Below are positions 1 to 64,000 of a stretch of DNA of 64,000 nt, piece after piece. The stretch lies in NCBI RefSeq assembly GCF_023016525.1, contig NZ_JALKCG010000001.1:744001-808000 (forward strand). The letters are read 5' to 3'. Position 1 is the first letter of the stretch. Every line of letters starts with the position of its first letter. Below the pieces are notes generated by a model, which worked only from the letters and a program-made list of their open reading frames with translations, ran no database searches and had not been told where the DNA came from. The stretch comes from Ancylobacter koreensis (lineage in GTDB: Bacteria; Pseudomonadota; Alphaproteobacteria; Rhizobiales; Xanthobacteraceae). Both the position numbers and the translations under genes were made by a program.

Positions 1-336
1 GGGGATGATCCCGGCCTGCGCGCAGGCGGGCTCCGCGCCGGGCAGCAGGCCGCCGAGCACGTAGAGCCGGCTACCGGCATTCAACAGTGGCTTGAGGATA
101 AGAGCCTCGGAAAGCTGGGCGACGAAGAAGTCGCGGCAGCCGGCAGCCTCCAGCGCCGGGGCCACGCGGGCGGCGCCGAGGCCGTAGGCGTCCGCCTTGA
201 CCACACCGGCCACCCTTGCCGGTGCCACACGTGCGGCGAGTGCACGGTAATTGGCCGCGAGCGCCTTGAGGTCGATGGTCAGGAGGCCAGGCGCGATGTC
301 GCCCGCCACACGCTGCTCAGAGATTTCACCGAACAT
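1..336 (-). CDS. Alanine racemase, 5' part only (runs off the left edge)
   Basis: This is the N-terminal 112 codons of a PLP-dependent alanine racemase, which interconverts L- and D-alanine in the cytoplasm for peptidoglycan synthesis or D-alanine catabolism. The protein begins MFGEISEQRV and contains the family motif VVKADAYG at about residues 44-51, in which the lysine forms the Schiff base with PLP. The pattern LTIDLKALAANYRAL just before it is the usual start of the TIM barrel. The remaining barrel and the C-terminal beta domain lie outside the window. The gene diverges from an Lrp/AsnC regulator, an arrangement compatible with a catabolic dadX under a DadR-like regulator, but no dadA is visible here, so I leave the symbol blank. 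Confidence 0.88.
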   Translation of the reverse strand, partial: MFGEISEQRVAGDIAPGLLTIDLKALAANYRALAARVAPARVAGVVKADAYGLGAARVAPALEAAGCRDFFVAQLSEALILKPLLNAGSRLYVLGGLLPGAEPACAQAGIIP

Positions 337-481
337 CGCCCGCCCTTGAGGTCTCGCGCCACCTGTCGAATGGGTCTCGATGATAGTGCAGGGATCGTGC
401 AGAAGCCGGTCGATCCGCGCGGCGAATTTTCAACGAATACGTTTTCATGCAAGGATCATCGAAATTATCGAAGGAATCGTC
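337..481. promoter_or_regulatory. Divergent intergenic region, racemase / Lrp regulator
   Basis: This 145-bp gap separates two divergently transcribed genes and must hold both promoters. It carries an AT-rich stretch at about 425-475 unlike the surrounding GC-rich coding DNA. The Shine-Dalgarno AAGGA at 471-475 lies 6 nt before the ATG at 482. Lrp-family regulators commonly bind such divergent regions; no clear operator could be assigned by eye. Confidence 0.5.
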
Positions 482-940
482 ATGAGCGCGCTCGACGCCA
501 TCGACCGCAACATTCTGCGTCTGCTGCGTCTCGACGCGCGCATGAGTACGGCGAAGATCGCCGAGGAGGTGGGGCTGTCCGCCTCCACCTGCCTGCGCCG
601 CATCAAACTGATGGAGCATGGCGGCGTCATTCGGGGCTACACCGCGCTGGTCGACCATTCCGCGCGCGACGCGGCGATGGCGGTGATCATCAACATCACG
701 CTGGAGCGGCAGACCGAGGATTACCTCAACCGCTTCGAGACGGCCGTGCGCCGGCACCCTGAGATCCAGGAATGCTACCTGATGACCGGCGGTTCGGATT
801 ATCTGCTGCGGGTCGAGGTGGAGAACGCCGCCGAGTTCGAGCGCATCCACACCGAGATCCTCTCGACCCTGCCGGGCGTGCTGCGCATCCACTCCTCCTT
901 CTCGATCCGCAACGTGCTGGCCACGCGCCGCCGCAAATAG
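482..940 (+). CDS. Lrp/AsnC family transcriptional regulator
   Basis: This 152-aa protein has the standard length and two-part build of the family. An N-terminal winged helix-turn-helix begins DAIDRNILRLLRLDARMS and continues with the recognition region STAKIAEEVGLSASTCLRRI (about residues 22-41). A C-terminal RAM/ligand-binding domain follows, with GGSDYLLRVEVE at about 104-115. Members form octamers that wrap DNA and respond to amino acids. The start at 482 is supported by AAGGA six bases upstream and by the typical MSALDAIDR N-terminus. The gene is divergent from alanine racemase, which suggests it responds to an amino acid such as alanine and controls its neighbour; the effector is inference. 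Confidence 0.9.
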   Translation: MSALDAIDRNILRLLRLDARMSTAKIAEEVGLSASTCLRRIKLMEHGGVIRGYTALVDHSARDAAMAVIINITLERQTEDYLNRFETAVRRHPEIQECYLMTGGSDYLLRVEVENAAEFERIHTEILSTLPGVLRIHSSFSIRNVLATRRRK

Positions 941-949
941 GCGCCGGGG

Positions 950-1732
950 TCAGGCCATCACCTCGCCGCGGTCGAGCGTGAAGGCCTGCCCGGTGATGTC
1001 GCGGGCGCCGTCGGAGGCGAGGAAGAGATAGAGCAGGGTGAGGTCGCCCGGCTCCAGAAGGCCCGGCAGAACCTGCGCGCCGACGATCTCGTCGAGCAGC
1101 TCCTGCTCGGGGCGCCCGGTGCGCCGCGCCATGTCGGCAAGCGAACGCATCGCCGCCTCGGTGCGCACCCAGCCGGGGCAGACGGCGTTGACGCGGATGC
1201 CGCGCGGGCCGAGCTCATGGGCGATGGAGCGGGTGAAGCCGAGCGTCGCGTGCTTGGAGGCGACATAGGCGGAGAACTCGCCGACCGCCGTGCGGCTCCA
1301 GATCGAGGCGGTAAGCACGATGCGCCCGCCCGCGCTCATGAGCGCCGCCGCGCGCCGCGTGACGTTCCAGGTGCCGACGACGTTGATGTCGACGATGCGC
1401 CGGAACGTCTCCTCGGTCTCCGGCCGCCCGTCGAGCAGAGGGGTGATGCGTTCCAGCCCGGCATTGTTGACGAGAACGTCGAGCGGGCCGAGGCCGGCAA
1501 GTGCCGCCTCGACGGCGCCCGCGTCGGTGATGTCGCACAGGATTGCCCGGCAGTCGGCGCCGGTGGCGGCGGTAATCGCTGCGGCGGTGTCGTGCACTGC
1601 CGGGTCGTCGGCGAGGATATGCACGCGCGCCCCGGCGCTGGCGAAGCCCTCCGCGACGGCACGGCCGATGCCCCGGCTCGCCCCGGTGACGAGCACGTTC
1701 TCGCCGGCGAAATCGAAGCGGACGCGGCCCAT
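950..1732 (-). CDS. SDR family NAD(P)-dependent oxidoreductase
   Basis: This is a classical short-chain dehydrogenase of 260 aa. The nucleotide-binding motif TGASRGIG is at 16-23, the structural motif NNAG at 89-92, the catalytic serine at about 143, and YxxxK at Y156-K160. The PG motif after the active site (CPGWVRTE) is also present. The substrate cannot be read from sequence. The gene starts one base past the stop of the upstream agmatinase-family gene, so the two are almost certainly co-transcribed, which hints at oxidation of a product of guanidino-compound breakdown. That metabolic link is inference. Confidence 0.85.
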   Translation of the reverse strand: MGRVRFDFAGENVLVTGASRGIGRAVAEGFASAGARVHILADDPAVHDTAAAITAATGADCRAILCDITDAGAVEAALAGLGPLDVLVNNAGLERITPLLDGRPETEETFRRIVDINVVGTWNVTRRAAALMSAGGRIVLTASIWSRTAVGEFSAYVASKHATLGFTRSIAHELGPRGIRVNAVCPGWVRTEAAMRSLADMARRTGRPEQELLDEIVGAQVLPGLLEPGDLTLLYLFLASDGARDITGQAFTLDRGEVMA

Positions 1733-1733
1733 C

Positions 1734-2711
1734 TCAGGCGCCCGCCTGCCGGCGGTGCATCACGCGGCCGATGAAGTTGAGCAGGATCTGCGCGGCGAGG
1801 ATCGCCGTCGTGCCGGTGTGGTCGTAGTCCGGCGCGACTTCCACCAGATCGATGCCGACCACGCTGCCGCGCCTCGTCAGTCCGTCGAGCAGCTCCAGCC
1901 CCTCGTAATAGGTGAAGCCGCCATGGCTCGGCGTCCCGGTGCCCGGCGCGATGGAGGGGTCGAAGCCGTCAATGTCGATGGTGACGTAATAGCGCGCGCC
2001 GGCCGGGATGCGTGCCAATGTCTCCTCGATGCCCAGCCTGCGGATCTGGCGCACGGAGAGGATGTCCGCCCCCATGGCCCGCGCGGCCTCGTAGCCTTCG
2101 CGGGGGGTGGAGGAGACGTTGCGGATGCCGAGCTGTGTGAGACCCGTCACATAGGGCTTCTCGGCGGCGCGGCGCATCGGGTTGCCGTGGCCGAAGCGCA
2201 CGCCGTGGCGCTCGTCGACGAAATCGAGATGGGCGTCGAGCTGCACGATGTGGATCGGGCCGTTCTTCGCGCAGTCCTGCGCGAAGGCCTCGACGCAGGG
2301 GATGTTGATCGAGTGGTCGCCGCCGAGAACCACCGGCAGGGCGCCGGCGGCGAGGATCTTGCGCACGCCGTGGGCGATGTTGGCGTGGCTGGTGATCGTG
2401 TCGGTATGCACGATGTCGGCGTCGCCGATGTCGAGGATGCGCACCTTGTCCGCCGGCAGGTAGACGACGTCGTCCTCGTGGTCGTAAGCCCCTCCATGGC
2501 CGAAGGAAAACAGCGTCGAGGCCTCGCGTATGGCGCGCGGCCCGAAGCGCGTGCCGGCCCGCCATTGCGTGCCGAGATCGAAGGGCGCGCCGAGCACGGC
2601 GACATCGGCGTCGATGGCGTCCCAGTCCGGCTGGTAGGGGTTCTTGCCGAAGGTGGAGATACCGACGAAGGGCAGGTCGAGCCTGCCTTTCTCGTAGCCA
2701 TGCGCCGACAT
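1734..2711 (-). CDS. Agmatinase/arginase family ureohydrolase
   Basis: This 325-aa enzyme belongs to the binuclear manganese ureohydrolase family, which hydrolyses a guanidino group to urea. The metal-binding motifs are intact: GGDHS at 130-134, DAHLD at 159-163, and the DxD of TIDIDGFDPS at D246/D248. The overall sequence, with SFGHGGAYDHEDD in the first third, resembles agmatinases, guanidinobutyrases and guanidinopropionases more than arginases. The exact substrate is not decidable by eye. It is followed almost without gap by an SDR gene. Upstream lies a perfect 10-bp inverted repeat next to a possible promoter, so it may have its own regulation separate from glpK. Confidence 0.87.
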   Translation of the reverse strand: MSAHGYEKGRLDLPFVGISTFGKNPYQPDWDAIDADVAVLGAPFDLGTQWRAGTRFGPRAIREASTLFSFGHGGAYDHEDDVVYLPADKVRILDIGDADIVHTDTITSHANIAHGVRKILAAGALPVVLGGDHSINIPCVEAFAQDCAKNGPIHIVQLDAHLDFVDERHGVRFGHGNPMRRAAEKPYVTGLTQLGIRNVSSTPREGYEAARAMGADILSVRQIRRLGIEETLARIPAGARYYVTIDIDGFDPSIAPGTGTPSHGGFTYYEGLELLDGLTRRGSVVGIDLVEVAPDYDHTGTTAILAAQILLNFIGRVMHRRQAGA

Positions 2712-2756
2712 GAGGGCGTTCCCGATTCCGTTGGAGGCGGAACGAGACTAGCGGCG

Positions 2757-2815
2757 CGCGATACATTGAGGAATCACGTTGATCCAAGGTTCACATCGAC
2801 CGTTCTCGATGTGAA
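2757..2815 (-). promoter_or_regulatory. Possible promoter with perfect inverted repeat upstream of the ureohydrolase
   Basis: On the minus strand TTGGAT (2787-2782) and TATCGC (2763-2758) lie 18 bp apart and could act as -35 and -10. Immediately upstream is a perfect inverted repeat, TTCACATCGA (2790-2799) and TCGATGTGAA (2806-2815), separated by 6 nt. It starts 12 bp after the glpK stop codon, lacks a T-run, and could be an operator or a weak terminator of glpK. Its location abutting the -35 favours an operator. Confidence 0.45.
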
Positions 2816-2826
2816 GCGCTGCGCGG

Positions 2827-4329
<1,503 letters not shown>

Positions 4330-4403
4330 GCGAAGCTTCCGGATTGGGGGCGGCGACCGTCACGTTCCTCATCCCGAGAGCCGGCTCGCCGACGCCTGGG
4401 AAG

Positions 4404-4501
4404 CCGTCATCCCGGCCGGAGTGCGACGCAGGGCCGGGATCGTGCGAAGGCGAAGAGCTCCACGCGATCCCGGATCGGCCTTCGGCCGTCCGGGACGACG
4501 G
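4404..4501. repeat. Intergenic palindromic repeat (REP-like, about 98 bp)
   Basis: The element is bounded by near-perfect inverted ends: CCGTCATCCCGG at 4404-4415 and CCGGGACGACGG at 4490-4501, matching at 11 of 12 positions when one end is reverse-complemented. Internally it repeats the CCCGG/GATCCCGG theme (4433-4440 and 4467-4473). Elements of this general form, CGTCATCCCGG...CCGGGATGACG, are dispersed between genes in Rhizobiales genomes; the claim of dispersal is from general knowledge because only one copy is seen here. Confidence 0.7.
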
Positions 4502-4560
4502 CTTGCTGGGGGCCGCCAGACTCTCGGAATGGGAGCATTCGCAAATCTATCGCAGGACAC

Positions 4561-4590
4561 GCCGCCCCGGAAATCGCTTCCCGGGGCGGC
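4561..4590 (-). terminator. Strong GC-rich hairpin downstream of glpV
   Basis: GCCGCCCCGG (4561-4570) and CCGGGGCGGC (4581-4590) form a perfect 10-bp stem with a 10-nt loop, extendable inward by GGAA/TTCC with one bulged C. It lies about 85-115 nt after the glpV stop. There is no T-run on the minus strand, so it may stabilise the upstream mRNA or attenuate rather than terminate transcription. Confidence 0.45.
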
Positions 4591-4675
4591 GGGGACAGAA
4601 GGTCGTTCCGGAGGCGGGGCATCCGGGACGAAGTGCCGGGGCGGTCTGCGAACCCCGGTGCGGAGTTTCGGCCGA

Positions 4676-6433
<1,758 letters not shown>

Positions 6434-6490
6434 GGGGTCTTCCTCCCGTTTCTTCCCAGAATCGCGCGGCTTTGTGCCGCTTAGGCAAGT

Positions 6491-6796
6491 TCACACGAGG
6501 CGGAACACCGCCAGTGCGTAGACAAGGCAGAGCGCGAGCGCCCAGCCGAGCTCGGGTCCCACCAGGCCGAGCCAGGCGAGATTGATGAAGGCGCTGCCGA
6601 GCAGCGTGATGAACAGCCGGTCGCCGCGCGTGGTCGGGATGCCGAGCACGCCGACGCGGGCGCGCTCGGGCCGCCACACGGCGAGCAGGGTGAAGAAGAC
6701 GAGCAGCCCGGCGACGACCGCGAAGAACAGCCCGGTCTGCCAGGTCCACGCCATCCAGGCGAGGTTTTGGGCGAAAGAGGAGGCGGTGTCTTCCAT
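6491..6796 (-). CDS. glpU: Small membrane protein of the glycerol ABC transporter (DUF2160 type)
   Basis: This 101-aa protein has three likely membrane segments, around residues 23-43 (GLFFAVVAGLLVFFTLLAVW), 64-83 and 84-99, and begins MEDTASSFAQNLAWMAWTWQ. It sits between glpQ and glpV, exactly where the DUF2160 protein GlpU lies in rhizobial glycerol operons. Its function there is not established; it could be an accessory membrane subunit. The start at 6796 is the only sensible one after the glpQ stop, 11 bp upstream, and has the purine-rich GGAGGG region just ahead. Confidence 0.82.
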   Translation of the reverse strand: MEDTASSFAQNLAWMAWTWQTGLFFAVVAGLLVFFTLLAVWRPERARVGVLGIPTTRGDRLFITLLGSAFINLAWLGLVGPELGWALALCLVYALAVFRLV

Positions 6797-6807
6797 CGCG
6801 CCCTCCC

Positions 6808-7625
6808 TCACACCCGCCCGAGGGCGAAGCCCTTGGCGATGTAGTTGCGCACGAACCAGATGACGAGCGCGCCGGGGATGATGGTGAGCACGCCCGCCGC
6901 CGCCAGCAGGCCCCAGTCCATGCCGGCGGCCGAGACGGTGCGGGTCATCGTCACCGCGATGGGCTTGGCGTTGGTGGCGGTCAGCGTGCGGGCGAGCAAG
7001 AGCTCGACCCAGGAGAACATGAAGCAGAAGAAGGCGGCGACGCCGATGCCCGACGCGATCAGCGGCATGAAGATCCTCACGAAGAAGCGCGGGAAGGAGT
7101 AGCCGTCGATCGCCGCCGTCTCGTCGATCTCGCGCGGCACGCCGGACATGAAGCCCTCGAGGATCCACACCGCGAGCGGCACGTTGAACAGGCAATGCGC
7201 CAGCGCCACCGCCCACGGCGTGTCGAATAGGCCGATGGCGGAGTAGAGATTGAAGAAGGGCAGGGCGAACACCGCCGGCGGCGCCATGCGGTTCGACAGC
7301 AGCCAGAAGAACAGGTGCTTCTCGCCGACGAAGCGGTAGCGCGAGAAGGCATAGGCCGCCGGCAGCGCCAGCGTGATCGAGATGACGGTGTTCAGCACCA
7401 CATAGGTGAGCGAGTTGACGTAGCCCGAATACCAGCTCGAATCGGTGAAGATCTTGATATAGTGCTCGAAGGTCAGCGCCTGCGGCCAGAGCGTGACGCC
7501 GGAATTGATCTCGAAATTGGTCTTCAGGCTCATGTTGACGAGCCAGTAGATCGGCAGCAGCAGGAAGATCAGGTACACCGCCATGACGACGGTGCTGCCG
7601 CGCGAGGAGCGGTTGGCGGGCGTGC

Positions 7626-7629
<4 letters not shown>
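6808..7629 (-). CDS. glpQ: Glycerol ABC transporter permease
   Basis: This 273-aa inner-membrane protein has six predicted membrane segments, starting with MAVYLIFLLLPIYWLVNMSL, and the binding-protein-dependent permease EAA loop in the form EIDETAAIDGYSFPRFFVRI (about residues 173-192), which docks onto the ATPases. The start at 7629 (MSTPANRSSRG) overlaps the stop of glpP by 4 bp in the ATGA pattern, which implies translational coupling. It forms the channel together with GlpP. The name follows the R. leguminosarum transporter nomenclature and is not the E. coli glycerophosphodiesterase GlpQ. Confidence 0.88.
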
Positions 7630-9616
<1,987 letters not shown>

Positions 9617-9626
9617 CGTCTCCTCC

Positions 9627-10748
9627 TCACGCCGCCGCGTCGAGCGCGCGGCCGGCCCGGCGGCCGTCGGCACCGAACAGCAGGATGTGGTCGGGGTCGA
9701 TCAGCACCTCGACCGCCGCGCCGGGTTCCAGACGGCGCACGCCCGGCACCAGAGCGGTGAGGCGCTGTTCGCCCATGTCCATGTGCAGGAAGCTCTCCGA
9801 GCCTGTCACCTCGGTGACGGCGACGGTGGCGGCGAGGCGGATCAGCCGGCCGCCGCCGGCGCCGGTATCGGAACGGCGTTCGGCGCTCGCCACGTCTTCG
9901 ACCTCAAGGTGATGCGCGCGCACGCCGATCGTGTAGGCGCCGTCCGGCGCGTCCGCCAGCACGCCGCTGGCGGGCAGCACGGCGCCGCCGTCGAGCAGCA
10001 CGGTGTGGCCCGACTTGTTGGCGCGCAGCGCGTTGAGCGGCGGATCGGAGAACACCCGCGCGGTGGCGAGGTCGCCCGGCCGGCGATAGACCTGCGCGGT
10101 GGGGCCGAACTGGGTGAGCCGGCCCTCCATCAGGCAGGCGGTGCTGCCGCCGAGCAGCAGCGCTTCGGTCGGTTCGGTGGTGGCGTAGACGAAGACGGCG
10201 CCGGTCGAGGCGAAGATGCGCGGCAGTTCCTCGCGCAACTCCTCGCGCAGCTTGTAGTCGAGATTGGCCAGCGGCTCGTCGAGCAGCACCAGATCGGCAC
10301 GCTTCACCAGCGCGCGGGCGATGGCGGTGCGCTGCTGCTGGCCGCCGGAAAGCGCCAGCGGCGTGCGCTCCAGATAGGGCTCCAGCTTGAGCAGCCGGGC
10401 TGCCTCGGACACCCGCGCGGCGATCTCCGCCTTCGGCAGGCGCTGCACGCGCAGCGGCGAGGCGATGTTCTCGTACACGCTCAGCGAGGGGTAATTGATG
10501 AACTGCTGGTAGACCATGGCGACGCTGCGCTTCTTCACCGGCTGCCCGGTGACGTCGCGCCCGTCGACCAGCACCCGGCCGGAGGTCGGCGCGTCGAGCC
10601 CGGCCATCAGCCGCATGAGGCTGGTCTTGCCCGCCAGCGTGGCGCCGAGCAGCACGTTGAGGCTACCGCGCTCCAGCTTCAGCGAGATGTCGTCGATATA
10701 GGGAACGCCGGAGACGGTGCGGCTGACGCGGTCAAGTTCGAGGGTCAT
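9627..10748 (-). CDS. glpS: Glycerol ABC transporter ATPase lacking the switch histidine
   Basis: This 373-aa ATPase has Walker [10 protein letters not shown] (35-43), Q-loop Q81, a canonical signature LSGGQ (133-137) and Walker B LVLLDE (153-158). The H-loop, normally YVTHDQTEA, reads YATTEPTEA (188-196), so the histidine that polarises the attacking water is replaced by T191. The C-terminal OB-type regulatory domain is present. Translation starts at 10748, overlapping the glpD stop by 4 bp (ATGA). With GlpT it would form a heterodimer having one canonical and one degenerate ATP site, an inference from the motif pattern. Confidence 0.88.
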
Positions 10749-12307
10749 TGCGCGGCCCCCTTCAAAGGCGTGGATGCGGCACGGTGCGGGGCGCCCTGCG
10801 CCATGAAGGCGTCGAGCGCGGCGGTCTCCTCCGCGGTGAAGCGCAGGCCGAGCTTGGAGCGGCGCCACAGCACGTCCTCGGCGGTGCGCGCCCATTCCTC
10901 GCGCATGAGATAGCGCACCTCGGCCTCGGTGAGATCGGCGCCGAAGACGCGGCCGAGATCGCCGGCCGAGCGGGCGCCGTCGAGAATGCGCATCGCCCGT
11001 GTGCCATAGGCGACGACGAGGCGGCGGGCGAGCCGCTCGTCCAGCCAGGGATGCGCGCGCAGGATCTGGCCGACCACGCGCGGCTGGTCTGTCACCGCGA
11101 AATCGCCGCCGGGCAGCGGCGCGGTGCCGGTCCACGAGGCCTTGCCGGCGGCCGGCAGATAGGGCGCGAGCTTCTGCACCGCGTGCTCGGCGAGGCGGCG
11201 ATAGGTGGTGATCTTGCCGCCGAACACCGAGAGCACCGGCACGCGGCCGTCCACGTCGTCGAGCTCCAGCACGTAGTCGCGCGTGGCTTCCTGCGCCTTG
11301 GAGGCGCCGTCGTCATAGAGCGGGCGCACGCCGGAATAGGTCCATACCACCTGATCGGGCGTCACCGGCGCCTTGAAATACTCGCTCGCCGCCGCGCAGA
11401 GATAGGCGATCTCCTCGGCGCTGGCGACCGGCTTGCCCGGCGTGCTGCCATAGTCGCGGTCGGTGGTGCCGATCAGCGTGAAGTCGTGCTCGTAGGGTAT
11501 GGCGAAGATGATGCGCCCGTCCGCGTTCTGGAAGATATAGGCGCGGTCGTGCTCGTAGAGGCGCGGCACCACGATGTGGCTGCCCTGAACGAGACGAACA
11601 TTAGCCGGCGAATTGGCGCGCAGCACATGGGCAAGCACCTCGTGCACCCAGGGGCCTGCGGCGTTGACCAGGGCGCGGGCATGGACGAGGTGGCGCGCGC
11701 CGTCCTCCTCCACCTCAATGCGCCAGAATTCCGGCTCGCGCTGGGCGGAGACGACGCGGGCGCCGCGGCGTATGTCGGCGCCGCGCTCGGCGGCGTCGAG
11801 CGCGTTCAGCACGACGAGGCGGCTGTCCTCGACCCAGCAGTCGGAATATTCGAAGCCGCGCCGGTAGCCTTCGCGCAGCGGCCGGCCGGCGGGGTCGCGC
11901 GTCAGGTCCAGCGCGCGGGTCGCGGGCAGGCGCCTGCGCCCGCCGAGGTGGTCGTAGAGGAACAGGCCGAGCCGCAGCAGCCAGGCCGGGCGCAGCCCCG
12001 CATGGTGAGGCAGCACGAAGCGCAGCGGGCGGACGATGTGCGGGGCGATGCCCCAGAGAACCTCGCGCTCGGCCAGCGCCTCGTGGACGAGGCGGAACTC
12101 GTAATGTTCGAGATAGCGCAGGCCGCCATGGATCAGCTTGGTCGAGGCGGAGGAAGTGGCGCCGGCGAAGTCGCCCTGCTCCAGCAGTACCACGGAAGCG
12201 CCGCGCCCGGCCGCGTCGCGGGCGATGCCGCAGCCGTTCACCCCCCCGCCGATGATGGCGAGGTCATAGATTTCGTCCCGGATCCCGTCCCGCGCGCGAG
12301 CGTCCAA
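10745..12307 (-). CDS. glpD: Aerobic glycerol-3-phosphate dehydrogenase
   Basis: This 520-aa FAD flavoprotein oxidises sn-glycerol 3-phosphate to dihydroxyacetone phosphate and passes electrons to quinone at the inner membrane. The FAD-binding motif IIGGGVNGCG is at about 18-27, followed by the family blocks LLEQGDFAGATSSASTKLIHGGLRYLE and ATRDYVLELDDVDG. The C-terminal DAO domain is complete. I choose a TTG start at 12307 because GGGAGG lies six bases upstream and the reading MDARARDGIRDEIYDLAIIGGG fits the family. It leads the glpDSTPQUV operon, and the 461-bp region upstream should hold its promoter. Confidence 0.94.
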   Translation of the reverse strand: MDARARDGIRDEIYDLAIIGGGVNGCGIARDAAGRGASVVLLEQGDFAGATSSASTKLIHGGLRYLEHYEFRLVHEALAEREVLWGIAPHIVRPLRFVLPHHAGLRPAWLLRLGLFLYDHLGGRRRLPATRALDLTRDPAGRPLREGYRRGFEYSDCWVEDSRLVVLNALDAAERGADIRRGARVVSAQREPEFWRIEVEEDGARHLVHARALVNAAGPWVHEVLAHVLRANSPANVRLVQGSHIVVPRLYEHDRAYIFQNADGRIIFAIPYEHDFTLIGTTDRDYGSTPGKPVASAEEIAYLCAAASEYFKAPVTPDQVVWTYSGVRPLYDDGASKAQEATRDYVLELDDVDGRVPVLSVFGGKITTYRRLAEHAVQKLAPYLPAAGKASWTGTAPLPGGDFAVTDQPRVVGQILRAHPWLDERLARRLVVAYGTRAMRILDGARSAGDLGRVFGADLTEAEVRYLMREEWARTAEDVLWRRSKLGLRFTAEETAALDAFMAQGAPHRAASTPLKGAAQ

Positions 12308-12768
12308 TTGGCGCCTCCCGGATGCGCTCCCTTACGTTGGGGGCGCTTTCGTTTTTATCTTCGTATGGACGCTATCTGAAACTCAATTTGGTCGCAATGG
12401 GCAAAATCCGAAAGAGTCGAACGTTCGTTTAGGTGCGGCGCAGCATTCCGGTGGTTTCGCGCGAGCCCTGCGGCGCATCGCTTCGGGAAAGGGAGTGCTA
12501 CGGGCGCCGGATGGGGCGGGAAAGCTGCCGATGCCGGCTTAGAGGCCGGCGGCAGGGCAGGGTGCGGCGCAGCGACGAATACCTCTTGCGCTGTTGAGCA
12601 AATCGTATCTAACTAAACACATCACTAAATCCTGCCGGTGCACGCCACGCCGGTGGAGCGTGCCGATACGTCCGTGCCGACACCGCAGCCTCACGCGAAC
12701 TGACGACCACAAGCCGACAAGGCCAAGGAGGGGGCGGGACGCCCACCTTCGTTCTCTGGGAGGAGAGC
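12308..12768. promoter_or_regulatory. Divergent 461-bp control region, glpD / triose ABC operon
   Basis: No gene is seen. Near glpD the plus strand reads TTTCGTTTTTATCTTCGT (12347-12364), two TTCGT-type half sites about 11 bp apart, and further out a perfect 10-bp palindrome CGAACGTTCG at 12418-12427 preceded by CGAAAGAGT. Such TTCG/CGAA repeats recall DeoR-family (GlpR-like) operators, but this match is only suggestive. A stem of GCCGGC (12533-12538) and GCCGGC (12545-12550) extended by CTGCC/GGCAG lies in the middle. The plus-strand promoter of the ABC operon is probably within the AT-rich stretch 12585-12630. Confidence 0.45.
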
Positions 12769-14091
12769 ATGCTGAAGAAGTGGGTACCCCTTTTCGGGGC
12801 GGCCGCGCTGTGCGCCGCCATGACCGCCCCGCAGGCCGCGAAGGCCGAACAGCTGACCCTGTGCTGGGCGGCGTGGGATCCGGCCAATGCGCTGGTCGAG
12901 CTGTCGAAGGACTTCACCGCCAAGTCCGGCATCGACATGAAGTTCGAGTTCGTGCCGTGGACCAGCTACGCCGACCGGTTCCTCAACGAGCTGAACTCGC
13001 GCGGCAAGCTGTGCGACCTCATCATCGGCGACAGCCAGTGGATCGGCGGCGCCGCCGAGAACGGCCATTACGTGAAGCTGAACGACTTCTTCGCCAAGGA
13101 AGGCATCAAGATGGATGACTTCGTGCCGGCGACGGTGGTCGGCTATTCCGAATGGCCGAAGAACACGCCGAATTACTGGGCGCTGCCGGCCATGGGCGAC
13201 GTGGTGGGCTGGACCTACCGGAAGGACTGGTTCGAGCGGCCCGAGCTGCAGAAGGAGTTCAAGGCCAAGTACGGCCGGGACCTCGTCGCGCCCAAGACCT
13301 ATGACGAGCTGAAGCAGATCGCCGAGTTCTTCCAGAAGCGCCAGATCGACGGCAAGACCGTCTACGGCGCCTCGATCTATACCGAGCGCGGCTCGGAAGG
13401 CATCACCATGGGCGTGACCAACGTCCTGTACGACTGGGGCTTCATGTACGAGAACCCCAAGAAGCCCTACGACATGCAGGGCTATGTGAACTCGCCGGAC
13501 GCCATCAAGGGCCTCGAATTCTACAAGTCGCTCTATGATTGCTGCACGCCGCCGGGCTCCTCCAACGTCTACATGGTGGAATCGGCCGACGCCTTCAAAT
13601 CCGGTCAGGTGGCGATGCAGATGAACTTCGCCTTCACCTGGCCCGGCCTCTACAAGGACGAGAAGGTCGGCGGCGACCGCATCGGATTCTTCGCCAACCC
13701 GGCCGAGAAGTACCATTTCGCCCAGCTCGGCGGACAGGGCATCTCGGTGGTGGCCTATTCCGACAAGCGCGACGCCGCGCTCCAGTACATCAAGTGGTTC
13801 GCCCAGCCCGACGTGCAGGCCAAGTGGTGGAAGCTCGGCGGCTATTCCTGCCTGAAGGCGGTGGTCGACGCCCCCGACTTCAAGACCAGCCAGCCCTATG
13901 CCCCGGCCTTCCTCGAATCCATGGCGATCGTGAAGGATTTCTGGGCCGAGCCGAGCTACGCCGAGCTGCTGCAGGCCATGCAGAAGCGGGTGCATGACTA
14001 TGTCATCGCCGGCAAGGGCACGGCCAAGGAGGCGCTGGACGGGCTGGTCGTCGACTGGACCGAGATCTTCAAGGAAGACGGCAAGATCTGA
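12769..14091 (+). CDS. CUT1 ABC transporter substrate-binding protein (triose/ketose import, substrate unproven)
   Basis: This 440-aa periplasmic protein has a signal peptide (MLKKWVPLFGAAALCAAMTA, cleavage after about residue 26, AKA-EQ) and the family 1 solute-binding fold, with landmarks FVPWTSYADRFLNELNSRG and LPAMGDVVGWTYRKDWFERP. It heads an operon encoding two permeases, a small membrane protein, two ATPases and several dihydroxyacetone kinase parts. The context implies uptake of dihydroxyacetone or a related short ketose or polyol, but the sequence alone does not show the ligand. The RBS GGGAGGAGAGC precedes the ATG. Confidence 0.85.
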   Translation: MLKKWVPLFGAAALCAAMTAPQAAKAEQLTLCWAAWDPANALVELSKDFTAKSGIDMKFEFVPWTSYADRFLNELNSRGKLCDLIIGDSQWIGGAAENGHYVKLNDFFAKEGIKMDDFVPATVVGYSEWPKNTPNYWALPAMGDVVGWTYRKDWFERPELQKEFKAKYGRDLVAPKTYDELKQIAEFFQKRQIDGKTVYGASIYTERGSEGITMGVTNVLYDWGFMYENPKKPYDMQGYVNSPDAIKGLEFYKSLYDCCTPPGSSNVYMVESADAFKSGQVAMQMNFAFTWPGLYKDEKVGGDRIGFFANPAEKYHFAQLGGQGISVVAYSDKRDAALQYIKWFAQPDVQAKWWKLGGYSCLKAVVDAPDFKTSQPYAPAFLESMAIVKDFWAEPSYAELLQAMQKRVHDYVIAGKGTAKEALDGLVVDWTEIFKEDGKI

Positions 14092-14108
14092 GGGATGGCC
14101 TTTGCTTT

Positions 14109-14215
14109 CCTCTCTCCATTGGGGAGAGGCGGCCCCCCTGCGGGGCCGGTGAAGGATAAGGCGCTCGCGAAGCGTCGAAATACCCTCTCCCCACCCTCTC
14201 CCTGCGGGGAGAGGG
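14109..14215. repeat. Palindromic CTCTCCC/GGGGAGAG repeat between binding protein and permease
   Basis: Two hairpins flank a short spacer: the first pairs CCTCTCTCC with GGGGAGAGG (14109-14129), the second CCCTCTCCC with GGGGAGAGGG (14194-14215). The unit resembles a dispersed intergenic repeat of Rhizobiales. It lies between the binding-protein and permease genes of one operon, where such hairpins commonly protect the upstream mRNA and lower downstream expression. Confidence 0.65.
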
Positions 14216-14313
14216 AGAACGCCCCTCCGTTTCCTCCCGACGGCGATCCGGTTCGACTTCATGTCAGAGCCGGCCGGGTCGCCCCTTTTCCGCCGACACC
14301 AGCGAGTGCGCGC

Positions 14314-15282
14314 GTGACGACATCCGATCACACCTATGCCGACAAGGCCGCCGAGGCGGCGGTGCGTGCCACCCCGGAGCCCGTGGCGCGGCGCCTGCGC
14401 TCGCTCTCGGACAAGGCCATCGCCTGGCTGTTCATCGCCCCGACCATCGTGCTGCTGCTGGCGATCAACATCTTTCCGCTGTTCTGGGCGGTCTACCTGT
14501 CCTTCACCAATTACCGGGCCAACCGGCCCAATGCGGTGGTGCAGAATGTCGGGCTCGGCAATTACTCGCGCGTGCTGAACGACCCCGACATCTGGGCGTC
14601 GATGCAGACCACGGCGCATTTCGTGTTCTGGACCATCCTCTTGCAGACGGTGATCGGCTTCGGCCTCGCCTATCTGATCGACCGCAAGTTCCGCGGCCAC
14701 GCCTTCTGGACCACGCTGATCCTCATCCCGATGATGCTGTCGCCGGCGGTCGTGGGCAATTTCTGGCGCTTCCTCTACGAGCCGCAGATCGGCCTGTTCG
14801 CCTACGCGGTCTCGTTCCTGACCGGCATCCCGACCTCCGAGATCCAGATGCTGGGCAATGTCCATCTGGCACCCTGGGCGATCATCATCGTCGATACCTG
14901 GATGTGGACGCCCTATGTGATGCTGATCTGCCTCGCCGGGCTGCGCTCGATCCCGGACTACATCTACGAGGCGGCCGAGGTCGACCGGGCCTCCAACTGG
15001 CGGCAGTTCTGGTCGATCACCGTGCCGATGGCGCTGCCCTTCATCATGCTGGCGGTGCTGTTCCGGGGCATCGAGAACTTCAAGATGTTCGACATGGTGA
15101 ACCTGCTCACCGGCGGCGGGCCCGGCTCGACGACGGAGGTGGCCTCCATCGCGCTCAAGCGCGACGCCTTCGAGGCCTGGGCGACCGGGCGCTCCTCGGC
15201 CTTCGCCATCGTCCTCTTCGTCGCGGTGTTCGGCCTCGCCAACATCTATGTCAAGGCACTCAACAGGGTGAAGCAGAGATGA
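14314..15282 (+). CDS. CUT1 ABC transporter permease
   Basis: This 322-aa permease has an N-terminal cytoplasmic tail and six membrane segments starting at AIAWLFIAPTIVLLLAINIF. The EAA loop is YIYEAAEVDRASNWRQFWSI, followed by LLTGGGPGSTTE. I choose GTG at 14314 (VTTSDHTYADKAAE) since the longer in-frame extension upstream reads through the palindromic repeat and would not be coding. The Shine-Dalgarno is weak (GCGAG), consistent with reduced expression after the repeat. The 3' end overlaps the next permease by 4 bp. Confidence 0.85.
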   Translation: MTTSDHTYADKAAEAAVRATPEPVARRLRSLSDKAIAWLFIAPTIVLLLAINIFPLFWAVYLSFTNYRANRPNAVVQNVGLGNYSRVLNDPDIWASMQTTAHFVFWTILLQTVIGFGLAYLIDRKFRGHAFWTTLILIPMMLSPAVVGNFWRFLYEPQIGLFAYAVSFLTGIPTSEIQMLGNVHLAPWAIIIVDTWMWTPYVMLICLAGLRSIPDYIYEAAEVDRASNWRQFWSITVPMALPFIMLAVLFRGIENFKMFDMVNLLTGGGPGSTTEVASIALKRDAFEAWATGRSSAFAIVLFVAVFGLANIYVKALNRVKQR

Positions 15283-16232
15283 GCGCCGCCAATTCTGCCC
15301 ATTCGGTCGTCGAGCCGGGCGCTGCCTCCAAGCGCATCGCCGCCACGCTGGTCATCCTCTACGCGGTGATCACCCTGGTGCCGCTGGTGTGGATCTTCCT
15401 CACCTCGATCAAGTCGCCGCCCGACTCGATCTCCTATCCCCCGAAGATCCTGTTCACCCCCTCGCTGGAGGGCTACTGCAACCTCTTCACCACCCGCACG
15501 CGGCAGACGCCGGAATACATCGCCGCCCTTCCCGAGCCGGACGGCATCTGCGACGCGGTGACCCGCAAGCGCAACATGGTGATCGCCGGTCCATCCAACT
15601 TCCTGCCACGCTTCGCCAATTCGCTGATCATCGCCTTCGGCTCGACCTTCCTCGCGGTCGGGCTCGGCACGCTGGCGGCCTATGGCTTCTCGCGCTTCAA
15701 GGTGCCGCTGGCCGACGACCTGCTGTTCTTCATCCTGTCGACCCGGATGATGCCGCCCATCGCGGTGGCGATCCCGATCTACCTGATGTACCGCCAGCTC
15801 GGCCTCTCCGACACCGCCATCGGCATGATGCTGCTCTACACGGCGGTCAACGTCTCCCTCGCCGTCTGGCTGCTCAAGGGCTTCATCGACGAGATCCCGC
15901 GCGAGTACGAGGAGGCCGCGATGATCGACGGCTATTCGCGCCTGCAGGCGTTCCGCAAGGTGGTGCTGCCGCAGGCAACCACCGGCATCGCGGCGACAGC
16001 GATCTTCTGCCTGATCTTCGCCTGGAACGAATATGCCTTCGCCTCGCTGCTGACCTCCGGCAGCGCGCAGACGGCGCCGCCCTTCATCCCCACCATCATC
16101 GGCGAGGGCGGGCAGGACTGGCCGGCGGTGGCGGCGGGCACCACCATCTTCCTGGTGCCGATCCTCGTCTTCACCATCCTGCTGCGCAAGCAGCTGCTGC
16201 GCGGCATCACCTTCGGAGCGGTGCGCAAATGA
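15279..16232 (+). CDS. CUT1 ABC transporter permease
   Basis: This 317-aa permease is the MalG-like second subunit. Membrane segments include ATLVILYAVITLVPLVWIFL (about 20-39) and a long periplasmic insert between segments 1 and 2 (about residues 45-110) rich in charged residues. The EAA loop is EYEEAAMIDGYSRLQAFRKV. The start overlaps the previous stop in ATGA form, and its own stop overlaps the next small gene likewise. It should pair with the 14314-15282 product as the translocation channel. Confidence 0.86.
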   Translation: MSAANSAHSVVEPGAASKRIAATLVILYAVITLVPLVWIFLTSIKSPPDSISYPPKILFTPSLEGYCNLFTTRTRQTPEYIAALPEPDGICDAVTRKRNMVIAGPSNFLPRFANSLIIAFGSTFLAVGLGTLAAYGFSRFKVPLADDLLFFILSTRMMPPIAVAIPIYLMYRQLGLSDTAIGMMLLYTAVNVSLAVWLLKGFIDEIPREYEEAAMIDGYSRLQAFRKVVLPQATTGIAATAIFCLIFAWNEYAFASLLTSGSAQTAPPFIPTIIGEGGQDWPAVAAGTTIFLVPILVFTILLRKQLLRGITFGAVRK

Positions 16233-16459
16233 CCGATATTCGCCATGTGGCCGCGCCTCCCGCCACTCCCGCCGCCGGCAAGCCCCGCCGCCCCATCTTC
16301 CTGCGGCGGGGACCCATGGAGGCGCTCGCCGTCGCCGTCATCGGCCTCGGTTTCCTCATGCTGTTCCAGCCCTTCGCGCTGGTTCTCTACACCTATTCGC
16401 TCATCACCCTTCTGACCGGCACCTTCATGTTCATGATCGTGTCGAAGTTCCCGGAGTAG
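16229..16459 (+). CDS. Small two-helix membrane protein in the ABC operon
   Basis: This 76-aa protein has a proline- and alanine-rich cytoplasmic N-terminus (about 30 residues, ending RRPIFLRRG) followed by two hydrophobic helices, about 32-49 and 52-71 (the second LYTYSLITLLTGTFMFMIV). I do not recognise the family. It overlaps the permease stop by 4 bp (ATGA) and is followed by the ATPase 4 bp later, so it is translated with the transporter. In position it is the counterpart of GlpU in the glycerol ABC operon next door, though the sequences do not look alike. A role as an accessory membrane subunit is inference. Confidence 0.75.
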   Translation: MTDIRHVAAPPATPAAGKPRRPIFLRRGPMEALAVAVIGLGFLMLFQPFALVLYTYSLITLLTGTFMFMIVSKFPE

Positions 16460-16463
16460 GCCG

Positions 16464-17576
16464 ATGGCCGAGATCAGGGTCGATCACCTGCGCAAGGCGT
16501 TCGGCGAGTTCGTCGCGGTGCAGGATTCGAGCTTCACCGTCGAGGACGGCGCCTTCCTCGCGCTGCTCGGCCCGTCGGGCTGCGGCAAGACCACGACGCT
16601 GCGCATGATCGCCGGGCTGGAGCTGCCGACCGGCGGCACCATCTCCCTCGCCGGCGAAGACGTGACCTACAAGCGCGCCAGCGAGCGCGACATTGCCTTC
16701 GTGTTCCAGCTCTTCGCGCTCTACCCGCACATGAATGTGCGCCGGAACATCGGTTTCCCGCTGCTGGCGCAGGGCGTGCCCAAGGCCGAGATCCGGACGC
16801 GGGTGGAGGAGACGGCGCGCCTTCTCCAGATCGACCACATACTCGACCGTCCGGTCTCGGGCCTTGCCGGCGGCGACCGCCAGCGCGTGGCGCTCGGGCG
16901 GGCCATCGTGCGCCGGCCGAAATGCTTCCTGATGGACGAGCCGCTCGGCACGCTTGACGCCGAGTTCCGCGAGGTGATGGTCCGCGAGCTGCGCGAGCTG
17001 CACAACCGTATCCACGCCACCACGGTCTATGTCACCCACGACCAGATCGAGGCGATGGCGATGGCCGACCGCATCGCGGTGATGAATCATGGCGTGATCG
17101 AGCAGTTCGGCACGCCGCAGCAAATCTATGACCGCCCGGCCTCCATGTATGTCGCCGACTTCATCGGCTCGCCGCCGATGAACTTCATCCGCTTCGACGC
17201 CGGCCTGCCCAAGGGCGCGCGCACGGCGCGCATCGGGGCGGCCGAGATCGAGATGCCGGCGCTGCGCGCCGAGGTGGCGCCGGGCGCGCTGGCGCTCGGC
17301 GTGCGGCCCGAGCACATCCGTTTTTCCGACGCCTCGCCGCTGCGCGGAGCGATCTACGGCACCGAATATCTCGGCACCAACCAGATCGTCACGGTGGAGA
17401 CGCAGGGCGGGCTGGTGCGCGCGCGCCTGCCGGCCGGCCAGAGCTACCGTATCGGCGAGCCGGTCGGCCTCTCCTTCAAGAGCGAGCGGCTGTCGCTGTT
17501 CGACGCCCGCTCGGGGCGCGTCATCCCCTCCGTACTGCATGAGGGCGCACTGCGCCGGGAGGCCCGCCATGGCTGA
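16464..17576 (+). CDS. ABC transporter ATP-binding protein
   Basis: This 370-aa MalK/UgpC-type ATPase has Walker A GPSGCGKTTT, Q-loop FQLFALYPHMNV, Walker B CFLMDEPLGTLD and switch histidine in YVTHDQIEAM. The signature motif is slightly divergent, LAGGDRQRVALGRA in place of LSGGQ. The C-terminal TOBE-type domain is present (about 235-350). It starts 4 bp after the small membrane protein gene. The divergence is milder than in the glycerol transporter, since the two glycines are kept. Confidence 0.87.
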   Translation: MAEIRVDHLRKAFGEFVAVQDSSFTVEDGAFLALLGPSGCGKTTTLRMIAGLELPTGGTISLAGEDVTYKRASERDIAFVFQLFALYPHMNVRRNIGFPLLAQGVPKAEIRTRVEETARLLQIDHILDRPVSGLAGGDRQRVALGRAIVRRPKCFLMDEPLGTLDAEFREVMVRELRELHNRIHATTVYVTHDQIEAMAMADRIAVMNHGVIEQFGTPQQIYDRPASMYVADFIGSPPMNFIRFDAGLPKGARTARIGAAEIEMPALRAEVAPGALALGVRPEHIRFSDASPLRGAIYGTEYLGTNQIVTVETQGGLVRARLPAGQSYRIGEPVGLSFKSERLSLFDARSGRVIPSVLHEGALRREARHG

Positions 17577-18576
17577 CGTGACCTTGAAGGGCGTCTCCAA
17601 GAGTTTCGGCGACAAGCGCGCCGTCGAAGGGGTGGACCTGCACATCAAGGACGGCGAGTTCGTCGTGCTGCTCGGCCCCACGGGGGCAGGCAAGACGACG
17701 ACGCTGCGCCTCATCGCCGGGCTGGAGAAGCCGGACGCCGGCACGATTTCGATCGGCGGGCGGCCGATGGAGGGGCTGGCGCCGGCCGGTCGCGACGTCG
17801 CCTTCGTGTTCCAGCAATATTCGCTCTACCCGCATCTCACCGTCTACGAGAACCTCGCCTTCCCGCTGCGCTCGCCGGCCCGCCGCATGGATGCGGCGGC
17901 GGTCGACGCGCGGGTGCGCCAGGTGGCGAAGATGGTGCGCATCGACCACAAGCTGGAGAACCGCTCGACGCGGCTTTCCGGCGGCGAGATGCAGCGTGTC
18001 GCCATCGGCCGCGCGCTGGTGCGCCGCCCGGCGATCTACCTGATGGACGAGCCGCTCTCCTCGCTCGACGCCAAGCTGCGCGGCGAGCTGCGCCTCGAAC
18101 TCAAGCGCATCCAGAAGGAACTCGGCGCCACGCTGCTCTACGTCACCCACGACCAGATCGAGGCGATGACCATGGCCGACCGCATCGGCATCCTCGCCGA
18201 GGGCCGCCTGGTGCAGATCGGCACGCCGCGCGAGATCTACGCCGACCCCGCCAATCTCCACGTCGCCGCGCGCCTCGGCCAGCCGCACATCAACATCGTG
18301 CCGGTCGACCTGCTGCCGGGCGCGACGCCCCCGCGCGGGGCCACCGCCATCGGCGCGCGTACCGAGCACATCGCCATCGCCGCCTCCGAGGGCGGCAATG
18401 CCCGCGTCGACTGGATCGAGCATCTGGGCGACCAGAACCACCTGCACATCCGGGTCGGCGCGCACAAGCTCGTCACGCTGGCCGACCCGGACATGCCGGT
18501 GAACCCAGGCGACCGGATCGACCTGACCTTGAAGAACCCGCTCTATTTCGGCCAGGACGGCCAGCGGCTCGTGTGA
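17569..18576 (+). CDS. ABC transporter ATP-binding protein
   Basis: This 335-aa ATPase has fully canonical motifs: Walker A GPTGAGKTTT, signature LSGGEMQRVAIGRA, Walker B IYLMDEPLSSLD, and YVTHDQIEAM. The start at 17569 (MADVTLKGVSKSF) overlaps the previous gene by 8 bp and has GGGAGG just upstream. With the preceding ATPase it should form the nucleotide-binding heterodimer of this importer. The C-terminal regulatory domain runs from about residue 235 to the end. Confidence 0.87.
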   Translation: MADVTLKGVSKSFGDKRAVEGVDLHIKDGEFVVLLGPTGAGKTTTLRLIAGLEKPDAGTISIGGRPMEGLAPAGRDVAFVFQQYSLYPHLTVYENLAFPLRSPARRMDAAAVDARVRQVAKMVRIDHKLENRSTRLSGGEMQRVAIGRALVRRPAIYLMDEPLSSLDAKLRGELRLELKRIQKELGATLLYVTHDQIEAMTMADRIGILAEGRLVQIGTPREIYADPANLHVAARLGQPHINIVPVDLLPGATPPRGATAIGARTEHIAIAASEGGNARVDWIEHLGDQNHLHIRVGAHKLVTLADPDMPVNPGDRIDLTLKNPLYFGQDGQRLV

Positions 18577-18629
18577 TGCGTAGCGGCCGCCGGAGCGATC
18601 CGGTGGGCCGAACGGATGGGAAGGCAGCC

Positions 18630-20261
18630 ATGAAACATTTCTTCAACCGCCGGGACAGCATCGTCACCGAGGCGCTGGACGGGCTCCTGCGCACGACGCC
18701 GCCCGGCCGGCTGGCGCGGCTCGACACCTATCCAGACATCAAGGTCGTGCTGCGCGCGGACTGGGACAAATCGAAGGTCGCCGTGGTCTCCGGCGGCGGC
18801 GCCGGGCACGAGCCCTCCCATGCCGGCTTCGTCGGCCGGGGCCTGCTGACCGCCGCCGTCTCCGGCGAGATCTTCGCCTCGCCCAGCGTCGAGGCCGCGC
18901 TTACCGCCATCCGCACTGTTACCGGCGAGCCGGGCTGCCTGCTCGTCGTGAAGAACTACACCGGCGACCGGCTGAACTTCGGCCTCGCCGCCGAGCGCGC
19001 CCGCGCCGAGGGCTTCAAGGTGGAGATGGTGATCGTCGCCGACGACATCGCCCTGCCGGACATTCCCCAGCCGCGCGGCGTCGCCGGCACGCTCTTCGTC
19101 CACAAGATCGCCGGCCACCACGCCGAAGCCGGGGCCGACCTCGCCGCCGTCGCGCAAGCCGCCCGCGCCGCCGCCGCCGACATCGTCTCGCTCGGCGTCT
19201 CTCTGTCCTCCTGCTCGATCCCCGGCCAGCCCTTCGAGGCGCGGCTCGGCCCCGACGAGGGTGAGCTCGGCCTCGGCATCCATGGCGAGCCCGGCGTCGA
19301 GCGCATCGCCCTGCGCCCGGCCGGCGAGATCGTCGCGCTGATGGCCGAGCGGCTCGGCGCGCGGCTTCAGGAGGGCGCCGATTACGCGCTGCTCGTCAAC
19401 AATCTCGGCGCCGTGCCGCCGCTGGAGATGAGCCTGATCGCCGAGGCGCTGCTGGCCTCCCCTCTCGGGCGGGATGTGCGGCTCGTCATCGGCCCGGCGG
19501 CGCTGATGACCGCGCTCAACATGAACGGCTTCTCGCTCTCCTTCCTGCGCCTCGACGCCGCCCGCGCGGCCGCGCTCACTTCGCCCGCCGAGCCGCTCGC
19601 CTGGCGTCCGGCGGCGGCGACGGGCGAGGTCGCCGTCCTGCCGGCGCCTGCCGCGCCCGCCGGCCTCGCCACGACGGCGAGTGCCAACGCCTCGGCGGAA
19701 GCGCTGATCCGCGCCGCCTGCGCCACCCTCGCCGGGCTGGAGGAGGAGCTGAACCGGCTCGACGCCCGCGCCGGCGACGGCGACACCGGCTCGACGGTGG
19801 CGACAGGCGCGCGTGCCATCGAGGCGCGGCTGGCGCAGATGCCGCTTGCCGACGCCGCCGGCACGCTCAACGCCATCGGCGCCGAGCTCGGCACCGCCAT
19901 GGGCGGGTCGAGCGGCGTGCTGCTCTCCATCTTCTTCACCGCCGCCGCCAAGGCGTCCGCCGAGGGCGGCGACCTGCCGGCCGCTCTGCAGGCCGGGCTG
20001 GACCGGATGATCTTCTATGGCGGAGCGACCCCCGGTGACCGTACCATGGTCGACGCGCTGGCCCCGGCACTGGCCGCGCTCGCTCGCGAGGGCCTCGCCG
20101 CCGCCGCCGCTGCGGCGACGGCGGGCGCGGAGGCGACGCAGGCCATGACCAGCGCGCGCGCCGGCCGCGCCGCCTATGTCGGCGCGCGGGATCTGGAAGG
20201 TTCGCCCGATCCGGGCGCGGTCGCGGTGGCGCGGCTGTTCGAGGCGCTGGCCGCCCGTTGA
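18630..20261 (+). CDS. ATP-dependent dihydroxyacetone kinase, DhaK-DhaL fusion
   Basis: This 543-aa protein fuses a DhaK-type ketose-binding domain (1-330) to a DhaL-type nucleotide domain (about 350-543), the architecture of Citrobacter and eukaryotic ATP-dependent kinases. In the K domain the GGGAGHEP motif carries H60, and the substrate forms a hemiaminal with H218 in GLGIHGEPG. In the L domain the Mg-ATP aspartates D378, D383 and D385 lie in DARAGDGDTGST. A proline/alanine-rich linker joins them. The reaction is dihydroxyacetone plus ATP to DHAP; fusion kinases of this superfamily can also act on tetruloses such as erythrulose, so the substrate is not certain. It has GGAAGG before the ATG. 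Confidence 0.88.
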   Translation: MKHFFNRRDSIVTEALDGLLRTTPPGRLARLDTYPDIKVVLRADWDKSKVAVVSGGGAGHEPSHAGFVGRGLLTAAVSGEIFASPSVEAALTAIRTVTGEPGCLLVVKNYTGDRLNFGLAAERARAEGFKVEMVIVADDIALPDIPQPRGVAGTLFVHKIAGHHAEAGADLAAVAQAARAAAADIVSLGVSLSSCSIPGQPFEARLGPDEGELGLGIHGEPGVERIALRPAGEIVALMAERLGARLQEGADYALLVNNLGAVPPLEMSLIAEALLASPLGRDVRLVIGPAALMTALNMNGFSLSFLRLDAARAAALTSPAEPLAWRPAAATGEVAVLPAPAAPAGLATTASANASAEALIRAACATLAGLEEELNRLDARAGDGDTGSTVATGARAIEARLAQMPLADAAGTLNAIGAELGTAMGGSSGVLLSIFFTAAAKASAEGGDLPAALQAGLDRMIFYGGATPGDRTMVDALAPALAALAREGLAAAAAAATAGAEATQAMTSARAGRAAYVGARDLEGSPDPGAVAVARLFEALAAR

Positions 20262-20306
20262 GGCGCGGGGAAGGCGGGAGAAAAGCTTGGGCGGGAGGAG
20301 AGGACG

Positions 20307-20921
20307 ATGCCGTTCGACGCCGCCGACCTGACCGCGCTGATCGCGCTGTGCCGCGCCGAGATCGACCGGCATGGCGAGCGCCTGTCCTTCCTCGACAGCG
20401 CCATCGGCGACGGGGACCATGGCGCGAACATGCGCCGGGGGCTGGAGGCGGTGTATCGCGAGCGCGAGGTCATCGCCGCCCTGCCGCTGCCGGCGGCGCT
20501 GGAGCGCATCGGCCTCGTTCTGGTGATGAACATAGGCGGCGCGGCCGGCCCGCTCTACGGCACGCTGATGATGGAGCTGGGGCGCGGCCTGCCGCCCGAT
20601 GCCGACATGGCCGACTTCGCCACCACGCTCGCCCGCGCGGTCGAGGCGGTGGCCCGGCGCGGGCGCTCCGGCCCCGGCGACAAGACGCTGCTCGACGTGC
20701 TCTACCCCGTGCAGGCCGAGGTCGCGGGCCGCGCCGCCCCCGCCCGCATCGCCGAATGCGCGCAGTCGGCGGCCCGCGCCACCGAAATGATGCTGGCGCG
20801 GCGCGGCCGGGCGTCCTATCTCGGCGCGCGCTCGGTCGGTCACGAGGACCCCGGCGCGTCGAGCTGCGCCCTGCTCACCGCGACCATCTGCCAGTATCTC
20901 AAGGAGCACGCCGCGCCATGA
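20307..20921 (+). CDS. dhaL: PTS-type dihydroxyacetone kinase subunit DhaL
   Basis: This 204-aa protein is a free-standing L subunit, the usual length for the PTS-dependent enzyme. The ADP/Mg-binding aspartates D30, D35 and D37 lie in FLDSAIGDGDHGANM, with NIGGAAGPLYGTLM and the SGPGDKTLLDVLYP motif further on. In this system DhaL keeps a tightly bound ADP that is recharged by phospho-DhaM and passes phosphate to ketose on DhaK. Its stop overlaps the dhaM start by 3 bp. RBS GGAGGAGAGG is just upstream of the ATG. Confidence 0.9.
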   Translation: MPFDAADLTALIALCRAEIDRHGERLSFLDSAIGDGDHGANMRRGLEAVYREREVIAALPLPAALERIGLVLVMNIGGAAGPLYGTLMMELGRGLPPDADMADFATTLARAVEAVARRGRSGPGDKTLLDVLYPVQAEVAGRAAPARIAECAQSAARATEMMLARRGRASYLGARSVGHEDPGASSCALLTATICQYLKEHAAP

Positions 20922-21328
20922 CGGCCGTTCCCCCGCCCCGGCCCGCCACTGTGGGCATCGTGATCGTCTCGCACTCGCCGCTGGTGGCGCGGGGCGCGGC
21001 CGACATGGTGCGCCAGATGGTGGGCGACGGCGTGCCGCTGGCCTGGACCGGCGGCAATGCGGAAGGCGGGCTCGGCACCCATGTCGCCGGCATTGAGGCG
21101 GCGATCGAGGCGGCGTGGTCGGAGGCGGGCGTCGCCGTCTTCGTCGATCTCGGCGGCGCGGAGACCAACAGCGAGATGGCGGTGGAACGGCTCGACCCCG
21201 CACGCGCGGCAAAGGTCGCCATCTGCAACGCGCCCATCGTCGAGGGCGCGGTGGTGGCGGCGGCGGAAGCCTCCGGCGGCTCCTCGCTCGCCCGCGTCGT
21301 GGCGACGGCGGAAGAGTTGTCGTCCTGA
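20918..21328 (+). CDS. dhaM: PTS-dependent dihydroxyacetone kinase phosphotransferase DhaM (EIIA domain only)
   Basis: This 136-aa protein is an EIIA-mannose-type domain. The phosphorylated histidine is H19 in VIVSHSPLVARG, matching H9 of E. coli DhaM, and LGGAETNSEMAVERL matches the usual DLGSAxxN region. In E. coli DhaM is a fusion of EIIA, HPr and a shortened EI; here those parts are separate genes that follow immediately. It relays phosphate from HPr to ADP on DhaL. The stop and the next start share one base (TGATG). Confidence 0.88.
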   Translation: MTAVPPPRPATVGIVIVSHSPLVARGAADMVRQMVGDGVPLAWTGGNAEGGLGTHVAGIEAAIEAAWSEAGVAVFVDLGGAETNSEMAVERLDPARAAKVAICNAPIVEGAVVAAAEASGGSSLARVVATAEELSS

Positions 21329-21696
21329 TGAGCGAAACCGCCCCCTCCCACGCCTTCACGCGCATCGCCGCCTCCCACCGCTCGCAGGTGGAGGTGGAGG
21401 TGACGCACGGCGTCGGCCTGCATGCGCGGCCTTCCGTCGCCTTCACCCGCCTCGCCAAGAGCTTCCCCTGCACCGTCGAGGTGGCGGTGGACGGCTCGGG
21501 CGAGTGGCTGAACGGCAAGAGCATCGTGAAGATCATCGGCGCCCGCATAAGGCGCGGCACAAGGCTGCGCATCCGCGCCGAGGGCGCGCGCGCCGAGGAG
21601 GCCGTTGCCGCGCTGAGCGAGCTGGTGCGCCGCGATTTCGACGAGGACCGCCGGCACGGCCGGGCGGACGGGCGCGCCGATGGCCGCCCCGCGTGA
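21328..21696 (+). CDS. HPr family phosphocarrier protein of the dihydroxyacetone PTS
   Basis: This 122-aa HPr-like protein is longer than the usual 85-90 residues owing to an N-terminal extension of about 18 residues and a charged C-terminal tail (RRHGRADGRADGRPA). The active-site histidine is H32 in GVGLHARPSVAF. The helix-2 region reads NGKSIVKIIG, which retains a serine where HPr kinase phosphorylates other HPr proteins; whether that happens here is unknown. It overlaps the enzyme I gene by 17 bp. It should shuttle phosphate from the adjacent EI to DhaM. Confidence 0.88.
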   Translation: MSETAPSHAFTRIAASHRSQVEVEVTHGVGLHARPSVAFTRLAKSFPCTVEVAVDGSGEWLNGKSIVKIIGARIRRGTRLRIRAEGARAEEAVAALSELVRRDFDEDRRHGRADGRADGRPA

Positions 21697-23248
21697 CCTT
21701 CCCGGCCGCCCGGCGGCGCCCGGCCGCGCCATCGGCCCCGCCTTCCGCGCCGAGGAGCGCCCCGTCCCGGCGCCCGGCGCGCCGGGCGAGGGCGACGCCC
21801 GCGCCGCGCTGGAGGCGGCGGTGGCGCTTGCCGTGGCCGAGCTGGGCGAACTCGCCGCCCGTTCGGACGCCGAGAGCGCCGGCATACTCGACTTCCAGAT
21901 CGAACTGCTGCTCGACGGCGAGCTGACGGCGCCCGCCTTCGCCCGGATCGAACGCGGCGAGGCGGCGGCGCTGGCCTGGGCCGGGGCGATGGGCGCCCAT
22001 ATCGACACGCTCGCCACCGACGGCGACGCCTTCGCCTTGCGCGCCGCCGACCTCGCGGACCTCAGGAGCCGCGTGCTGGACGCGTTGGCCGGGCGCACGC
22101 GCGCCGACTTTCCCGACGGCGCGGTCTATGTGGGGCGGGACATGCCGCCCAGCGTTTTCCTCGCGCATGACTGGTCGAAGGGCGGGGCGGTCGCGCTTGC
22201 CGCCGGCAGCCCGGCGAGCCATGTCGCGATCCTGGCGCGGGCGAGGGGCGTGCCGATGGTGGTCGGGCTCGGCGGGCTGTCGGTCGGCAACGGCGACAGG
22301 CTGCTCGTCGACGGCACGCAGGGCGTGGTGCGGCTGCACCCGGAAGAGCGCCTCGACGCCCCGCCGCCCGACCTCGCCGTGCGCGCGCCGGCCGCCCTTC
22401 TCGGAGGGCAGGCGGGCGGGGCGCGGCTCTTCGCCAATATCGACACGCTGGCCGATCTCGACGCGCTCGACCCGGCGAGCGTCGCCGGCATCGGGCTGGT
22501 GCGCACCGAGTTCCTGCTGGCGGAGGCCGCCGAGGCGCTGGACGAGGAACGCCATCTCGCCGCCTACCGCCGCATCGTCGAACGGATGGACGGGCGGCCG
22601 GTGACGCTGCGCATGCTCGATCTCGGCGGCGACAAGGCGCTGCCCGGCCTCGTCGCGGGCGATCCCGGCTCGGTGCTCGGCGCGCGCGGCGTGCGCTTCC
22701 TGCTCGCCCATCCCGATCTCGCGCGGCTGCAGGCGCGCGCGCTCATCCGCGCCGCCGCGCTGGGGCCGGTGAGCGTGCTGCTGCCCATGGTGACGCTGCC
22801 GCAGGAACTCTCCGCCATGGCGGCGCTGTTCGACGAGGAGGCCGCCCGCCTCGCCCGGCAGGGCGTGCCGGGGCGGCGCCCGCCGCTCGGCATCATGGTG
22901 GAGGTGCCCGCGGCCGCGCTGACGCTTGACCTGTTCGCGGAGGCCGCCTTTTTTTCCGTGGGCACCAACGATCTGGTGCAGTATCTCGCGGCAGCGGCGC
23001 GCGACAATCCGGCGGTCGCCCATCTCCACGCGGGAGCGGAGGCCGCCATGTTCCGGCTGCTCGACACGATCGCCACCGCCGCCCGCGCCGCCGGCCGGCC
23101 GGTGTCGGTCTGCGGCGACCTCGCCGGCGATCCGGCCGCCGTCGGACGCCTCGTCGCGCTCGGCCTGCGCGAGCTTTCCCTCGCCCCCTCGCGGCTCGGT
23201 GCCGTGCGCGCGGCGCTCCAAGGGCTCACCGGCGGGGCGCCGGGCTGA
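21680..23248 (+). CDS. PEP-protein phosphotransferase (enzyme I) of the dihydroxyacetone PTS
   Basis: This 522-aa enzyme I is somewhat shorter than E. coli PtsI (575). The phosphohistidine is H181 in GSPASHVAILARARGVPMVVG, the PEP-binding part has GIGLVRTEFLL and LDLGGDKALP, and the catalytic acid C478 is in VSVCGDLAGD. The first helical (HPr-binding) subdomain at 40-135 is reduced. It takes phosphate from PEP and passes it to HPr. The start lies inside the HPr gene (17-bp overlap) with a purine-rich stretch GGCACGGCCGGGCGGACGGG upstream, so coupling is likely. Confidence 0.9.
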   Translation: MAAPRDLPGRPAAPGRAIGPAFRAEERPVPAPGAPGEGDARAALEAAVALAVAELGELAARSDAESAGILDFQIELLLDGELTAPAFARIERGEAAALAWAGAMGAHIDTLATDGDAFALRAADLADLRSRVLDALAGRTRADFPDGAVYVGRDMPPSVFLAHDWSKGGAVALAAGSPASHVAILARARGVPMVVGLGGLSVGNGDRLLVDGTQGVVRLHPEERLDAPPPDLAVRAPAALLGGQAGGARLFANIDTLADLDALDPASVAGIGLVRTEFLLAEAAEALDEERHLAAYRRIVERMDGRPVTLRMLDLGGDKALPGLVAGDPGSVLGARGVRFLLAHPDLARLQARALIRAAALGPVSVLLPMVTLPQELSAMAALFDEEAARLARQGVPGRRPPLGIMVEVPAAALTLDLFAEAAFFSVGTNDLVQYLAAAARDNPAVAHLHAGAEAAMFRLLDTIATAARAAGRPVSVCGDLAGDPAAVGRLVALGLRELSLAPSRLGAVRAALQGLTGGAPG

Positions 23249-23249
23249 G

Positions 23250-23660
23250 ATGGCGCGCGAGCCCAGCGACGAGGCGGTGATCGCCTACAAGACGATCCTC
23301 GCGGGCCTGCTCGACAACCGGCCCTCCGGCACGCGCCAGCGGCTGGCGGCCGCGCTCGGCAAGCACCGCAGCTTCGTCACCCAGGTGACGAGCCCGACCT
23401 ACGACACGCCGCTGCCCGCGCGCCACCTGCCGACCATCTTCCGGGTCTGCCATTTCAGCCCGGCCGAGCAGGAGCGCTTCCTCGCCGCCTATGAGGCCGC
23501 CCATCCCGGACGGTTGCCCGAGAGCGGCGGAGGGGAGAAGCTGCGCACGCTTTCCATCATGGCGCCGGACCTCGGCGACGAGAAGAAGAACCGCATGTTC
23601 GACGACGCCGTCGCGGAGTTCGTCCGCAGCATGGCGTCCCTGCTCAACGGAGGCGACTGA
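23250..23660 (+). CDS. Uncharacterised HTH-like protein in the dihydroxyacetone kinase operon
   Basis: This 136-aa protein starts one base after the enzyme I stop codon. Residues 8-50 (IAYKTILAGLLDNRPSGTRQ onward) look like a helix-turn-helix: RQRLAAALGKHRSFVTQVTS resembles the turn and recognition helix of small phage-repressor folds. The middle holds HLPTIFRVCHFSPAEQERFLAAYEAAHP, and the C-terminal half is amphipathic (DEKKNRMFDDAVAEFVRSMASLL). No enzyme motif is visible. The position among PTS components suggests a regulator that senses the phosphorylation state of this kinase, in the way DhaR, DhaL and DhaK interact in E. coli, but this is inference. Confidence 0.8.
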   Translation: MAREPSDEAVIAYKTILAGLLDNRPSGTRQRLAAALGKHRSFVTQVTSPTYDTPLPARHLPTIFRVCHFSPAEQERFLAAYEAAHPGRLPESGGGEKLRTLSIMAPDLGDEKKNRMFDDAVAEFVRSMASLLNGGD

Positions 23661-23755
23661 TGCCCGCAACGACGCCAGGAATGACGCCAAGAATGACGCG
23701 AGGAATGACGCCCTGCCGCGAACGCTCCTTCCACGCCCATCGCCCGGGCGGCTGA
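23660..23755 (+). CDS. Possible 31-aa peptide overlapping a tandem repeat
   Basis: An ATG at 23660 shares a base with the preceding stop (TGATG) and opens 31 codons ending at 23755, 19 bp before dhaK. The peptide begins MPATTPGMTPRMTRGMTP, repeats that merely reflect the 12-bp DNA repeat beneath. Coupled initiation is possible, but nothing shows the peptide is functional; it may serve only to carry ribosomes to dhaK. Confidence 0.22.
   Translation: MPATTPGMTPRMTRGMTPCRERSFHAHRPGG
23671..23712. repeat. 12-bp tandem repeat, 3.5 copies
   Basis: Units are GACGCCAGGAAT (23671-23682), GACGCCAAGAAT (23683-23694), GACGCGAGGAAT (23695-23706) and a partial GACGCC (23707-23712). It lies in the 114-bp gap between the HTH-like gene and dhaK. 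Copy-number change would alter spacing upstream of dhaK without changing any reading frame. Confidence 0.85.
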
Positions 23756-23774
23756 GGCGGACGGACCGGAGCGG

Positions 23775-24764
23775 ATGAAGCGGATCATGAACGCGCCCGG
23801 CACGCTGGTGGCCGAGAGCCTCGCCGGCTTCGTGGCCGCGCATGAGGATCTCGTCGCCTTCGGCGGCGAGGGCCGTTTCGTGCGCCGGCGCGCGCTCGTG
23901 CCCGGCAAGGTCGCGCTGATCTCCGGCGGCGGGGCGGGGCACGAGCCGCTGCATTGCGGCTTCATCGGGCAGGGCATGCTGGACGCCGCCTGCACCGGCC
24001 ATGTCTTCACCTCGCCGACCCCCGACCAGATCCTCGCCGCGATGGACGAGACCGACACCGGCGCCGGCTGCCTGCTGGTGGTGAAGAACTACGACGGCGA
24101 CGTGATGAATTTCGAGATGGCCGCCGAGATGGCGGCCGGCCGCCACCGCGTCGAGATGGTGGTGGTGGAGGACGACGCCGCCTCCGGCCCTTCAGTGCGC
24201 AGCCGCGGCCGGCGCGGTGTCGCGGGCACGGTGGTGGTGGAGAAGATACTCGGCGCGGCGGCCGAGCGCGGGGACGATCTGTCTTCGCTCAAGGCGCTCG
24301 GCGAGGGGCTGTCGGGCCGGATGCGCTCCATGGGCGTCGCGCTGCGCGGCGTCACCGTGCCGGACAATGCCCGCGAGACCTTCGCCCTCGGCCCGGAGGA
24401 GATGGAGATCGGCGTCGGCATCCATGGCGAGCCGGGCCTCTACCGCGCCCGCATGGCCGGCGCCGACGAGATCGTGCGGCTGATCTGCGAGCCGATCCTC
24501 GACCAGCTCGGTCCGCTCGCGAGCGCCCGGCCGCTGCTCATCGTCAACGGCTTCGGCGGCACGCCGCCCATCGAGCTGCACCTCGCCTATGGCCTCGCGC
24601 GGCGCTATCTCGCCGGACGCGGCGTCGCCCCGGCCCGCTCGCTGGTCGGCACCTTCGTCACCTCGCTGGACATGGCCGGCCTGTCGGTGACGCTCGCCTT
24701 GCTGAGCGAGGCGGAGTTCGCCCTGTGGTGCGCGCCGGTGGCGACGCCGGTGCTCGCGTGGTGA
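23775..24764 (+). CDS. dhaK: PTS-type dihydroxyacetone kinase subunit DhaK
   Basis: This 329-aa protein is the ketose-binding subunit. It opens MKRIMNAPGTLVAESLAGF, colinear with E. coli DhaK (MKKLINDVQ), which fixes the start. GGGAGHEPLHCGFIGQGML carries the catalytic histidine near residue 56, and the covalent substrate ligand is H217 in GVGIHGEPGLY. It takes phosphate from ADP-bound DhaL. It shares only family-level similarity with the K domain of the fusion kinase upstream, so the locus has two distinct DhaK domains. Confidence 0.9.
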   Translation: MKRIMNAPGTLVAESLAGFVAAHEDLVAFGGEGRFVRRRALVPGKVALISGGGAGHEPLHCGFIGQGMLDAACTGHVFTSPTPDQILAAMDETDTGAGCLLVVKNYDGDVMNFEMAAEMAAGRHRVEMVVVEDDAASGPSVRSRGRRGVAGTVVVEKILGAAAERGDDLSSLKALGEGLSGRMRSMGVALRGVTVPDNARETFALGPEEMEIGVGIHGEPGLYRARMAGADEIVRLICEPILDQLGPLASARPLLIVNGFGGTPPIELHLAYGLARRYLAGRGVAPARSLVGTFVTSLDMAGLSVTLALLSEAEFALWCAPVATPVLAW

Positions 24765-24834
24765 GGTGAAACAACGCGGGTGAGGGTGTAGAAGGCTCCC
24801 GCCTCCCCACCTCCGCACCTGCCGCGAGACGTCC

Positions 24835-26073
24835 ATGACCGAGCCTTCCGCGAGCCCTTCCCCGGCGCAGGCGCTGTCCGGCCTCCGCGTGCTCGACCTT
24901 TCCCGCGTGCTCGCCGGCCCCTGGGCGACGCAGACGCTGGGCGATCTCGGCGCCGAGGTGATCAAGGTCGAGAAGCCCGGCGCGGGCGACGACACGCGCG
25001 GCTGGGGACCGCCCTGGCTGAAGGACGGCACGGGAAACGACACGCGCGAGAGCGCCTATTTCCTCACCGCCAACCGCAACAAGCGCTCCGTCACCATCGA
25101 CATGGCGACGACGGAAGGGCAGGGGCTGATCCGCCGGCTGGCGGCGACCAGCGACGTGCTGGTGGAGAACTTCAAGGTCGGGGGGCTGGAGCGCTACGGC
25201 CTCGATTATGCGAGCCTTTCCGCGCTCAATCCGCGCCTCGTCTATTGCTCGATCACCGGCTTCGGGCAGGACGGCCCGGAGGCGCAGCGCGCCGGCTACG
25301 ACTTCATGATCCAGGGCATGTCCGGGCTGATGTCGGTGACGGGAAGCCCGGACACCGAGCCGCAGAAGGTCGGCGTGGCGCTCGTCGACGTGCTTACCGG
25401 GCTGAACGCGGCCATCGCTGTGCTGGCGGCGCTGGAGCAGCGCCACCGCACCGGGCGCGGCCAGCACATCGACCTCGCCCTGTTCGACGTCGCCATGGCG
25501 AGCCTCGCCAACCAGGCGCTTAACTTCCTCGTCGGCGGCACCGCGCCGCGCCGGCTCGGGAACGCCCATCCCAACATCGTGCCCTATCAGGCCTTCGCGA
25601 CGGCGGATGGCCATCTCATCCTCGCGGTCGGCAACGACGCGCAGTTCGCCCGCTTCTGCCGCCTCGCCGATCTCGCGGAGCTGGCCGCCGACCCGCGCTT
25701 TTCCACCAATCGCGAGCGGGTGGCCAACCGGGCAATGTTGCTGCCGGCGATCGAGGCGGCGCTGAAGCGGCAGGCCACGGGCGAATGGCTCGCCATGCTG
25801 GACGCCGCCGGGATTCCCGCCGGACCGATCAACACCATCGCGCAGGCCTTCGCCGAGCCGCAGGCGCTCGCGCGCGGGCTGGCTATGAGCCTTCCCCATG
25901 CCAGCGGGGGTGCGGCGCCGGGTGTGCGCAGCCCGCTGCGGCTGGGGGATTCGCCCATCGGCGCGCCGCTCGCCCCCCCGCTGCTCGGCCAGCACACCGA
26001 CGAGGTGCTGGCGCAGGTGCTGGGCCTAGGCGCCGAGGAGCGCGCCGCCTTGCGCGCCGCCGGCGTGATCTGA
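24835..26073 (+). CDS. CaiB/BaiF (class III) CoA-transferase family protein
   Basis: This 412-aa enzyme moves CoA between acyl-CoA and a free carboxylate via an aspartyl-CoA intermediate. The catalytic aspartate is D156 in AGYDFMIQGMSGLM. N-terminal LSGLRVLDLSRVLAGPWATQ and LGDLGAEVIKVEKPG, and later GRGQHIDLALFDVAMASLAN, are family hallmarks. It resembles the glutarate/succinate (SUGCT-like) group, but the substrate cannot be told by eye. It stands 70 bp downstream of dhaK on the same strand and has no clear tie to triose metabolism. Confidence 0.87.
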   Translation: MTEPSASPSPAQALSGLRVLDLSRVLAGPWATQTLGDLGAEVIKVEKPGAGDDTRGWGPPWLKDGTGNDTRESAYFLTANRNKRSVTIDMATTEGQGLIRRLAATSDVLVENFKVGGLERYGLDYASLSALNPRLVYCSITGFGQDGPEAQRAGYDFMIQGMSGLMSVTGSPDTEPQKVGVALVDVLTGLNAAIAVLAALEQRHRTGRGQHIDLALFDVAMASLANQALNFLVGGTAPRRLGNAHPNIVPYQAFATADGHLILAVGNDAQFARFCRLADLAELAADPRFSTNRERVANRAMLLPAIEAALKRQATGEWLAMLDAAGIPAGPINTIAQAFAEPQALARGLAMSLPHASGGAAPGVRSPLRLGDSPIGAPLAPPLLGQHTDEVLAQVLGLGAEERAALRAAGVI

Positions 26074-26103
26074 GCCGCGTGCCGGAGCCGCCGGCGCCGC
26101 GCG

Positions 26104-26985
26104 TCAGTGCTCCGCCTGCGGATGCACCACCACCGTCGCCGACATGCCCGCCGACAGCAGGAGATCGTCCGGCAGGTTCTTCAGCGCGATGCGCACCGGG
26201 ATGCGCTGGGCGAGGCGGATCCACTCGAAATTGGGGTCGACCGTGGCGAGCAGCCGGCCGCTGCCGTCGGTGATGTTGGCGATGGCGCGGCTCAGGCCCT
26301 GCACCGTGCCCTCCAGCACCCGCCCGCCCGCCATCAGCCGCACCTCGGCCGGGTCGCCGATGCGGATGGCCGGCAGCTTGGTCTCCATGAAATAGGCGTA
26401 GATGTAGAAGGAATCGCGGTCGACCACCGCCATCACGCCATTGCCCGTGGTTGCATAGTCGCCGACCGTCGCGGTGAGGTTGGTGACGTAGCCGTTGACC
26501 GGCGCGCGCACCGTGCTGCGCTCCAGGTTGAGCTTCGCCGTGCCGAGCTGTGCCTGCGCGAGCTGCAGCGCGGCGCCGGCCTCGTTGGCCCGCGTGCGCG
26601 AGGTCTCGACGGCCACGGCGGTGATGGCGCTGGAATCCTCCGCCAGCACGCGGGCGTCGCGGTCGGCGTCGTCCTGCGCCAGCTTGAGCGCGCTCTGGGA
26701 CTGCACAACGCTGGCCTGCGCCTGTTCCAGCGCGAGGGTGAAGCGCTTCTGGTCGATGACGAACAGCACGTCGCCTTTGTTCACCATCTGGTTGTCAACG
26801 ACGTTGATCGAATCGACGAGGCCCGACACGTCGGGCGCCACCTCGACCACATTGGCCTGCACCTGCGCGTCCCGCGTCCATGGCGCGAGCGTGTAAAACT
26901 GCCACAGCCACCAGCCGGCGGCGATGGCCGCGACGACGGCGACGAGGGTGACGAGGTAGCGCAGGGCCGGCCGGAGTGCGTGCAT
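26104..26985 (-). CDS. Efflux membrane-fusion protein (HlyD family, AaeA-like)
   Basis: This 293-aa periplasmic adaptor has one N-terminal membrane anchor (about 9-30, LVTLVAVVAAIAAGWWLWQF), a lipoyl half-motif (VVEVAPDVSGLVDSINVVDN), an alpha-helical hairpin (about 80-150) and a second lipoyl and beta-barrel part (STVRAPVNGYVTNL). Length and neighbours match AaeA, the partner of FUSC-type aromatic carboxylic acid exporters. It ends the three-gene operon aaeB-like, DUF1656, aaeA-like and converges on the CoA-transferase gene with only 30 bp between. Confidence 0.87.
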   Translation of the reverse strand: MHALRPALRYLVTLVAVVAAIAAGWWLWQFYTLAPWTRDAQVQANVVEVAPDVSGLVDSINVVDNQMVNKGDVLFVIDQKRFTLALEQAQASVVQSQSALKLAQDDADRDARVLAEDSSAITAVAVETSRTRANEAGAALQLAQAQLGTAKLNLERSTVRAPVNGYVTNLTATVGDYATTGNGVMAVVDRDSFYIYAYFMETKLPAIRIGDPAEVRLMAGGRVLEGTVQGLSRAIANITDGSGRLLATVDPNFEWIRLAQRIPVRIALKNLPDDLLLSAGMSATVVVHPQAEH

Positions 26986-26990
26986 CGTTC

Positions 26991-27221
26991 CTACATTCCC
27001 ACGCGGTTGCCGAGGATGACCAGCCCGCCGAGGCTCAGCACATAGAGGGCGAGGTTGAACAGGGAGCGGTGCCAGACATAGCGGTAAAGACCGAACGCTC
27101 CCAAGGCCCAGCGCGCCAGCGCGTAGGGCAGCAGCGCCACCCCCGCCCAGAGCAGCATGGGCGGCAGATAGAAGCCGAGGACATTGACGGTGTGCAGTAT
27201 GGCGAGGTTCGGCTCGTTCAC
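26991..27221 (-). CDS. DUF1656 (AaeX-like) small membrane protein
   Basis: This 76-aa protein has two hydrophobic segments, about 12-33 (VLGFYLPPMLLWAGVALLPY) and 53-71 (FNLALYVLSLGGLVILG), the pattern of DUF1656 proteins that accompany aaeA/aaeB. A GTG start at 27221 is chosen because GGAGGG sits 7 bases ahead, within the end of the upstream gene. It ends 5 bp before the adaptor start. The role of AaeX is not known. Confidence 0.8.
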   Translation of the reverse strand: MNEPNLAILHTVNVLGFYLPPMLLWAGVALLPYALARWALGAFGLYRYVWHRSLFNLALYVLSLGGLVILGNRVGM

Positions 27222-27223
27222 GC

Positions 27224-29404
27224 TCAGCCCTCCGCGAAGCTGCGCAGCAGATAGGGGCGGTCTATGTCGAAACGGTCGGCGATGAAGCGCAGCGAGGCCC
27301 CCGCGCGCAGCACCGCGCGCGCTTCCTCGCCCGGCGCCGAAGGCATCTGCGCAGCGAGCGCCGCGCGGGCTTCGGCGACCAGCGCCTCCGCCTCGGCGAC
27401 GCGGGCCGGGCGGTCGGCGCGGCTCGCCGCCAGCCTTTCCAGCGCGCCGGCGAAGGCTCCCAGAAAGCCGGCGAGCGTGTGCGCGGTCTCGGGTGGCGTC
27501 GCGCGGTCGGCGGCGACGCCGATCAGCCGGCCGAGCTCCACCGCGCAGGAGGAGGTGCCGAGCGTGCCGCGGAAGAAGTCCTCGTCGCGCAGGCGGTCGA
27601 GCGAGAGGCGCGGCAGCAGGCCGGCCAGCATGGTCACGATCTCGCCGGCGGCGCGGCGGGGCTGGACTTTTCCGCGCGCGACCGCCGGCAGCAGCTCGCC
27701 GATGGCGCGCTGCCAGCACTGGCCGCGCCGGGCGCGCGAATTCACCGGCATCGCCGCCAGCAAAGCGAGGCAGACCACCATGCCGAGCAGCAAGGCCAGC
27801 GCGTTGTTGAAGAAGGCGAGCTCGTCCGGCGTGAAGACGTTGCCGGTGCCGGCCTGCGAGATGGTAAAGCCGCCGAGCGCGATGCCGCCCCAGGCCCGGC
27901 TCGGCGTGCCGGCCATCAGCCCGGCCGGCAGCAGGACCAGCATCAGCGCGGCGGCGAGCGCCTCGAAGCCTTCGAGCGCGGGTAGCACCAGCACCATGAG
28001 GGCATAGGCCGCCGCGATGCCCGCCATCGACCAGACGAGGAAGGTGCGGGCGGCGGGGATCGGGTTGTCCTGGTTGACCGCGAAGAACAGCATGATCGCC
28101 CCGCCCGCCACGAAGCTGAAGCCCGAGGACCAGGCGGTGGCCATCCAGATCGCGCTGAGCGTGACGATGGCGAGGGCGGCGCGCAGCGCGATCAGCAGCG
28201 CCTCGCCGCGGCCCTCGGCCGGCATCGCGGCCCGCCGCGCGGCGGGCGCGCGGGCGTCGCGGCGCAGGCTCGCGGCCTCGGTGACGACGACCATGGAGAG
28301 GCCGTGCAGCAGGTCGCCGGCGCGGCGCATGATCAGCACCCCGTTGGCGAGCGGCTCGAAGGGCGCCTGCCCGGCCATGGCCTCCAGCTCGCCCGCCGTG
28401 GCGGCGATCTGCGCGCGCGCGGCCAGCAGTTCGCGGCGTGTATGGTGCGGGTCCGACAGGGCGGCTGGATCGGCGGCGATGGCCTCCAGCCGGGCGACGG
28501 CGCCGTCCAGTGCGGGGCGCATGCGCTCCAGCACGGCCTGGCCGTCCTTCTGGAAGGCATCGAGGCGGAAATAGACGCCGCGCGCCACGGCGAGCACCAC
28601 GAGGAATTCGCGTACCGAGCGGGCGAGCGCCGGGCCGTTGGCCCGCATCTCCGGCGCCTCGAACAGCGCGTAGGAGCGCAGCGCGTCGAAGGAGACGACC
28701 CCCGCCACCATGCGCTGGCGCAGCGCGGCGAACACCGCCGGCGGCTCGGACAGCCGCATCGCCGTCGCCACATAGCGGGCGAGGCCGGAAAAGGTGCCGG
28801 CCAGCCCCTCGCGCAGCGCGTCGCCGGCATAGCGCGGCACGACGATGGTGCTGGCGGCGGTGATGCAGGCGATGCCGATCAGGATCTCGCCCGTGCGGTC
28901 GGCCGCGACGGTCCAGGCGTTGAGCGGGTCGAGCGACCCCTCATAGGCGACCAGCAGCATCGTGTAGCCGGCCAGCATCACCGCGTAGGCGGCATAGTTG
29001 CGCAGCCGCGCGCCGACATAGAAGCAGGTGCCGATGGCGAGCGCGGTGACGCCGACCATCAGCTCCGCCGCCTGCGAGAACAGCGCGACGATGACGAGCC
29101 CGGCGAGGCCGCCGGCGAGTGTTCCCAGCGTGCGCCAGGCGCCCTTGGCGACGGCGGCGCCGACGGTGGGCTGGGCCAGCAGATAGACGGTCAGCGTCGC
29201 CCATTGCGGGTCGCTGAGCTCCATCCAGTAGGCGATGGCGAGTGCGGCGAGCGCGGCGGCGGCGGTGCGCAGCGCGAAGACGACATTGCGCCAGCCGAGA
29301 TCGACCGGCGAGGAGGGAAACCACGGGCCGGCCCGGGTCTCCTCGGCGGGCGGGCGCGGCGCGCTCACCGCCTCCGTCCGAACCGTCGTCCGGGATACGC
29401 CCAT
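27224..29404 (-). CDS. FUSC family aromatic acid exporter (AaeB-like)
   Basis: This inner-membrane protein of about 726 aa has two similar blocks of membrane helices, about 40-190 and 405-545, separated and followed by cytoplasmic helical domains, the FUSC layout. The first block contains LSDPQWATLTVYLLAQPTVG and the second ATAWSSGFSFVAGGAIMLFF. AaeB relatives export p-hydroxybenzoate and similar acids. The ATG at 29404 (MGVSRTTV) is preferred; an in-frame GTG at 29425 is a possible alternative. There is no AaeR-type LysR gene next to it, so regulation is unknown. Confidence 0.86.
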   Translation of the reverse strand: MGVSRTTVRTEAVSAPRPPAEETRAGPWFPSSPVDLGWRNVVFALRTAAAALAALAIAYWMELSDPQWATLTVYLLAQPTVGAAVAKGAWRTLGTLAGGLAGLVIVALFSQAAELMVGVTALAIGTCFYVGARLRNYAAYAVMLAGYTMLLVAYEGSLDPLNAWTVAADRTGEILIGIACITAASTIVVPRYAGDALREGLAGTFSGLARYVATAMRLSEPPAVFAALRQRMVAGVVSFDALRSYALFEAPEMRANGPALARSVREFLVVLAVARGVYFRLDAFQKDGQAVLERMRPALDGAVARLEAIAADPAALSDPHHTRRELLAARAQIAATAGELEAMAGQAPFEPLANGVLIMRRAGDLLHGLSMVVVTEAASLRRDARAPAARRAAMPAEGRGEALLIALRAALAIVTLSAIWMATAWSSGFSFVAGGAIMLFFAVNQDNPIPAARTFLVWSMAGIAAAYALMVLVLPALEGFEALAAALMLVLLPAGLMAGTPSRAWGGIALGGFTISQAGTGNVFTPDELAFFNNALALLLGMVVCLALLAAMPVNSRARRGQCWQRAIGELLPAVARGKVQPRRAAGEIVTMLAGLLPRLSLDRLRDEDFFRGTLGTSSCAVELGRLIGVAADRATPPETAHTLAGFLGAFAGALERLAASRADRPARVAEAEALVAEARAALAAQMPSAPGEEARAVLRAGASLRFIADRFDIDRPYLLRSFAEG

Positions 29405-29501
29405 CGCCCTCTCGTCTCCCGGCACCTCGCCGTCCGCGTGCCGATGATGGAGAGGCGGCTCGCGCTTGGCAACGCGGCGCGATGCCCGCCGGTAGGGATT
29501 G

Positions 29502-29554
29502 CCGGCAAGCTCTGCCGGGATGTCCGGCGCCGGGGTGTGTCCCGGCGCCGGACA
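29502..29554 (-). terminator. Two hairpins between the sugar ABC operon and the efflux operon
   Basis: TGTCCGGCGCCGGG (29521-29534) and CCCGGCGCCGGACA (29541-29554) form a perfect 14-bp stem with a GTGTGT loop. Just beyond, CCGGCA (29502-29507) pairs with TGCCGG (29513-29518). They lie 22 bp after the binding-protein stop on the minus strand. A T-run is missing, so I treat them as a probable but non-canonical terminator. Confidence 0.6.
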
Positions 29555-29576
29555 AGGCGGTGTTGGCGCGGAACGA

Positions 29577-30542
29577 TCAGAACGGGCTGTCGGGGAAGTA
29601 GAACTGCGCCGCGTTCTCCGCGGTGATCAGCGTCGAGCCGATGATGAAGCGGCCATAGACCGGCGTGTTGGAGACGAACTTCAGCGCGGTGACCTCGATG
29701 GCGGTGGAGATCTGCGCCGGCGTGTAGGACACGTCGACCGGGATCTGCGGGTCCTTGTCCATTACGCGCTTGATGATCTCCTTCATGCCGGCGCCGCCGA
29801 CGATCCACATCTCCTTCTGGCGGCCGGCCTGCGAGATGGCCTCCATCACGCCGATCGCCATGTCGTCGTCGGCCGCCCACACCGCGTCGATCTTCTTGTG
29901 CTTGGACAGGTAGTCCTGCATCACCGAGAAGGCCTTGTCGCGGTTCCAGTTGCCGTGCTGCATGTCGAGGATCTCGATGCCCGAGCCCTCGATGGCGGCC
30001 TTGAAGGCGTCGACCCGCTCATTGTCGAGCGTGGTCGGGATGCCGCGCAGCACGACGATCTTGGCGCCGGGCTTGAGGTTGGCCTTGAAGTATTCGCCCG
30101 AGACGCGGCCGAAGGCGATGTTGTCGCCGGCGACATAGAGGTCCTCGATGCCGGGCTGCGAGAGGCCGCGGTCGACCACCGTCACCCATTTGCCGGCGTC
30201 CTTCACCGCCTTCACCGGGCTGGTGAGCGGCTCGGATTCGAAGGGCAGTACGACGAGCGCGTCGATGTTGCGGGTCGCCACCATGTCCTCGATGTCGTTG
30301 ACCTGCTTGCCGACCGCGCCGGCGGTGGCGAGCACGAATTCGAGGTTGGGATAGGTGGCCTTCAGCCGCTTGATGGTCTCCTGCGCGTGCCAGTTCAGCC
30401 CGCCCATGAAGCCGTGCGTGGCGGAGGGGATCGAGACGCCGATCACCGCCTTCTTGCCCTGCGCCATGGCCGGTACCGAGACGCCGGCCGCAGCGGTGGC
30501 GGCGCCGATGGCGGCGGTGGTGAGGAATGTCCTGCGTTCCAT
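29577..30542 (-). CDS. Ribose-type (CUT2) sugar ABC transporter substrate-binding protein
   Basis: This 321-aa periplasmic binding protein of the LacI/RbsB fold has a twin-arginine-like start (MERRTFLTTAAIGAATAAAG, cleavage near AMA-QG at 28). Motifs include GVSIPSATHGFMGGLNWHAQ and AVWAADDDMAIGVMEAI. The sugar is not decidable from sequence. It is the last gene of a five-gene operon with permease, ATPase, Gfo/Idh dehydrogenase and isomerase. GGGAGGAAA precedes the ATG. Confidence 0.87.
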   Translation of the reverse strand: MERRTFLTTAAIGAATAAAGVSVPAMAQGKKAVIGVSIPSATHGFMGGLNWHAQETIKRLKATYPNLEFVLATAGAVGKQVNDIEDMVATRNIDALVVLPFESEPLTSPVKAVKDAGKWVTVVDRGLSQPGIEDLYVAGDNIAFGRVSGEYFKANLKPGAKIVVLRGIPTTLDNERVDAFKAAIEGSGIEILDMQHGNWNRDKAFSVMQDYLSKHKKIDAVWAADDDMAIGVMEAISQAGRQKEMWIVGGAGMKEIIKRVMDKDPQIPVDVSYTPAQISTAIEVTALKFVSNTPVYGRFIIGSTLITAENAAQFYFPDSPF

Positions 30543-30567
30543 AGTGTTTCCTCCCGTTGCTCCGCTC

Positions 30568-31597
30568 TCAGGCGGATGATGATTTGCCGCGCTGGAGAAC
30601 CACCGCGAGCACGATGATGACGCCCTGGATCGTCCCGTTGAGATAGGGGGAGACGAGGTCCGCCAGAATGAGGATGTTGTCGATCAGGCTGAGGATCAGC
30701 ACGCCGATCACCGTGCCCCAGACGCGGCCGTAGCCGCCCTTGAGCGCGGTGCCGCCGATGATGACGGCGGCGATGGCCTCCAACTCCCACAGCATGCCGG
30801 TGGAGCCCGAGGCCGAGCCGAGGCGCGGCACGTACATGATGGTGGCAAGGCCGACCAGCAGGCCGAGCAGCACATAGGTCATGAGCCTGATGCGCTCGAC
30901 ATTCACCGCTGAGTAGAGCGCCACCTTGTCGTTGGAGCCGATGGCCTCGCAATAGCGCCCGAAGCGGGTGTGCCGCATGGCGATCTGCCCGGCGACGGCG
31001 ACGATGGCGAAGACGATGATCGGCCAGGAGATGCCGAACAGGCCGGAATAGAACACCGGCCGGTAGAGTTGCCGGACGCCGAAGTCGAGGCTGATCGTGC
31101 CGCCGTCGGCCAGCCACGTCACCAGCGAGCGGAAGATGCCCATGGTGCCGAGCGTGACGATGAAGGGCTCGATGCGCGCCTTGGTCACCAGCAACCCGTT
31201 GCCGAGCCCGGCGAGGAACCCCGCCCCGAGCGCGATGGCCATGCCGGCGAGGATGAGCGGCACGCCGACGCCCATGGAGGGCAGCAGCGCGTTCATGGCG
31301 AGGATCATCACCCCGGCGATGAAGGCGGCCATGGAGCCGACGGAGAGGTCGAGCCCGCCCGAGGTGATGACGAAGGTCATGCCCACCGCGATCATGCCGA
31401 TGAAGGCCGAGCGCGCCAGCACGTTGGTGATGTTGCCGGCGGAGAGGAAATTGTCGTTGAGATAGGCGCCGAGCGCGACGAGCAGGATCAGCGCCAGCAA
31501 CGGGCCAAGCGCGGAAAGGCCCGGCAGTCGCAGGCGGGAGGCGGGGCCGCCGGGGGCCGCGCCGGCGGGGAGCGCTCCGGCGGGGCGCTGCGTGGTA

Positions 31598-31605
<8 letters not shown>
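30568..31605 (-). CDS. CUT2 sugar ABC transporter permease (RbsC-like)
   Basis: This protein of about 345 aa has 8-10 hydrophobic segments typical of RbsC/XylH permeases, with the family blocks TFVITSGGLDLSVGSMAAF (about 84-102) and AAVIIGGTALKGGYGRVWGT. I place the start at 31605 (MSDTTQRP) with GGGAG 8 bases upstream; a second in-frame ATG at 31626 lies within the ATPase gene. The gene overlaps the ATPase stop by 8 bp. Confidence 0.87.
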
Positions 31606-33162
<1,557 letters not shown>

Positions 33163-33166
<4 letters not shown>

Positions 33167-34314
33167 AGCTTCACCCAGGCGGCGTCACGGCGCGAGGACT
33201 GCACGCAGGCCTCGACGAAGCGCATGCCGGCGAGACCGTCCGCCAGCGTCGGGAAGATCACTCCCGCCGGCGCCTTCTCGCCCGCCTGATGGGCGCGGAT
33301 GGCGCGGGCGGCCTCGGCATAGATGTTGGCGAAGCCTTCCAGATAGCCCTCGGGGTGGCCGGGCGGGATGCGCGAGACGCGGCCCGCCTCCGGCCCCGCG
33401 CCCGCGCCGTTGCGGGTGATGCGGCGCCTCGGCTCGCCGAAGGGGGCGTGCCAGAGATAGTTCGGGTCTTCCTGCGCCCATTCCAGCCCGCCCTTCTCGC
33501 CATAGACGCGCAGGCGCAGCCCGTTCTCGTTGCCGGGCGCCACCTGGCTCGCCCACAGCATGCCCTTCGCCCCGCCCTCGAAGCGCAGCAGCACATGGGC
33601 GTTGTCGTCGAGCGCGCGGCCCGGCACGAAGACCGAGAGGTCGGCGGCGAGCGCCTGCGGTGTCAGGCCGGAGACGAAGCAGGCGAGGTTGTAGGCATGG
33701 GTGCCGATGTCGCCGGTCGCGCCGCCCGCGCCGGAGCGCTCGGGGTCGGTGCGCCATTCCGCCTGCTTGGAGCCGGATTTCTCCGCCGCCTCGGTCAGCC
33801 AGTCCTGCACATATTCCACCTGCACCAGCCGGATGCGGCCGAGCGCGCCCGCCTCCACCATGGCGCGGGCCTGCCGGATCATCGGGTAGCCGGTGTAGTT
33901 GTGGGTGAGCACGAACAGCGCGTCCGCCTTTTCGGCGGCCTTGGCGAGCTGCTTGGCCTGCGCCATCGTCGCGGTCAGCGGCTTGTCGCAGATGACGTGG
34001 ATGCCGCGCTTGAGGAAGGCGATGGCGGGAGCGGCGTGCATGTGGTTGGGCGTCACGATGGCGACCGCCTCGATGCCGTCCTTGCGGCGCGCCTCGGCCT
34101 TCGCCATCGCCTCGAAGTCGTCATAGGAGCGGGCGAGGCCGAGCGCCTGCGCCGACTCCCGCGACTTCTCCGGCGTCGAGGACAGCGCGCCGGCGACGAG
34201 GGTGAAGTCGCCGTCGAGCCGGGCGGCGATGCGGTGCACGGCGCCGATGAAGGCGCCCGCCCCGCCGCCCACCATGCCGAGCCGCAGCGGCCGGTTCGGA
34301 ACGGGGGCGCTCAT
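33163..34314 (-). CDS. Gfo/Idh/MocA family oxidoreductase
   Basis: This 383-aa NAD(P)-dependent dehydrogenase has a Rossmann start (LRLGMVGGGAGAFIGAVHRI, about 10-29), the EKP-like motif CDKPLTATMAQAKQL and a second domain with GDIGTHAYNLACFVSG that holds the active-site Asp and His. Members oxidise sugars or inositols. It overlaps the isomerase stop by 4 bp upstream and the ATPase start by 4 bp downstream. Together with the isomerase it suggests oxidation and isomerisation of an imported polyol or inositol-like compound, as in rhizobial pathways; the substrate is inference. Confidence 0.87.
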
Positions 34315-35369
34315 CGGTCAAGCCCCAGCAAGGCGCGGTTGGCGTCGCGGTCTGTGGCGCCGGCGGCGAAATCGTCGAACGCCTTCTCGGTGACGCGGAT
34401 GATGTGGCTCTTCACGAAGGCCGCGCCCTCGCGCGCGCCGTCCTCGGGGTGCTTGAGGCAGCATTCCCACTCGACCACCGCCCAGCCGTCGAAATCCATC
34501 GCGGCGAATTTCGAGAAGATGGCGCCGAAATCGACCTGCCCGTCGCCCGGGCTGCGGAAGCGCCCGGCGCGCTTCAGCCAGGGCTGGTAGCCGCCATAGA
34601 CGCCCTTGCGGCCGGTCGGGTTGAACTCGGCGTCCTTGACGTGGAACATGCCGATGCGCTCGGCATAGATGTCGAGATGGTCGAGATAGTCGAGCTGCTG
34701 CAGCACGTAGTGCGAGGGGTCGTAGAGCATCTTGGCGCGGGGATAGTTGTCCACCCGCTCCAGAAACATCTCGAAGGTGTCTCCGTCGTGCAGATCCTCG
34801 CCCGGATGGATCTCGAAGCACAGATCGACGCCGCATTCATCCGCGTAATCGAGCAGCGGGCGCCAGCGGCGGGCAAGCTCGTCGAACGCCTCCTCCACCA
34901 GCCCGGCCGGGCGCTGCGGCCACGGGTAGACATAGGGCCAGGCCAGCGCGCCGGAGAAGGTGACCATGGCGGTGAGGCCGAGATGCTTGGAGGCGGTGAG
35001 CGCCTTCTTCATCTGGTCGACCGCCCATTCCTGCCGCGCCTTCGGGTTGCCGCGCACCTGCGGCGCCGCGAAGCCGTCGAACATGGCGTCATAGGCGGGA
35101 TGCACGGCGATGAGCTGGCCCTGCAGATGGGTCGACAGCTCGGTGACGACGACGCCGTTCTCCGAGGCCTTGCCCGCCCAGTCGGCGCACCAGTCGCGCG
35201 AGGCGGCGGCCTGGTCGAGGTCGAGGATGCGCGGGTCGTTGGTCGGCACCTGCACGCCCTCATAGCCGCATTCGGCGGCCCAGCGCGTGATGTTGTGCCA
35301 GCTGTCGAAAGGCGCGTCGGCGCCGATGAACTGGGCCAGAAACAGGCCCGGCCCCTTGATGGTCCGCAT
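34311..35369 (-). CDS. TIM-barrel sugar phosphate isomerase/epimerase
   Basis: This 352-aa protein belongs to the xylose-isomerase-like TIM barrel (AP endonuclease 2) family. Likely metal ligands lie in CFEIHPGEDLHDGD (the Glu and His), MLYDPSHYVLQQ (Asp, His), FHVKDAEF (His, Asp) and VVEWECCLKHPEDG (Glu). Relatives include inosose dehydratases, hydroxypyruvate isomerases and ketose epimerases. It is the first gene of the operon and has a strong GGGAGGA site six bases before the ATG. Confidence 0.86.
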   Translation of the reverse strand: MRTIKGPGLFLAQFIGADAPFDSWHNITRWAAECGYEGVQVPTNDPRILDLDQAAASRDWCADWAGKASENGVVVTELSTHLQGQLIAVHPAYDAMFDGFAAPQVRGNPKARQEWAVDQMKKALTASKHLGLTAMVTFSGALAWPYVYPWPQRPAGLVEEAFDELARRWRPLLDYADECGVDLCFEIHPGEDLHDGDTFEMFLERVDNYPRAKMLYDPSHYVLQQLDYLDHLDIYAERIGMFHVKDAEFNPTGRKGVYGGYQPWLKRAGRFRSPGDGQVDFGAIFSKFAAMDFDGWAVVEWECCLKHPEDGAREGAAFVKSHIIRVTEKAFDDFAAGATDRDANRALLGLDR

Positions 35370-35427
35370 GTTTTCCTCCCGACCGGACGTTGCCGGCCAT
35401 TATTCGTTCTTGGATCTTTGGTCCGTA

Positions 35428-35456
35428 ACGTAACGGCGTTCGGCGACCGGCTTCAA
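35428..35456 (-). promoter_or_regulatory. Candidate promoter of the sugar ABC operon
   Basis: On the minus strand TTGAAG (35456-35451) and TTACGT (35433-35428) are spaced by 17 bp and sit 59-87 bp before the isomerase start. The -35 matches the TTGA core of the housekeeping consensus, while the -10 is weak, which fits a regulated promoter. Confidence 0.4.
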
Positions 35457-35464
35457 GGGAAATT

Positions 35465-35480
35465 TGATGTACGTACATCA
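35465..35480. promoter_or_regulatory. Operator 1, perfect 16-bp palindrome
   Basis: TGATGTACGTACATCA is a perfect palindrome preceded by AATT. It lies 8 bp upstream of the candidate -35. The form resembles ATGTAC/GTACAT sites of GntR (FadR-type) regulators, but no regulator gene of that family is in the window, so the binder is unknown. Confidence 0.65.
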
Positions 35481-35667
35481 TAAGGCCGTCAGACCCCTCG
35501 CGGCGCCGGCGGGGAGCGGGCGTCGCGAGGGGCGCTCCTGTCCGGCCGGCGGGAGGCGGATTTCGTGATCGCCGGGAGATTCCGCCTCTGCGCCGTGTCG
35601 CCCGATGGCGGACGCGCCGCGCCGGCCGGCGCCGATGCCGCCGGCGCCGGAATTCGTTGAGGTAATT

Positions 35668-35683
35668 TGATGTGCGCACGTCA
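35668..35683. promoter_or_regulatory. Operator 2, related palindrome
   Basis: TGATGTGCGCACGTCA is palindromic apart from one base pair and, like operator 1, is preceded by AATT and followed by T. The two sites are 203 bp apart centre to centre. The shared AATTTGATGT and the symmetry argue for one regulator binding both, possibly with looping. Confidence 0.6.
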
Positions 35684-35754
35684 TCCATTCGTCGCATGAC
35701 GGGCGTGGCGGAACGGGCGCCCGCGCCGGACGGGCACCCGTTCCGCGCGGGGCG

Positions 35755-36768
35755 CTAGAAGCCTTCCAGCACCACCTTGCCGATGCTGCGTCCGCTTTCG
35801 AGCAGCGCGTGCGCCTCGCGCAGATTGGCGGCATTGATGGTGCCGAGGTTCCGCCGCAGCGTGGTGCGCAGCAGGCCGGCATCGACGAGATCGGCCACCT
35901 CGTTCAGCAGTTCGTGCTGCCGGATCATGTCGGGCGTGCCGAAGAGCGGGCGGGTGAACATCAGCTCCCAGTGCACCGACAGGCTCTTGCGCTTGAGCGG
36001 GGCGATGTCGAGCGTCGCGGGATCGTCGATCAGCGCCAGCGCGCCCTGCGGCGCCAGCGCGCGCACGATCGCCGGCAGATGCCGCTCGGTGCCGGTGAGG
36101 CCGGCGACATACTGCACCTCAGGGATGCCGATGCGCGCGATCTCCTCGTCGAGCGGCCGGTGATGGTCGATGACGTGGTGCGCGCCCATCTGGCGGCACC
36201 AGTCGATGCTCTCGGGCCGCGAGGCGGTGGCGATGACGGTGAGGCCGGTGAGCCGGCGGGCGAGCTGGGTGAGGATGGAGCCGACGCCGCCGGCGCCATT
36301 GACGACGAGCAGCGCGCCCCCGCCCGTCTTCACGCCATAGGGCACCTTCAGCCGGTCGAACAGCAGTTCCCACGCGGTGATGGCGGTGAGCGGCAGCGCC
36401 GCCGCCTCGGCGACACTGAGCGAGGCGGGCTTGCGCCCGACGATGCGCTCGTCGACCGCCTGCAATTCGGCATTGCTGCCGGGCCGGTCGATGGCACCGG
36501 CATAGAACACGGCATCGCCCGGCTTGAACAGGCGCGCCTCCGGCCCGACCGCCTCGACGACGCCGACCGCGTCGAAGCCGAGGATGCGGGTCACTCCCTC
36601 GGCCGGGGCGGCGCCGGCACGCTGCTTCACATCCACCGGATTGACGGCGACGGCACCGACACGCACCAGCAGGTCGCGCGGGCGCAGCTCGGGCACCGGG
36701 GCTTCGAAATCGACGAGGGACTCGGCGGCGGTGACGGGTAGGGGCTTGGCGTAGCCGACGGCTTTCAT
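35755..36768 (-). CDS. Zinc-type alcohol dehydrogenase-like protein (MDR family)
   Basis: This 337-aa medium-chain reductase has the GroES-like first domain (about 1-125) and an NADPH-binding Rossmann domain with NGAGGVGSILTQLARRL (about 156-172). It resembles the ZADH/quinone oxidoreductase group (MKAVGYAKPL, VNPVDVKQRAG), which lacks the catalytic zinc cysteine. The product probably reduces quinones or enals. It is divergent from a LysR gene and is probably its target, an arrangement common for this family. Confidence 0.86.
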   Translation of the reverse strand: MKAVGYAKPLPVTAAESLVDFEAPVPELRPRDLLVRVGAVAVNPVDVKQRAGAAPAEGVTRILGFDAVGVVEAVGPEARLFKPGDAVFYAGAIDRPGSNAELQAVDERIVGRKPASLSVAEAAALPLTAITAWELLFDRLKVPYGVKTGGGALLVVNGAGGVGSILTQLARRLTGLTVIATASRPESIDWCRQMGAHHVIDHHRPLDEEIARIGIPEVQYVAGLTGTERHLPAIVRALAPQGALALIDDPATLDIAPLKRKSLSVHWELMFTRPLFGTPDMIRQHELLNEVADLVDAGLLRTTLRRNLGTINAANLREAHALLESGRSIGKVVLEGF

Positions 36769-36935
36769 GGGGATGGTCTCGCAATGGGCGGGCGACGGGC
36801 CCGCGATGGGGAGGGGCCGGGGCTGGCGGGCGCGCGGAGCGCGTCGCCTCCGGTCTGTGGAGGCAGGATGGGCGGTTGCCGTCCAGAAGAAAAGCGCATA
36901 GTTTTAATATCATTCAGCGGACATACGAATAGGCC
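36769..36935. promoter_or_regulatory. Divergent region between dehydrogenase and LysR regulator
   Basis: The 167-bp gap holds an AT-rich segment at 36890-36930 (around AGTTTTAATATCATTC) that probably contains the overlapping promoters and LysR binding site. No confident T-N11-A site was picked. Confidence 0.45.
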
Positions 36936-37811
36936 ATGCGCTATCCCGATCTGGAAATCGATCTGCTCCGGGCCTTCGTCGCGGTGGCCGAGGCCGGCGG
37001 TTTCACCGCCGCCGCCGATGTCGTCGGCCGCTCGCAATCGGCGGTGAGCCAGAAGATCCTGCGGCTGGAGGATTTGCTCGGCTGCCGCGTCTTCGAGCGC
37101 ACGAGCCGCTCGCTCACCCTGACGGCGGAGGGCGAGAAGCTGCTGGTCAGCGCCCGCCGCATGCTGGAGCTGAACGATGTCGCGGTGCGCGCGCTGCTGG
37201 AGCCGCGCGTCGGCAGCCTGCGGCTCGGGGTGAGCGAGGATTTCGTGCCCGGCCTGCTGCCGGGCATGCTGGCGCGCTTCCAGCGGCTCTATCCCGGCCT
37301 GCATCTGGAACTGCGCACCGGGCTGAGCTGCGACCTGCTCGCCGCCTTCGAGGCCGGCCAGCTCGACGCGGTGATCGCCAAGAAGGACGGCACGGCGCAG
37401 CGCGGGCGCGTCATCTGGCGCGAGCAACTGGTCTGGATGGCGGCGCAGGACTACCGCCCAGATTTTGCCCGGCCGGCGCCGCTGGTGCTGCTGCCGCCGC
37501 CCTGCACCTATCGCGACGTGATGATCCGCGCCCTCGATTCCGTGCGGCGCGACTGGTTCGCCGCCTGCACCGCCTCCAGCCTCGCCGGCATACGCGCGGC
37601 GGTGGCGGGCGGGCTCGGCGTCACCGTGCTGGGGCGCTCCTTCATCGGCCCCGAGATGACGGAGCTGCGCGCGCCCGAGCACTGGCCGGCGCTGCCGATG
37701 ACCGAGATCGTGCTGCTCGGCGAGGAGCGCGCCGAGGCGGAGTTCGTCCGCCCGCTGGTCGCCTTCCTCACCGAGAGCCTGTCGGCCGCGCCGGGTGTAG
37801 CGGCGGCCTGA
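36936..37811 (+). CDS. LysR family transcriptional regulator
   Basis: This 291-aa protein has the N-terminal winged HTH (LLRAFVAVAEAGGFTAAADV, SQSAVSQKILRLEDLLGCRVF, about 10-55) and a C-terminal periplasmic-binding-like effector domain. The start AGGCC-ATG at 36936 fits the family. It diverges from the MDR dehydrogenase at 35755-36768 and most likely controls it. Its effector is unknown. Confidence 0.88.
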   Translation: MRYPDLEIDLLRAFVAVAEAGGFTAAADVVGRSQSAVSQKILRLEDLLGCRVFERTSRSLTLTAEGEKLLVSARRMLELNDVAVRALLEPRVGSLRLGVSEDFVPGLLPGMLARFQRLYPGLHLELRTGLSCDLLAAFEAGQLDAVIAKKDGTAQRGRVIWREQLVWMAAQDYRPDFARPAPLVLLPPPCTYRDVMIRALDSVRRDWFAACTASSLAGIRAAVAGGLGVTVLGRSFIGPEMTELRAPEHWPALPMTEIVLLGEERAEAEFVRPLVAFLTESLSAAPGVAAA

Positions 37812-37815
37812 GGTC

Positions 37816-38883
37816 TTACGCCGTCTCGCCCCACGCCTGCGCCAGTATCCGCAGCCAGTTGTCGTGGCAGATGGCGGCGATCTCCTCCGCCGCGAAGCCG
37901 TCCGCCGCCAGCGCCGCGACCAGCGCCGGCAGGCCGGCCGCGTCGCCGATGCCGGCGGGAATGGTGGCGCCGTCGAAATCCGAGCCCAGCGCGACATGGG
38001 CGACGCCCATGCGCTCCACGAGATAGCGGATGTGCGCCACCATGTCGGAAAGCGGGGTCTGCGCGTCCTCGCGCCCGTCCGCCCGCAGCATGGTGGTGGC
38101 GAAGTTCAGCCCGACGAGGCCGCCGCTCTCGCGCACCGCGTCGAGCTGGCGGTCGGTGAGGTTTCTCGCCACCGGCGTGAGGGCATGGGCGTTGGAATGG
38201 CTGACCACCAGCGGCTGGTCGGTGGTCTTCGCCACGTCCCAGAACCCCTTCTCGGTGATGTGGGCGAGATCGACCGCGATGCGCAGCCGGTTGCAGGCGC
38301 GGATCAGCGCGAAACCGGCCTCCGTCAGGCCCGGCCCGGTGTCCGGACCCATCGGATAGGCGAAGGGCACGCCGTGGCCGAAAATGTTGTTGCGGCTCCA
38401 CACCGGGCCGAGCGAGCGCAGGCCGGCGGCATGGAAGGTCTCCAGCGCCGCCAGATCCGCGTCGAGCGGCTCGCAGCCCTCCAGGTGCAGCACGGCCGCG
38501 AACACGCCCTCGGCCCGCGCGGCGCGGATGTCGGCGGTGGAGCGGCACAGCCGCCACGCCCCGGCGCGCTCCAGCCGGAAGGCGATGGCCGCCATCTCCA
38601 GCGCGATGTCGAGCGAGGGCGCGCGCTCCAGCGGCGCGGCGAGCTCGGTGGCGTAATGGCCCCGCGCATCGGCCTGCTTGAGCACCAGCGCGCCGGAGGG
38701 GATGTAGATCGCGCACAGCCCGCCGATCAGCCCGCCGGCCCGCGCCCGCGGCGCGTCGAGATGGCCGCGCGCCATGCCGTCGAGGAAGTCGCGCACCGGG
38801 TCGGCGCCGGCCTTCGCGCGGTTCCACAGCCGCAGCAGCACGTCGTTATGGCCGTCGAAGACGGGTTGGGTCGGTTGGGGCAT
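37816..38883 (-). CDS. Dipeptidase, peptidase M19 (renal dipeptidase family)
   Basis: This 355-aa binuclear zinc enzyme has ligands in [11 protein letters not shown] (His, Asp), HLEGCEPL (bridging Glu), [10 protein letters not shown] (His), [10 protein letters not shown] (His) and LGSDFDGA (Asp). Relatives split dipeptides or D-amino-acid conjugates. I place the start at 38883 ([14 protein letters not shown]), rejecting a 31-residue in-frame extension that lacks family similarity. It converges on the LysR gene with 4 bp between. No signal peptide is seen, so it is likely cytoplasmic. Confidence 0.87.
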
Positions 38884-39036
38884 GGTGGGGCAAGGCTCCT
38901 CGCGGCGGGGTGCGCGCGGCGATTCGGGACGGGCGGCGGGCGCGAATCCTACTGGCATTGCGGTCCGCTGTGGCAATTTTGCGCCGGAAGGCCTATCTGT
39001 GTGGCCACGCCCGCCGGTTCACGCCGGCTGCCTGCG

Positions 39037-39065
39037 TTTCATTATCGGGCGAAAGGGCGCATAAT
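39037..39065 (+). promoter_or_regulatory. Possible rpsU promoter
   Basis: CATAAT at 39060-39065 is a good -10, with TTTCAT at 39037-39042 as a weak -35 and 17 bp between. It would give a leader of about 60 nt before the rpsU start. Confidence 0.35.
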
Positions 39066-39134
39066 CCGCCGTTTCCGGCAATGCCGCCGGGTGGTCGAGC
39101 CGGCTTCCGTGCGAAGCCCATGATAGGAAAAGTT

Positions 39135-39410
39135 TTGCAGGTTCTAGTTCGAGACAACAATGTCGAGCAGGCGCTCCGCGTCCTGAAGAAGAAGATGCAG
39201 CGCGAAGGCGTCTTCCGCGAGATGAAGGCCCGCCGCTCCTACGAGAAGCCCTCCGAGCGCCGTGCCCGCGAGCAGGCCGAGGCCGTGCGCCGCGCCCGCA
39301 AGCAGGCGCGCAAGCAGGCCATCAAGGAAGGGCTGATCGCCGCTCCGAAGAAGAAGCCGATGGCCCCGCGCCCCGGCGCGCGCCCGACCGATGCGGCGGC
39401 GGCGAGATAA
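39135..39410 (+). CDS. rpsU: 30S ribosomal protein S21
   Basis: This small basic protein (91 aa) begins [20 protein letters not shown] and continues [23 protein letters not shown], the S21 signature. It has a basic, alanine/proline-rich tail after about residue 68, longer than in E. coli S21 (71 aa) but common in Alphaproteobacteria. I choose a TTG start at 39135 because the family starts MQVLVRDN and AGGAA lies 5 bases upstream; an ATG at 39120 would add five residues. S21 joins the 30S subunit near the anti-Shine-Dalgarno site. Confidence 0.93.
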
Positions 39411-39434
39411 TTTCGGAAATAAATTTCTTTCAGC

Positions 39435-39463
39435 TTGTGATTATGTCACAGCGGCTGTAAAGT
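39435..39463 (+). promoter_or_regulatory. Promoter of the cold-shock gene with overlapping inverted repeat
   Basis: TTGTGA (39435-39440) and TAAAGT (39458-39463) are 17 bp apart. The -35 overlaps an inverted repeat, TGTGA (39436-39440) and TCACA (39446-39450) with 5 bp between, which may be an operator. Transcription would start near 39470 and leave a leader of about 130 nt, the long untranslated leader expected for csp mRNAs. Confidence 0.55.
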
Positions 39464-39601
39464 ACACGCATCGATCTTGGACGTTGAACTTTGTTTCGCG
39501 CCTCGTGCGCCCTGGCGAACTTCCTCTCAAATCGATGCTCAAAGTGGCGCTCACGGATTCGTGGGCGTCGGTATTTCTATATCGACTGAAAGGATATCGC
39601 G

Positions 39602-39811
39602 ATGGCGATCGGTACTGTGAAGTGGTTCAACGGCCAGAAGGGCTTTGGTTTCATTCAGCCGGACAACGGCGGCCCGGACGTGTTCGTCCACATTTCGGCC
39701 GTTGAGCGCGCCGGCCTGTCGACCCTCAACGAGGGCCAGAAGATCTCCTACGAGATCGAGACCGACCGCCGCAGCGGCAAGAGCTCGGCCGGCCAGCTCA
39801 AGGCTGCGTGA
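39602..39811 (+). CDS. Cold-shock domain protein (CspA family)
   Basis: This 69-aa single-domain RNA-binding protein has RNP1 KGFGFIQPD (14-22) and RNP2 VFVHISAV (about 27-34), starting [12 protein letters not shown]. Csp proteins melt RNA secondary structure and may act as antiterminators or translation helpers. AAAGGA lies 7 bases upstream of the ATG. It has its own promoter and a strong terminator, so it is a single-gene unit. Confidence 0.95.
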
Positions 39812-39872
39812 CGAGATCGCCTTCGATCTTCGACCACGGATGTACTGGCTTAGATCGTCGAGGCATGGGAGA

Positions 39873-39896
39873 GGCCGGGGCAACCCGGCCTTTTTT
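39873..39896 (+). terminator. Rho-independent terminator of the cold-shock gene
   Basis: GGCCGGG (39873-39879) and CCCGGCC (39884-39890) form a perfect 7-bp stem with a GCAA tetraloop followed by TTTTTT (39891-39896). It lies 62 bp after the stop and is the clearest intrinsic terminator in the window. Confidence 0.93.
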
Positions 39897-39917
39897 GTTT
39901 TCAGGGAGTCGGATGCG

Positions 39918-40178
39918 ATGGCGAAGATCAACCGCGACACGCTCTTCAAGCCGAACCTCAGCAAGGCGGAAAGCAAGGCCGAATCGGTCTCGCGCATCGC
40001 CATGTCGATGATCGGGCAGGAGATGGCCGCGCGCGACGCCAAGATGGCGCGGCTGCGCGAGGCACGGCTCGCCGACGAGGCGGCCAGGCAGGCCGCCAAG
40101 GCCCCGCCCAAGGCGGTGGGCAAGGCGGGCGCCAAGACGGCTGGCAAGACGGCCGTGAAGCGCCGCGCCGGCAACTGA
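39918..40178 (+). CDS. Small basic conserved-looking protein
   Basis: This 86-aa protein begins MAKINRDTLFKPNLSKAESK, has a helical charged middle (MIGQEMAARDAKMARLREAR) and ends in a lysine/alanine/proline-rich tail like that of S21 above. I do not recognise a function. GGGAG precedes the ATG. It starts 21 bp after the csp terminator, so it depends on readthrough or on a promoter not recognised by eye. The tail suggests nucleic-acid or ribosome association, which is speculative. Confidence 0.68.
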   Translation: MAKINRDTLFKPNLSKAESKAESVSRIAMSMIGQEMAARDAKMARLREARLADEAARQAAKAPPKAVGKAGAKTAGKTAVKRRAGN

Positions 40179-40341
40179 CCTTTCCGTATCGGCACCCGAC
40201 CCGCGCCGGCGACCGACGCTCTGGCGCCTGCGCGCCTCCCCCGCCGGGCCGCGCTCGGCCGCCACCTCCCGGCGCACCAAAGGCGCGCGCGGCACGATGC
40301 CGGCGAAGGGCCGCCGGCGGCTCTCCGATCAGGCGCCCCTT

Positions 40342-41265
40342 TCAGGACGCGAACTGCGCCAGCAGGGCTTTGTCGACCTTGCAGATATAGGTGTATTTCG
40401 GGTTCACCACCTGGGTGCAGCGCGCCTCCGCGATCTGCCCGAGCAGCATGTAGCCCTCGGCGGCGGGGATTCCGTACTCATCCTCCAGCCAGTAGATCAT
40501 CTCCTGGAAGGCGATGCGCATCGCGTCCTCCAGCGGACGGGCGCAGCCGAGCGTGCAGATATGCGTCGGCGTCTCGATGCGGGGATGACCCAGCCGGGCC
40601 GGCGCCGCCTTCAGCGAGACCTTTACGGTGAGCGTCGCCGCCACCTCGATAGCGCCCATGCCGTTGGCCTCGCCGTCGCCCTGCAGCGCATGGCAATCGC
40701 CGAGGAAGAGATGGGCGCCCTCGTGGTTCACCCGGAACATCACGATGTTGCCGTCGGTGATCTCCTGCACGTCGAGATTGCCGCCATGGGTGCCGTTGTC
40801 GACGGTGAGCACCGCCCCATGGACCGGGGCGACGCCCGCCACCCCGATCATCGGGCGGACGGGGAGCTTCACCTTGTCGCTCCAGTGCACCACGCCGTCA
40901 CCGATCGCGACGACGCGGGTCTGCATGCCGAATTCCTTCTGCCGCACCCAGTCCGGGAACATGCCGATGCCGGGCCACAGTGCGGTGAAGCCGAGCGTGT
41001 CGACCTCCATCTTCACGATCTCCAGCACCAGCATGTCGCCGGGCTTCGCGCCCTTTACCTCGATGGGGCCGGTGGCGCCGTTCACATAGGGAAGCGTGAC
41101 GTCGGCGGCCGTGAGCTGCTGGCCCACATGACGGATCGTGCCGTCATTGGCGTTGATCGCGCATTCGACGACGAAGGTCTCGCCGGGCGCGACGCTGGCG
41201 ACGAAGGCGTCGTTCGCCGACAGGGCATATTTGATGTTGCCGGCTTTCGAGACACGCTGGTTCAT
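40342..41265 (-). CDS. Acetamidase/formamidase family protein
   Basis: This 307-aa protein is of the FmdA_AmdA family, which hydrolyses short amides to ammonia and a carboxylate. Landmarks are AKPGDMLVLEIVKMEVDTLG, AVLTVDNGTHGGNLDVQEIT and HLFLGDCHALQGDGEANGMG. The start at 41265 (MNQRVSKAG) has GGAG 5 bases upstream and is preferred to the ATG at 41283. It is the last gene of a NitT/TauT-type ABC operon, so the transporter probably brings in its amide substrate. A second, distinct family member lies at 50629-51564. Confidence 0.86.
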   Translation of the reverse strand: MNQRVSKAGNIKYALSANDAFVASVAPGETFVVECAINANDGTIRHVGQQLTAADVTLPYVNGATGPIEVKGAKPGDMLVLEIVKMEVDTLGFTALWPGIGMFPDWVRQKEFGMQTRVVAIGDGVVHWSDKVKLPVRPMIGVAGVAPVHGAVLTVDNGTHGGNLDVQEITDGNIVMFRVNHEGAHLFLGDCHALQGDGEANGMGAIEVAATLTVKVSLKAAPARLGHPRIETPTHICTLGCARPLEDAMRIAFQEMIYWLEDEYGIPAAEGYMLLGQIAEARCTQVVNPKYTYICKVDKALLAQFAS

Positions 41266-41306
41266 GGTCACTCCATTGGGCACTGAAACGCGGAAGGTCG
41301 GGTTGC

Positions 41307-42170
41307 TCAGCTAAGACGCCGCCAGGGCATGAGCAGCTTTTCCACCTTGCCGACGATGAAGGTGAGGACGAGGGCGAGCGCGATGGTGGCCACCAGCGCG
41401 GCGAACACCTTGGGGATGATGTAGAGCGAGCCGGCCTTGAAGATGGCGTGGCCGAGCCCTTCCGAGGACGACATGAACTCGCCGACGATGGCGCCGATCA
41501 GCGCGAAGCCGACGGTGAGCTTCAGCCCGGCGAAGATGTCGGCGAGCGAGGCCGGCACCACCAGCTTGCGGAAGATCTGGAACTTCGAGGCGCCCAGCGT
41601 GCGCATCAGGTTGATCTGGTCCTCGTCGACCCCGACCGCGCCCTTGTAGGAGGTGACGAGCGCGACGATCACCACCGAGAGCGTCGACATGGCGATCTTC
41701 GAGGTCAGCCCGGTGCCGAACCAGATGATGATGATCGGCGCCAGCGCGATGATCGGGATTGAGCCCAGCGCGATGACGAAGGGCTCGATGACCCGCGAGA
41801 CGAAGCGCGAGTACCAGAGCGACAGCCCGATCAGCGTGCCGATGACGTTGCCGACCGCGAAGCCCAGCAGCGTCTCGACGCCGGTGACATAGGTGTCGCG
41901 CCACAGGCTGCCGTCCTTCGCCATCGTCATCAGGAAGCCGGCGATGGCCGAGGGCGAGCCGAACATGAAGGCCGTCTGCTTGTCGAAGACGGTCATGTAT
42001 TCCCAGAACGCCAGGAAGGCGGCGAGCAGGGCGACCTGCGAGAGGATGACAAGCGCGGTGGCGCGCCGGCGTGCACGCCGGTGGGCGGCAAGGCGGGCCG
42101 CCGCGCGATCGGCGGCCTCATCGGCGGCCGCGTCGGGTTTGGCGGGGGTGAAGGTGGCGGAAGCGTCCAT
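41307..42170 (-). CDS. NitT/TauT-type ABC transporter permease
   Basis: This 287-aa permease has a charged alanine-rich N-terminal tail (about 1-38) and six membrane segments. The SsuC/TauC-type EAA region appears as TLGASKFQIFRKLVVPASLADIFAGL. A single permease gene is present, as normal for this class, which forms a homodimer. It lies between the ATPase gene (10 bp upstream) and the amidase gene (41 bp downstream). Confidence 0.88.
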   Translation of the reverse strand: MDASATFTPAKPDAAADEAADRAAARLAAHRRARRRATALVILSQVALLAAFLAFWEYMTVFDKQTAFMFGSPSAIAGFLMTMAKDGSLWRDTYVTGVETLLGFAVGNVIGTLIGLSLWYSRFVSRVIEPFVIALGSIPIIALAPIIIIWFGTGLTSKIAMSTLSVVIVALVTSYKGAVGVDEDQINLMRTLGASKFQIFRKLVVPASLADIFAGLKLTVGFALIGAIVGEFMSSSEGLGHAIFKAGSLYIIPKVFAALVATIALALVLTFIVGKVEKLLMPWRRLS

Positions 42171-42180
42171 GCCGCTCCTC

Positions 42181-43008
42181 CTATTGCCGCGTCACGTCGA
42201 GATCGGCCCAGATGCGCCGGACATAGTCGACGAATCCCGCGCTCTCGCGGGCGGCGATCATGTCGGTGCGCTCGGTGCCGAGCGCGATGTCGTAGACCGC
42301 CTTCACCCGCGTCGGCCGCTTGGTCAGCACGATCACCCGGTCGGCGATGGAGACCGCCTCCTCGATGTCGTGGGTGATCAGCAGCACCGAGCGGCGGCTC
42401 TCGCGCACCAGCCGGGCGGTGTCGCTCTCGATCAGCAGCTTGGTCTGGAAGTCGAGCGCGGCGAAGGGTTCGTCGAGCAGCAGCACGTCCGGCTCGTTGA
42501 CGAGGGTGCGCGCGAGCGCCACGCGCTGGCGCATGCCGCCCGACAGCGTGGTGGGGTAGTGCTCGGCGAAGCCGTGCAGGCCGAGCTTGTCGAGCACCAC
42601 ATGGCTGCGCTCCTCGGCGTCGGACAGCGAGACGCCGCGTATCTCCAGCCCGAGCATCACGTTGCGCAGCGCCGTGCGCCACGGCAGCAGCAGGTCCTTC
42701 TGCAGCATGTAGCCGACGCCGGAGGGCTGGCCGGAAATCTCCCGGCCGTGCCAGCGTATGCGGCCGGAATCGGCGCCGATGAGCCCGCACAGCGTGTTGA
42801 GCAGCGTGGTCTTGCCGCAGCCGGAGGGGCCGACGATGGCGACGATCTCGCCCTCGTTCAGCGTCAGCGACAGGTCGCCGATGACGGGCACGATGCGCCC
42901 GTCCGCGTCGTAGCTCTTGGCCACGTGCTCGACGACGAGGGGCGGCGTGCCGGCCGGAGCCATGCCCACCGCCCCTGCCGCGATGGCGGGGGTGTCCACC
43001 GCGTTCAC
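42181..43008 (-). CDS. NitT/TauT-type ABC transporter ATPase
   Basis: This ATPase of about 275 aa has Walker A GPSGCGKTT, Q-loop MLQKDLLLPW, signature LSGGMRQRVALARTL and Walker B VLLLDEPFAALD with ITHDIEEAV. I place the start at a GTG (43008) that overlaps the binding-protein stop by 4 bp (GTGA); an ATG at 42963 is an alternative that removes 15 residues. All catalytic motifs are intact. Confidence 0.85.
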   Translation of the reverse strand: MNAVDTPAIAAGAVGMAPAGTPPLVVEHVAKSYDADGRIVPVIGDLSLTLNEGEIVAIVGPSGCGKTTLLNTLCGLIGADSGRIRWHGREISGQPSGVGYMLQKDLLLPWRTALRNVMLGLEIRGVSLSDAEERSHVVLDKLGLHGFAEHYPTTLSGGMRQRVALARTLVNEPDVLLLDEPFAALDFQTKLLIESDTARLVRESRRSVLLITHDIEEAVSIADRVIVLTKRPTRVKAVYDIALGTERTDMIAARESAGFVDYVRRIWADLDVTRQ

Positions 43009-44027
43009 CCGAGCTGCTTGATGGCCTTCTCGGCGAAGGAGTTGTCGATGATCTCCTCGAACTTCACCGTGCCCTTGGCGTTGCCGAGATAGACCTGCAT
43101 GTCCATCAGGTTCGCCCACTGGTCCGGCTTGGTGATCACCGACTGCGCCGGGATGAGGTACTTCAGCTCGGCGTCGATGGCCTTGTCGACGACCTCGCCC
43201 GGCAGGTCCGGGAATTCGAGGCGGGCCACCTTCTTGGCGAAGGCGGGGTCGGCATAGGTCTTGCGCGAGGCCTCCTCGAAGGAGGTCACGAGCGCCTGCA
43301 CCATGGCCGGGTCCTTCTCGATGGTCGAGGGCAGCACCATGATGCCGGTGTTGCAGAACGGGCCGATATAGTTCGAGAAGTCGAACACGACCTTGGAGCC
43401 CTGTGCCTCGGCGGCGGCGACGCTCGGCTGGTAGGCCACCGCCATGTCGGCCTGACCGGCGAGCATGGCGCCGATCTCGGTGCCGGGGTTGACCGGCACG
43501 ATGGTCACATCCGTGCCGAGCTTCATGCCGGCCTTCTCCACCATGCGCTTGGTGACGGAGAAATTGGTGTTCGGCTCCGGCGAGGTGACGACCTTCTTGC
43601 CCATGAGGTCCTTCGGGTCGGTGAAGGGCTCCATGGTCTTGGAGACGCCGAAATAATGGGCGCGCTGCACGACGGTGCCGACGACGACGCCCGGCCCGCC
43701 ATTCTCGCGCGAGATCTGCGCCATGGTGGCGTCGCCGATGGCGAAGTCGGCCGAGCCGCCGAGCACGGCGGCGAAGGTCTGGGTGTCGCCGCCGGCGGCG
43801 GAGACCTTCATGTCCAGCCCGTTCTTCTCGAAGATGCCGGCATGCATGCCGACATAGAGGTTGATGTAGCCGAGGTTGTGCACGGCCTCGCTGAAGTTGA
43901 CCGTCTTCAGCGTGGCGGCGCGGGCGCTCCCGCCGAGATAGGGCGCGGCGACGAGGCCGCCGGCCACCAGCGCGGAGGTCTTCAGGAAACCGCGACGATC
44001 GAAACCCTTGCTCACGATATTGGACAT
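43005..44027 (-). CDS. NitT/TauT-type ABC substrate-binding protein
   Basis: This 340-aa protein has a twin-arginine signal (FDRRGFLKTSALVAGGLVAA, cleavage near ARA) and the NMT1/SsuA-like fold, with VGMHAGIFEKNGLDMKVSAA and GGSADFAIGDATMAQISREN. It starts at 44027 with GGAGAG 6 bases upstream. Ligands of this class include nitrate, sulfonates and pyrimidine precursors; the linked amidase suggests an amide or amide-containing compound. Confidence 0.87.
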   Translation of the reverse strand: MSNIVSKGFDRRGFLKTSALVAGGLVAAPYLGGSARAATLKTVNFSEAVHNLGYINLYVGMHAGIFEKNGLDMKVSAAGGDTQTFAAVLGGSADFAIGDATMAQISRENGGPGVVVGTVVQRAHYFGVSKTMEPFTDPKDLMGKKVVTSPEPNTNFSVTKRMVEKAGMKLGTDVTIVPVNPGTEIGAMLAGQADMAVAYQPSVAAAEAQGSKVVFDFSNYIGPFCNTGIMVLPSTIEKDPAMVQALVTSFEEASRKTYADPAFAKKVARLEFPDLPGEVVDKAIDAELKYLIPAQSVITKPDQWANLMDMQVYLGNAKGTVKFEEIIDNSFAEKAIKQLG

Positions 44028-44314
44028 GACGTGCTCTCCGCTTCCCGATGTGGCCTGCCCGATCCGGCGGGCGCCCTGGCAAGGAGGAGAAGACCCCCGG
44101 CGGGCGCACACAAGGCAAAATAGAGCGCAGGAAAATGCCGCCGGCGGGGGCAGAAAGCCCCTGCGCCGGTTTGGTGGCATGTTTGACATTACCCGTGCGT
44201 GATTCGCGCACCCCGCCCTGCACAGGGGGACGGCATGCCGGCTATTCGTTTCGCGCGCCCATTTCCATTATGGCGCTTTTGACATTTACGCCGCCTAACA
44301 AACGCGCAGCCCGC
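44028..44314. other. Gap upstream of the NitT/TauT operon
   Basis: This 287-bp gap holds the promoter of the minus-strand operon, not confidently located. Two copies of TTTGACATT occur at 44182-44190 and 44278-44286 on the plus strand, without a plus-strand gene after them. Confidence 0.35.
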
Positions 44315-44689
44315 TCACCGCGCGACGCGCACCGAGGCGAAGCGGCCCACGACGGCGCCGCCGCAGCGGTCCGCCGCCAGCACGGAGGCGCGGTGCGGCT
44401 GGAGGGGGCCGGCGCCGCGCACGAGATGGGGCTGCTCGCCGGGCAAGGGCGGGTGGTGCAGGCGCTGGGAGAGGTTGCTCACCAGCGCGCGCAGGCGGCG
44501 GTTCTCCGCCTCCAGCTCCTTCATCTGCATCACGGCCGGGGCGCTCAGCCCGCCGAAGCGGCGGCGCCAGCGGTAGAAGGTGCGCAGCGAGACCTGCGCG
44601 GTGCGGCAGATCTCGTCCACCGGCACGCCCGCATCGGCTTCCTGGATGAGATGGATGATCTCGCTTTCGGTGAACTGCGAACGTCGCAT
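44315..44689 (-). CDS. Orphan IS3 OrfA-like transposase/HTH protein
   Basis: This 124-aa protein begins MRRSQFTESEIIHLIQEADA and continues VDEICRTAQVSLRTFYRWRRRFGG, the HTH_Tnp_1 domain of IS3-family OrfA. A leucine-zipper stretch follows (MKELEAENRRLRALVSNL). Residues after about 80 do not look like an OrfA end and form a proline/histidine-rich tail. No OrfB or programmed frameshift follows, and I see no flanking inverted repeats, so it is either an IS remnant or a domesticated DNA-binding protein. Its position beside urtA is suggestive only. Confidence 0.65.
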   Translation of the reverse strand: MRRSQFTESEIIHLIQEADAGVPVDEICRTAQVSLRTFYRWRRRFGGLSAPAVMQMKELEAENRRLRALVSNLSQRLHHPPLPGEQPHLVRGAGPLQPHRASVLAADRCGGAVVGRFASVRVAR

Positions 44690-45142
44690 CGGATCGTCCT
44701 CATGAAAGTTGACGGATCGGATAACGGTCGGATGTCTCCCTTGCGGCCCGCCGGGCCCCATGCCCGGAAAGCCCGTCGTCGCCCCTGCGCCGCCGGATGA
44801 GGCGACGGCCGTCAGCCGCCCATCGGATAAGCATGCGCTTAATATGAGCACACTATAGACGATCGGCCCGCGAGGTGAACGACTTTATTGCGTTGCAGCG
44901 CAAGGCCGCCGCCGGGTGAGCGATGGTGACTGCCGGTACCGGGCGCCGCGCCTGCCCGGCACGCCTCCCGAGGCGCCGACACGCGGCGCGGACGCACCCG
45001 CACAAGTGGCAATCGTGCCAGAAACCGTGACGGCGCCGGCCTTATGACGCGCCATTGGGCAGGGCTGAACAATATATGAAGTTGTAAGGGAGCCGCCGCT
45101 CGACAGAATTCCGGCATCTTGCGAACACTCGAGGTGTCGAAC
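44690..45142. promoter_or_regulatory. 453-bp divergent region upstream of urtA
   Basis: No gene is seen. Two AT-rich stretches, 44835-44890 and 45050-45090, are likely promoter positions for the minus-strand OrfA-like gene and for urtA. TGGCA (45007-45011) and TGCCA (45016-45020) form a 5-bp inverted repeat about 125 bp before urtA, a possible operator. I could not find a convincing sigma-54 site, although urea/amide transport is often nitrogen-controlled. Confidence 0.4.
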
Positions 45143-46384
45143 ATGGTCAAGTTCTCCCGGCGTTCCTTCCTGCAGGCGAGCGGCCTCGCCGCCGCCGGCA
45201 TCGCCTCTCCCGCCGTCCTGCGCAGCGCGATGGCGCAGTCCGGCCCCGTCAAACTCGGCTGCCTCTTCTCCTCCTCCGGCACCATGGCCAATCTCGAAGG
45301 CCGGCTGAACTATGTGGTGAAGATGGCCGCCGACGAGATCAACGCGAAGGGCGGCGTCAACGGGCGCACCATCGACGTGCTGGTCTCCGATCCCGCTTCC
45401 GACTGGCCGCTCTACGCCCAGACCGCCAAGCAGATGCTGCAGCAGGAGAAGGTCTCCGCGCTGTTCGGCTGCTGGACCTCGGTCTCGCGCAAGACCGTGC
45501 TGCCGGTGGTCGAGCAGGAGAACGGCCTGCTCTACTATCCGCTGCACTTCGAGGGCGACGAGAACTCCAAGAACGTCGTCTACGCCAACTCGCCGCCGGC
45601 CAGCTCCGTGCTGCCCGCCGTCGACTATCTGATGGGCGAGGAAGGCGTCTCGGCCAAGCGCTTCTTCATGCTTGGCTCGGATTATGTGTGGCCGCGCACC
45701 ATCAACAAGCAGCTCAAGGGCTACTTCAAGTCGAAGGGCATTCCCGAGACCGCCTGGAAGGAGGAATACGTTCCCTTCGGCTTCTCCAACTTCCAGACGC
45801 TGGTCAACCAGATCCGCGCCTTCGCGGACCAGGGCGGCGGCCAGCCGGTGGTCATCCTCACCGTGGTCGGAAACTCGATCCCGGACTTCATGCGCGAATT
45901 CGCCAACCAGGGCATCCTCGCCACCGATATCCCGGTGCTCGGCCTCGACATGGTGGAGGCCGACCTCGAAGGCCTCGACACCTCCAAGCTGGTCGGCCAC
46001 CTCAATTGCTGGGCCTATCTGCAGAACGCCAAGGGCCCCGCGAACGAGGCGTTCCTGAAGAACTGGGCGGCCTATGTGAAGGCCAAGAACGTGCCCTTCA
46101 GCGGCGACGTCTCCATCGACCCGATGGTCTCGGCCTATGATTCGGTGCATCTGTGGGCGATGGCGGCGGCGAAGGCCGGCTCCTTCGACGTGCCGGAGGT
46201 CTCCAAGGCCTTCGCCGGCCTGACCTTCGACTGCCCGTCGGGCTACAAGATCTCGATGACCGGCGAAAACAACTACGTCGCCCGCGGCGTGTTCATCGGC
46301 TCGGTCAACGACAAACAGGGCTTCGACATCCTCTGGCAGTCCAAGGACACGCCGAAGCCCGTGCCGTTCAGCCCCTATGGCTGA
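45143..46384 (+). CDS. urtA: Urea/short-chain amide ABC transporter substrate-binding protein
   Basis: This 413-aa protein has a twin-arginine signal (SRRSFLQASGLAAAGIASPA, cleavage near MAQ) and the leucine-binding-type fold of UrtA, with LGCLFSSSGTMANLEGRLNY, SALFGCWTSVSRKTVLPVVE and LYYPLHFEGDENSKNV, all characteristic. GAGG lies 8 bases before the ATG at 45143. With urtBCDE it forms a high-affinity importer; the neighbouring formamidase-family gene suggests that formamide or acetamide may be carried as well as, or rather than, urea. Confidence 0.92.
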   Translation: MVKFSRRSFLQASGLAAAGIASPAVLRSAMAQSGPVKLGCLFSSSGTMANLEGRLNYVVKMAADEINAKGGVNGRTIDVLVSDPASDWPLYAQTAKQMLQQEKVSALFGCWTSVSRKTVLPVVEQENGLLYYPLHFEGDENSKNVVYANSPPASSVLPAVDYLMGEEGVSAKRFFMLGSDYVWPRTINKQLKGYFKSKGIPETAWKEEYVPFGFSNFQTLVNQIRAFADQGGGQPVVILTVVGNSIPDFMREFANQGILATDIPVLGLDMVEADLEGLDTSKLVGHLNCWAYLQNAKGPANEAFLKNWAAYVKAKNVPFSGDVSIDPMVSAYDSVHLWAMAAAKAGSFDVPEVSKAFAGLTFDCPSGYKISMTGENNYVARGVFIGSVNDKQGFDILWQSKDTPKPVPFSPYG

Positions 46385-46410
46385 GCACGGCACGCAACCT
46401 TCCTGACCCC

Positions 46411-46450
46411 TCAAGGGACGGCCGTTCCCCGCCGGGAGCGGCCGTCTTGA
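46411..46450 (+). terminator. Hairpin between urtA and urtB (attenuator-like)
   Basis: ACGGCCG (46419-46425) pairs with CGGCCGT (46439-46445), and TCAAG (46411-46415) with CTTGA (46446-46450) across a 2-nt bulge. It lies in the 73-bp gap and lacks a T-run, so it probably stabilises urtA mRNA or causes partial termination, giving more binding protein than permease. Confidence 0.5.
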
Positions 46451-46457
46451 GTTCCCG

Positions 46458-48080
46458 ATGACGCAGAAAGTCCCGCCGCTCCTCCTTCTCGGCCTGCTGG
46501 CCGGCGCGCTGCTGGCGCCGGCTTCCCCGGTGCGCGCGGACAGTCTCGACCGCGCGGCGCTGGTGCAGGAGCTGTGCGGCGATGCCGGCGCGATGGGCAA
46601 GGCCGGCGCCACCCTGGTCACCACCGCCGCCGCCGGCAGCGCGGAGGACCGGGAGTGGGCCGCCCCGCTCGCCCGCGCCGCCATCGACCGCAAGCTCGCC
46701 TGCGACGAGGCCGGTGCCATGCTCGACGAGGGCGGTCTCGACGCGGTGACGCGGGCGCCCCGCGCGGCTGCCGGCACGCCGCGCTCGCCGCTGCTGAGCC
46801 TGAAGAACCGCCCGGTCTTCGAACTGGCGGACGCCGCCTTCGCGCTGCGCGGCTCCCCCGCCGTCGCCCAGCGCACCGCCGCGCTGAAGACGCTGGAGCG
46901 CCGCCCGGCGCTGATCCCCGAAGGTCTTCTGGAAGGCGCCGCCGCCGCCGAGAGCGACGCCGGGCTGAGGGAGCAGATCGACACCCTTTCCCAGACCGCG
47001 GCGCTCAACGCCTCGGACCCGGCCGCCCGCATCCGCGCCATCGGCCGGGTGGCGGAAAACCCCAGCCGGCGCGCGCTCACCCGCATCTCGGCGCTGACCG
47101 CCGATCCCGCCTACGCGGCGAACCCCGACTTCCGCACAGCGGTGGACGACGCCACGCGCCGCATCGAGCGCGGCATCGCCATCGGCGACACGCTGGCTAC
47201 GCTGTATAATGGACTGAGCTTCGCCTCGATCCTGTTCATGGCCGCCATCGGCCTCGCCATCATCTTCGGGCTGATGGGCGTCATCAACCTCGCCCAGGGC
47301 GAGCTGATCATGATCGGCGCCTATGTCACCTGGCTGGTGCAGCAGGGCCTGCGCCATGCCGCGCCCGGCCTGCTCGACTGGTATCTCGTCCTCGCCATCC
47401 CTGTCGCCTTCCTCGCCACGGCGGGGATCGGCATCGCGCTGGAGACGCTGCTGCTGCGCCATCTCTACAAGCGCCCGCTGATGAGCCTGCTCGCCACCTG
47501 GGCGGTGAGCCTGTTCCTCGTCAACATCGTGCGCGTGGTGTTCGGCACCCAGAACATGCAGTTCGAGACGCCGTTCTACGTCTCCGGCGGCGTGCCCGTC
47601 ATCGGCGACTTCATCTTCACCTGGAACCGCATGTTCGCCATTGCCTTCGCCGCGGTGACGCTGGCGCTGACATGGCTGGTGGTGCGCAAGACGCCGCTCG
47701 GGCTCAACATCCGCGCGGTGACGCAGAACCGCGACATGGCGGCCTGCATCGGCATCCCGACGCGGCGGGTCGACATGATGGCGTTCGGCCTCGGCTCGGG
47801 CCTCGCAGGGCTCGCGGGACTGGCGCTTTCGCCGATCTACAGCGTGAACCCGCAGATGGGGCAGAACTTCATCATCGACAGCTTCATGGTCGTGGTGCTC
47901 GGCGGCGTCGGCACCATCGCCGGCACGGTGGTCGCCGCGCTCGGCATCGGCCAGATCAACGTGCTGATCGAGCCGCTCTGGGGTGCCGTCGCCGCCAAGG
48001 TCATCGTGCTCCTGATGATCATCGCCTTCCTGCAATGGCGGCCGGAAGGGCTGTTCGCCGTGAAGGGGCGCCGCAAATGA
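46458..48080 (+). CDS. urtB: Urea ABC transporter permease UrtB
   Basis: This 540-aa permease has a signal-like N-terminus and a long periplasmic extension (about 28-245) typical of UrtB, then the LivH-type membrane domain with GVINLAQGELIMIGAY and VLGGVGTIAGTVVAALGIGQ. It ends FAVKGRRK and overlaps urtC by 4 bp (ATGA). It pairs with UrtC as the channel. The N-terminal extension has no known function. Confidence 0.92.
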   Translation: MTQKVPPLLLLGLLAGALLAPASPVRADSLDRAALVQELCGDAGAMGKAGATLVTTAAAGSAEDREWAAPLARAAIDRKLACDEAGAMLDEGGLDAVTRAPRAAAGTPRSPLLSLKNRPVFELADAAFALRGSPAVAQRTAALKTLERRPALIPEGLLEGAAAAESDAGLREQIDTLSQTAALNASDPAARIRAIGRVAENPSRRALTRISALTADPAYAANPDFRTAVDDATRRIERGIAIGDTLATLYNGLSFASILFMAAIGLAIIFGLMGVINLAQGELIMIGAYVTWLVQQGLRHAAPGLLDWYLVLAIPVAFLATAGIGIALETLLLRHLYKRPLMSLLATWAVSLFLVNIVRVVFGTQNMQFETPFYVSGGVPVIGDFIFTWNRMFAIAFAAVTLALTWLVVRKTPLGLNIRAVTQNRDMAACIGIPTRRVDMMAFGLGSGLAGLAGLALSPIYSVNPQMGQNFIIDSFMVVVLGGVGTIAGTVVAALGIGQINVLIEPLWGAVAAKVIVLLMIIAFLQWRPEGLFAVKGRRK

Positions 48081-49174
48081 GCCGCACCAGCGCAAATCTG
48101 CCCTTCACCCTGCTGATCGCCGTCATCGTTGTCGCGGCGGGCGCCATGCCGGCGCTGTCGGGCACCTCGTTCGAACTGTCGCGCTACCTCACCAACGCCA
48201 TCGGCCAGCTCGCCGCCTTCGCGGTGCTGGCGATCTCGCTGGACCTCATCTGGGGGTATCTCGGCATCCTGTCGCTCGGCCACGGGCTGTTCTTCGCCAT
48301 CGGCGGCTATGTGATGGCGATGTACCTGCTCAAGCATTCCTTCGTGGTGACGGGCACGGTGCCGGATTTCCTCCAGTTCATGGGCTGGAAGGAGTTCCCC
48401 TTCTACTGGGCGGGCTTCGACGTCTTCCCCTATGCGTTCGCCGTGGCGGTGGCGGTCACGCTGCTGATCTCCGGCATCTTCGGCTATGTGTCGTTCCGCT
48501 CGCGGGTGGGCGGTGTCTATTTCGCCATCATCACGCAGGCGCTGGTCTATGTCGCCATGCTGCTGATGTTCCGCAACGACACCGGCTTCGGCGGCAATAA
48601 CGGCATGACCGGGTTTTCCGTGCTGTTCGGCTGGCCGATGGGCACATCAGGCATGATCACCGCGCTGGCGGTCGCCTCCCTGCTGGCGCTGGCGCTGGTG
48701 CTGGTGGCGTGCCGCCGGCTGGTCGGCAGCCGCTTCGGCGCGCTGATGCTGGCGACGCGCGACGACGAGACCCGCCTGCGCACGCTCGGCTACGAGACGC
48801 TGCGGCTCAAGCTCATCGTCTGGTGCCTTTCGGCGCTGATCGCCATGCTGGCCGGCATGCTCTACGTGCCGCAGGTCGGCATCATCAATCCGCGCGTGCT
48901 CTCGCCGGAACTGTCGCTGGAGATCGCGGTCTGGGTCGCCATCGGCGGGCGCGGGCATCTGGTGGGCGCGGTGATCGGTGCGCTGCTGGTCAATGCGGTG
49001 AAGTTCTGGCTGTCCTCGGCGGCGCCGGACATCTGGCCCTTCATCCTCTCGGGGCTGATCGTGCTCGTCGTGCTGGTCTTCCCCAACGGGCTGATGGACC
49101 TCGCCAAGCTCCGGCTGACCCGGCCGATGGGCCCCAGGCGCATGGCCACCGAGCTTGAGGAGGCGCGCCCGTGA
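48077..49174 (+). CDS. urtC: Urea ABC transporter permease UrtC
   Basis: This 365-aa LivM-type permease begins MSRTSANLPFTLLIAVIVVA and has DLIWGYLGILSLGHGLFFAIG and the EAA-like ATRDDETRLRTLGYETLRLK. The start overlaps urtB, and its stop overlaps urtD by 4 bp (GTGA). About ten membrane segments are visible. Confidence 0.92.
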   Translation: MSRTSANLPFTLLIAVIVVAAGAMPALSGTSFELSRYLTNAIGQLAAFAVLAISLDLIWGYLGILSLGHGLFFAIGGYVMAMYLLKHSFVVTGTVPDFLQFMGWKEFPFYWAGFDVFPYAFAVAVAVTLLISGIFGYVSFRSRVGGVYFAIITQALVYVAMLLMFRNDTGFGGNNGMTGFSVLFGWPMGTSGMITALAVASLLALALVLVACRRLVGSRFGALMLATRDDETRLRTLGYETLRLKLIVWCLSALIAMLAGMLYVPQVGIINPRVLSPELSLEIAVWVAIGGRGHLVGAVIGALLVNAVKFWLSSAAPDIWPFILSGLIVLVVLVFPNGLMDLAKLRLTRPMGPRRMATELEEARP

Positions 49175-49899
49175 GCCTCACCGCCATCCTCGTCGACGGC
49201 CTGACCGTGCGCTTCGGCAGCTTCCGCGCCATTGACGACCTGTCGCTCGCCATCGATTATGGCGAGGTGCGCGCGGTGATCGGACCCAACGGCGCCGGCA
49301 AGACCACGCTGCTCGACGTCATCTCCGGCATCACCCGGCCGAAGCAGGGCCGCGTGCTGTTCGACGGCGGGCTCGACCTGACGCAGGCGAGCGAATCCGC
49401 CATCGCCCGCGCCGGGCTGCGCCGCAAGTTCCAGAAGCCGAGCGTGTTCGAGGGGCTGAGCGTGCGCCGGCACATCGCCATCGGCGCCGATGTCGGCTTC
49501 CGTTCCCGCCTCGACGCGCCGGCGCTGGAGGACCGCGTGAGCGAGGTGCTGGAGACGGTCGGGCTCACCGATCAGGCGGACCGGCTCGCCGGCGAGCTCA
49601 GCCACGGCCAGAAGCAGTGGCTGGAGATCGGCATGGTGCTGGCCTCCGACCCCAAGGTGCTGATGCTCGACGAGCCGGTCGCCGGCCTCACCGACGAGGA
49701 GACCGAGCGCACCGCGCATCTGGTGCGCGCGCTGGTGCGGCCGGACCGCGCCATCGTGGTCGTCGAGCACGACATGGATTTCGTCGAGCGCATCGCCGAC
49801 CGCGTGACCGTGCTGCACGAAGGCCGCACCCTGTTCGAGGGCTCGATGGACCGTGTGCGCGCCGACGCGGCGGTCGTCGACGTCTATCTGGGGCGCTGA
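49171..49899 (+). CDS. urtD: Urea ABC transporter ATPase UrtD
   Basis: This 242-aa LivG-type ATPase has Walker A GPNGAGKTT, Q-loop KFQKPSVFEGLSV, signature LSHGQKQWLEIGMVL (the LSHGQ variant normal for UrtD), Walker B VLMLDEPVAGL and VVVEHDMDFV. The start is GTG with GGAGG upstream, inside the urtC end. Confidence 0.93.
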   Translation: MSLTAILVDGLTVRFGSFRAIDDLSLAIDYGEVRAVIGPNGAGKTTLLDVISGITRPKQGRVLFDGGLDLTQASESAIARAGLRRKFQKPSVFEGLSVRRHIAIGADVGFRSRLDAPALEDRVSEVLETVGLTDQADRLAGELSHGQKQWLEIGMVLASDPKVLMLDEPVAGLTDEETERTAHLVRALVRPDRAIVVVEHDMDFVERIADRVTVLHEGRTLFEGSMDRVRADAAVVDVYLGR

Positions 49900-49900
49900 C

Positions 49901-50593
49901 ATGCAGTTCCGTGTGGAAGCCCTCGACCAGCATTACGGCTCGGCGCAGGTGCTGCGGCAGGTCGGCTTCGAGATCGCGCCGGGGGAGTGCCTCGCCGTGC
50001 TCGGCCGCAACGGCGCCGGCAAGTCGACCCTGCTGAAATGCCTGATGGGCGTCATCGCCCCCAGCGCCGGGCGTGTGCTCATCGACGGGGCGGACGCCAC
50101 CTCCTGGTCGCCCGCCCGTCGCTCGCGCGCCGGCCTCGCCTATGTGCCGCAGGGCCGCGAGATCTTCTCCGAGCTCACCGTCGGCGAGAACGTCGAGGCG
50201 GCGGCACGCGCGCACGGCACCTTCGGCACGCCGGCCATGGAGGAGGCGCTCGACCTCTTCCCGGTGCTGCGCGAGATGTGGAAGCGCCCCGGCGGCGCGC
50301 TCTCCGGCGGCCAGCAGCAGCAGCTCGCTCTCGCCCGCGCGCTGGTCACGCAGCCGCAGCTCCTCATCCTCGACGAGCCGACCGAAGGCATCCAGCCCAA
50401 CATCGTGGCGCTGATCGGCGAGGTGCTGCGCGCCCTCAAGGGACGGATCTCGATCCTGCTGGTGGAGCAGTATCTCGACTTCGCCATCGAGACCGCTGAC
50501 GCCTTCGTCATCCTCTCGCGCGGCGCGGTCGTCGAGACCGGCCGCGCCAGCACGATGAGCCGGGAGCACCTCACCCGCTTCATCGCCGTCTGA
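49901..50593 (+). CDS. urtE: Urea ABC transporter ATPase UrtE
   Basis: This 230-aa LivF-type ATPase has Walker A GRNGAGKST, AYVPQGREIFSELTV, signature LSGGQQQQLALARAL and Walker B LLILDEPTEGIQPN. It follows urtD after a 1-bp gap. Together with UrtD it forms the nucleotide-binding pair. Confidence 0.93.
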   Translation: MQFRVEALDQHYGSAQVLRQVGFEIAPGECLAVLGRNGAGKSTLLKCLMGVIAPSAGRVLIDGADATSWSPARRSRAGLAYVPQGREIFSELTVGENVEAAARAHGTFGTPAMEEALDLFPVLREMWKRPGGALSGGQQQQLALARALVTQPQLLILDEPTEGIQPNIVALIGEVLRALKGRISILLVEQYLDFAIETADAFVILSRGAVVETGRASTMSREHLTRFIAV

Positions 50594-50628
50594 CCCGCCT
50601 TTCCGCGTTATCCATCAGGAGTTCCAGC

Positions 50629-51564
50629 ATGTCGCGCCGCTTCGAAATTCCCGCCACGCCGGAAAACATGGTCTGGGGCTATCTCGACAGCACGACCCCG
50701 CCCATTCTCGAAGTGACCTCCGGCGACGTGGTGACGCTGCATTCCTTCCCCGCCGGCGGCAAGGAGACGCTGCCCGACACATTGGCGGTGCCGGAGGACT
50801 ACGCGCTTGCGCTCGACACGTTGCCGCAGGGCGCCGGCCCGCATTTCATCACCGGCCCGGTCTATGTGAAGGACGCCAGGCCCGGCGATACGCTGCAGGT
50901 CGACATTCTCGACGTGAAGGTGCGCCAGGACTGGGGCTTCGTCTCCATCCTGCCGCTGCTCGGCACGCTGCCCGACGAGTTCACCGACTACGAGACCATC
51001 CACCCCGTGGTGGACCACGAGAAGAATGTCTGCGTCATGCCGTGGGGCGCCGAGATCCCGCTCGACCCGTTCTTCGGCATCATCGCCACCGCCCCGCCGC
51101 CGGCCTGGGGCCGCTGCGGCTCGCCGGTGCCGCGCGCCTTCGGCGGCAACATGGACAACAAGGAGCTGCGCGCCGGCACCACGCTCTATCTGCCGGTGTT
51201 CAACGAGGGCGCGCTGTTCTTCGCCGGCGACGGCCACGGCGTGCAGGGCGACGGCGAGGTGTGCATCACCGCGCTGGAGACCGGCGTCACCGGCACGTTC
51301 CGGCTCACCCTGCGCAAGGACATGCAGCTCGACTGGCCCTTCGCCGAGAGCGCGACGCACCTCATCTCGATCGGCCTCGACGAGGATCTCGACGACGCCG
51401 CCAAGCAGGCGACGCGCGAGATGGTCAAGCATGTGTGCGAGCGCACCAACCTGTCTCGCAACCAGGCTTACATGCTGTGCTCGCTGGCCGGGAACCTGCG
51501 GGTGACGCAGATGGTGGACGGCAACAAGGGCGTCCACATGATGCTGCGCAAATCGCTGCTCTGA
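50629..51564 (+). CDS. fmdA: Formamidase/acetamidase family protein
   Basis: This 311-aa enzyme is an FmdA_AmdA-family amidohydrolase. Landmarks are ARPGDTLQVDILDVKVRQDW, GRCGSPVPRAFGGNMDNKEL and FFAGDGHGVQGDGEVCITAL. Linked behind urtE (35-bp gap with AGGAG at the RBS), it likely hydrolyses the amide brought in by the Urt-type importer, as formamidase genes do beside amide transporters in methylotrophs. It differs strongly from the paralogue at 40342-41265 and belongs to another subgroup. Confidence 0.88.
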   Translation: MSRRFEIPATPENMVWGYLDSTTPPILEVTSGDVVTLHSFPAGGKETLPDTLAVPEDYALALDTLPQGAGPHFITGPVYVKDARPGDTLQVDILDVKVRQDWGFVSILPLLGTLPDEFTDYETIHPVVDHEKNVCVMPWGAEIPLDPFFGIIATAPPPAWGRCGSPVPRAFGGNMDNKELRAGTTLYLPVFNEGALFFAGDGHGVQGDGEVCITALETGVTGTFRLTLRKDMQLDWPFAESATHLISIGLDEDLDDAAKQATREMVKHVCERTNLSRNQAYMLCSLAGNLRVTQMVDGNKGVHMMLRKSLL

Positions 51565-51634
51565 GCAACCACTGCTCCGACGCTTTCCCGGCGGTTGCCG
51601 CCGAACGGGGCGGCTCCCGCCGGCGGGCGCCCCG

Positions 51635-52258
<624 letters not shown>

Positions 52259-52485
52259 GGCCTTCTCCCTTGCCGATGGCGGCGCGCCCGCCGGCTGAAG
52301 ATGGGTGGTCCGGCGGCCGGGCACAATCGGGCGGCGCCGGGCCGCCGCGGCTCGTCATCCGGCCCCGATGGAGGCACCGTCACCCTTGCGACACAGGCCG
52401 GCGACGTTTGATGCTGCGGTGTTGCCATTTCGCGGGCGCGAACTAGCTCCTTGCGCGCCCGCCTCTTCCTCCCGCGAGACCCTTC
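52259..52485. other. Divergent gap before the signalling operon
   Basis: This 227-bp gap must hold the promoters of the PNPOx-family gene and of the hybrid kinase operon. I could not find the EcfG general-stress consensus or a clear -35/-10 by eye. Confidence 0.35.
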
Positions 52486-55962
<3,477 letters not shown>

Positions 55963-55975
55963 TGGGGAGATCCAC

Positions 55976-56815
55976 ATGAACGGCGATCCGGGATCCGAGA
56001 AGGTCGAGGATATCGAGATACGGTTGCTGCTCGAAGCGATCTATTCTCAATATCACTACGACTTCCGCAGCTACGCGATGGCCTCGATCAAGCGGCGCCT
56101 GCGGCAGGCCCGCGAGCATCTGGGCTTCCCGACCTTCTCGGCCATGCAGGAAAGCCTGCTGCGCGACCCCGCTTTGCTGCCGCGCCTGCTGGGCTATCTG
56201 ACCGTTCAGGTCAGCGAGATGTTCCGCGATCCCAGCTATTTCAGGGCCCTGCGCGAGAAGGTGGTGCCGCATCTGCGCACCTATCCCTCGCTGAAAGTGT
56301 GGGTTGCGGGGTGCAGCACGGGCGAGGAGCTCTATTCTCTGGCCATACTGTTCCGCGAGGAAGGGCTGGAGGAGCGCACGATCTTCTACGCGACCGATAT
56401 CAACCAGGACGCGCTGCACGCCGCCGAGGCCGGTATCTTCGGCGTCGACCGCATCCCGCTGTTCACCGAGAACCACCGCAAGTCCGGCGGGAAGTCGTCG
56501 CTGTCGGACTATTATCAGGCGGCCTATGGGCGGGTGGCGTTCGACAAGACCCTGCGGCGCAACGTCGTGTTCTCCGACCACAGCCTGGTGACGGACGCCG
56601 TGTTCGGCGAGATGCAGCTTATCTCGTGCCGGAACGTGATGATCTATTTCGACCGGGCGCTTCAGGACCGGGCGCTCGGCCTGTTCAGGGACTCGCTGGC
56701 GCGCAAGGGCTTCCTCGGGCTCGGCGCCAAGGAAAGTCTTCGCTTTTCCAAACACGCGGACGCCTTCGCGGATTTTGTGCGCGAGGAGCGGATCTACCAG
56801 AGGCGGTTCGAATGA
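55976..56815 (+). CDS. CheR-type protein glutamate methyltransferase
   Basis: This 279-aa protein has the short N-terminal helical domain and a SAM-binding fold with VWVAGCSTGEELYSLAI and TDINQDALHAAEAGIF. Residue blocks ISCRNVMIYFD and GLGAKESLRF are typical of CheR. No C-terminal TPR or chemoreceptor-binding pentapeptide region is visible. GGGGAGA precedes the ATG. No chemoreceptor gene is in the window, so its substrate is unknown; it may methylate the kinase or another signalling protein. Confidence 0.88.
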   Translation: MNGDPGSEKVEDIEIRLLLEAIYSQYHYDFRSYAMASIKRRLRQAREHLGFPTFSAMQESLLRDPALLPRLLGYLTVQVSEMFRDPSYFRALREKVVPHLRTYPSLKVWVAGCSTGEELYSLAILFREEGLEERTIFYATDINQDALHAAEAGIFGVDRIPLFTENHRKSGGKSSLSDYYQAAYGRVAFDKTLRRNVVFSDHSLVTDAVFGEMQLISCRNVMIYFDRALQDRALGLFRDSLARKGFLGLGAKESLRFSKHADAFADFVREERIYQRRFE

Positions 56816-57378
56816 GCGCGCCGCGAGCCGAAGCCGTGGTCATCGGCGCCTCCGCCGGCGCGTTGGAGGCGCTGTCGGCGATCCTGCCCGCGCTGCCGGC
56901 GCGGTTCCCGCTGCCGGTGATGGTGGTGGTGCACATCCCGCCCGACCGGCGCAGCCTGCTGGCCGAGCTTTTCCAGGCCAAATGCCGCGTCATCGTGATG
57001 GAAGCCGAGGACAAGGAGCCGATCAGCCCCGGCACGGTCTATTTCGCGCCCGCCGACTATCACCTGCTGATCGAGCACGACCGGACGCTGTCGCTCTCCA
57101 GCGACGAGCCGGTGCTGTTCTCGCGGCCTTCCATCGACGTGCTGTTCGAAAGCGCGGCCGACGCCTATGGCGATGCCCTCGTCGCCATCGTGCTCACCGG
57201 CGCGAACGACGACGGCGCGAAGGGGATGCGCGCCGTCGTCGAGGCCGGCGGGAGGGCGCTTGTCCAGACCCCGGAGAGCGCCTTCGCCTCCGCCATGCCC
57301 CGCGCCGCGATCGACCTGTGCCCGGTGGCCCGCGTCATGCCGCTCGCGGCCATCGCCGCCTATCTCCTGGAGGTCTGA
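56812..57378 (+). CDS. CheB-type methylesterase, receiver-less
   Basis: This 188-aa protein is the CheB catalytic domain alone, without the N-terminal receiver. The triad is S14 in IGASAGAL, H41 in VVVHIPPD and D134 in LTGANDDGAKG. It overlaps cheR by 4 bp. It would remove methyl groups added by the preceding methyltransferase or deamidate glutamines. The absence of a receiver means it is not controlled by direct phosphorylation, so control must come from the partner kinases, an inference. Confidence 0.88.
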   Translation: MSAPRAEAVVIGASAGALEALSAILPALPARFPLPVMVVVHIPPDRRSLLAELFQAKCRVIVMEAEDKEPISPGTVYFAPADYHLLIEHDRTLSLSSDEPVLFSRPSIDVLFESAADAYGDALVAIVLTGANDDGAKGMRAVVEAGGRALVQTPESAFASAMPRAAIDLCPVARVMPLAAIAAYLLEV

Positions 57379-57384
57379 CCGCGC

Positions 57385-58503
57385 ATGGGGCCTGTCTCGT
57401 TTCTCCTTGTGGACGATCTTGAGGAAAATCTCCTGTCGCTCGAAGCGCTGCTGCGCCGCGACGGGCTTGTGCTTCTGAAGGCCCGGTCGGGAGACCAGGC
57501 GCTTGAAATCCTGCTGCGCAACGAGGTGGCGCTGGCGCTGGTCGACGTGCAGATGCCGGGACTCAACGGCTTCGATCTGGCGGAACTGATGCGCGGAAGC
57601 GACCGGACGCGGCGCATCCCGATCATCTTCATCACCGCCGGCACCGCCGACAGCCAGCGGCGCTTCCGGGGCTACGAGGCGGGGGCGGTGGATTTCATCC
57701 AGAAGCCTATCGAGCCGGACATTCTGCGCAGCAAGACCGACGTCTTCTTCGATCTCTACCGGCAGCGCCAGCAGATCGCCGCGCAGCGCGACACGCTGGA
57801 GGCGCAGGCGGAGGCGCTGAGGGAAGCGGGGCTGCGCAAGGACGAATTCCTCGCCTCGCTGACGCTCGACATCACGCAGCACAAACATGCGCGCGCCCAG
57901 CAGGACATCCTGCTGCGCGAGATCAATCACCGCATCAAGAACCTGTTCAGCGTCACGGCCGGGCTCATCGCGCTCAGTGCCCGCTCGGCGACGAGCGTGG
58001 ACGCGTTCGCCGCCGATCTCGGCGCGCGTCTGCAGGCGCTGGCGCGCGCGCACGACCTGACCCTGCCGGACCTGGGCGCGAAGCCGTCGGCGGAAGCGAC
58101 CACGACGGTCGCCACCCTGATGAAGGCGATCGTGGCGCCGCACGAGCAGGCGGGGCGCCCGCGCGTGTCGATCACCGGCTCGGACGCGCCGCTTTCGGGC
58201 AGCGCGCTGACCTCGCTCGCCCTGCTGCTGCACGAACTCACGACCAATGCCGCGAAATACGGCGCGCTGTCCTCCCCGCAGGGCGAGCTGATCGTCGACA
58301 TCGAGGCCGACGGCGACGTCCTGCGCCTCGACTGGGAAGAGCGCGGCGCGGCGGTCGCAATCGAGGCGCCGGCCCGCGAAGGATTCGGGACCGTTCTGGA
58401 GAAGGCGGTGCTGCGCGGGCTGAGCGGCACGCTGTCGCGCGACTGGAGGCCCGCCGGGCTTTCGCTGTCCCTCCAGATTCCGCTCGGGCGTCTGGTGGGC
58501 TGA
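57385..58503 (+). CDS. Receiver-HWE histidine kinase
   Basis: This 372-aa cytoplasmic protein fuses a receiver (acceptor D54 in ALVDVQMPGLNGFD, KP loop FIQKPIEPDIL) to an HWE-type kinase: H182 in REINHRIKNLF, the N-box HELTTNAAKYGAL and the W-x-E motif of LDWEERG (W317, E319). HWE kinases are frequent in Rhizobiales and often serve general stress or light responses. It follows cheB by 6 bp. It probably receives phosphate from the hybrid kinase and passes the signal to a partner elsewhere. No PhyR/NepR/EcfG gene is visible here. Confidence 0.88.
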   Translation: MGPVSFLLVDDLEENLLSLEALLRRDGLVLLKARSGDQALEILLRNEVALALVDVQMPGLNGFDLAELMRGSDRTRRIPIIFITAGTADSQRRFRGYEAGAVDFIQKPIEPDILRSKTDVFFDLYRQRQQIAAQRDTLEAQAEALREAGLRKDEFLASLTLDITQHKHARAQQDILLREINHRIKNLFSVTAGLIALSARSATSVDAFAADLGARLQALARAHDLTLPDLGAKPSAEATTTVATLMKAIVAPHEQAGRPRVSITGSDAPLSGSALTSLALLLHELTTNAAKYGALSSPQGELIVDIEADGDVLRLDWEERGAAVAIEAPAREGFGTVLEKAVLRGLSGTLSRDWRPAGLSLSLQIPLGRLVG

Positions 58504-58543
58504 GCGTCCCGGCCCGGCGGGGCCGTGATCCGGGCGGGCCGGA

Positions 58544-59506
58544 TCAGATCTCGACGTGCTGGGCGATACCCTTCCGCCGGGCGATCTCCACCACGGCGGC
58601 GGCGACGGCGAGGTCCTGAAGCCCGACACCGGTACCGTCGAACAGCGTGACCTCGGCATCCCCGCGGCCGGGCGAATCCCCGTTCACCACGGCGCCGAGC
58701 TCGCCGATGGCCTCCCGTGCGATCAGGCCCTGCGCGATGGCGTGCTGGGTCTCGCCGATGGAGACCGACTGGGCGATCTCGTCGGTGAAGACGCGCGCCC
58801 GCGCCACCAGCGCGGGATCGAGCTCCTGCTTGCCCTGGGTGTCGGTGCCCATCGCCGCAATATGGGTCGGGCCCTTGACGTGGGCGTCCATCAGCAGCGG
58901 CCCGAAGGACGAGGTGATGGAGATGATCACGTCGGCCTCGGCGCCGAGGCGTTCCAGCTCCACCGCCTCGAAGGGCAGGCCGATCTCGGCGGCGGTGTCC
59001 TTCAGCCGGCCCAGCATCTCGGGATGCGGGTTCCAGCCGATCACCTTCTCGAAGGCGTGCACCTTCGCCGCCGCCCGCATCTGGAACGCCGACTGGTGGC
59101 CGGCGCCGATCATGCCCAGCACCTTCGCGCCCTTCGGCGCCAGATACTTGATCGAGACCGCGCTCGCCGCCGCCGTGCGCAGGGCGGTGAGAAGGTTGCC
59201 GCCCACCGCCGCGCTGACGCGCCCCGTATCGGGATCGAAGAGGAACACCGTCGACTGGTGGTTGATCAGGCCGTGGTCCTGATTGTGCGGCCAGTAGCCG
59301 CCGGCCTTCAGCCCGAGCGCGAGGCCCTGCCCGTCGAACCCGCCCTTGAAGCCGTAGAGCGCGTCCGCGTGGCCGATCGCCTCGCGGATGACGGGGAAAT
59401 TATAGGCCTTGCGCCGCGCCATGGCCGCGAACACCGCCTCGATGGCGGTGAACGCGGCTTCCGGCGTCATCAGGCCGGCAATGTCCTTTTCGGCGACGAC
59501 GTACAT
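58544..59506 (-). CDS. bhcD: Iminosuccinate reductase (ornithine cyclodeaminase family)
   Basis: This 320-aa NAD(P)-binding enzyme of the ornithine cyclodeaminase/mu-crystallin family reduces iminosuccinate to aspartate in the beta-hydroxyaspartate cycle. The Rossmann motif VLGMIGAGHQSAFQMRA is at about 126-142, and the family block GTDTQGKQELDPALVARARV follows. The start at 59506 shares a base with the bhcC stop (TGATG). The assignment rests on its place immediately after bhcB and bhcC with lengths equal to the Paracoccus denitrificans enzymes. Confidence 0.82.
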   Translation of the reverse strand: MYVVAEKDIAGLMTPEAAFTAIEAVFAAMARRKAYNFPVIREAIGHADALYGFKGGFDGQGLALGLKAGGYWPHNQDHGLINHQSTVFLFDPDTGRVSAAVGGNLLTALRTAAASAVSIKYLAPKGAKVLGMIGAGHQSAFQMRAAAKVHAFEKVIGWNPHPEMLGRLKDTAAEIGLPFEAVELERLGAEADVIISITSSFGPLLMDAHVKGPTHIAAMGTDTQGKQELDPALVARARVFTDEIAQSVSIGETQHAIAQGLIAREAIGELGAVVNGDSPGRGDAEVTLFDGTGVGLQDLAVAAAVVEIARRKGIAQHVEI

Positions 59507-60681
59507 CAGTAGCCCTTTCCGCGCGCCGAGACCGGCCACACCGCCTCGACCTTGCCGCCGCGCACGCCGACATACCAGTCATGGACGTTGCAGGTCGGGT
59601 CGCAATGGCCGGGCACGAGGCGCAGCTTCTCGTTGACCTTGAGGACGTGATCCTTGTCCTCGATCACCCCGTGCTCGTCGGAGCACTTGATGTATTTCAC
59701 GTCGTCGCGGCCATAGACGAAGGGAAGGCCGGAATCGACCGACTGCGCCTTCAGGCCGGCATCGCACACCGCCAGATGCGGCTTGGCGTGGCTCATCACC
59801 GAGGTGAGGATGAACAGCGCGTTCTCCCACTCGCCCTTGTCTATGCGCTTGCCGTCCTTGTCGTGGATGCGCCCGTAATCGGCGTCCATGAAGGCGTAGG
59901 AGCCGCACTGGAGCTCGTTGTAGACGTTGGAATTCGACTCGAAATAATACGAACCGGTGCCGCCGCCGGAGACGAATTCCGGCTTCAGCCCCGCCGCTTC
60001 CAGCGCCTCGACAGCCTCCCTCACCTGGTTGATGGCGGCGTCGAGCTTCTCCTTGCGCGCCTCGTAGCTGTCGATGTGTTGCATCGCGCCCTGATAGGCC
60101 TGGATGCCCTTGAAGACGAGGTTCGGCGAGGCGGCGGCCGCCTTGGCGATCTCGACCACGGCTTCCTTGGTGGTGACGCCGCAGCGGCCGGCGCCGCAGT
60201 CGATCTCGACGAAGATGCCGAGCTGCGTGCCGTGCTTCTGCGCGGCGGCGGAGATGTCGGCGACATTGGCCACGTCGTCCACGCAGACCGTGACGGTGGA
60301 GCCGAACTTCGGCAGCCGGGCGAGGCGGTCGATCTTGGCGGGGTCGCGCACCTCGTTGGTGACGAGGATGTCCTTGATGCCGCCGCGCGCGAACACTTCC
60401 GCCTCGGCCACCTTCTGGCAGCATACGCCGACCGAGCCGCCGAGTTCTTCCTGCAGCTTCTGCACGTCGACCGACTTGTGCATCTTGCCGTGGCTGCGGT
60501 GGCGCATGCCGTGCGCCTTTGCGTAGTCGCCCATCTTCTTGATGTTGCGCTCGAGCGCGTCGAGATCGAGGATCAGGCACGGGGTCTGGATGTCCGCCTC
60601 GCTCATGCCCGGAACGGCGGGAATGTCGTAGCCGACTTCGAAGCCGGAGAAGTCCGGGGAGATGTCCGTCTTGGCGTTCAT
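59506..60681 (-). CDS. bhcC: Beta-hydroxyaspartate aldolase
   Basis: This 391-aa PLP enzyme of the alanine racemase N-terminal/D-threonine aldolase-like fold condenses glycine and glyoxylate to erythro-beta-hydroxyaspartate. It begins MNAKTDISPDFSGFEVGYDI; the PLP lysine is probably K66 in HRSHGKMHKS, and later motifs include VPGHCDPTCNVHDWYVGV at the metal site (His and Cys). The start at 60681 has GAGGAG 6 bases upstream. The order bhcB-bhcC-bhcD and the start sequence match the P. denitrificans cluster from memory. Confidence 0.84.
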   Translation of the reverse strand: MNAKTDISPDFSGFEVGYDIPAVPGMSEADIQTPCLILDLDALERNIKKMGDYAKAHGMRHRSHGKMHKSVDVQKLQEELGGSVGVCCQKVAEAEVFARGGIKDILVTNEVRDPAKIDRLARLPKFGSTVTVCVDDVANVADISAAAQKHGTQLGIFVEIDCGAGRCGVTTKEAVVEIAKAAAASPNLVFKGIQAYQGAMQHIDSYEARKEKLDAAINQVREAVEALEAAGLKPEFVSGGGTGSYYFESNSNVYNELQCGSYAFMDADYGRIHDKDGKRIDKGEWENALFILTSVMSHAKPHLAVCDAGLKAQSVDSGLPFVYGRDDVKYIKCSDEHGVIEDKDHVLKVNEKLRLVPGHCDPTCNVHDWYVGVRGGKVEAVWPVSARGKGY

Positions 60682-60704
60682 GGGTGTCTCCTCAGTTCCA
60701 AAGG

Positions 60705-61655
60705 TCACGAGTTCCACGGCAGCTTGTCGAGGTCGACATTGCCGCCGGTGATGATGACGCCGACGCGCTTGCCGGCGAAGACGTTCGGATTCTTGATGAT
60801 GGTGGCCAGCGGCACGGCGCTGGAGGGCTCCATCACGATCTTCAGGCGCTTCCAGGTCAGCTTCATGGCGTCGACGATCTCCTCCTCGGTGGCGGTGAGA
60901 ATGTCGGCGACGTGGTTCTGCACGAAATGCCAGGTGAGCTCCTTCAGCGGCACCTTCAGCCCGTCCGCCACCGTCTCCGGCGCATCGTCGGCGATGATGT
61001 GCCCGGCGCGGAAGCTGCGCGCCGCGTCGTCGGCGTTGAGCGGCTCGGCGGCGTAGATCTTCACGGACGGGGCAAGGTTGGAGAGCGTGAGGCAGGTGCC
61101 CGATACCATGCCGCCGCCGCCGATGGGGGCGATCACCGCGTCGAGATTGTCCACCTGCTCGATCATCTCGGCCGAGCAGGTCGCCTGCCCGGCGATCACG
61201 CGCGGGTCGTTATAGGGGTGGACGAACTCGGCGCCGGTCTCGGCCACCACCTCGGCGAACACCGCCTCGCGCGAGGAGGTGGAGGGCTCGCATTCCACCA
61301 CGCGCGCACCGTAGCCGCGCACGGCATCCTTCTTCGCCTGCGGCGCCGTGCGCGGCATCACCACCGTGCAGGGAATGCCCCGGCGCCCCGCCGCATAGCT
61401 CAGGCAGGAACCGTGATTGCCGCTGGAATGGGTGGCGACGCCCTTGGCCGCCTGCGCGTCCGACAGGCCGAACACCGCGTTGGAGGCGCCGCGCGCCTTG
61501 AAGGCACCGGCCTTCTGCAGGTTCTCGCACTTGAAGAACAGCTCCGCTCCGGTGAGCTCGTTGAGCATGCGGGAGGTGAGAACCGGCGTGCGGTGAATAT
61601 GCGGCGCGATGCGTTCGCGCGCCGCGATCATGTCGTCCAGTGTGGGAATATACAT
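60705..61655 (-). CDS. bhcB: Beta-hydroxyaspartate dehydratase
   Basis: This 316-aa PLP-dependent fold-type II enzyme of the threonine dehydratase group removes water from beta-hydroxyaspartate to give iminosuccinate. The PLP lysine is K53 in KAGAFKARGA, with SSGNHGSCLSYAA and the phosphate loop PIGGGGMVSG. It lacks the regulatory domain of biosynthetic IlvA. A strong GGGAGG site stands upstream. The first gene of the cycle, bhcA (aspartate-glyoxylate aminotransferase), is not found before it or elsewhere in the window. Confidence 0.84.
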   Translation of the reverse strand: MYIPTLDDMIAARERIAPHIHRTPVLTSRMLNELTGAELFFKCENLQKAGAFKARGASNAVFGLSDAQAAKGVATHSSGNHGSCLSYAAGRRGIPCTVVMPRTAPQAKKDAVRGYGARVVECEPSTSSREAVFAEVVAETGAEFVHPYNDPRVIAGQATCSAEMIEQVDNLDAVIAPIGGGGMVSGTCLTLSNLAPSVKIYAAEPLNADDAARSFRAGHIIADDAPETVADGLKVPLKELTWHFVQNHVADILTATEEEIVDAMKLTWKRLKIVMEPSSAVPLATIIKNPNVFAGKRVGVIITGGNVDLDKLPWNS

Positions 61656-62023
61656 CGTCCTGCCTCCCGGAACCGGTCACGCGTCCGGCGCGCCGGTGTG
61701 ATGTGCGAGCATTGCCAGCGCCTTGGCAAGGGCCAAGTGGTCCCGTGCGGAAACCGCTCCTGCCATGTGGACAGCGCCGGGTCGGGGATGGCCCGCAGCG
61801 CCTTCCACGCCGGTGGAAGGCGGGCGCGTCCGAGGTGTGGTTCTGCCTGTTCCGTCGCCGGTCATGTGCGGCGATGAGATGCCCTTGCCGGCGCAGCGTC
61901 AACCGATCGCTGGTGGTGCGATGGCGCTCCCGCGTGTCCGCGTCGGCACGGCTCCGCGTCTGCCGGCTGGCGGAGCCGATCCCGCCGGCGGTAAGGTGCT
62001 CACAGGACTGCCGGAGCGGAAAT
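61656..62023. promoter_or_regulatory. 368-bp divergent region between bhcB and a PgtC-like gene
   Basis: No gene is supported here. A perfect inverted repeat, GCCTTCCAC (61800-61808) and GTGGAAGGC (61813-61821), is separated by 4 bp and lies 145 bp upstream of bhcB. It is a candidate operator for the bhc operon, in which control by an IclR-type BhcR is known in Paracoccus, but no such regulator is in the window. Confidence 0.5.
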
Positions 62024-63415
62024 GTGGCTGGAGATCGCGTCAGGAAGGGGCTGCTCGCCGTCGCGCTGTGCGTCGTCGCGCTGTGCGTCGCCGGCTGGGC
62101 GACGGCGTGCGAGGCGCGTCCGCTGCGGGTCGTAACGTCGTTTCCCCCCTCGATGATCGAGGTCTATCGCAAGGGCTTCCAGTCCGCGCACCCGGACATC
62201 GAGGTCGAGTTCGTCCAGCGCAAGACCACCGCCGCCGTGGCCCAACTCGCCGGCGGCGACCGGCTCGACGCCGACCTGTTCTGGGCCTCGGCGCCCGACG
62301 CCTTCGAGCTGCTGAAGCTGGAGGGCCGGCTCTCGCCGCTCGCCCCGCGCACCACCGGCGCGCCCGCCACCGTCGCCGGCTACCCCGTGAACGACCCGGA
62401 CGGCCATTATCTCGGCTTCGCCCTCTCGGCCTATGGGCTCGCGGTGAACGAGGCCTATCTGGCGCGCCATCGCCTGCCGGTGCCGCGCGGCTGGCGGGAC
62501 CTGACGGCGCCGGTCTATGCCGGCCATGTCGGCGTGTCCTCGCCCTCGCGCTCGGGGACGACGCATCTCGTCGTCGAGGCGCTGCTGCAGTCGGAAGGCT
62601 GGGAGCCAGGCTGGCGCACCTGGCGGCAGATCGGCGGCAACCTCGCCACCGTCACCGCGCGCAGCTTCGGCGTCTCGGCCGGCGTGGCGCGCGGGCGTTT
62701 CGGCATCGGCGTCACCATCGACTTCCTCGCCCAGCCGACGGGGCTCGACGCTGACCCGGTGCGCTTCACCGCGCCGGACCCGGAAATCTTCGCGCCCGCC
62801 AGCATCGCCCTGCTGCGGGAGGCGCGGAACCCCGAGGCCGCCGACGCCTTCGTCGACTTCCTGCTGTCGGTTCCCGGCCAGCTCCTGCTGCTCGACCCGA
62901 CGGTGGGCCGCCAGCCGATCCGGCCGGAATTCTACGCCGAGGGGCGGATCGAGGGACCGAATCCGTTCCAGACCGCCGAGAGCGGCGACGGCTGGCGCTT
63001 CGACGCCGGCCGCTCGGCGGCGCGCTACGAACTGATCAATCTGATGTTCGACGAGCTCGTCACCCTGCGTCTCGCCGAGACCGCGGCGATCTGGCGGACG
63101 GTGAACGAGGTGGAGGCGAGCCTGACGCTGGCGCCGGACGAGACGGCCGCCAAGGCGGCGACGCAGGCGCGTAGCCTGCTCGGCGCCGTACCCTTCGGCG
63201 AAGAGGAGGCGAGCCGCATCGTGGAGGCGACGAAGCTGGCGCGCGTGCCGCGCGGGCTGCAGCCGCCGGAGGCGCAGGCGCGGCTGATGGCGCGGCTGCG
63301 CGACTGGATCGGCGACAATCTCGCCGCCGCCAGGCAGGCGGCCGAAACGGCACGCGCGCGGCTGGTCTCGCTCGGGCGGCTGCCGGAACCGGCGACGGGG
63401 AGCGCGTCGCCGTGA
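62024..63415 (+). CDS. Periplasmic ABC-type binding protein with C-terminal extension (PgtC/AfuA-like)
   Basis: This 463-aa exported protein has a signal peptide (RKGLLAVALCVVALCVAGWA) and an iron/phosphoglycerate-type solute-binding domain to about residue 315: RPLRVVTSFPPSMIEVYRKG, GGDRLDADLFWASAPDAFEL and GVSSPSRSGTTHLVVEALLQ. About 145 residues of helical sequence follow, as in PgtC regulators. GTG at 62024 is chosen because GGAG lies 7 bases upstream and the signal peptide begins at once. No permease or ATPase is nearby; instead the next gene is a sensor kinase, with 4 bp overlap, so it probably hands a ligand to the sensor. Confidence 0.82.
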   Translation: MAGDRVRKGLLAVALCVVALCVAGWATACEARPLRVVTSFPPSMIEVYRKGFQSAHPDIEVEFVQRKTTAAVAQLAGGDRLDADLFWASAPDAFELLKLEGRLSPLAPRTTGAPATVAGYPVNDPDGHYLGFALSAYGLAVNEAYLARHRLPVPRGWRDLTAPVYAGHVGVSSPSRSGTTHLVVEALLQSEGWEPGWRTWRQIGGNLATVTARSFGVSAGVARGRFGIGVTIDFLAQPTGLDADPVRFTAPDPEIFAPASIALLREARNPEAADAFVDFLLSVPGQLLLLDPTVGRQPIRPEFYAEGRIEGPNPFQTAESGDGWRFDAGRSAARYELINLMFDELVTLRLAETAAIWRTVNEVEASLTLAPDETAAKAATQARSLLGAVPFGEEEASRIVEATKLARVPRGLQPPEAQARLMARLRDWIGDNLAAARQAAETARARLVSLGRLPEPATGSASP

Positions 63416-64000
63416 GCCTCCCGGACATGACGGGCGGAATGGGGGAAACCCTCTCGCGCGGCCTGCGCCTCGGCATTGGCGGGCGGCTGCTCGTCGCGTT
63501 CATCGGCGTCGGCGCGCTGGCGGTCGTCGCCTGCGTCGTCGGCTGGCTGTCCTATGCCCGGCTCAGCGCCGAGCTGGAATCCACCGCGCGCGGCCATGTG
63601 CCGGCGCTGGTCTTCGCGGCGCGGCTGTCGGAGGCCGGTGGCAGGCTCACCGCCGCCGCCGCGGAACTTGCCACCGCCGAGCGGCGCGAGGCGCATGCCG
63701 GCGCCATGGCGCGGGCGCGGGCGCGGCTCGACGATCTGCGCGGCCTGCTCGACACCGCGCCCGCCGCCGGCGCGGCGACCGGCTTCGGCGCCCTGCGCCG
63801 GCAGGCGCAGGCGCTCGCCGCCAATCTCGACGCGGTGGACCGGCTGGCGTCGCAGCGCTTCGACATCGAGGCGCGCACCCGCACCATCGTCGAGGAGCTG
63901 CGCTGGCTGCAGGCCGACCTCGTCGACGAGGTCGAGCCGCTGGTCGACGATGCCCGCTTCAACATCCACGCCGCGCTGGATAGGGTCGGCGAGCCGGGCG
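63412..64000 (+). CDS. Sensor histidine kinase, N-terminal part (runs off the right edge)
   Basis: The first 196 codons of a membrane sensor are present. GTG at 63412 overlaps the previous stop (GTGA). A membrane helix at about 24-46 (LLVAFIGVGALAVVACVVGW) is followed by a long periplasmic helical domain (YARLSAELESTARGHVPALV onward), similar to TorS- and PgtB-type sensors that contact binding proteins. Kinase and second membrane helix lie beyond 64000, so the class is provisional. Confidence 0.72.
   Translation, partial: MSLPDMTGGMGETLSRGLRLGIGGRLLVAFIGVGALAVVACVVGWLSYARLSAELESTARGHVPALVFAARLSEAGGRLTAAAAELATAERREAHAGAMARARARLDDLRGLLDTAPAAGAATGFGALRRQAQALAANLDAVDRLASQRFDIEARTRTIVEELRWLQADLVDEVEPLVDDARFNIHAALDRVGEPG

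Follow-up and report, generated by a model that had tools for sequence, protein, structure and literature searches.

The beta-hydroxyaspartate cycle of Paracoccus denitrificans is encoded by bhcABCD and bhcR, and the usual role of BhcA in it is to pass the amino group of aspartate straight back to glyoxylate. Three of these genes stand together, with no bhcA beside them, in Ancylobacter koreensis, which lives in soil and water, and this raises the question of what bhcB, bhcC and bhcD do there. We analysed a window of 64,000 nucleotides (C11:744001-808000), in which the open reading frames on the minus strand from 58544 to 61655 are contiguous and co-directional and read as bhcB, bhcC and bhcD (Table 1). 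Each product scored above its own NCBIfam equivalog cut-off, bearing out the names given in the first-pass annotation, and none of the three was closer to unrelated threonine or ornithine enzymes: the runner-up family for BhcB, threo-3-hydroxy-L-aspartate ammonia-lyase, scored 361 bits where its own cut-off is 452, and the next-best families reached 29 bits for BhcC and 178 bits for BhcD. The nearest solved structures were D-3-hydroxyaspartate aldolase for BhcC (6qkb, 801 bits), iminosuccinate reductase for BhcD (6rqa, 610 bits) and serine racemases for BhcB. The bhcC stop and the bhcD ATG overlap by one base, and 23 nt separate bhcB from bhcC. The presence of bhcBCD, with bhcA and bhcR absent from the window, is confirmed and far beyond chance.

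Table 1 Features of the bhcBCD locus, in positions of the window.
Feature	Product or description	Length	Positions	Strand	Basis	Start
bhcB	beta-hydroxyaspartate dehydratase	316 aa	60705..61655	-	NF045641, 605.4 bits (cut-off 550)	
bhcC	3-hydroxy-D-aspartate aldolase		59506..60681	-	NF045642, 753.7 bits (cut-off 690)	likely ATG at 60681, by sequence; open frame reaches GTG 60717
bhcD	iminosuccinate reductase	320 aa	58544..59506	-	NF045643, 575.9 bits (cut-off 500)	likely ATG at 59506; open frame reaches GTG 59539
GGGAGG	ribosome-binding-site-like, 7 nt 5' of the bhcB ATG		61663..61668	-	read from sequence	
TSR remnant	3' end of a tartronate-semialdehyde reductase gene, directly upstream of bhcB	56 bp	61689..61744	-	nucleotide match	

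Matches to the Aminotran_5, BhcA and BhcR models across the genome all lay outside the window, in agreement with the earlier observation that the aspartate-glyoxylate aminotransferase and the IclR regulator are absent from it. Within the whole genome (completeness 99.31%) the best BhcA match reached 462.3 bits against a cut-off of 650, and the best BhcR match 313.6 bits against 350; the latter is on contig C12, divergent from the glyoxylate carboligase gene gcl and not beside the cluster. BhcA reached its cut-off in none of the 30 genomes of the genus, including all six that carry bhcBCD, and it is therefore unlikely that a bhcA able to close the cycle was lost in an assembly gap. The stretch upstream of bhcB in the window holds the TSR 3' end, 89% identical to the end of the genome's intact TSR gene (L074 7689-7744), and not a bhcA remnant; when four Paracoccus BhcA proteins were compared by tblastn with the stretches upstream of the six cassettes, none of the matches listed was better than E ~0.75. 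TSR pieces also lie upstream of bhcB in three other genomes of the genus. The GGGAGG motif was called by comparison with the ribosome-binding-site consensus. Riboswitch control was rejected, as Rfam models gave only a cobalamin riboswitch among seven loci, approximately 4.3 kb past bhcD in L079.

BhcD exceeded its cut-off in 6 of the 30 genomes, and all six have a compact bhcBCD; G314 (L283), with bhcD but neither bhcB nor bhcC within 18 kb, and G011 and G029, with bhcC alone, were not scored as cassettes. The six Ancylobacter cassettes form one clade (support 100/99) nested inside Paracoccus, in a tree of 47 of the 84 loci that remained after 6 of 90 (L085, L112, L114, L116, L145 and L150) had been omitted from the first tree because its filter judged them incomplete or broken. 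Monophyly of Paracoccus to the exclusion of these cassettes was rejected (p-AU 0.0029), for a group which was chosen after viewing a first tree. All three frames are open in the six genomes, and pairwise dN/dS values of 0.06-0.11 for bhcB, 0.01-0.15 for bhcC and 0.11-0.20 for bhcD indicate that the trio is under purifying selection. The trio seems to have come from Paracoccus, with bhcA left behind.

A search of the full genome for bhcA-like genes found nothing at the BhcA cut-off; the nearest homologue was the aminotransferase gene at C18:9540-10745 (about 462-463 bits), which has no physical linkage to bhcBCD and is on a different contig. In a tree of 46 of the 112 aminotransferase rows its product falls in a sister clade that includes neither BhcA nor the relatives linked to serine-cycle-type genes. 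At the 30 columns which separate BhcA from this sister clade (defined from 41 rows, 26 of BhcA and 15 of the sister clade) the C18 protein has the non-BhcA letter at all 30 and the BhcA letter at none. One of these differences concerns R102 of BhcA, which 25 of the 26 BhcA rows share; the C18 clade, 6pk1 and five intermediate rows have leucine there. Over the 30 columns these intermediate rows agree with BhcA at 15-22 and with the C18 clade at 3-11. Judged on its model score and these residues the C18 aminotransferase is not BhcA, although it may make glycine. The identity of a serine-glyoxylate aminotransferase (SGA) was also dropped. The protein 6pk1, which is named SGA, fits a true BhcA (401.6 bits) better than the C18 protein (382.6 bits) or the protein of Paracoccus onubensis L105 (352.5 bits), and in the tree the relatives at L174, L020, L021 and L022 join BhcA (99/93), with the C18 clade separate (99/99). 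Beside these four lie genes that we take to be serine-cycle markers: a 2-hydroxyacid dehydrogenase (L174), a malate-CoA ligase beta subunit over its cut-off (L020) and CitE/malyl-CoA-lyase types (L021, L022). Among class V glyoxylate aminotransferases the C18 enzyme is thus the genome's best BhcA-model match, yet lies outside both the BhcA and the serine-cycle-type SGA groups.

Aminotransferases of the sister clade were found in A. koreensis (G000) and in four of the five other genomes with the cassette (G006, G007, G009 and G025). A. crimeensis (G017/G067) has the cassette with neither BhcA nor a C18-type enzyme, and the closest homologue in it is a pyridoxamine-pyruvate transaminase (630.7 bits against a cut-off of 600). 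Taking a BhcA-model score of 455-464 bits as presence (21 of 30 genomes), the C18-type enzyme does not track the cassette (5/6 with vs 16/24 without, Fisher P = 0.64).

We also examined other genes for glyoxylate metabolism. In A. koreensis gcl, hyi and TSR are adjacent on C12 and all over their cut-offs (1177/711, 399/353 and 408/341 bits), so that the glycerate pathway, which also assimilates glyoxylate and of which a TSR remnant lies just before bhcB, coexists with the trio in this genome. Genes resembling glcD, glcE and glcF lie at C11:545220-550805, with GlcF over its cut-off and GlcD and GlcE below. Across the genus gcl is over its cut-off in 30 of 30 genomes, which rules out replacement of the glycerate pathway by bhcBCD and makes the trio accessory; TSR exceeds its cut-off in 23, and in several of the remaining seven, fragments of TSR lie at the ends of contigs.

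The explanation which we favour, tentatively and at somewhat less than even chances, is that bhcBCD is a functional cassette of Paracoccus origin which works as an open shunt from glycine and glyoxylate to aspartate, with an unlinked aminotransferase as its supplier and the general amino-acid pool as its outlet. BhcC would join glyoxylate and glycine to beta-hydroxyaspartate, BhcB would dehydrate this to iminosuccinate and BhcD would reduce iminosuccinate to aspartate. The step of BhcA would be split: an unlinked enzyme, for which the C18 aminotransferase is the leading candidate, would turn glyoxylate into glycine, and an ordinary aspartate aminotransferase would convert aspartate to oxaloacetate. 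Glyoxylate may be supplied through the glcDEF-like genes, and the shunt would run parallel to gcl-hyi-TSR, saving carbon which is released as CO2 by glyoxylate carboligase. The computed results are the three families, the lack of BhcA at its cut-off, the sister-clade aminotransferase, gcl-hyi-TSR, the glcDEF-like genes, the nesting in Paracoccus and purifying selection; we infer the activities, direction, glycine source, amino donor and regulation of this route. The locus resembles that of P. denitrificans in its BhcB, BhcC and BhcD equivalogs, their order and their nesting among Paracoccus sequences; it differs in that bhcA and bhcR are missing at cut-off, their best homologues are unlinked and belong to other groups, and gcl-hyi-TSR is also present.

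Alternatively, the full cycle may close, with the C18 enzyme or an unrelated aminotransferase using aspartate in the place of BhcA, as the first-pass annotation suggested for an unlinked aminotransferase. Aminotransferases of other classes are numerous in bacteria, no donor has been established for the C18 clade, and in P. onubensis L105 a gene of this clade occupies the bhcA position ahead of bhcBCD, a gene order which speaks for the shunt as well. The findings provide one such candidate; against it stand its 463 bits relative to the cut-off of 650 and its non-BhcA letters throughout the discriminating columns, including leucine for R102, and we regard closure as unlikely. Dropping the SGA identity slightly lowered our confidence in the shunt and slightly raised that in a closed cycle. 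As described in PMC9436414, Paracoccus BhcA also uses serine as a donor to glyoxylate; this promiscuity speaks for closure and makes changes of donor within the family reasonable.

Gene order in other bacteria bears on a further possibility, that the trio serves a substrate from which both glycine and glyoxylate arise (iminodiacetate, another N-carboxymethyl compound, or glycine itself with an oxidase), with no need of an aminotransferase. The gene bhcA is directly upstream in 72 of 80 clusters. In 5 of the 8 without it, a DAO-family FAD dehydrogenase gene lies upstream of bhcB: directly in L102 and L139 (KLH11), as RidA-DAO-RidA in L114 and L116, and 2.9 kb away in L164. Another of the 8 has a gene of the BhcA-sister clade. 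All five clusters with a DAO gene have bhcB-bhcC, four have bhcD and none has an adjoining bhcA. A DAO gene occurred anywhere in the fetched stretch of only 2 of the 72 bhcA-bearing clusters, a contrast which is descriptive since the queries were drawn from bhcA-less loci. For two of the DAOs the best matches among solved structures were glycine oxidases, with low scores (51 and 96 bits); among the matches listed none was named iminodiacetate oxidase, an enzyme described in PMC7312458 as forming glycine and glyoxylate. The window cassette shares with these clusters the lack of an adjoining bhcA, but has only the TSR remnant where they carry an alternative upstream gene. The DAO queries matched nothing in the stretches fetched around the six Ancylobacter cassettes, two of which are on contigs starting ~120 bp before bhcB, and we regard a glycine- and glyoxylate-yielding substrate as quite unlikely for Ancylobacter.

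Salvage of external beta-hydroxyaspartate from siderophores or exudates, with BhcB and BhcD forming aspartate and BhcC cleaving any excess, was also raised by the first-pass annotation and appears very unlikely. Beta-hydroxyaspartate is a siderophore building block, and in a distant genome (G368, L284) genes for a TonB receptor, a periplasmic binding protein, FecCD, an ABC ATPase and a DUF2218 protein precede bhcBCD in one direction. However, none of 12 Pfam-tested flanking genes of the Ancylobacter cassettes is a siderophore uptake component (3 each in L074, L076 and L077, 1 in L078, 2 in L080 and none in L079), and BhcC, unnecessary for salvage, is under purifying selection. That the trio is what remains, functionless and decaying, of a bhcABCD operon received by transfer is barely credible given the open frames, the low dN/dS and the coupled junctions retained in the window, despite the loss of bhcA and bhcR, the differing neighbourhoods among genomes and the broken TSR copy adjoining the cassette in the window and in G009.

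In other bacteria the trio is joined to different partner enzymes, and it therefore resembles a portable module more than a broken pathway; the two copies in KLH11 are 99.3% identical and have different upstream genes. A broader reading, to which we give nearly even chances, is that bhcBCD is a portable core from glycine and glyoxylate to aspartate with interchangeable suppliers (BhcA, its sister aminotransferase, an FAD amino-acid dehydrogenase, alone or with RidA, or an unlinked supplier as in Ancylobacter), so that the beta-hydroxyaspartate cycle would be one configuration of a wider CO2-free C2-to-C4 family, some members non-cyclic and some possibly acting on glycine or N-carboxymethyl compounds. 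PMC11323563 describes the cycle as the carbon-saving one of two known routes of net glyoxylate assimilation, already engineered into bacteria and plants, and the glycerate pathway as giving a C3 product and losing one CO2 per two glyoxylate; the predicted product of bhcBCD is, in contrast, the C4 compound aspartate. A genome like that of A. koreensis would be misread in a survey if one gene, for example that of the aldolase, were accepted as evidence of the whole cycle. If another aminotransferase or an FAD dehydrogenase does replace BhcA, these clusters would offer ready natural front ends for engineering, and a route that saves CO2 alongside the glycerate pathway would be relevant to how glycolate is salvaged, should these bacteria fix CO2 through the Calvin cycle.

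The three genes named bhcB, bhcC and bhcD in the first-pass annotation were borne out as a contiguous, co-directional set of minus-strand genes, with a gap of 23 nt between bhcB and bhcC and a one-base overlap of the bhcC stop with the bhcD start. All three products scored above their cut-offs, and a closer similarity to threonine or ornithine enzymes was also checked for: the next-best families (hydroxyaspartate/threonine ammonia-lyases, alanine racemase and alanine dehydrogenase/ornithine cyclodeaminase types) trailed by a wide margin. For two of the proteins the closest solved structures were 6qkb (D-3-hydroxyaspartate aldolase) and 6rqa (iminosuccinate reductase); those closest to BhcB were serine racemases, so its name depends on the NCBIfam equivalog. 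Divergent from bhcB (window 61640-63415, plus strand, on to L074:14215) is a frame for a solute-binding protein that scores 117 bits, under cut-off, against a 2-aminoethylphosphonate family; with it stand genes for a histidine kinase, a sigma-54 response regulator and a second solute-binding protein.

Genes of the bhcBCD cassette and pieces of the tartronate-semialdehyde reductase (TSR) gene before bhcB
Feature	Position	Strand	Description
bhcB	60705-61655	minus	NCBIfam equivalog
bhcC	59506-60681	minus	NCBIfam equivalog
bhcD	58544-59506	minus	NCBIfam equivalog
TSR piece, window	61689-61744		56 bp
TSR piece, G009			copy without its middle
TSR pieces, G006 and G025			contigs begin within TSR copy

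The absence of bhcA and of the IclR regulator from the window (G000, C11:744001-808000) was confirmed, and profile searches of the whole genome (4.06 Mb, 19 contigs, completeness 99.31%) found neither BhcA nor BhcR at cut-off. The BhcA model matched only C18:9579-10718 (462 bits vs a cut-off of 650) and, at 38 bits, a place on C1, and the BhcR model matched C12:425648-426436 (314 bits vs 350) and, at 176 bits, a place on C18. The BhcR-like regulator on C12 stands divergent from gcl, encoding glyoxylate carboligase (C12:423491-425227, minus strand), a position that makes the glycerate-pathway genes its more likely target. In a class-wide sample, BhcD was above cut-off in 14 of 385 genomes (15 loci), with BhcA above cut-off within 4 kb by coordinates at 11 loci. 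The remaining four were in G000 (A. koreensis), G278, G314 and G368; BhcA was above cut-off elsewhere in G314 and G368 and reached 640 bits in G278, and among the 14 genomes A. koreensis alone had no BhcA-model match of at least 640 bits.

In G368, bhcBCD (68, 56 and 62% identical) directly follows genes for a TonB receptor, a periplasmic binding protein, FecCD, an ABC ATPase and a DUF2218 protein (L284:2403-11148), a set of iron-siderophore-type uptake genes with which salvage of beta-hydroxyaspartate from a siderophore is possible. Genes for BhcD-like proteins in G344 and G422 (L285 and L286; 44% identity, 370-378 bits, under cut-off) each have a convergent BhcC-like gene (29-31% identity) some 115 bp away, a pair that is possibly a distant relative of the module.

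The idea that an unlinked aminotransferase may close the cycle stands in part. The leading candidate in this genome is the class V aminotransferase on C18, but it falls outside the BhcA clade and its type is absent from A. crimeensis, one of the six genus genomes with the cassette (the other five have it), where the best homologue is a pyridoxamine-pyruvate transaminase; supply by the C18-type enzyme therefore cannot be a genus-wide rule. In a 46-row tree of class V aminotransferases, the C18 protein belonged to a ten-row clade (99/99) including a protein of Paracoccus onubensis (L105), and BhcA and five intermediate rows formed a separate 32-row group (99/93). Four of the five intermediates adjoin serine-cycle-type genes (2-hydroxyacid dehydrogenase, a malate-CoA ligase subunit and CitE/malyl-CoA-lyase family proteins, the ligase alone being above its cut-off). 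Since these rows group with BhcA instead, serine-glyoxylate aminotransferase (SGA) was dropped as the identity of the C18 protein, and by tree position its clade is distinct from BhcA and from SGA of the serine-cycle type alike. The neighbours of two further members (a short-chain dehydrogenase at L179, EgtB at L032) gave no name, and the two members scanned, from C18 and L105, had no NCBIfam family above cut-off. By score, this clade (L009, L023-L041, L179 and L105), sister to BhcA plus the serine-cycle-type enzymes, is present in 21 of 30 genus genomes.

Thirty alignment columns split 26 BhcA rows from 15 C18-clade rows, with the clade letter at all 30 in the C18 protein and at 29 in L105. 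Four basic BhcA positions are lost in the clade (29, 95, 101 and 102, L095 numbering). Among them R102 alone is missing from every one of the five intermediates too; 6pk1, a solved structure named SGA, has leucine there, and R102 is no more than a candidate aspartate determinant.

We compared 80 loci at the nearest BhcC relatives (the best 80 of at least 567) and found bhcA directly before bhcB in 72. The other eight include A. crimeensis and L091, which starts 118 bp before bhcB and is not judgeable. In P. onubensis a C18-clade gene occupies the bhcA position, behind a MatC/CitMHS-type transporter gene (L105:7819-12135), and BhcA is above cut-off elsewhere in the genome (767 bits). A DAO-family FAD gene lies upstream in L102, L139, L164, L114 and L116. 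L114:227-4856, on a contig labelled Spirulina subsalsa which may be contamination, and L116:6825-12329 (Mesorhizobium sediminum) share the order RidA-DAO-RidA-bhcB-bhcC, L116 also having bhcD. A D-amino acid dehydrogenase cut-off was passed by the L139 and L164 proteins and failed by that of L114. BhcA was above cut-off elsewhere in the genomes of L102 and L139 and absent at cut-off from those of L114, L116 and L164 (best 367, 42 and 590 bits). The L102 DAO gene is in pieces, as are other genes of its genome, and may reflect sequence error; DAO and bhcD of L116 are also split. Two of the 72 bhcA-bearing loci, L122 and L136, gave DAO matches, in neither case directly before bhcB, and L083, not one of the 72, gave another; the difference between bhcA-less and bhcA-bearing loci (Fisher P = 5e-5) is descriptive only, because the queries came from bhcA-less loci. 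That bhcBCD travels as one block and is joined to different upstream genes is indicated most clearly by Rhodobacteraceae bacterium KLH11. Its loci L139 and L141 share 3,251 bp at 99.3% identity, beginning a little way into bhcB and ending about 40 bp after bhcD; upstream stands bhcA at L141 and a D-amino-acid-dehydrogenase-family FAD gene, its end meeting bhcB, at L139:7746-12223.

Within the genus, BhcD was above cut-off in six of 30 genomes, all with bhcB, bhcC and bhcD side by side, and two more have bhcC only (68-69% identity). Queries with bhcA and bhcR had no match in the stretches fetched around the six cassettes, two of whose contigs start about 120 bp before bhcB. Neighbouring genes vary, and the common DNA is almost exactly the three genes (87-96% identity), some pairs sharing about 90 bp more upstream. 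In G006, a cobalamin riboswitch (L079:7546-7756, 134 bits) lies about 4.3 kb past bhcD. Pairwise dN/dS was 0.01-0.20, and the genes are therefore under purifying selection. In a 47-row tree of concatenated BhcB, BhcC and BhcD, the six cassettes formed one clade (100/99) within 23 Paracoccus rows. A Paracoccus group excluding them was rejected (p-AU 0.0029); the tested group was defined after an earlier 84-row tree had shown the same nesting, and P. xiamenensis (L149) was placed elsewhere, outside it. Among Paracoccus loci L093-L107, the identity of bhcB to the window's gene clusters at 73-78% and at 88-92%, and that of bhcC (83-90%) and bhcD (77-88%) grades more smoothly, possibly through gene replacement inside the operon.

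Four of the six cassettes have TSR pieces just before bhcB; none was found there in G007 or A. crimeensis. As G007 nests among the TSR-piece genomes, the cassette probably once stood behind a TSR copy, with a later change in G007. Several genus genomes have a second TSR copy with a common set of upstream genes (L262-L269, contig ends L270-L280), and several assemblies break within TSR, as if similar copies had collapsed.

All 30 genus genomes have gcl above cut-off, adjoined in A. koreensis by hydroxypyruvate isomerase and TSR, also above cut-off. A glcD-like gene is likewise in all 30, with scores under the model cut-off: 332 bits in G018 and 498-528 in the other 29. The A. koreensis order (C11, L289:1721-7306) is glcD-like, 8-oxoguanine deaminase, GlcE-like (265 bits vs 284) and GlcF above cut-off; the interposed deaminase is itself above cut-off. 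Judged from these gene sets, this organism can probably make glyoxylate, and it has a way of assimilating it that does not depend on bhcBCD. Starkeya novella, described as near Ancylobacter, is reported to have serine and Calvin cycles (PMC3797975).

The beta-hydroxyaspartate cycle and its enzymes are already known, and the reactions of the trio are described for the Paracoccus enzymes (PMC11323563; PMC8307300). The literature examined, with most subscription journals outside its scope, held no description of bhcBCD without bhcA, and we make no claim that it is unpublished. The window shares BhcB, BhcC and BhcD with the Paracoccus cycle and differs in having no BhcA at cut-off; because the aminotransferase was looked for and not found at that level, the cassette is not classed as a member of the cycle. 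By analogy, we infer that in this organism BhcC, BhcB and BhcD would convert glyoxylate and glycine to aspartate, with glycine supplied from elsewhere and aspartate passing into the general pool, and the cassette may work like the beta-hydroxyaspartate cycle despite the missing BhcA.
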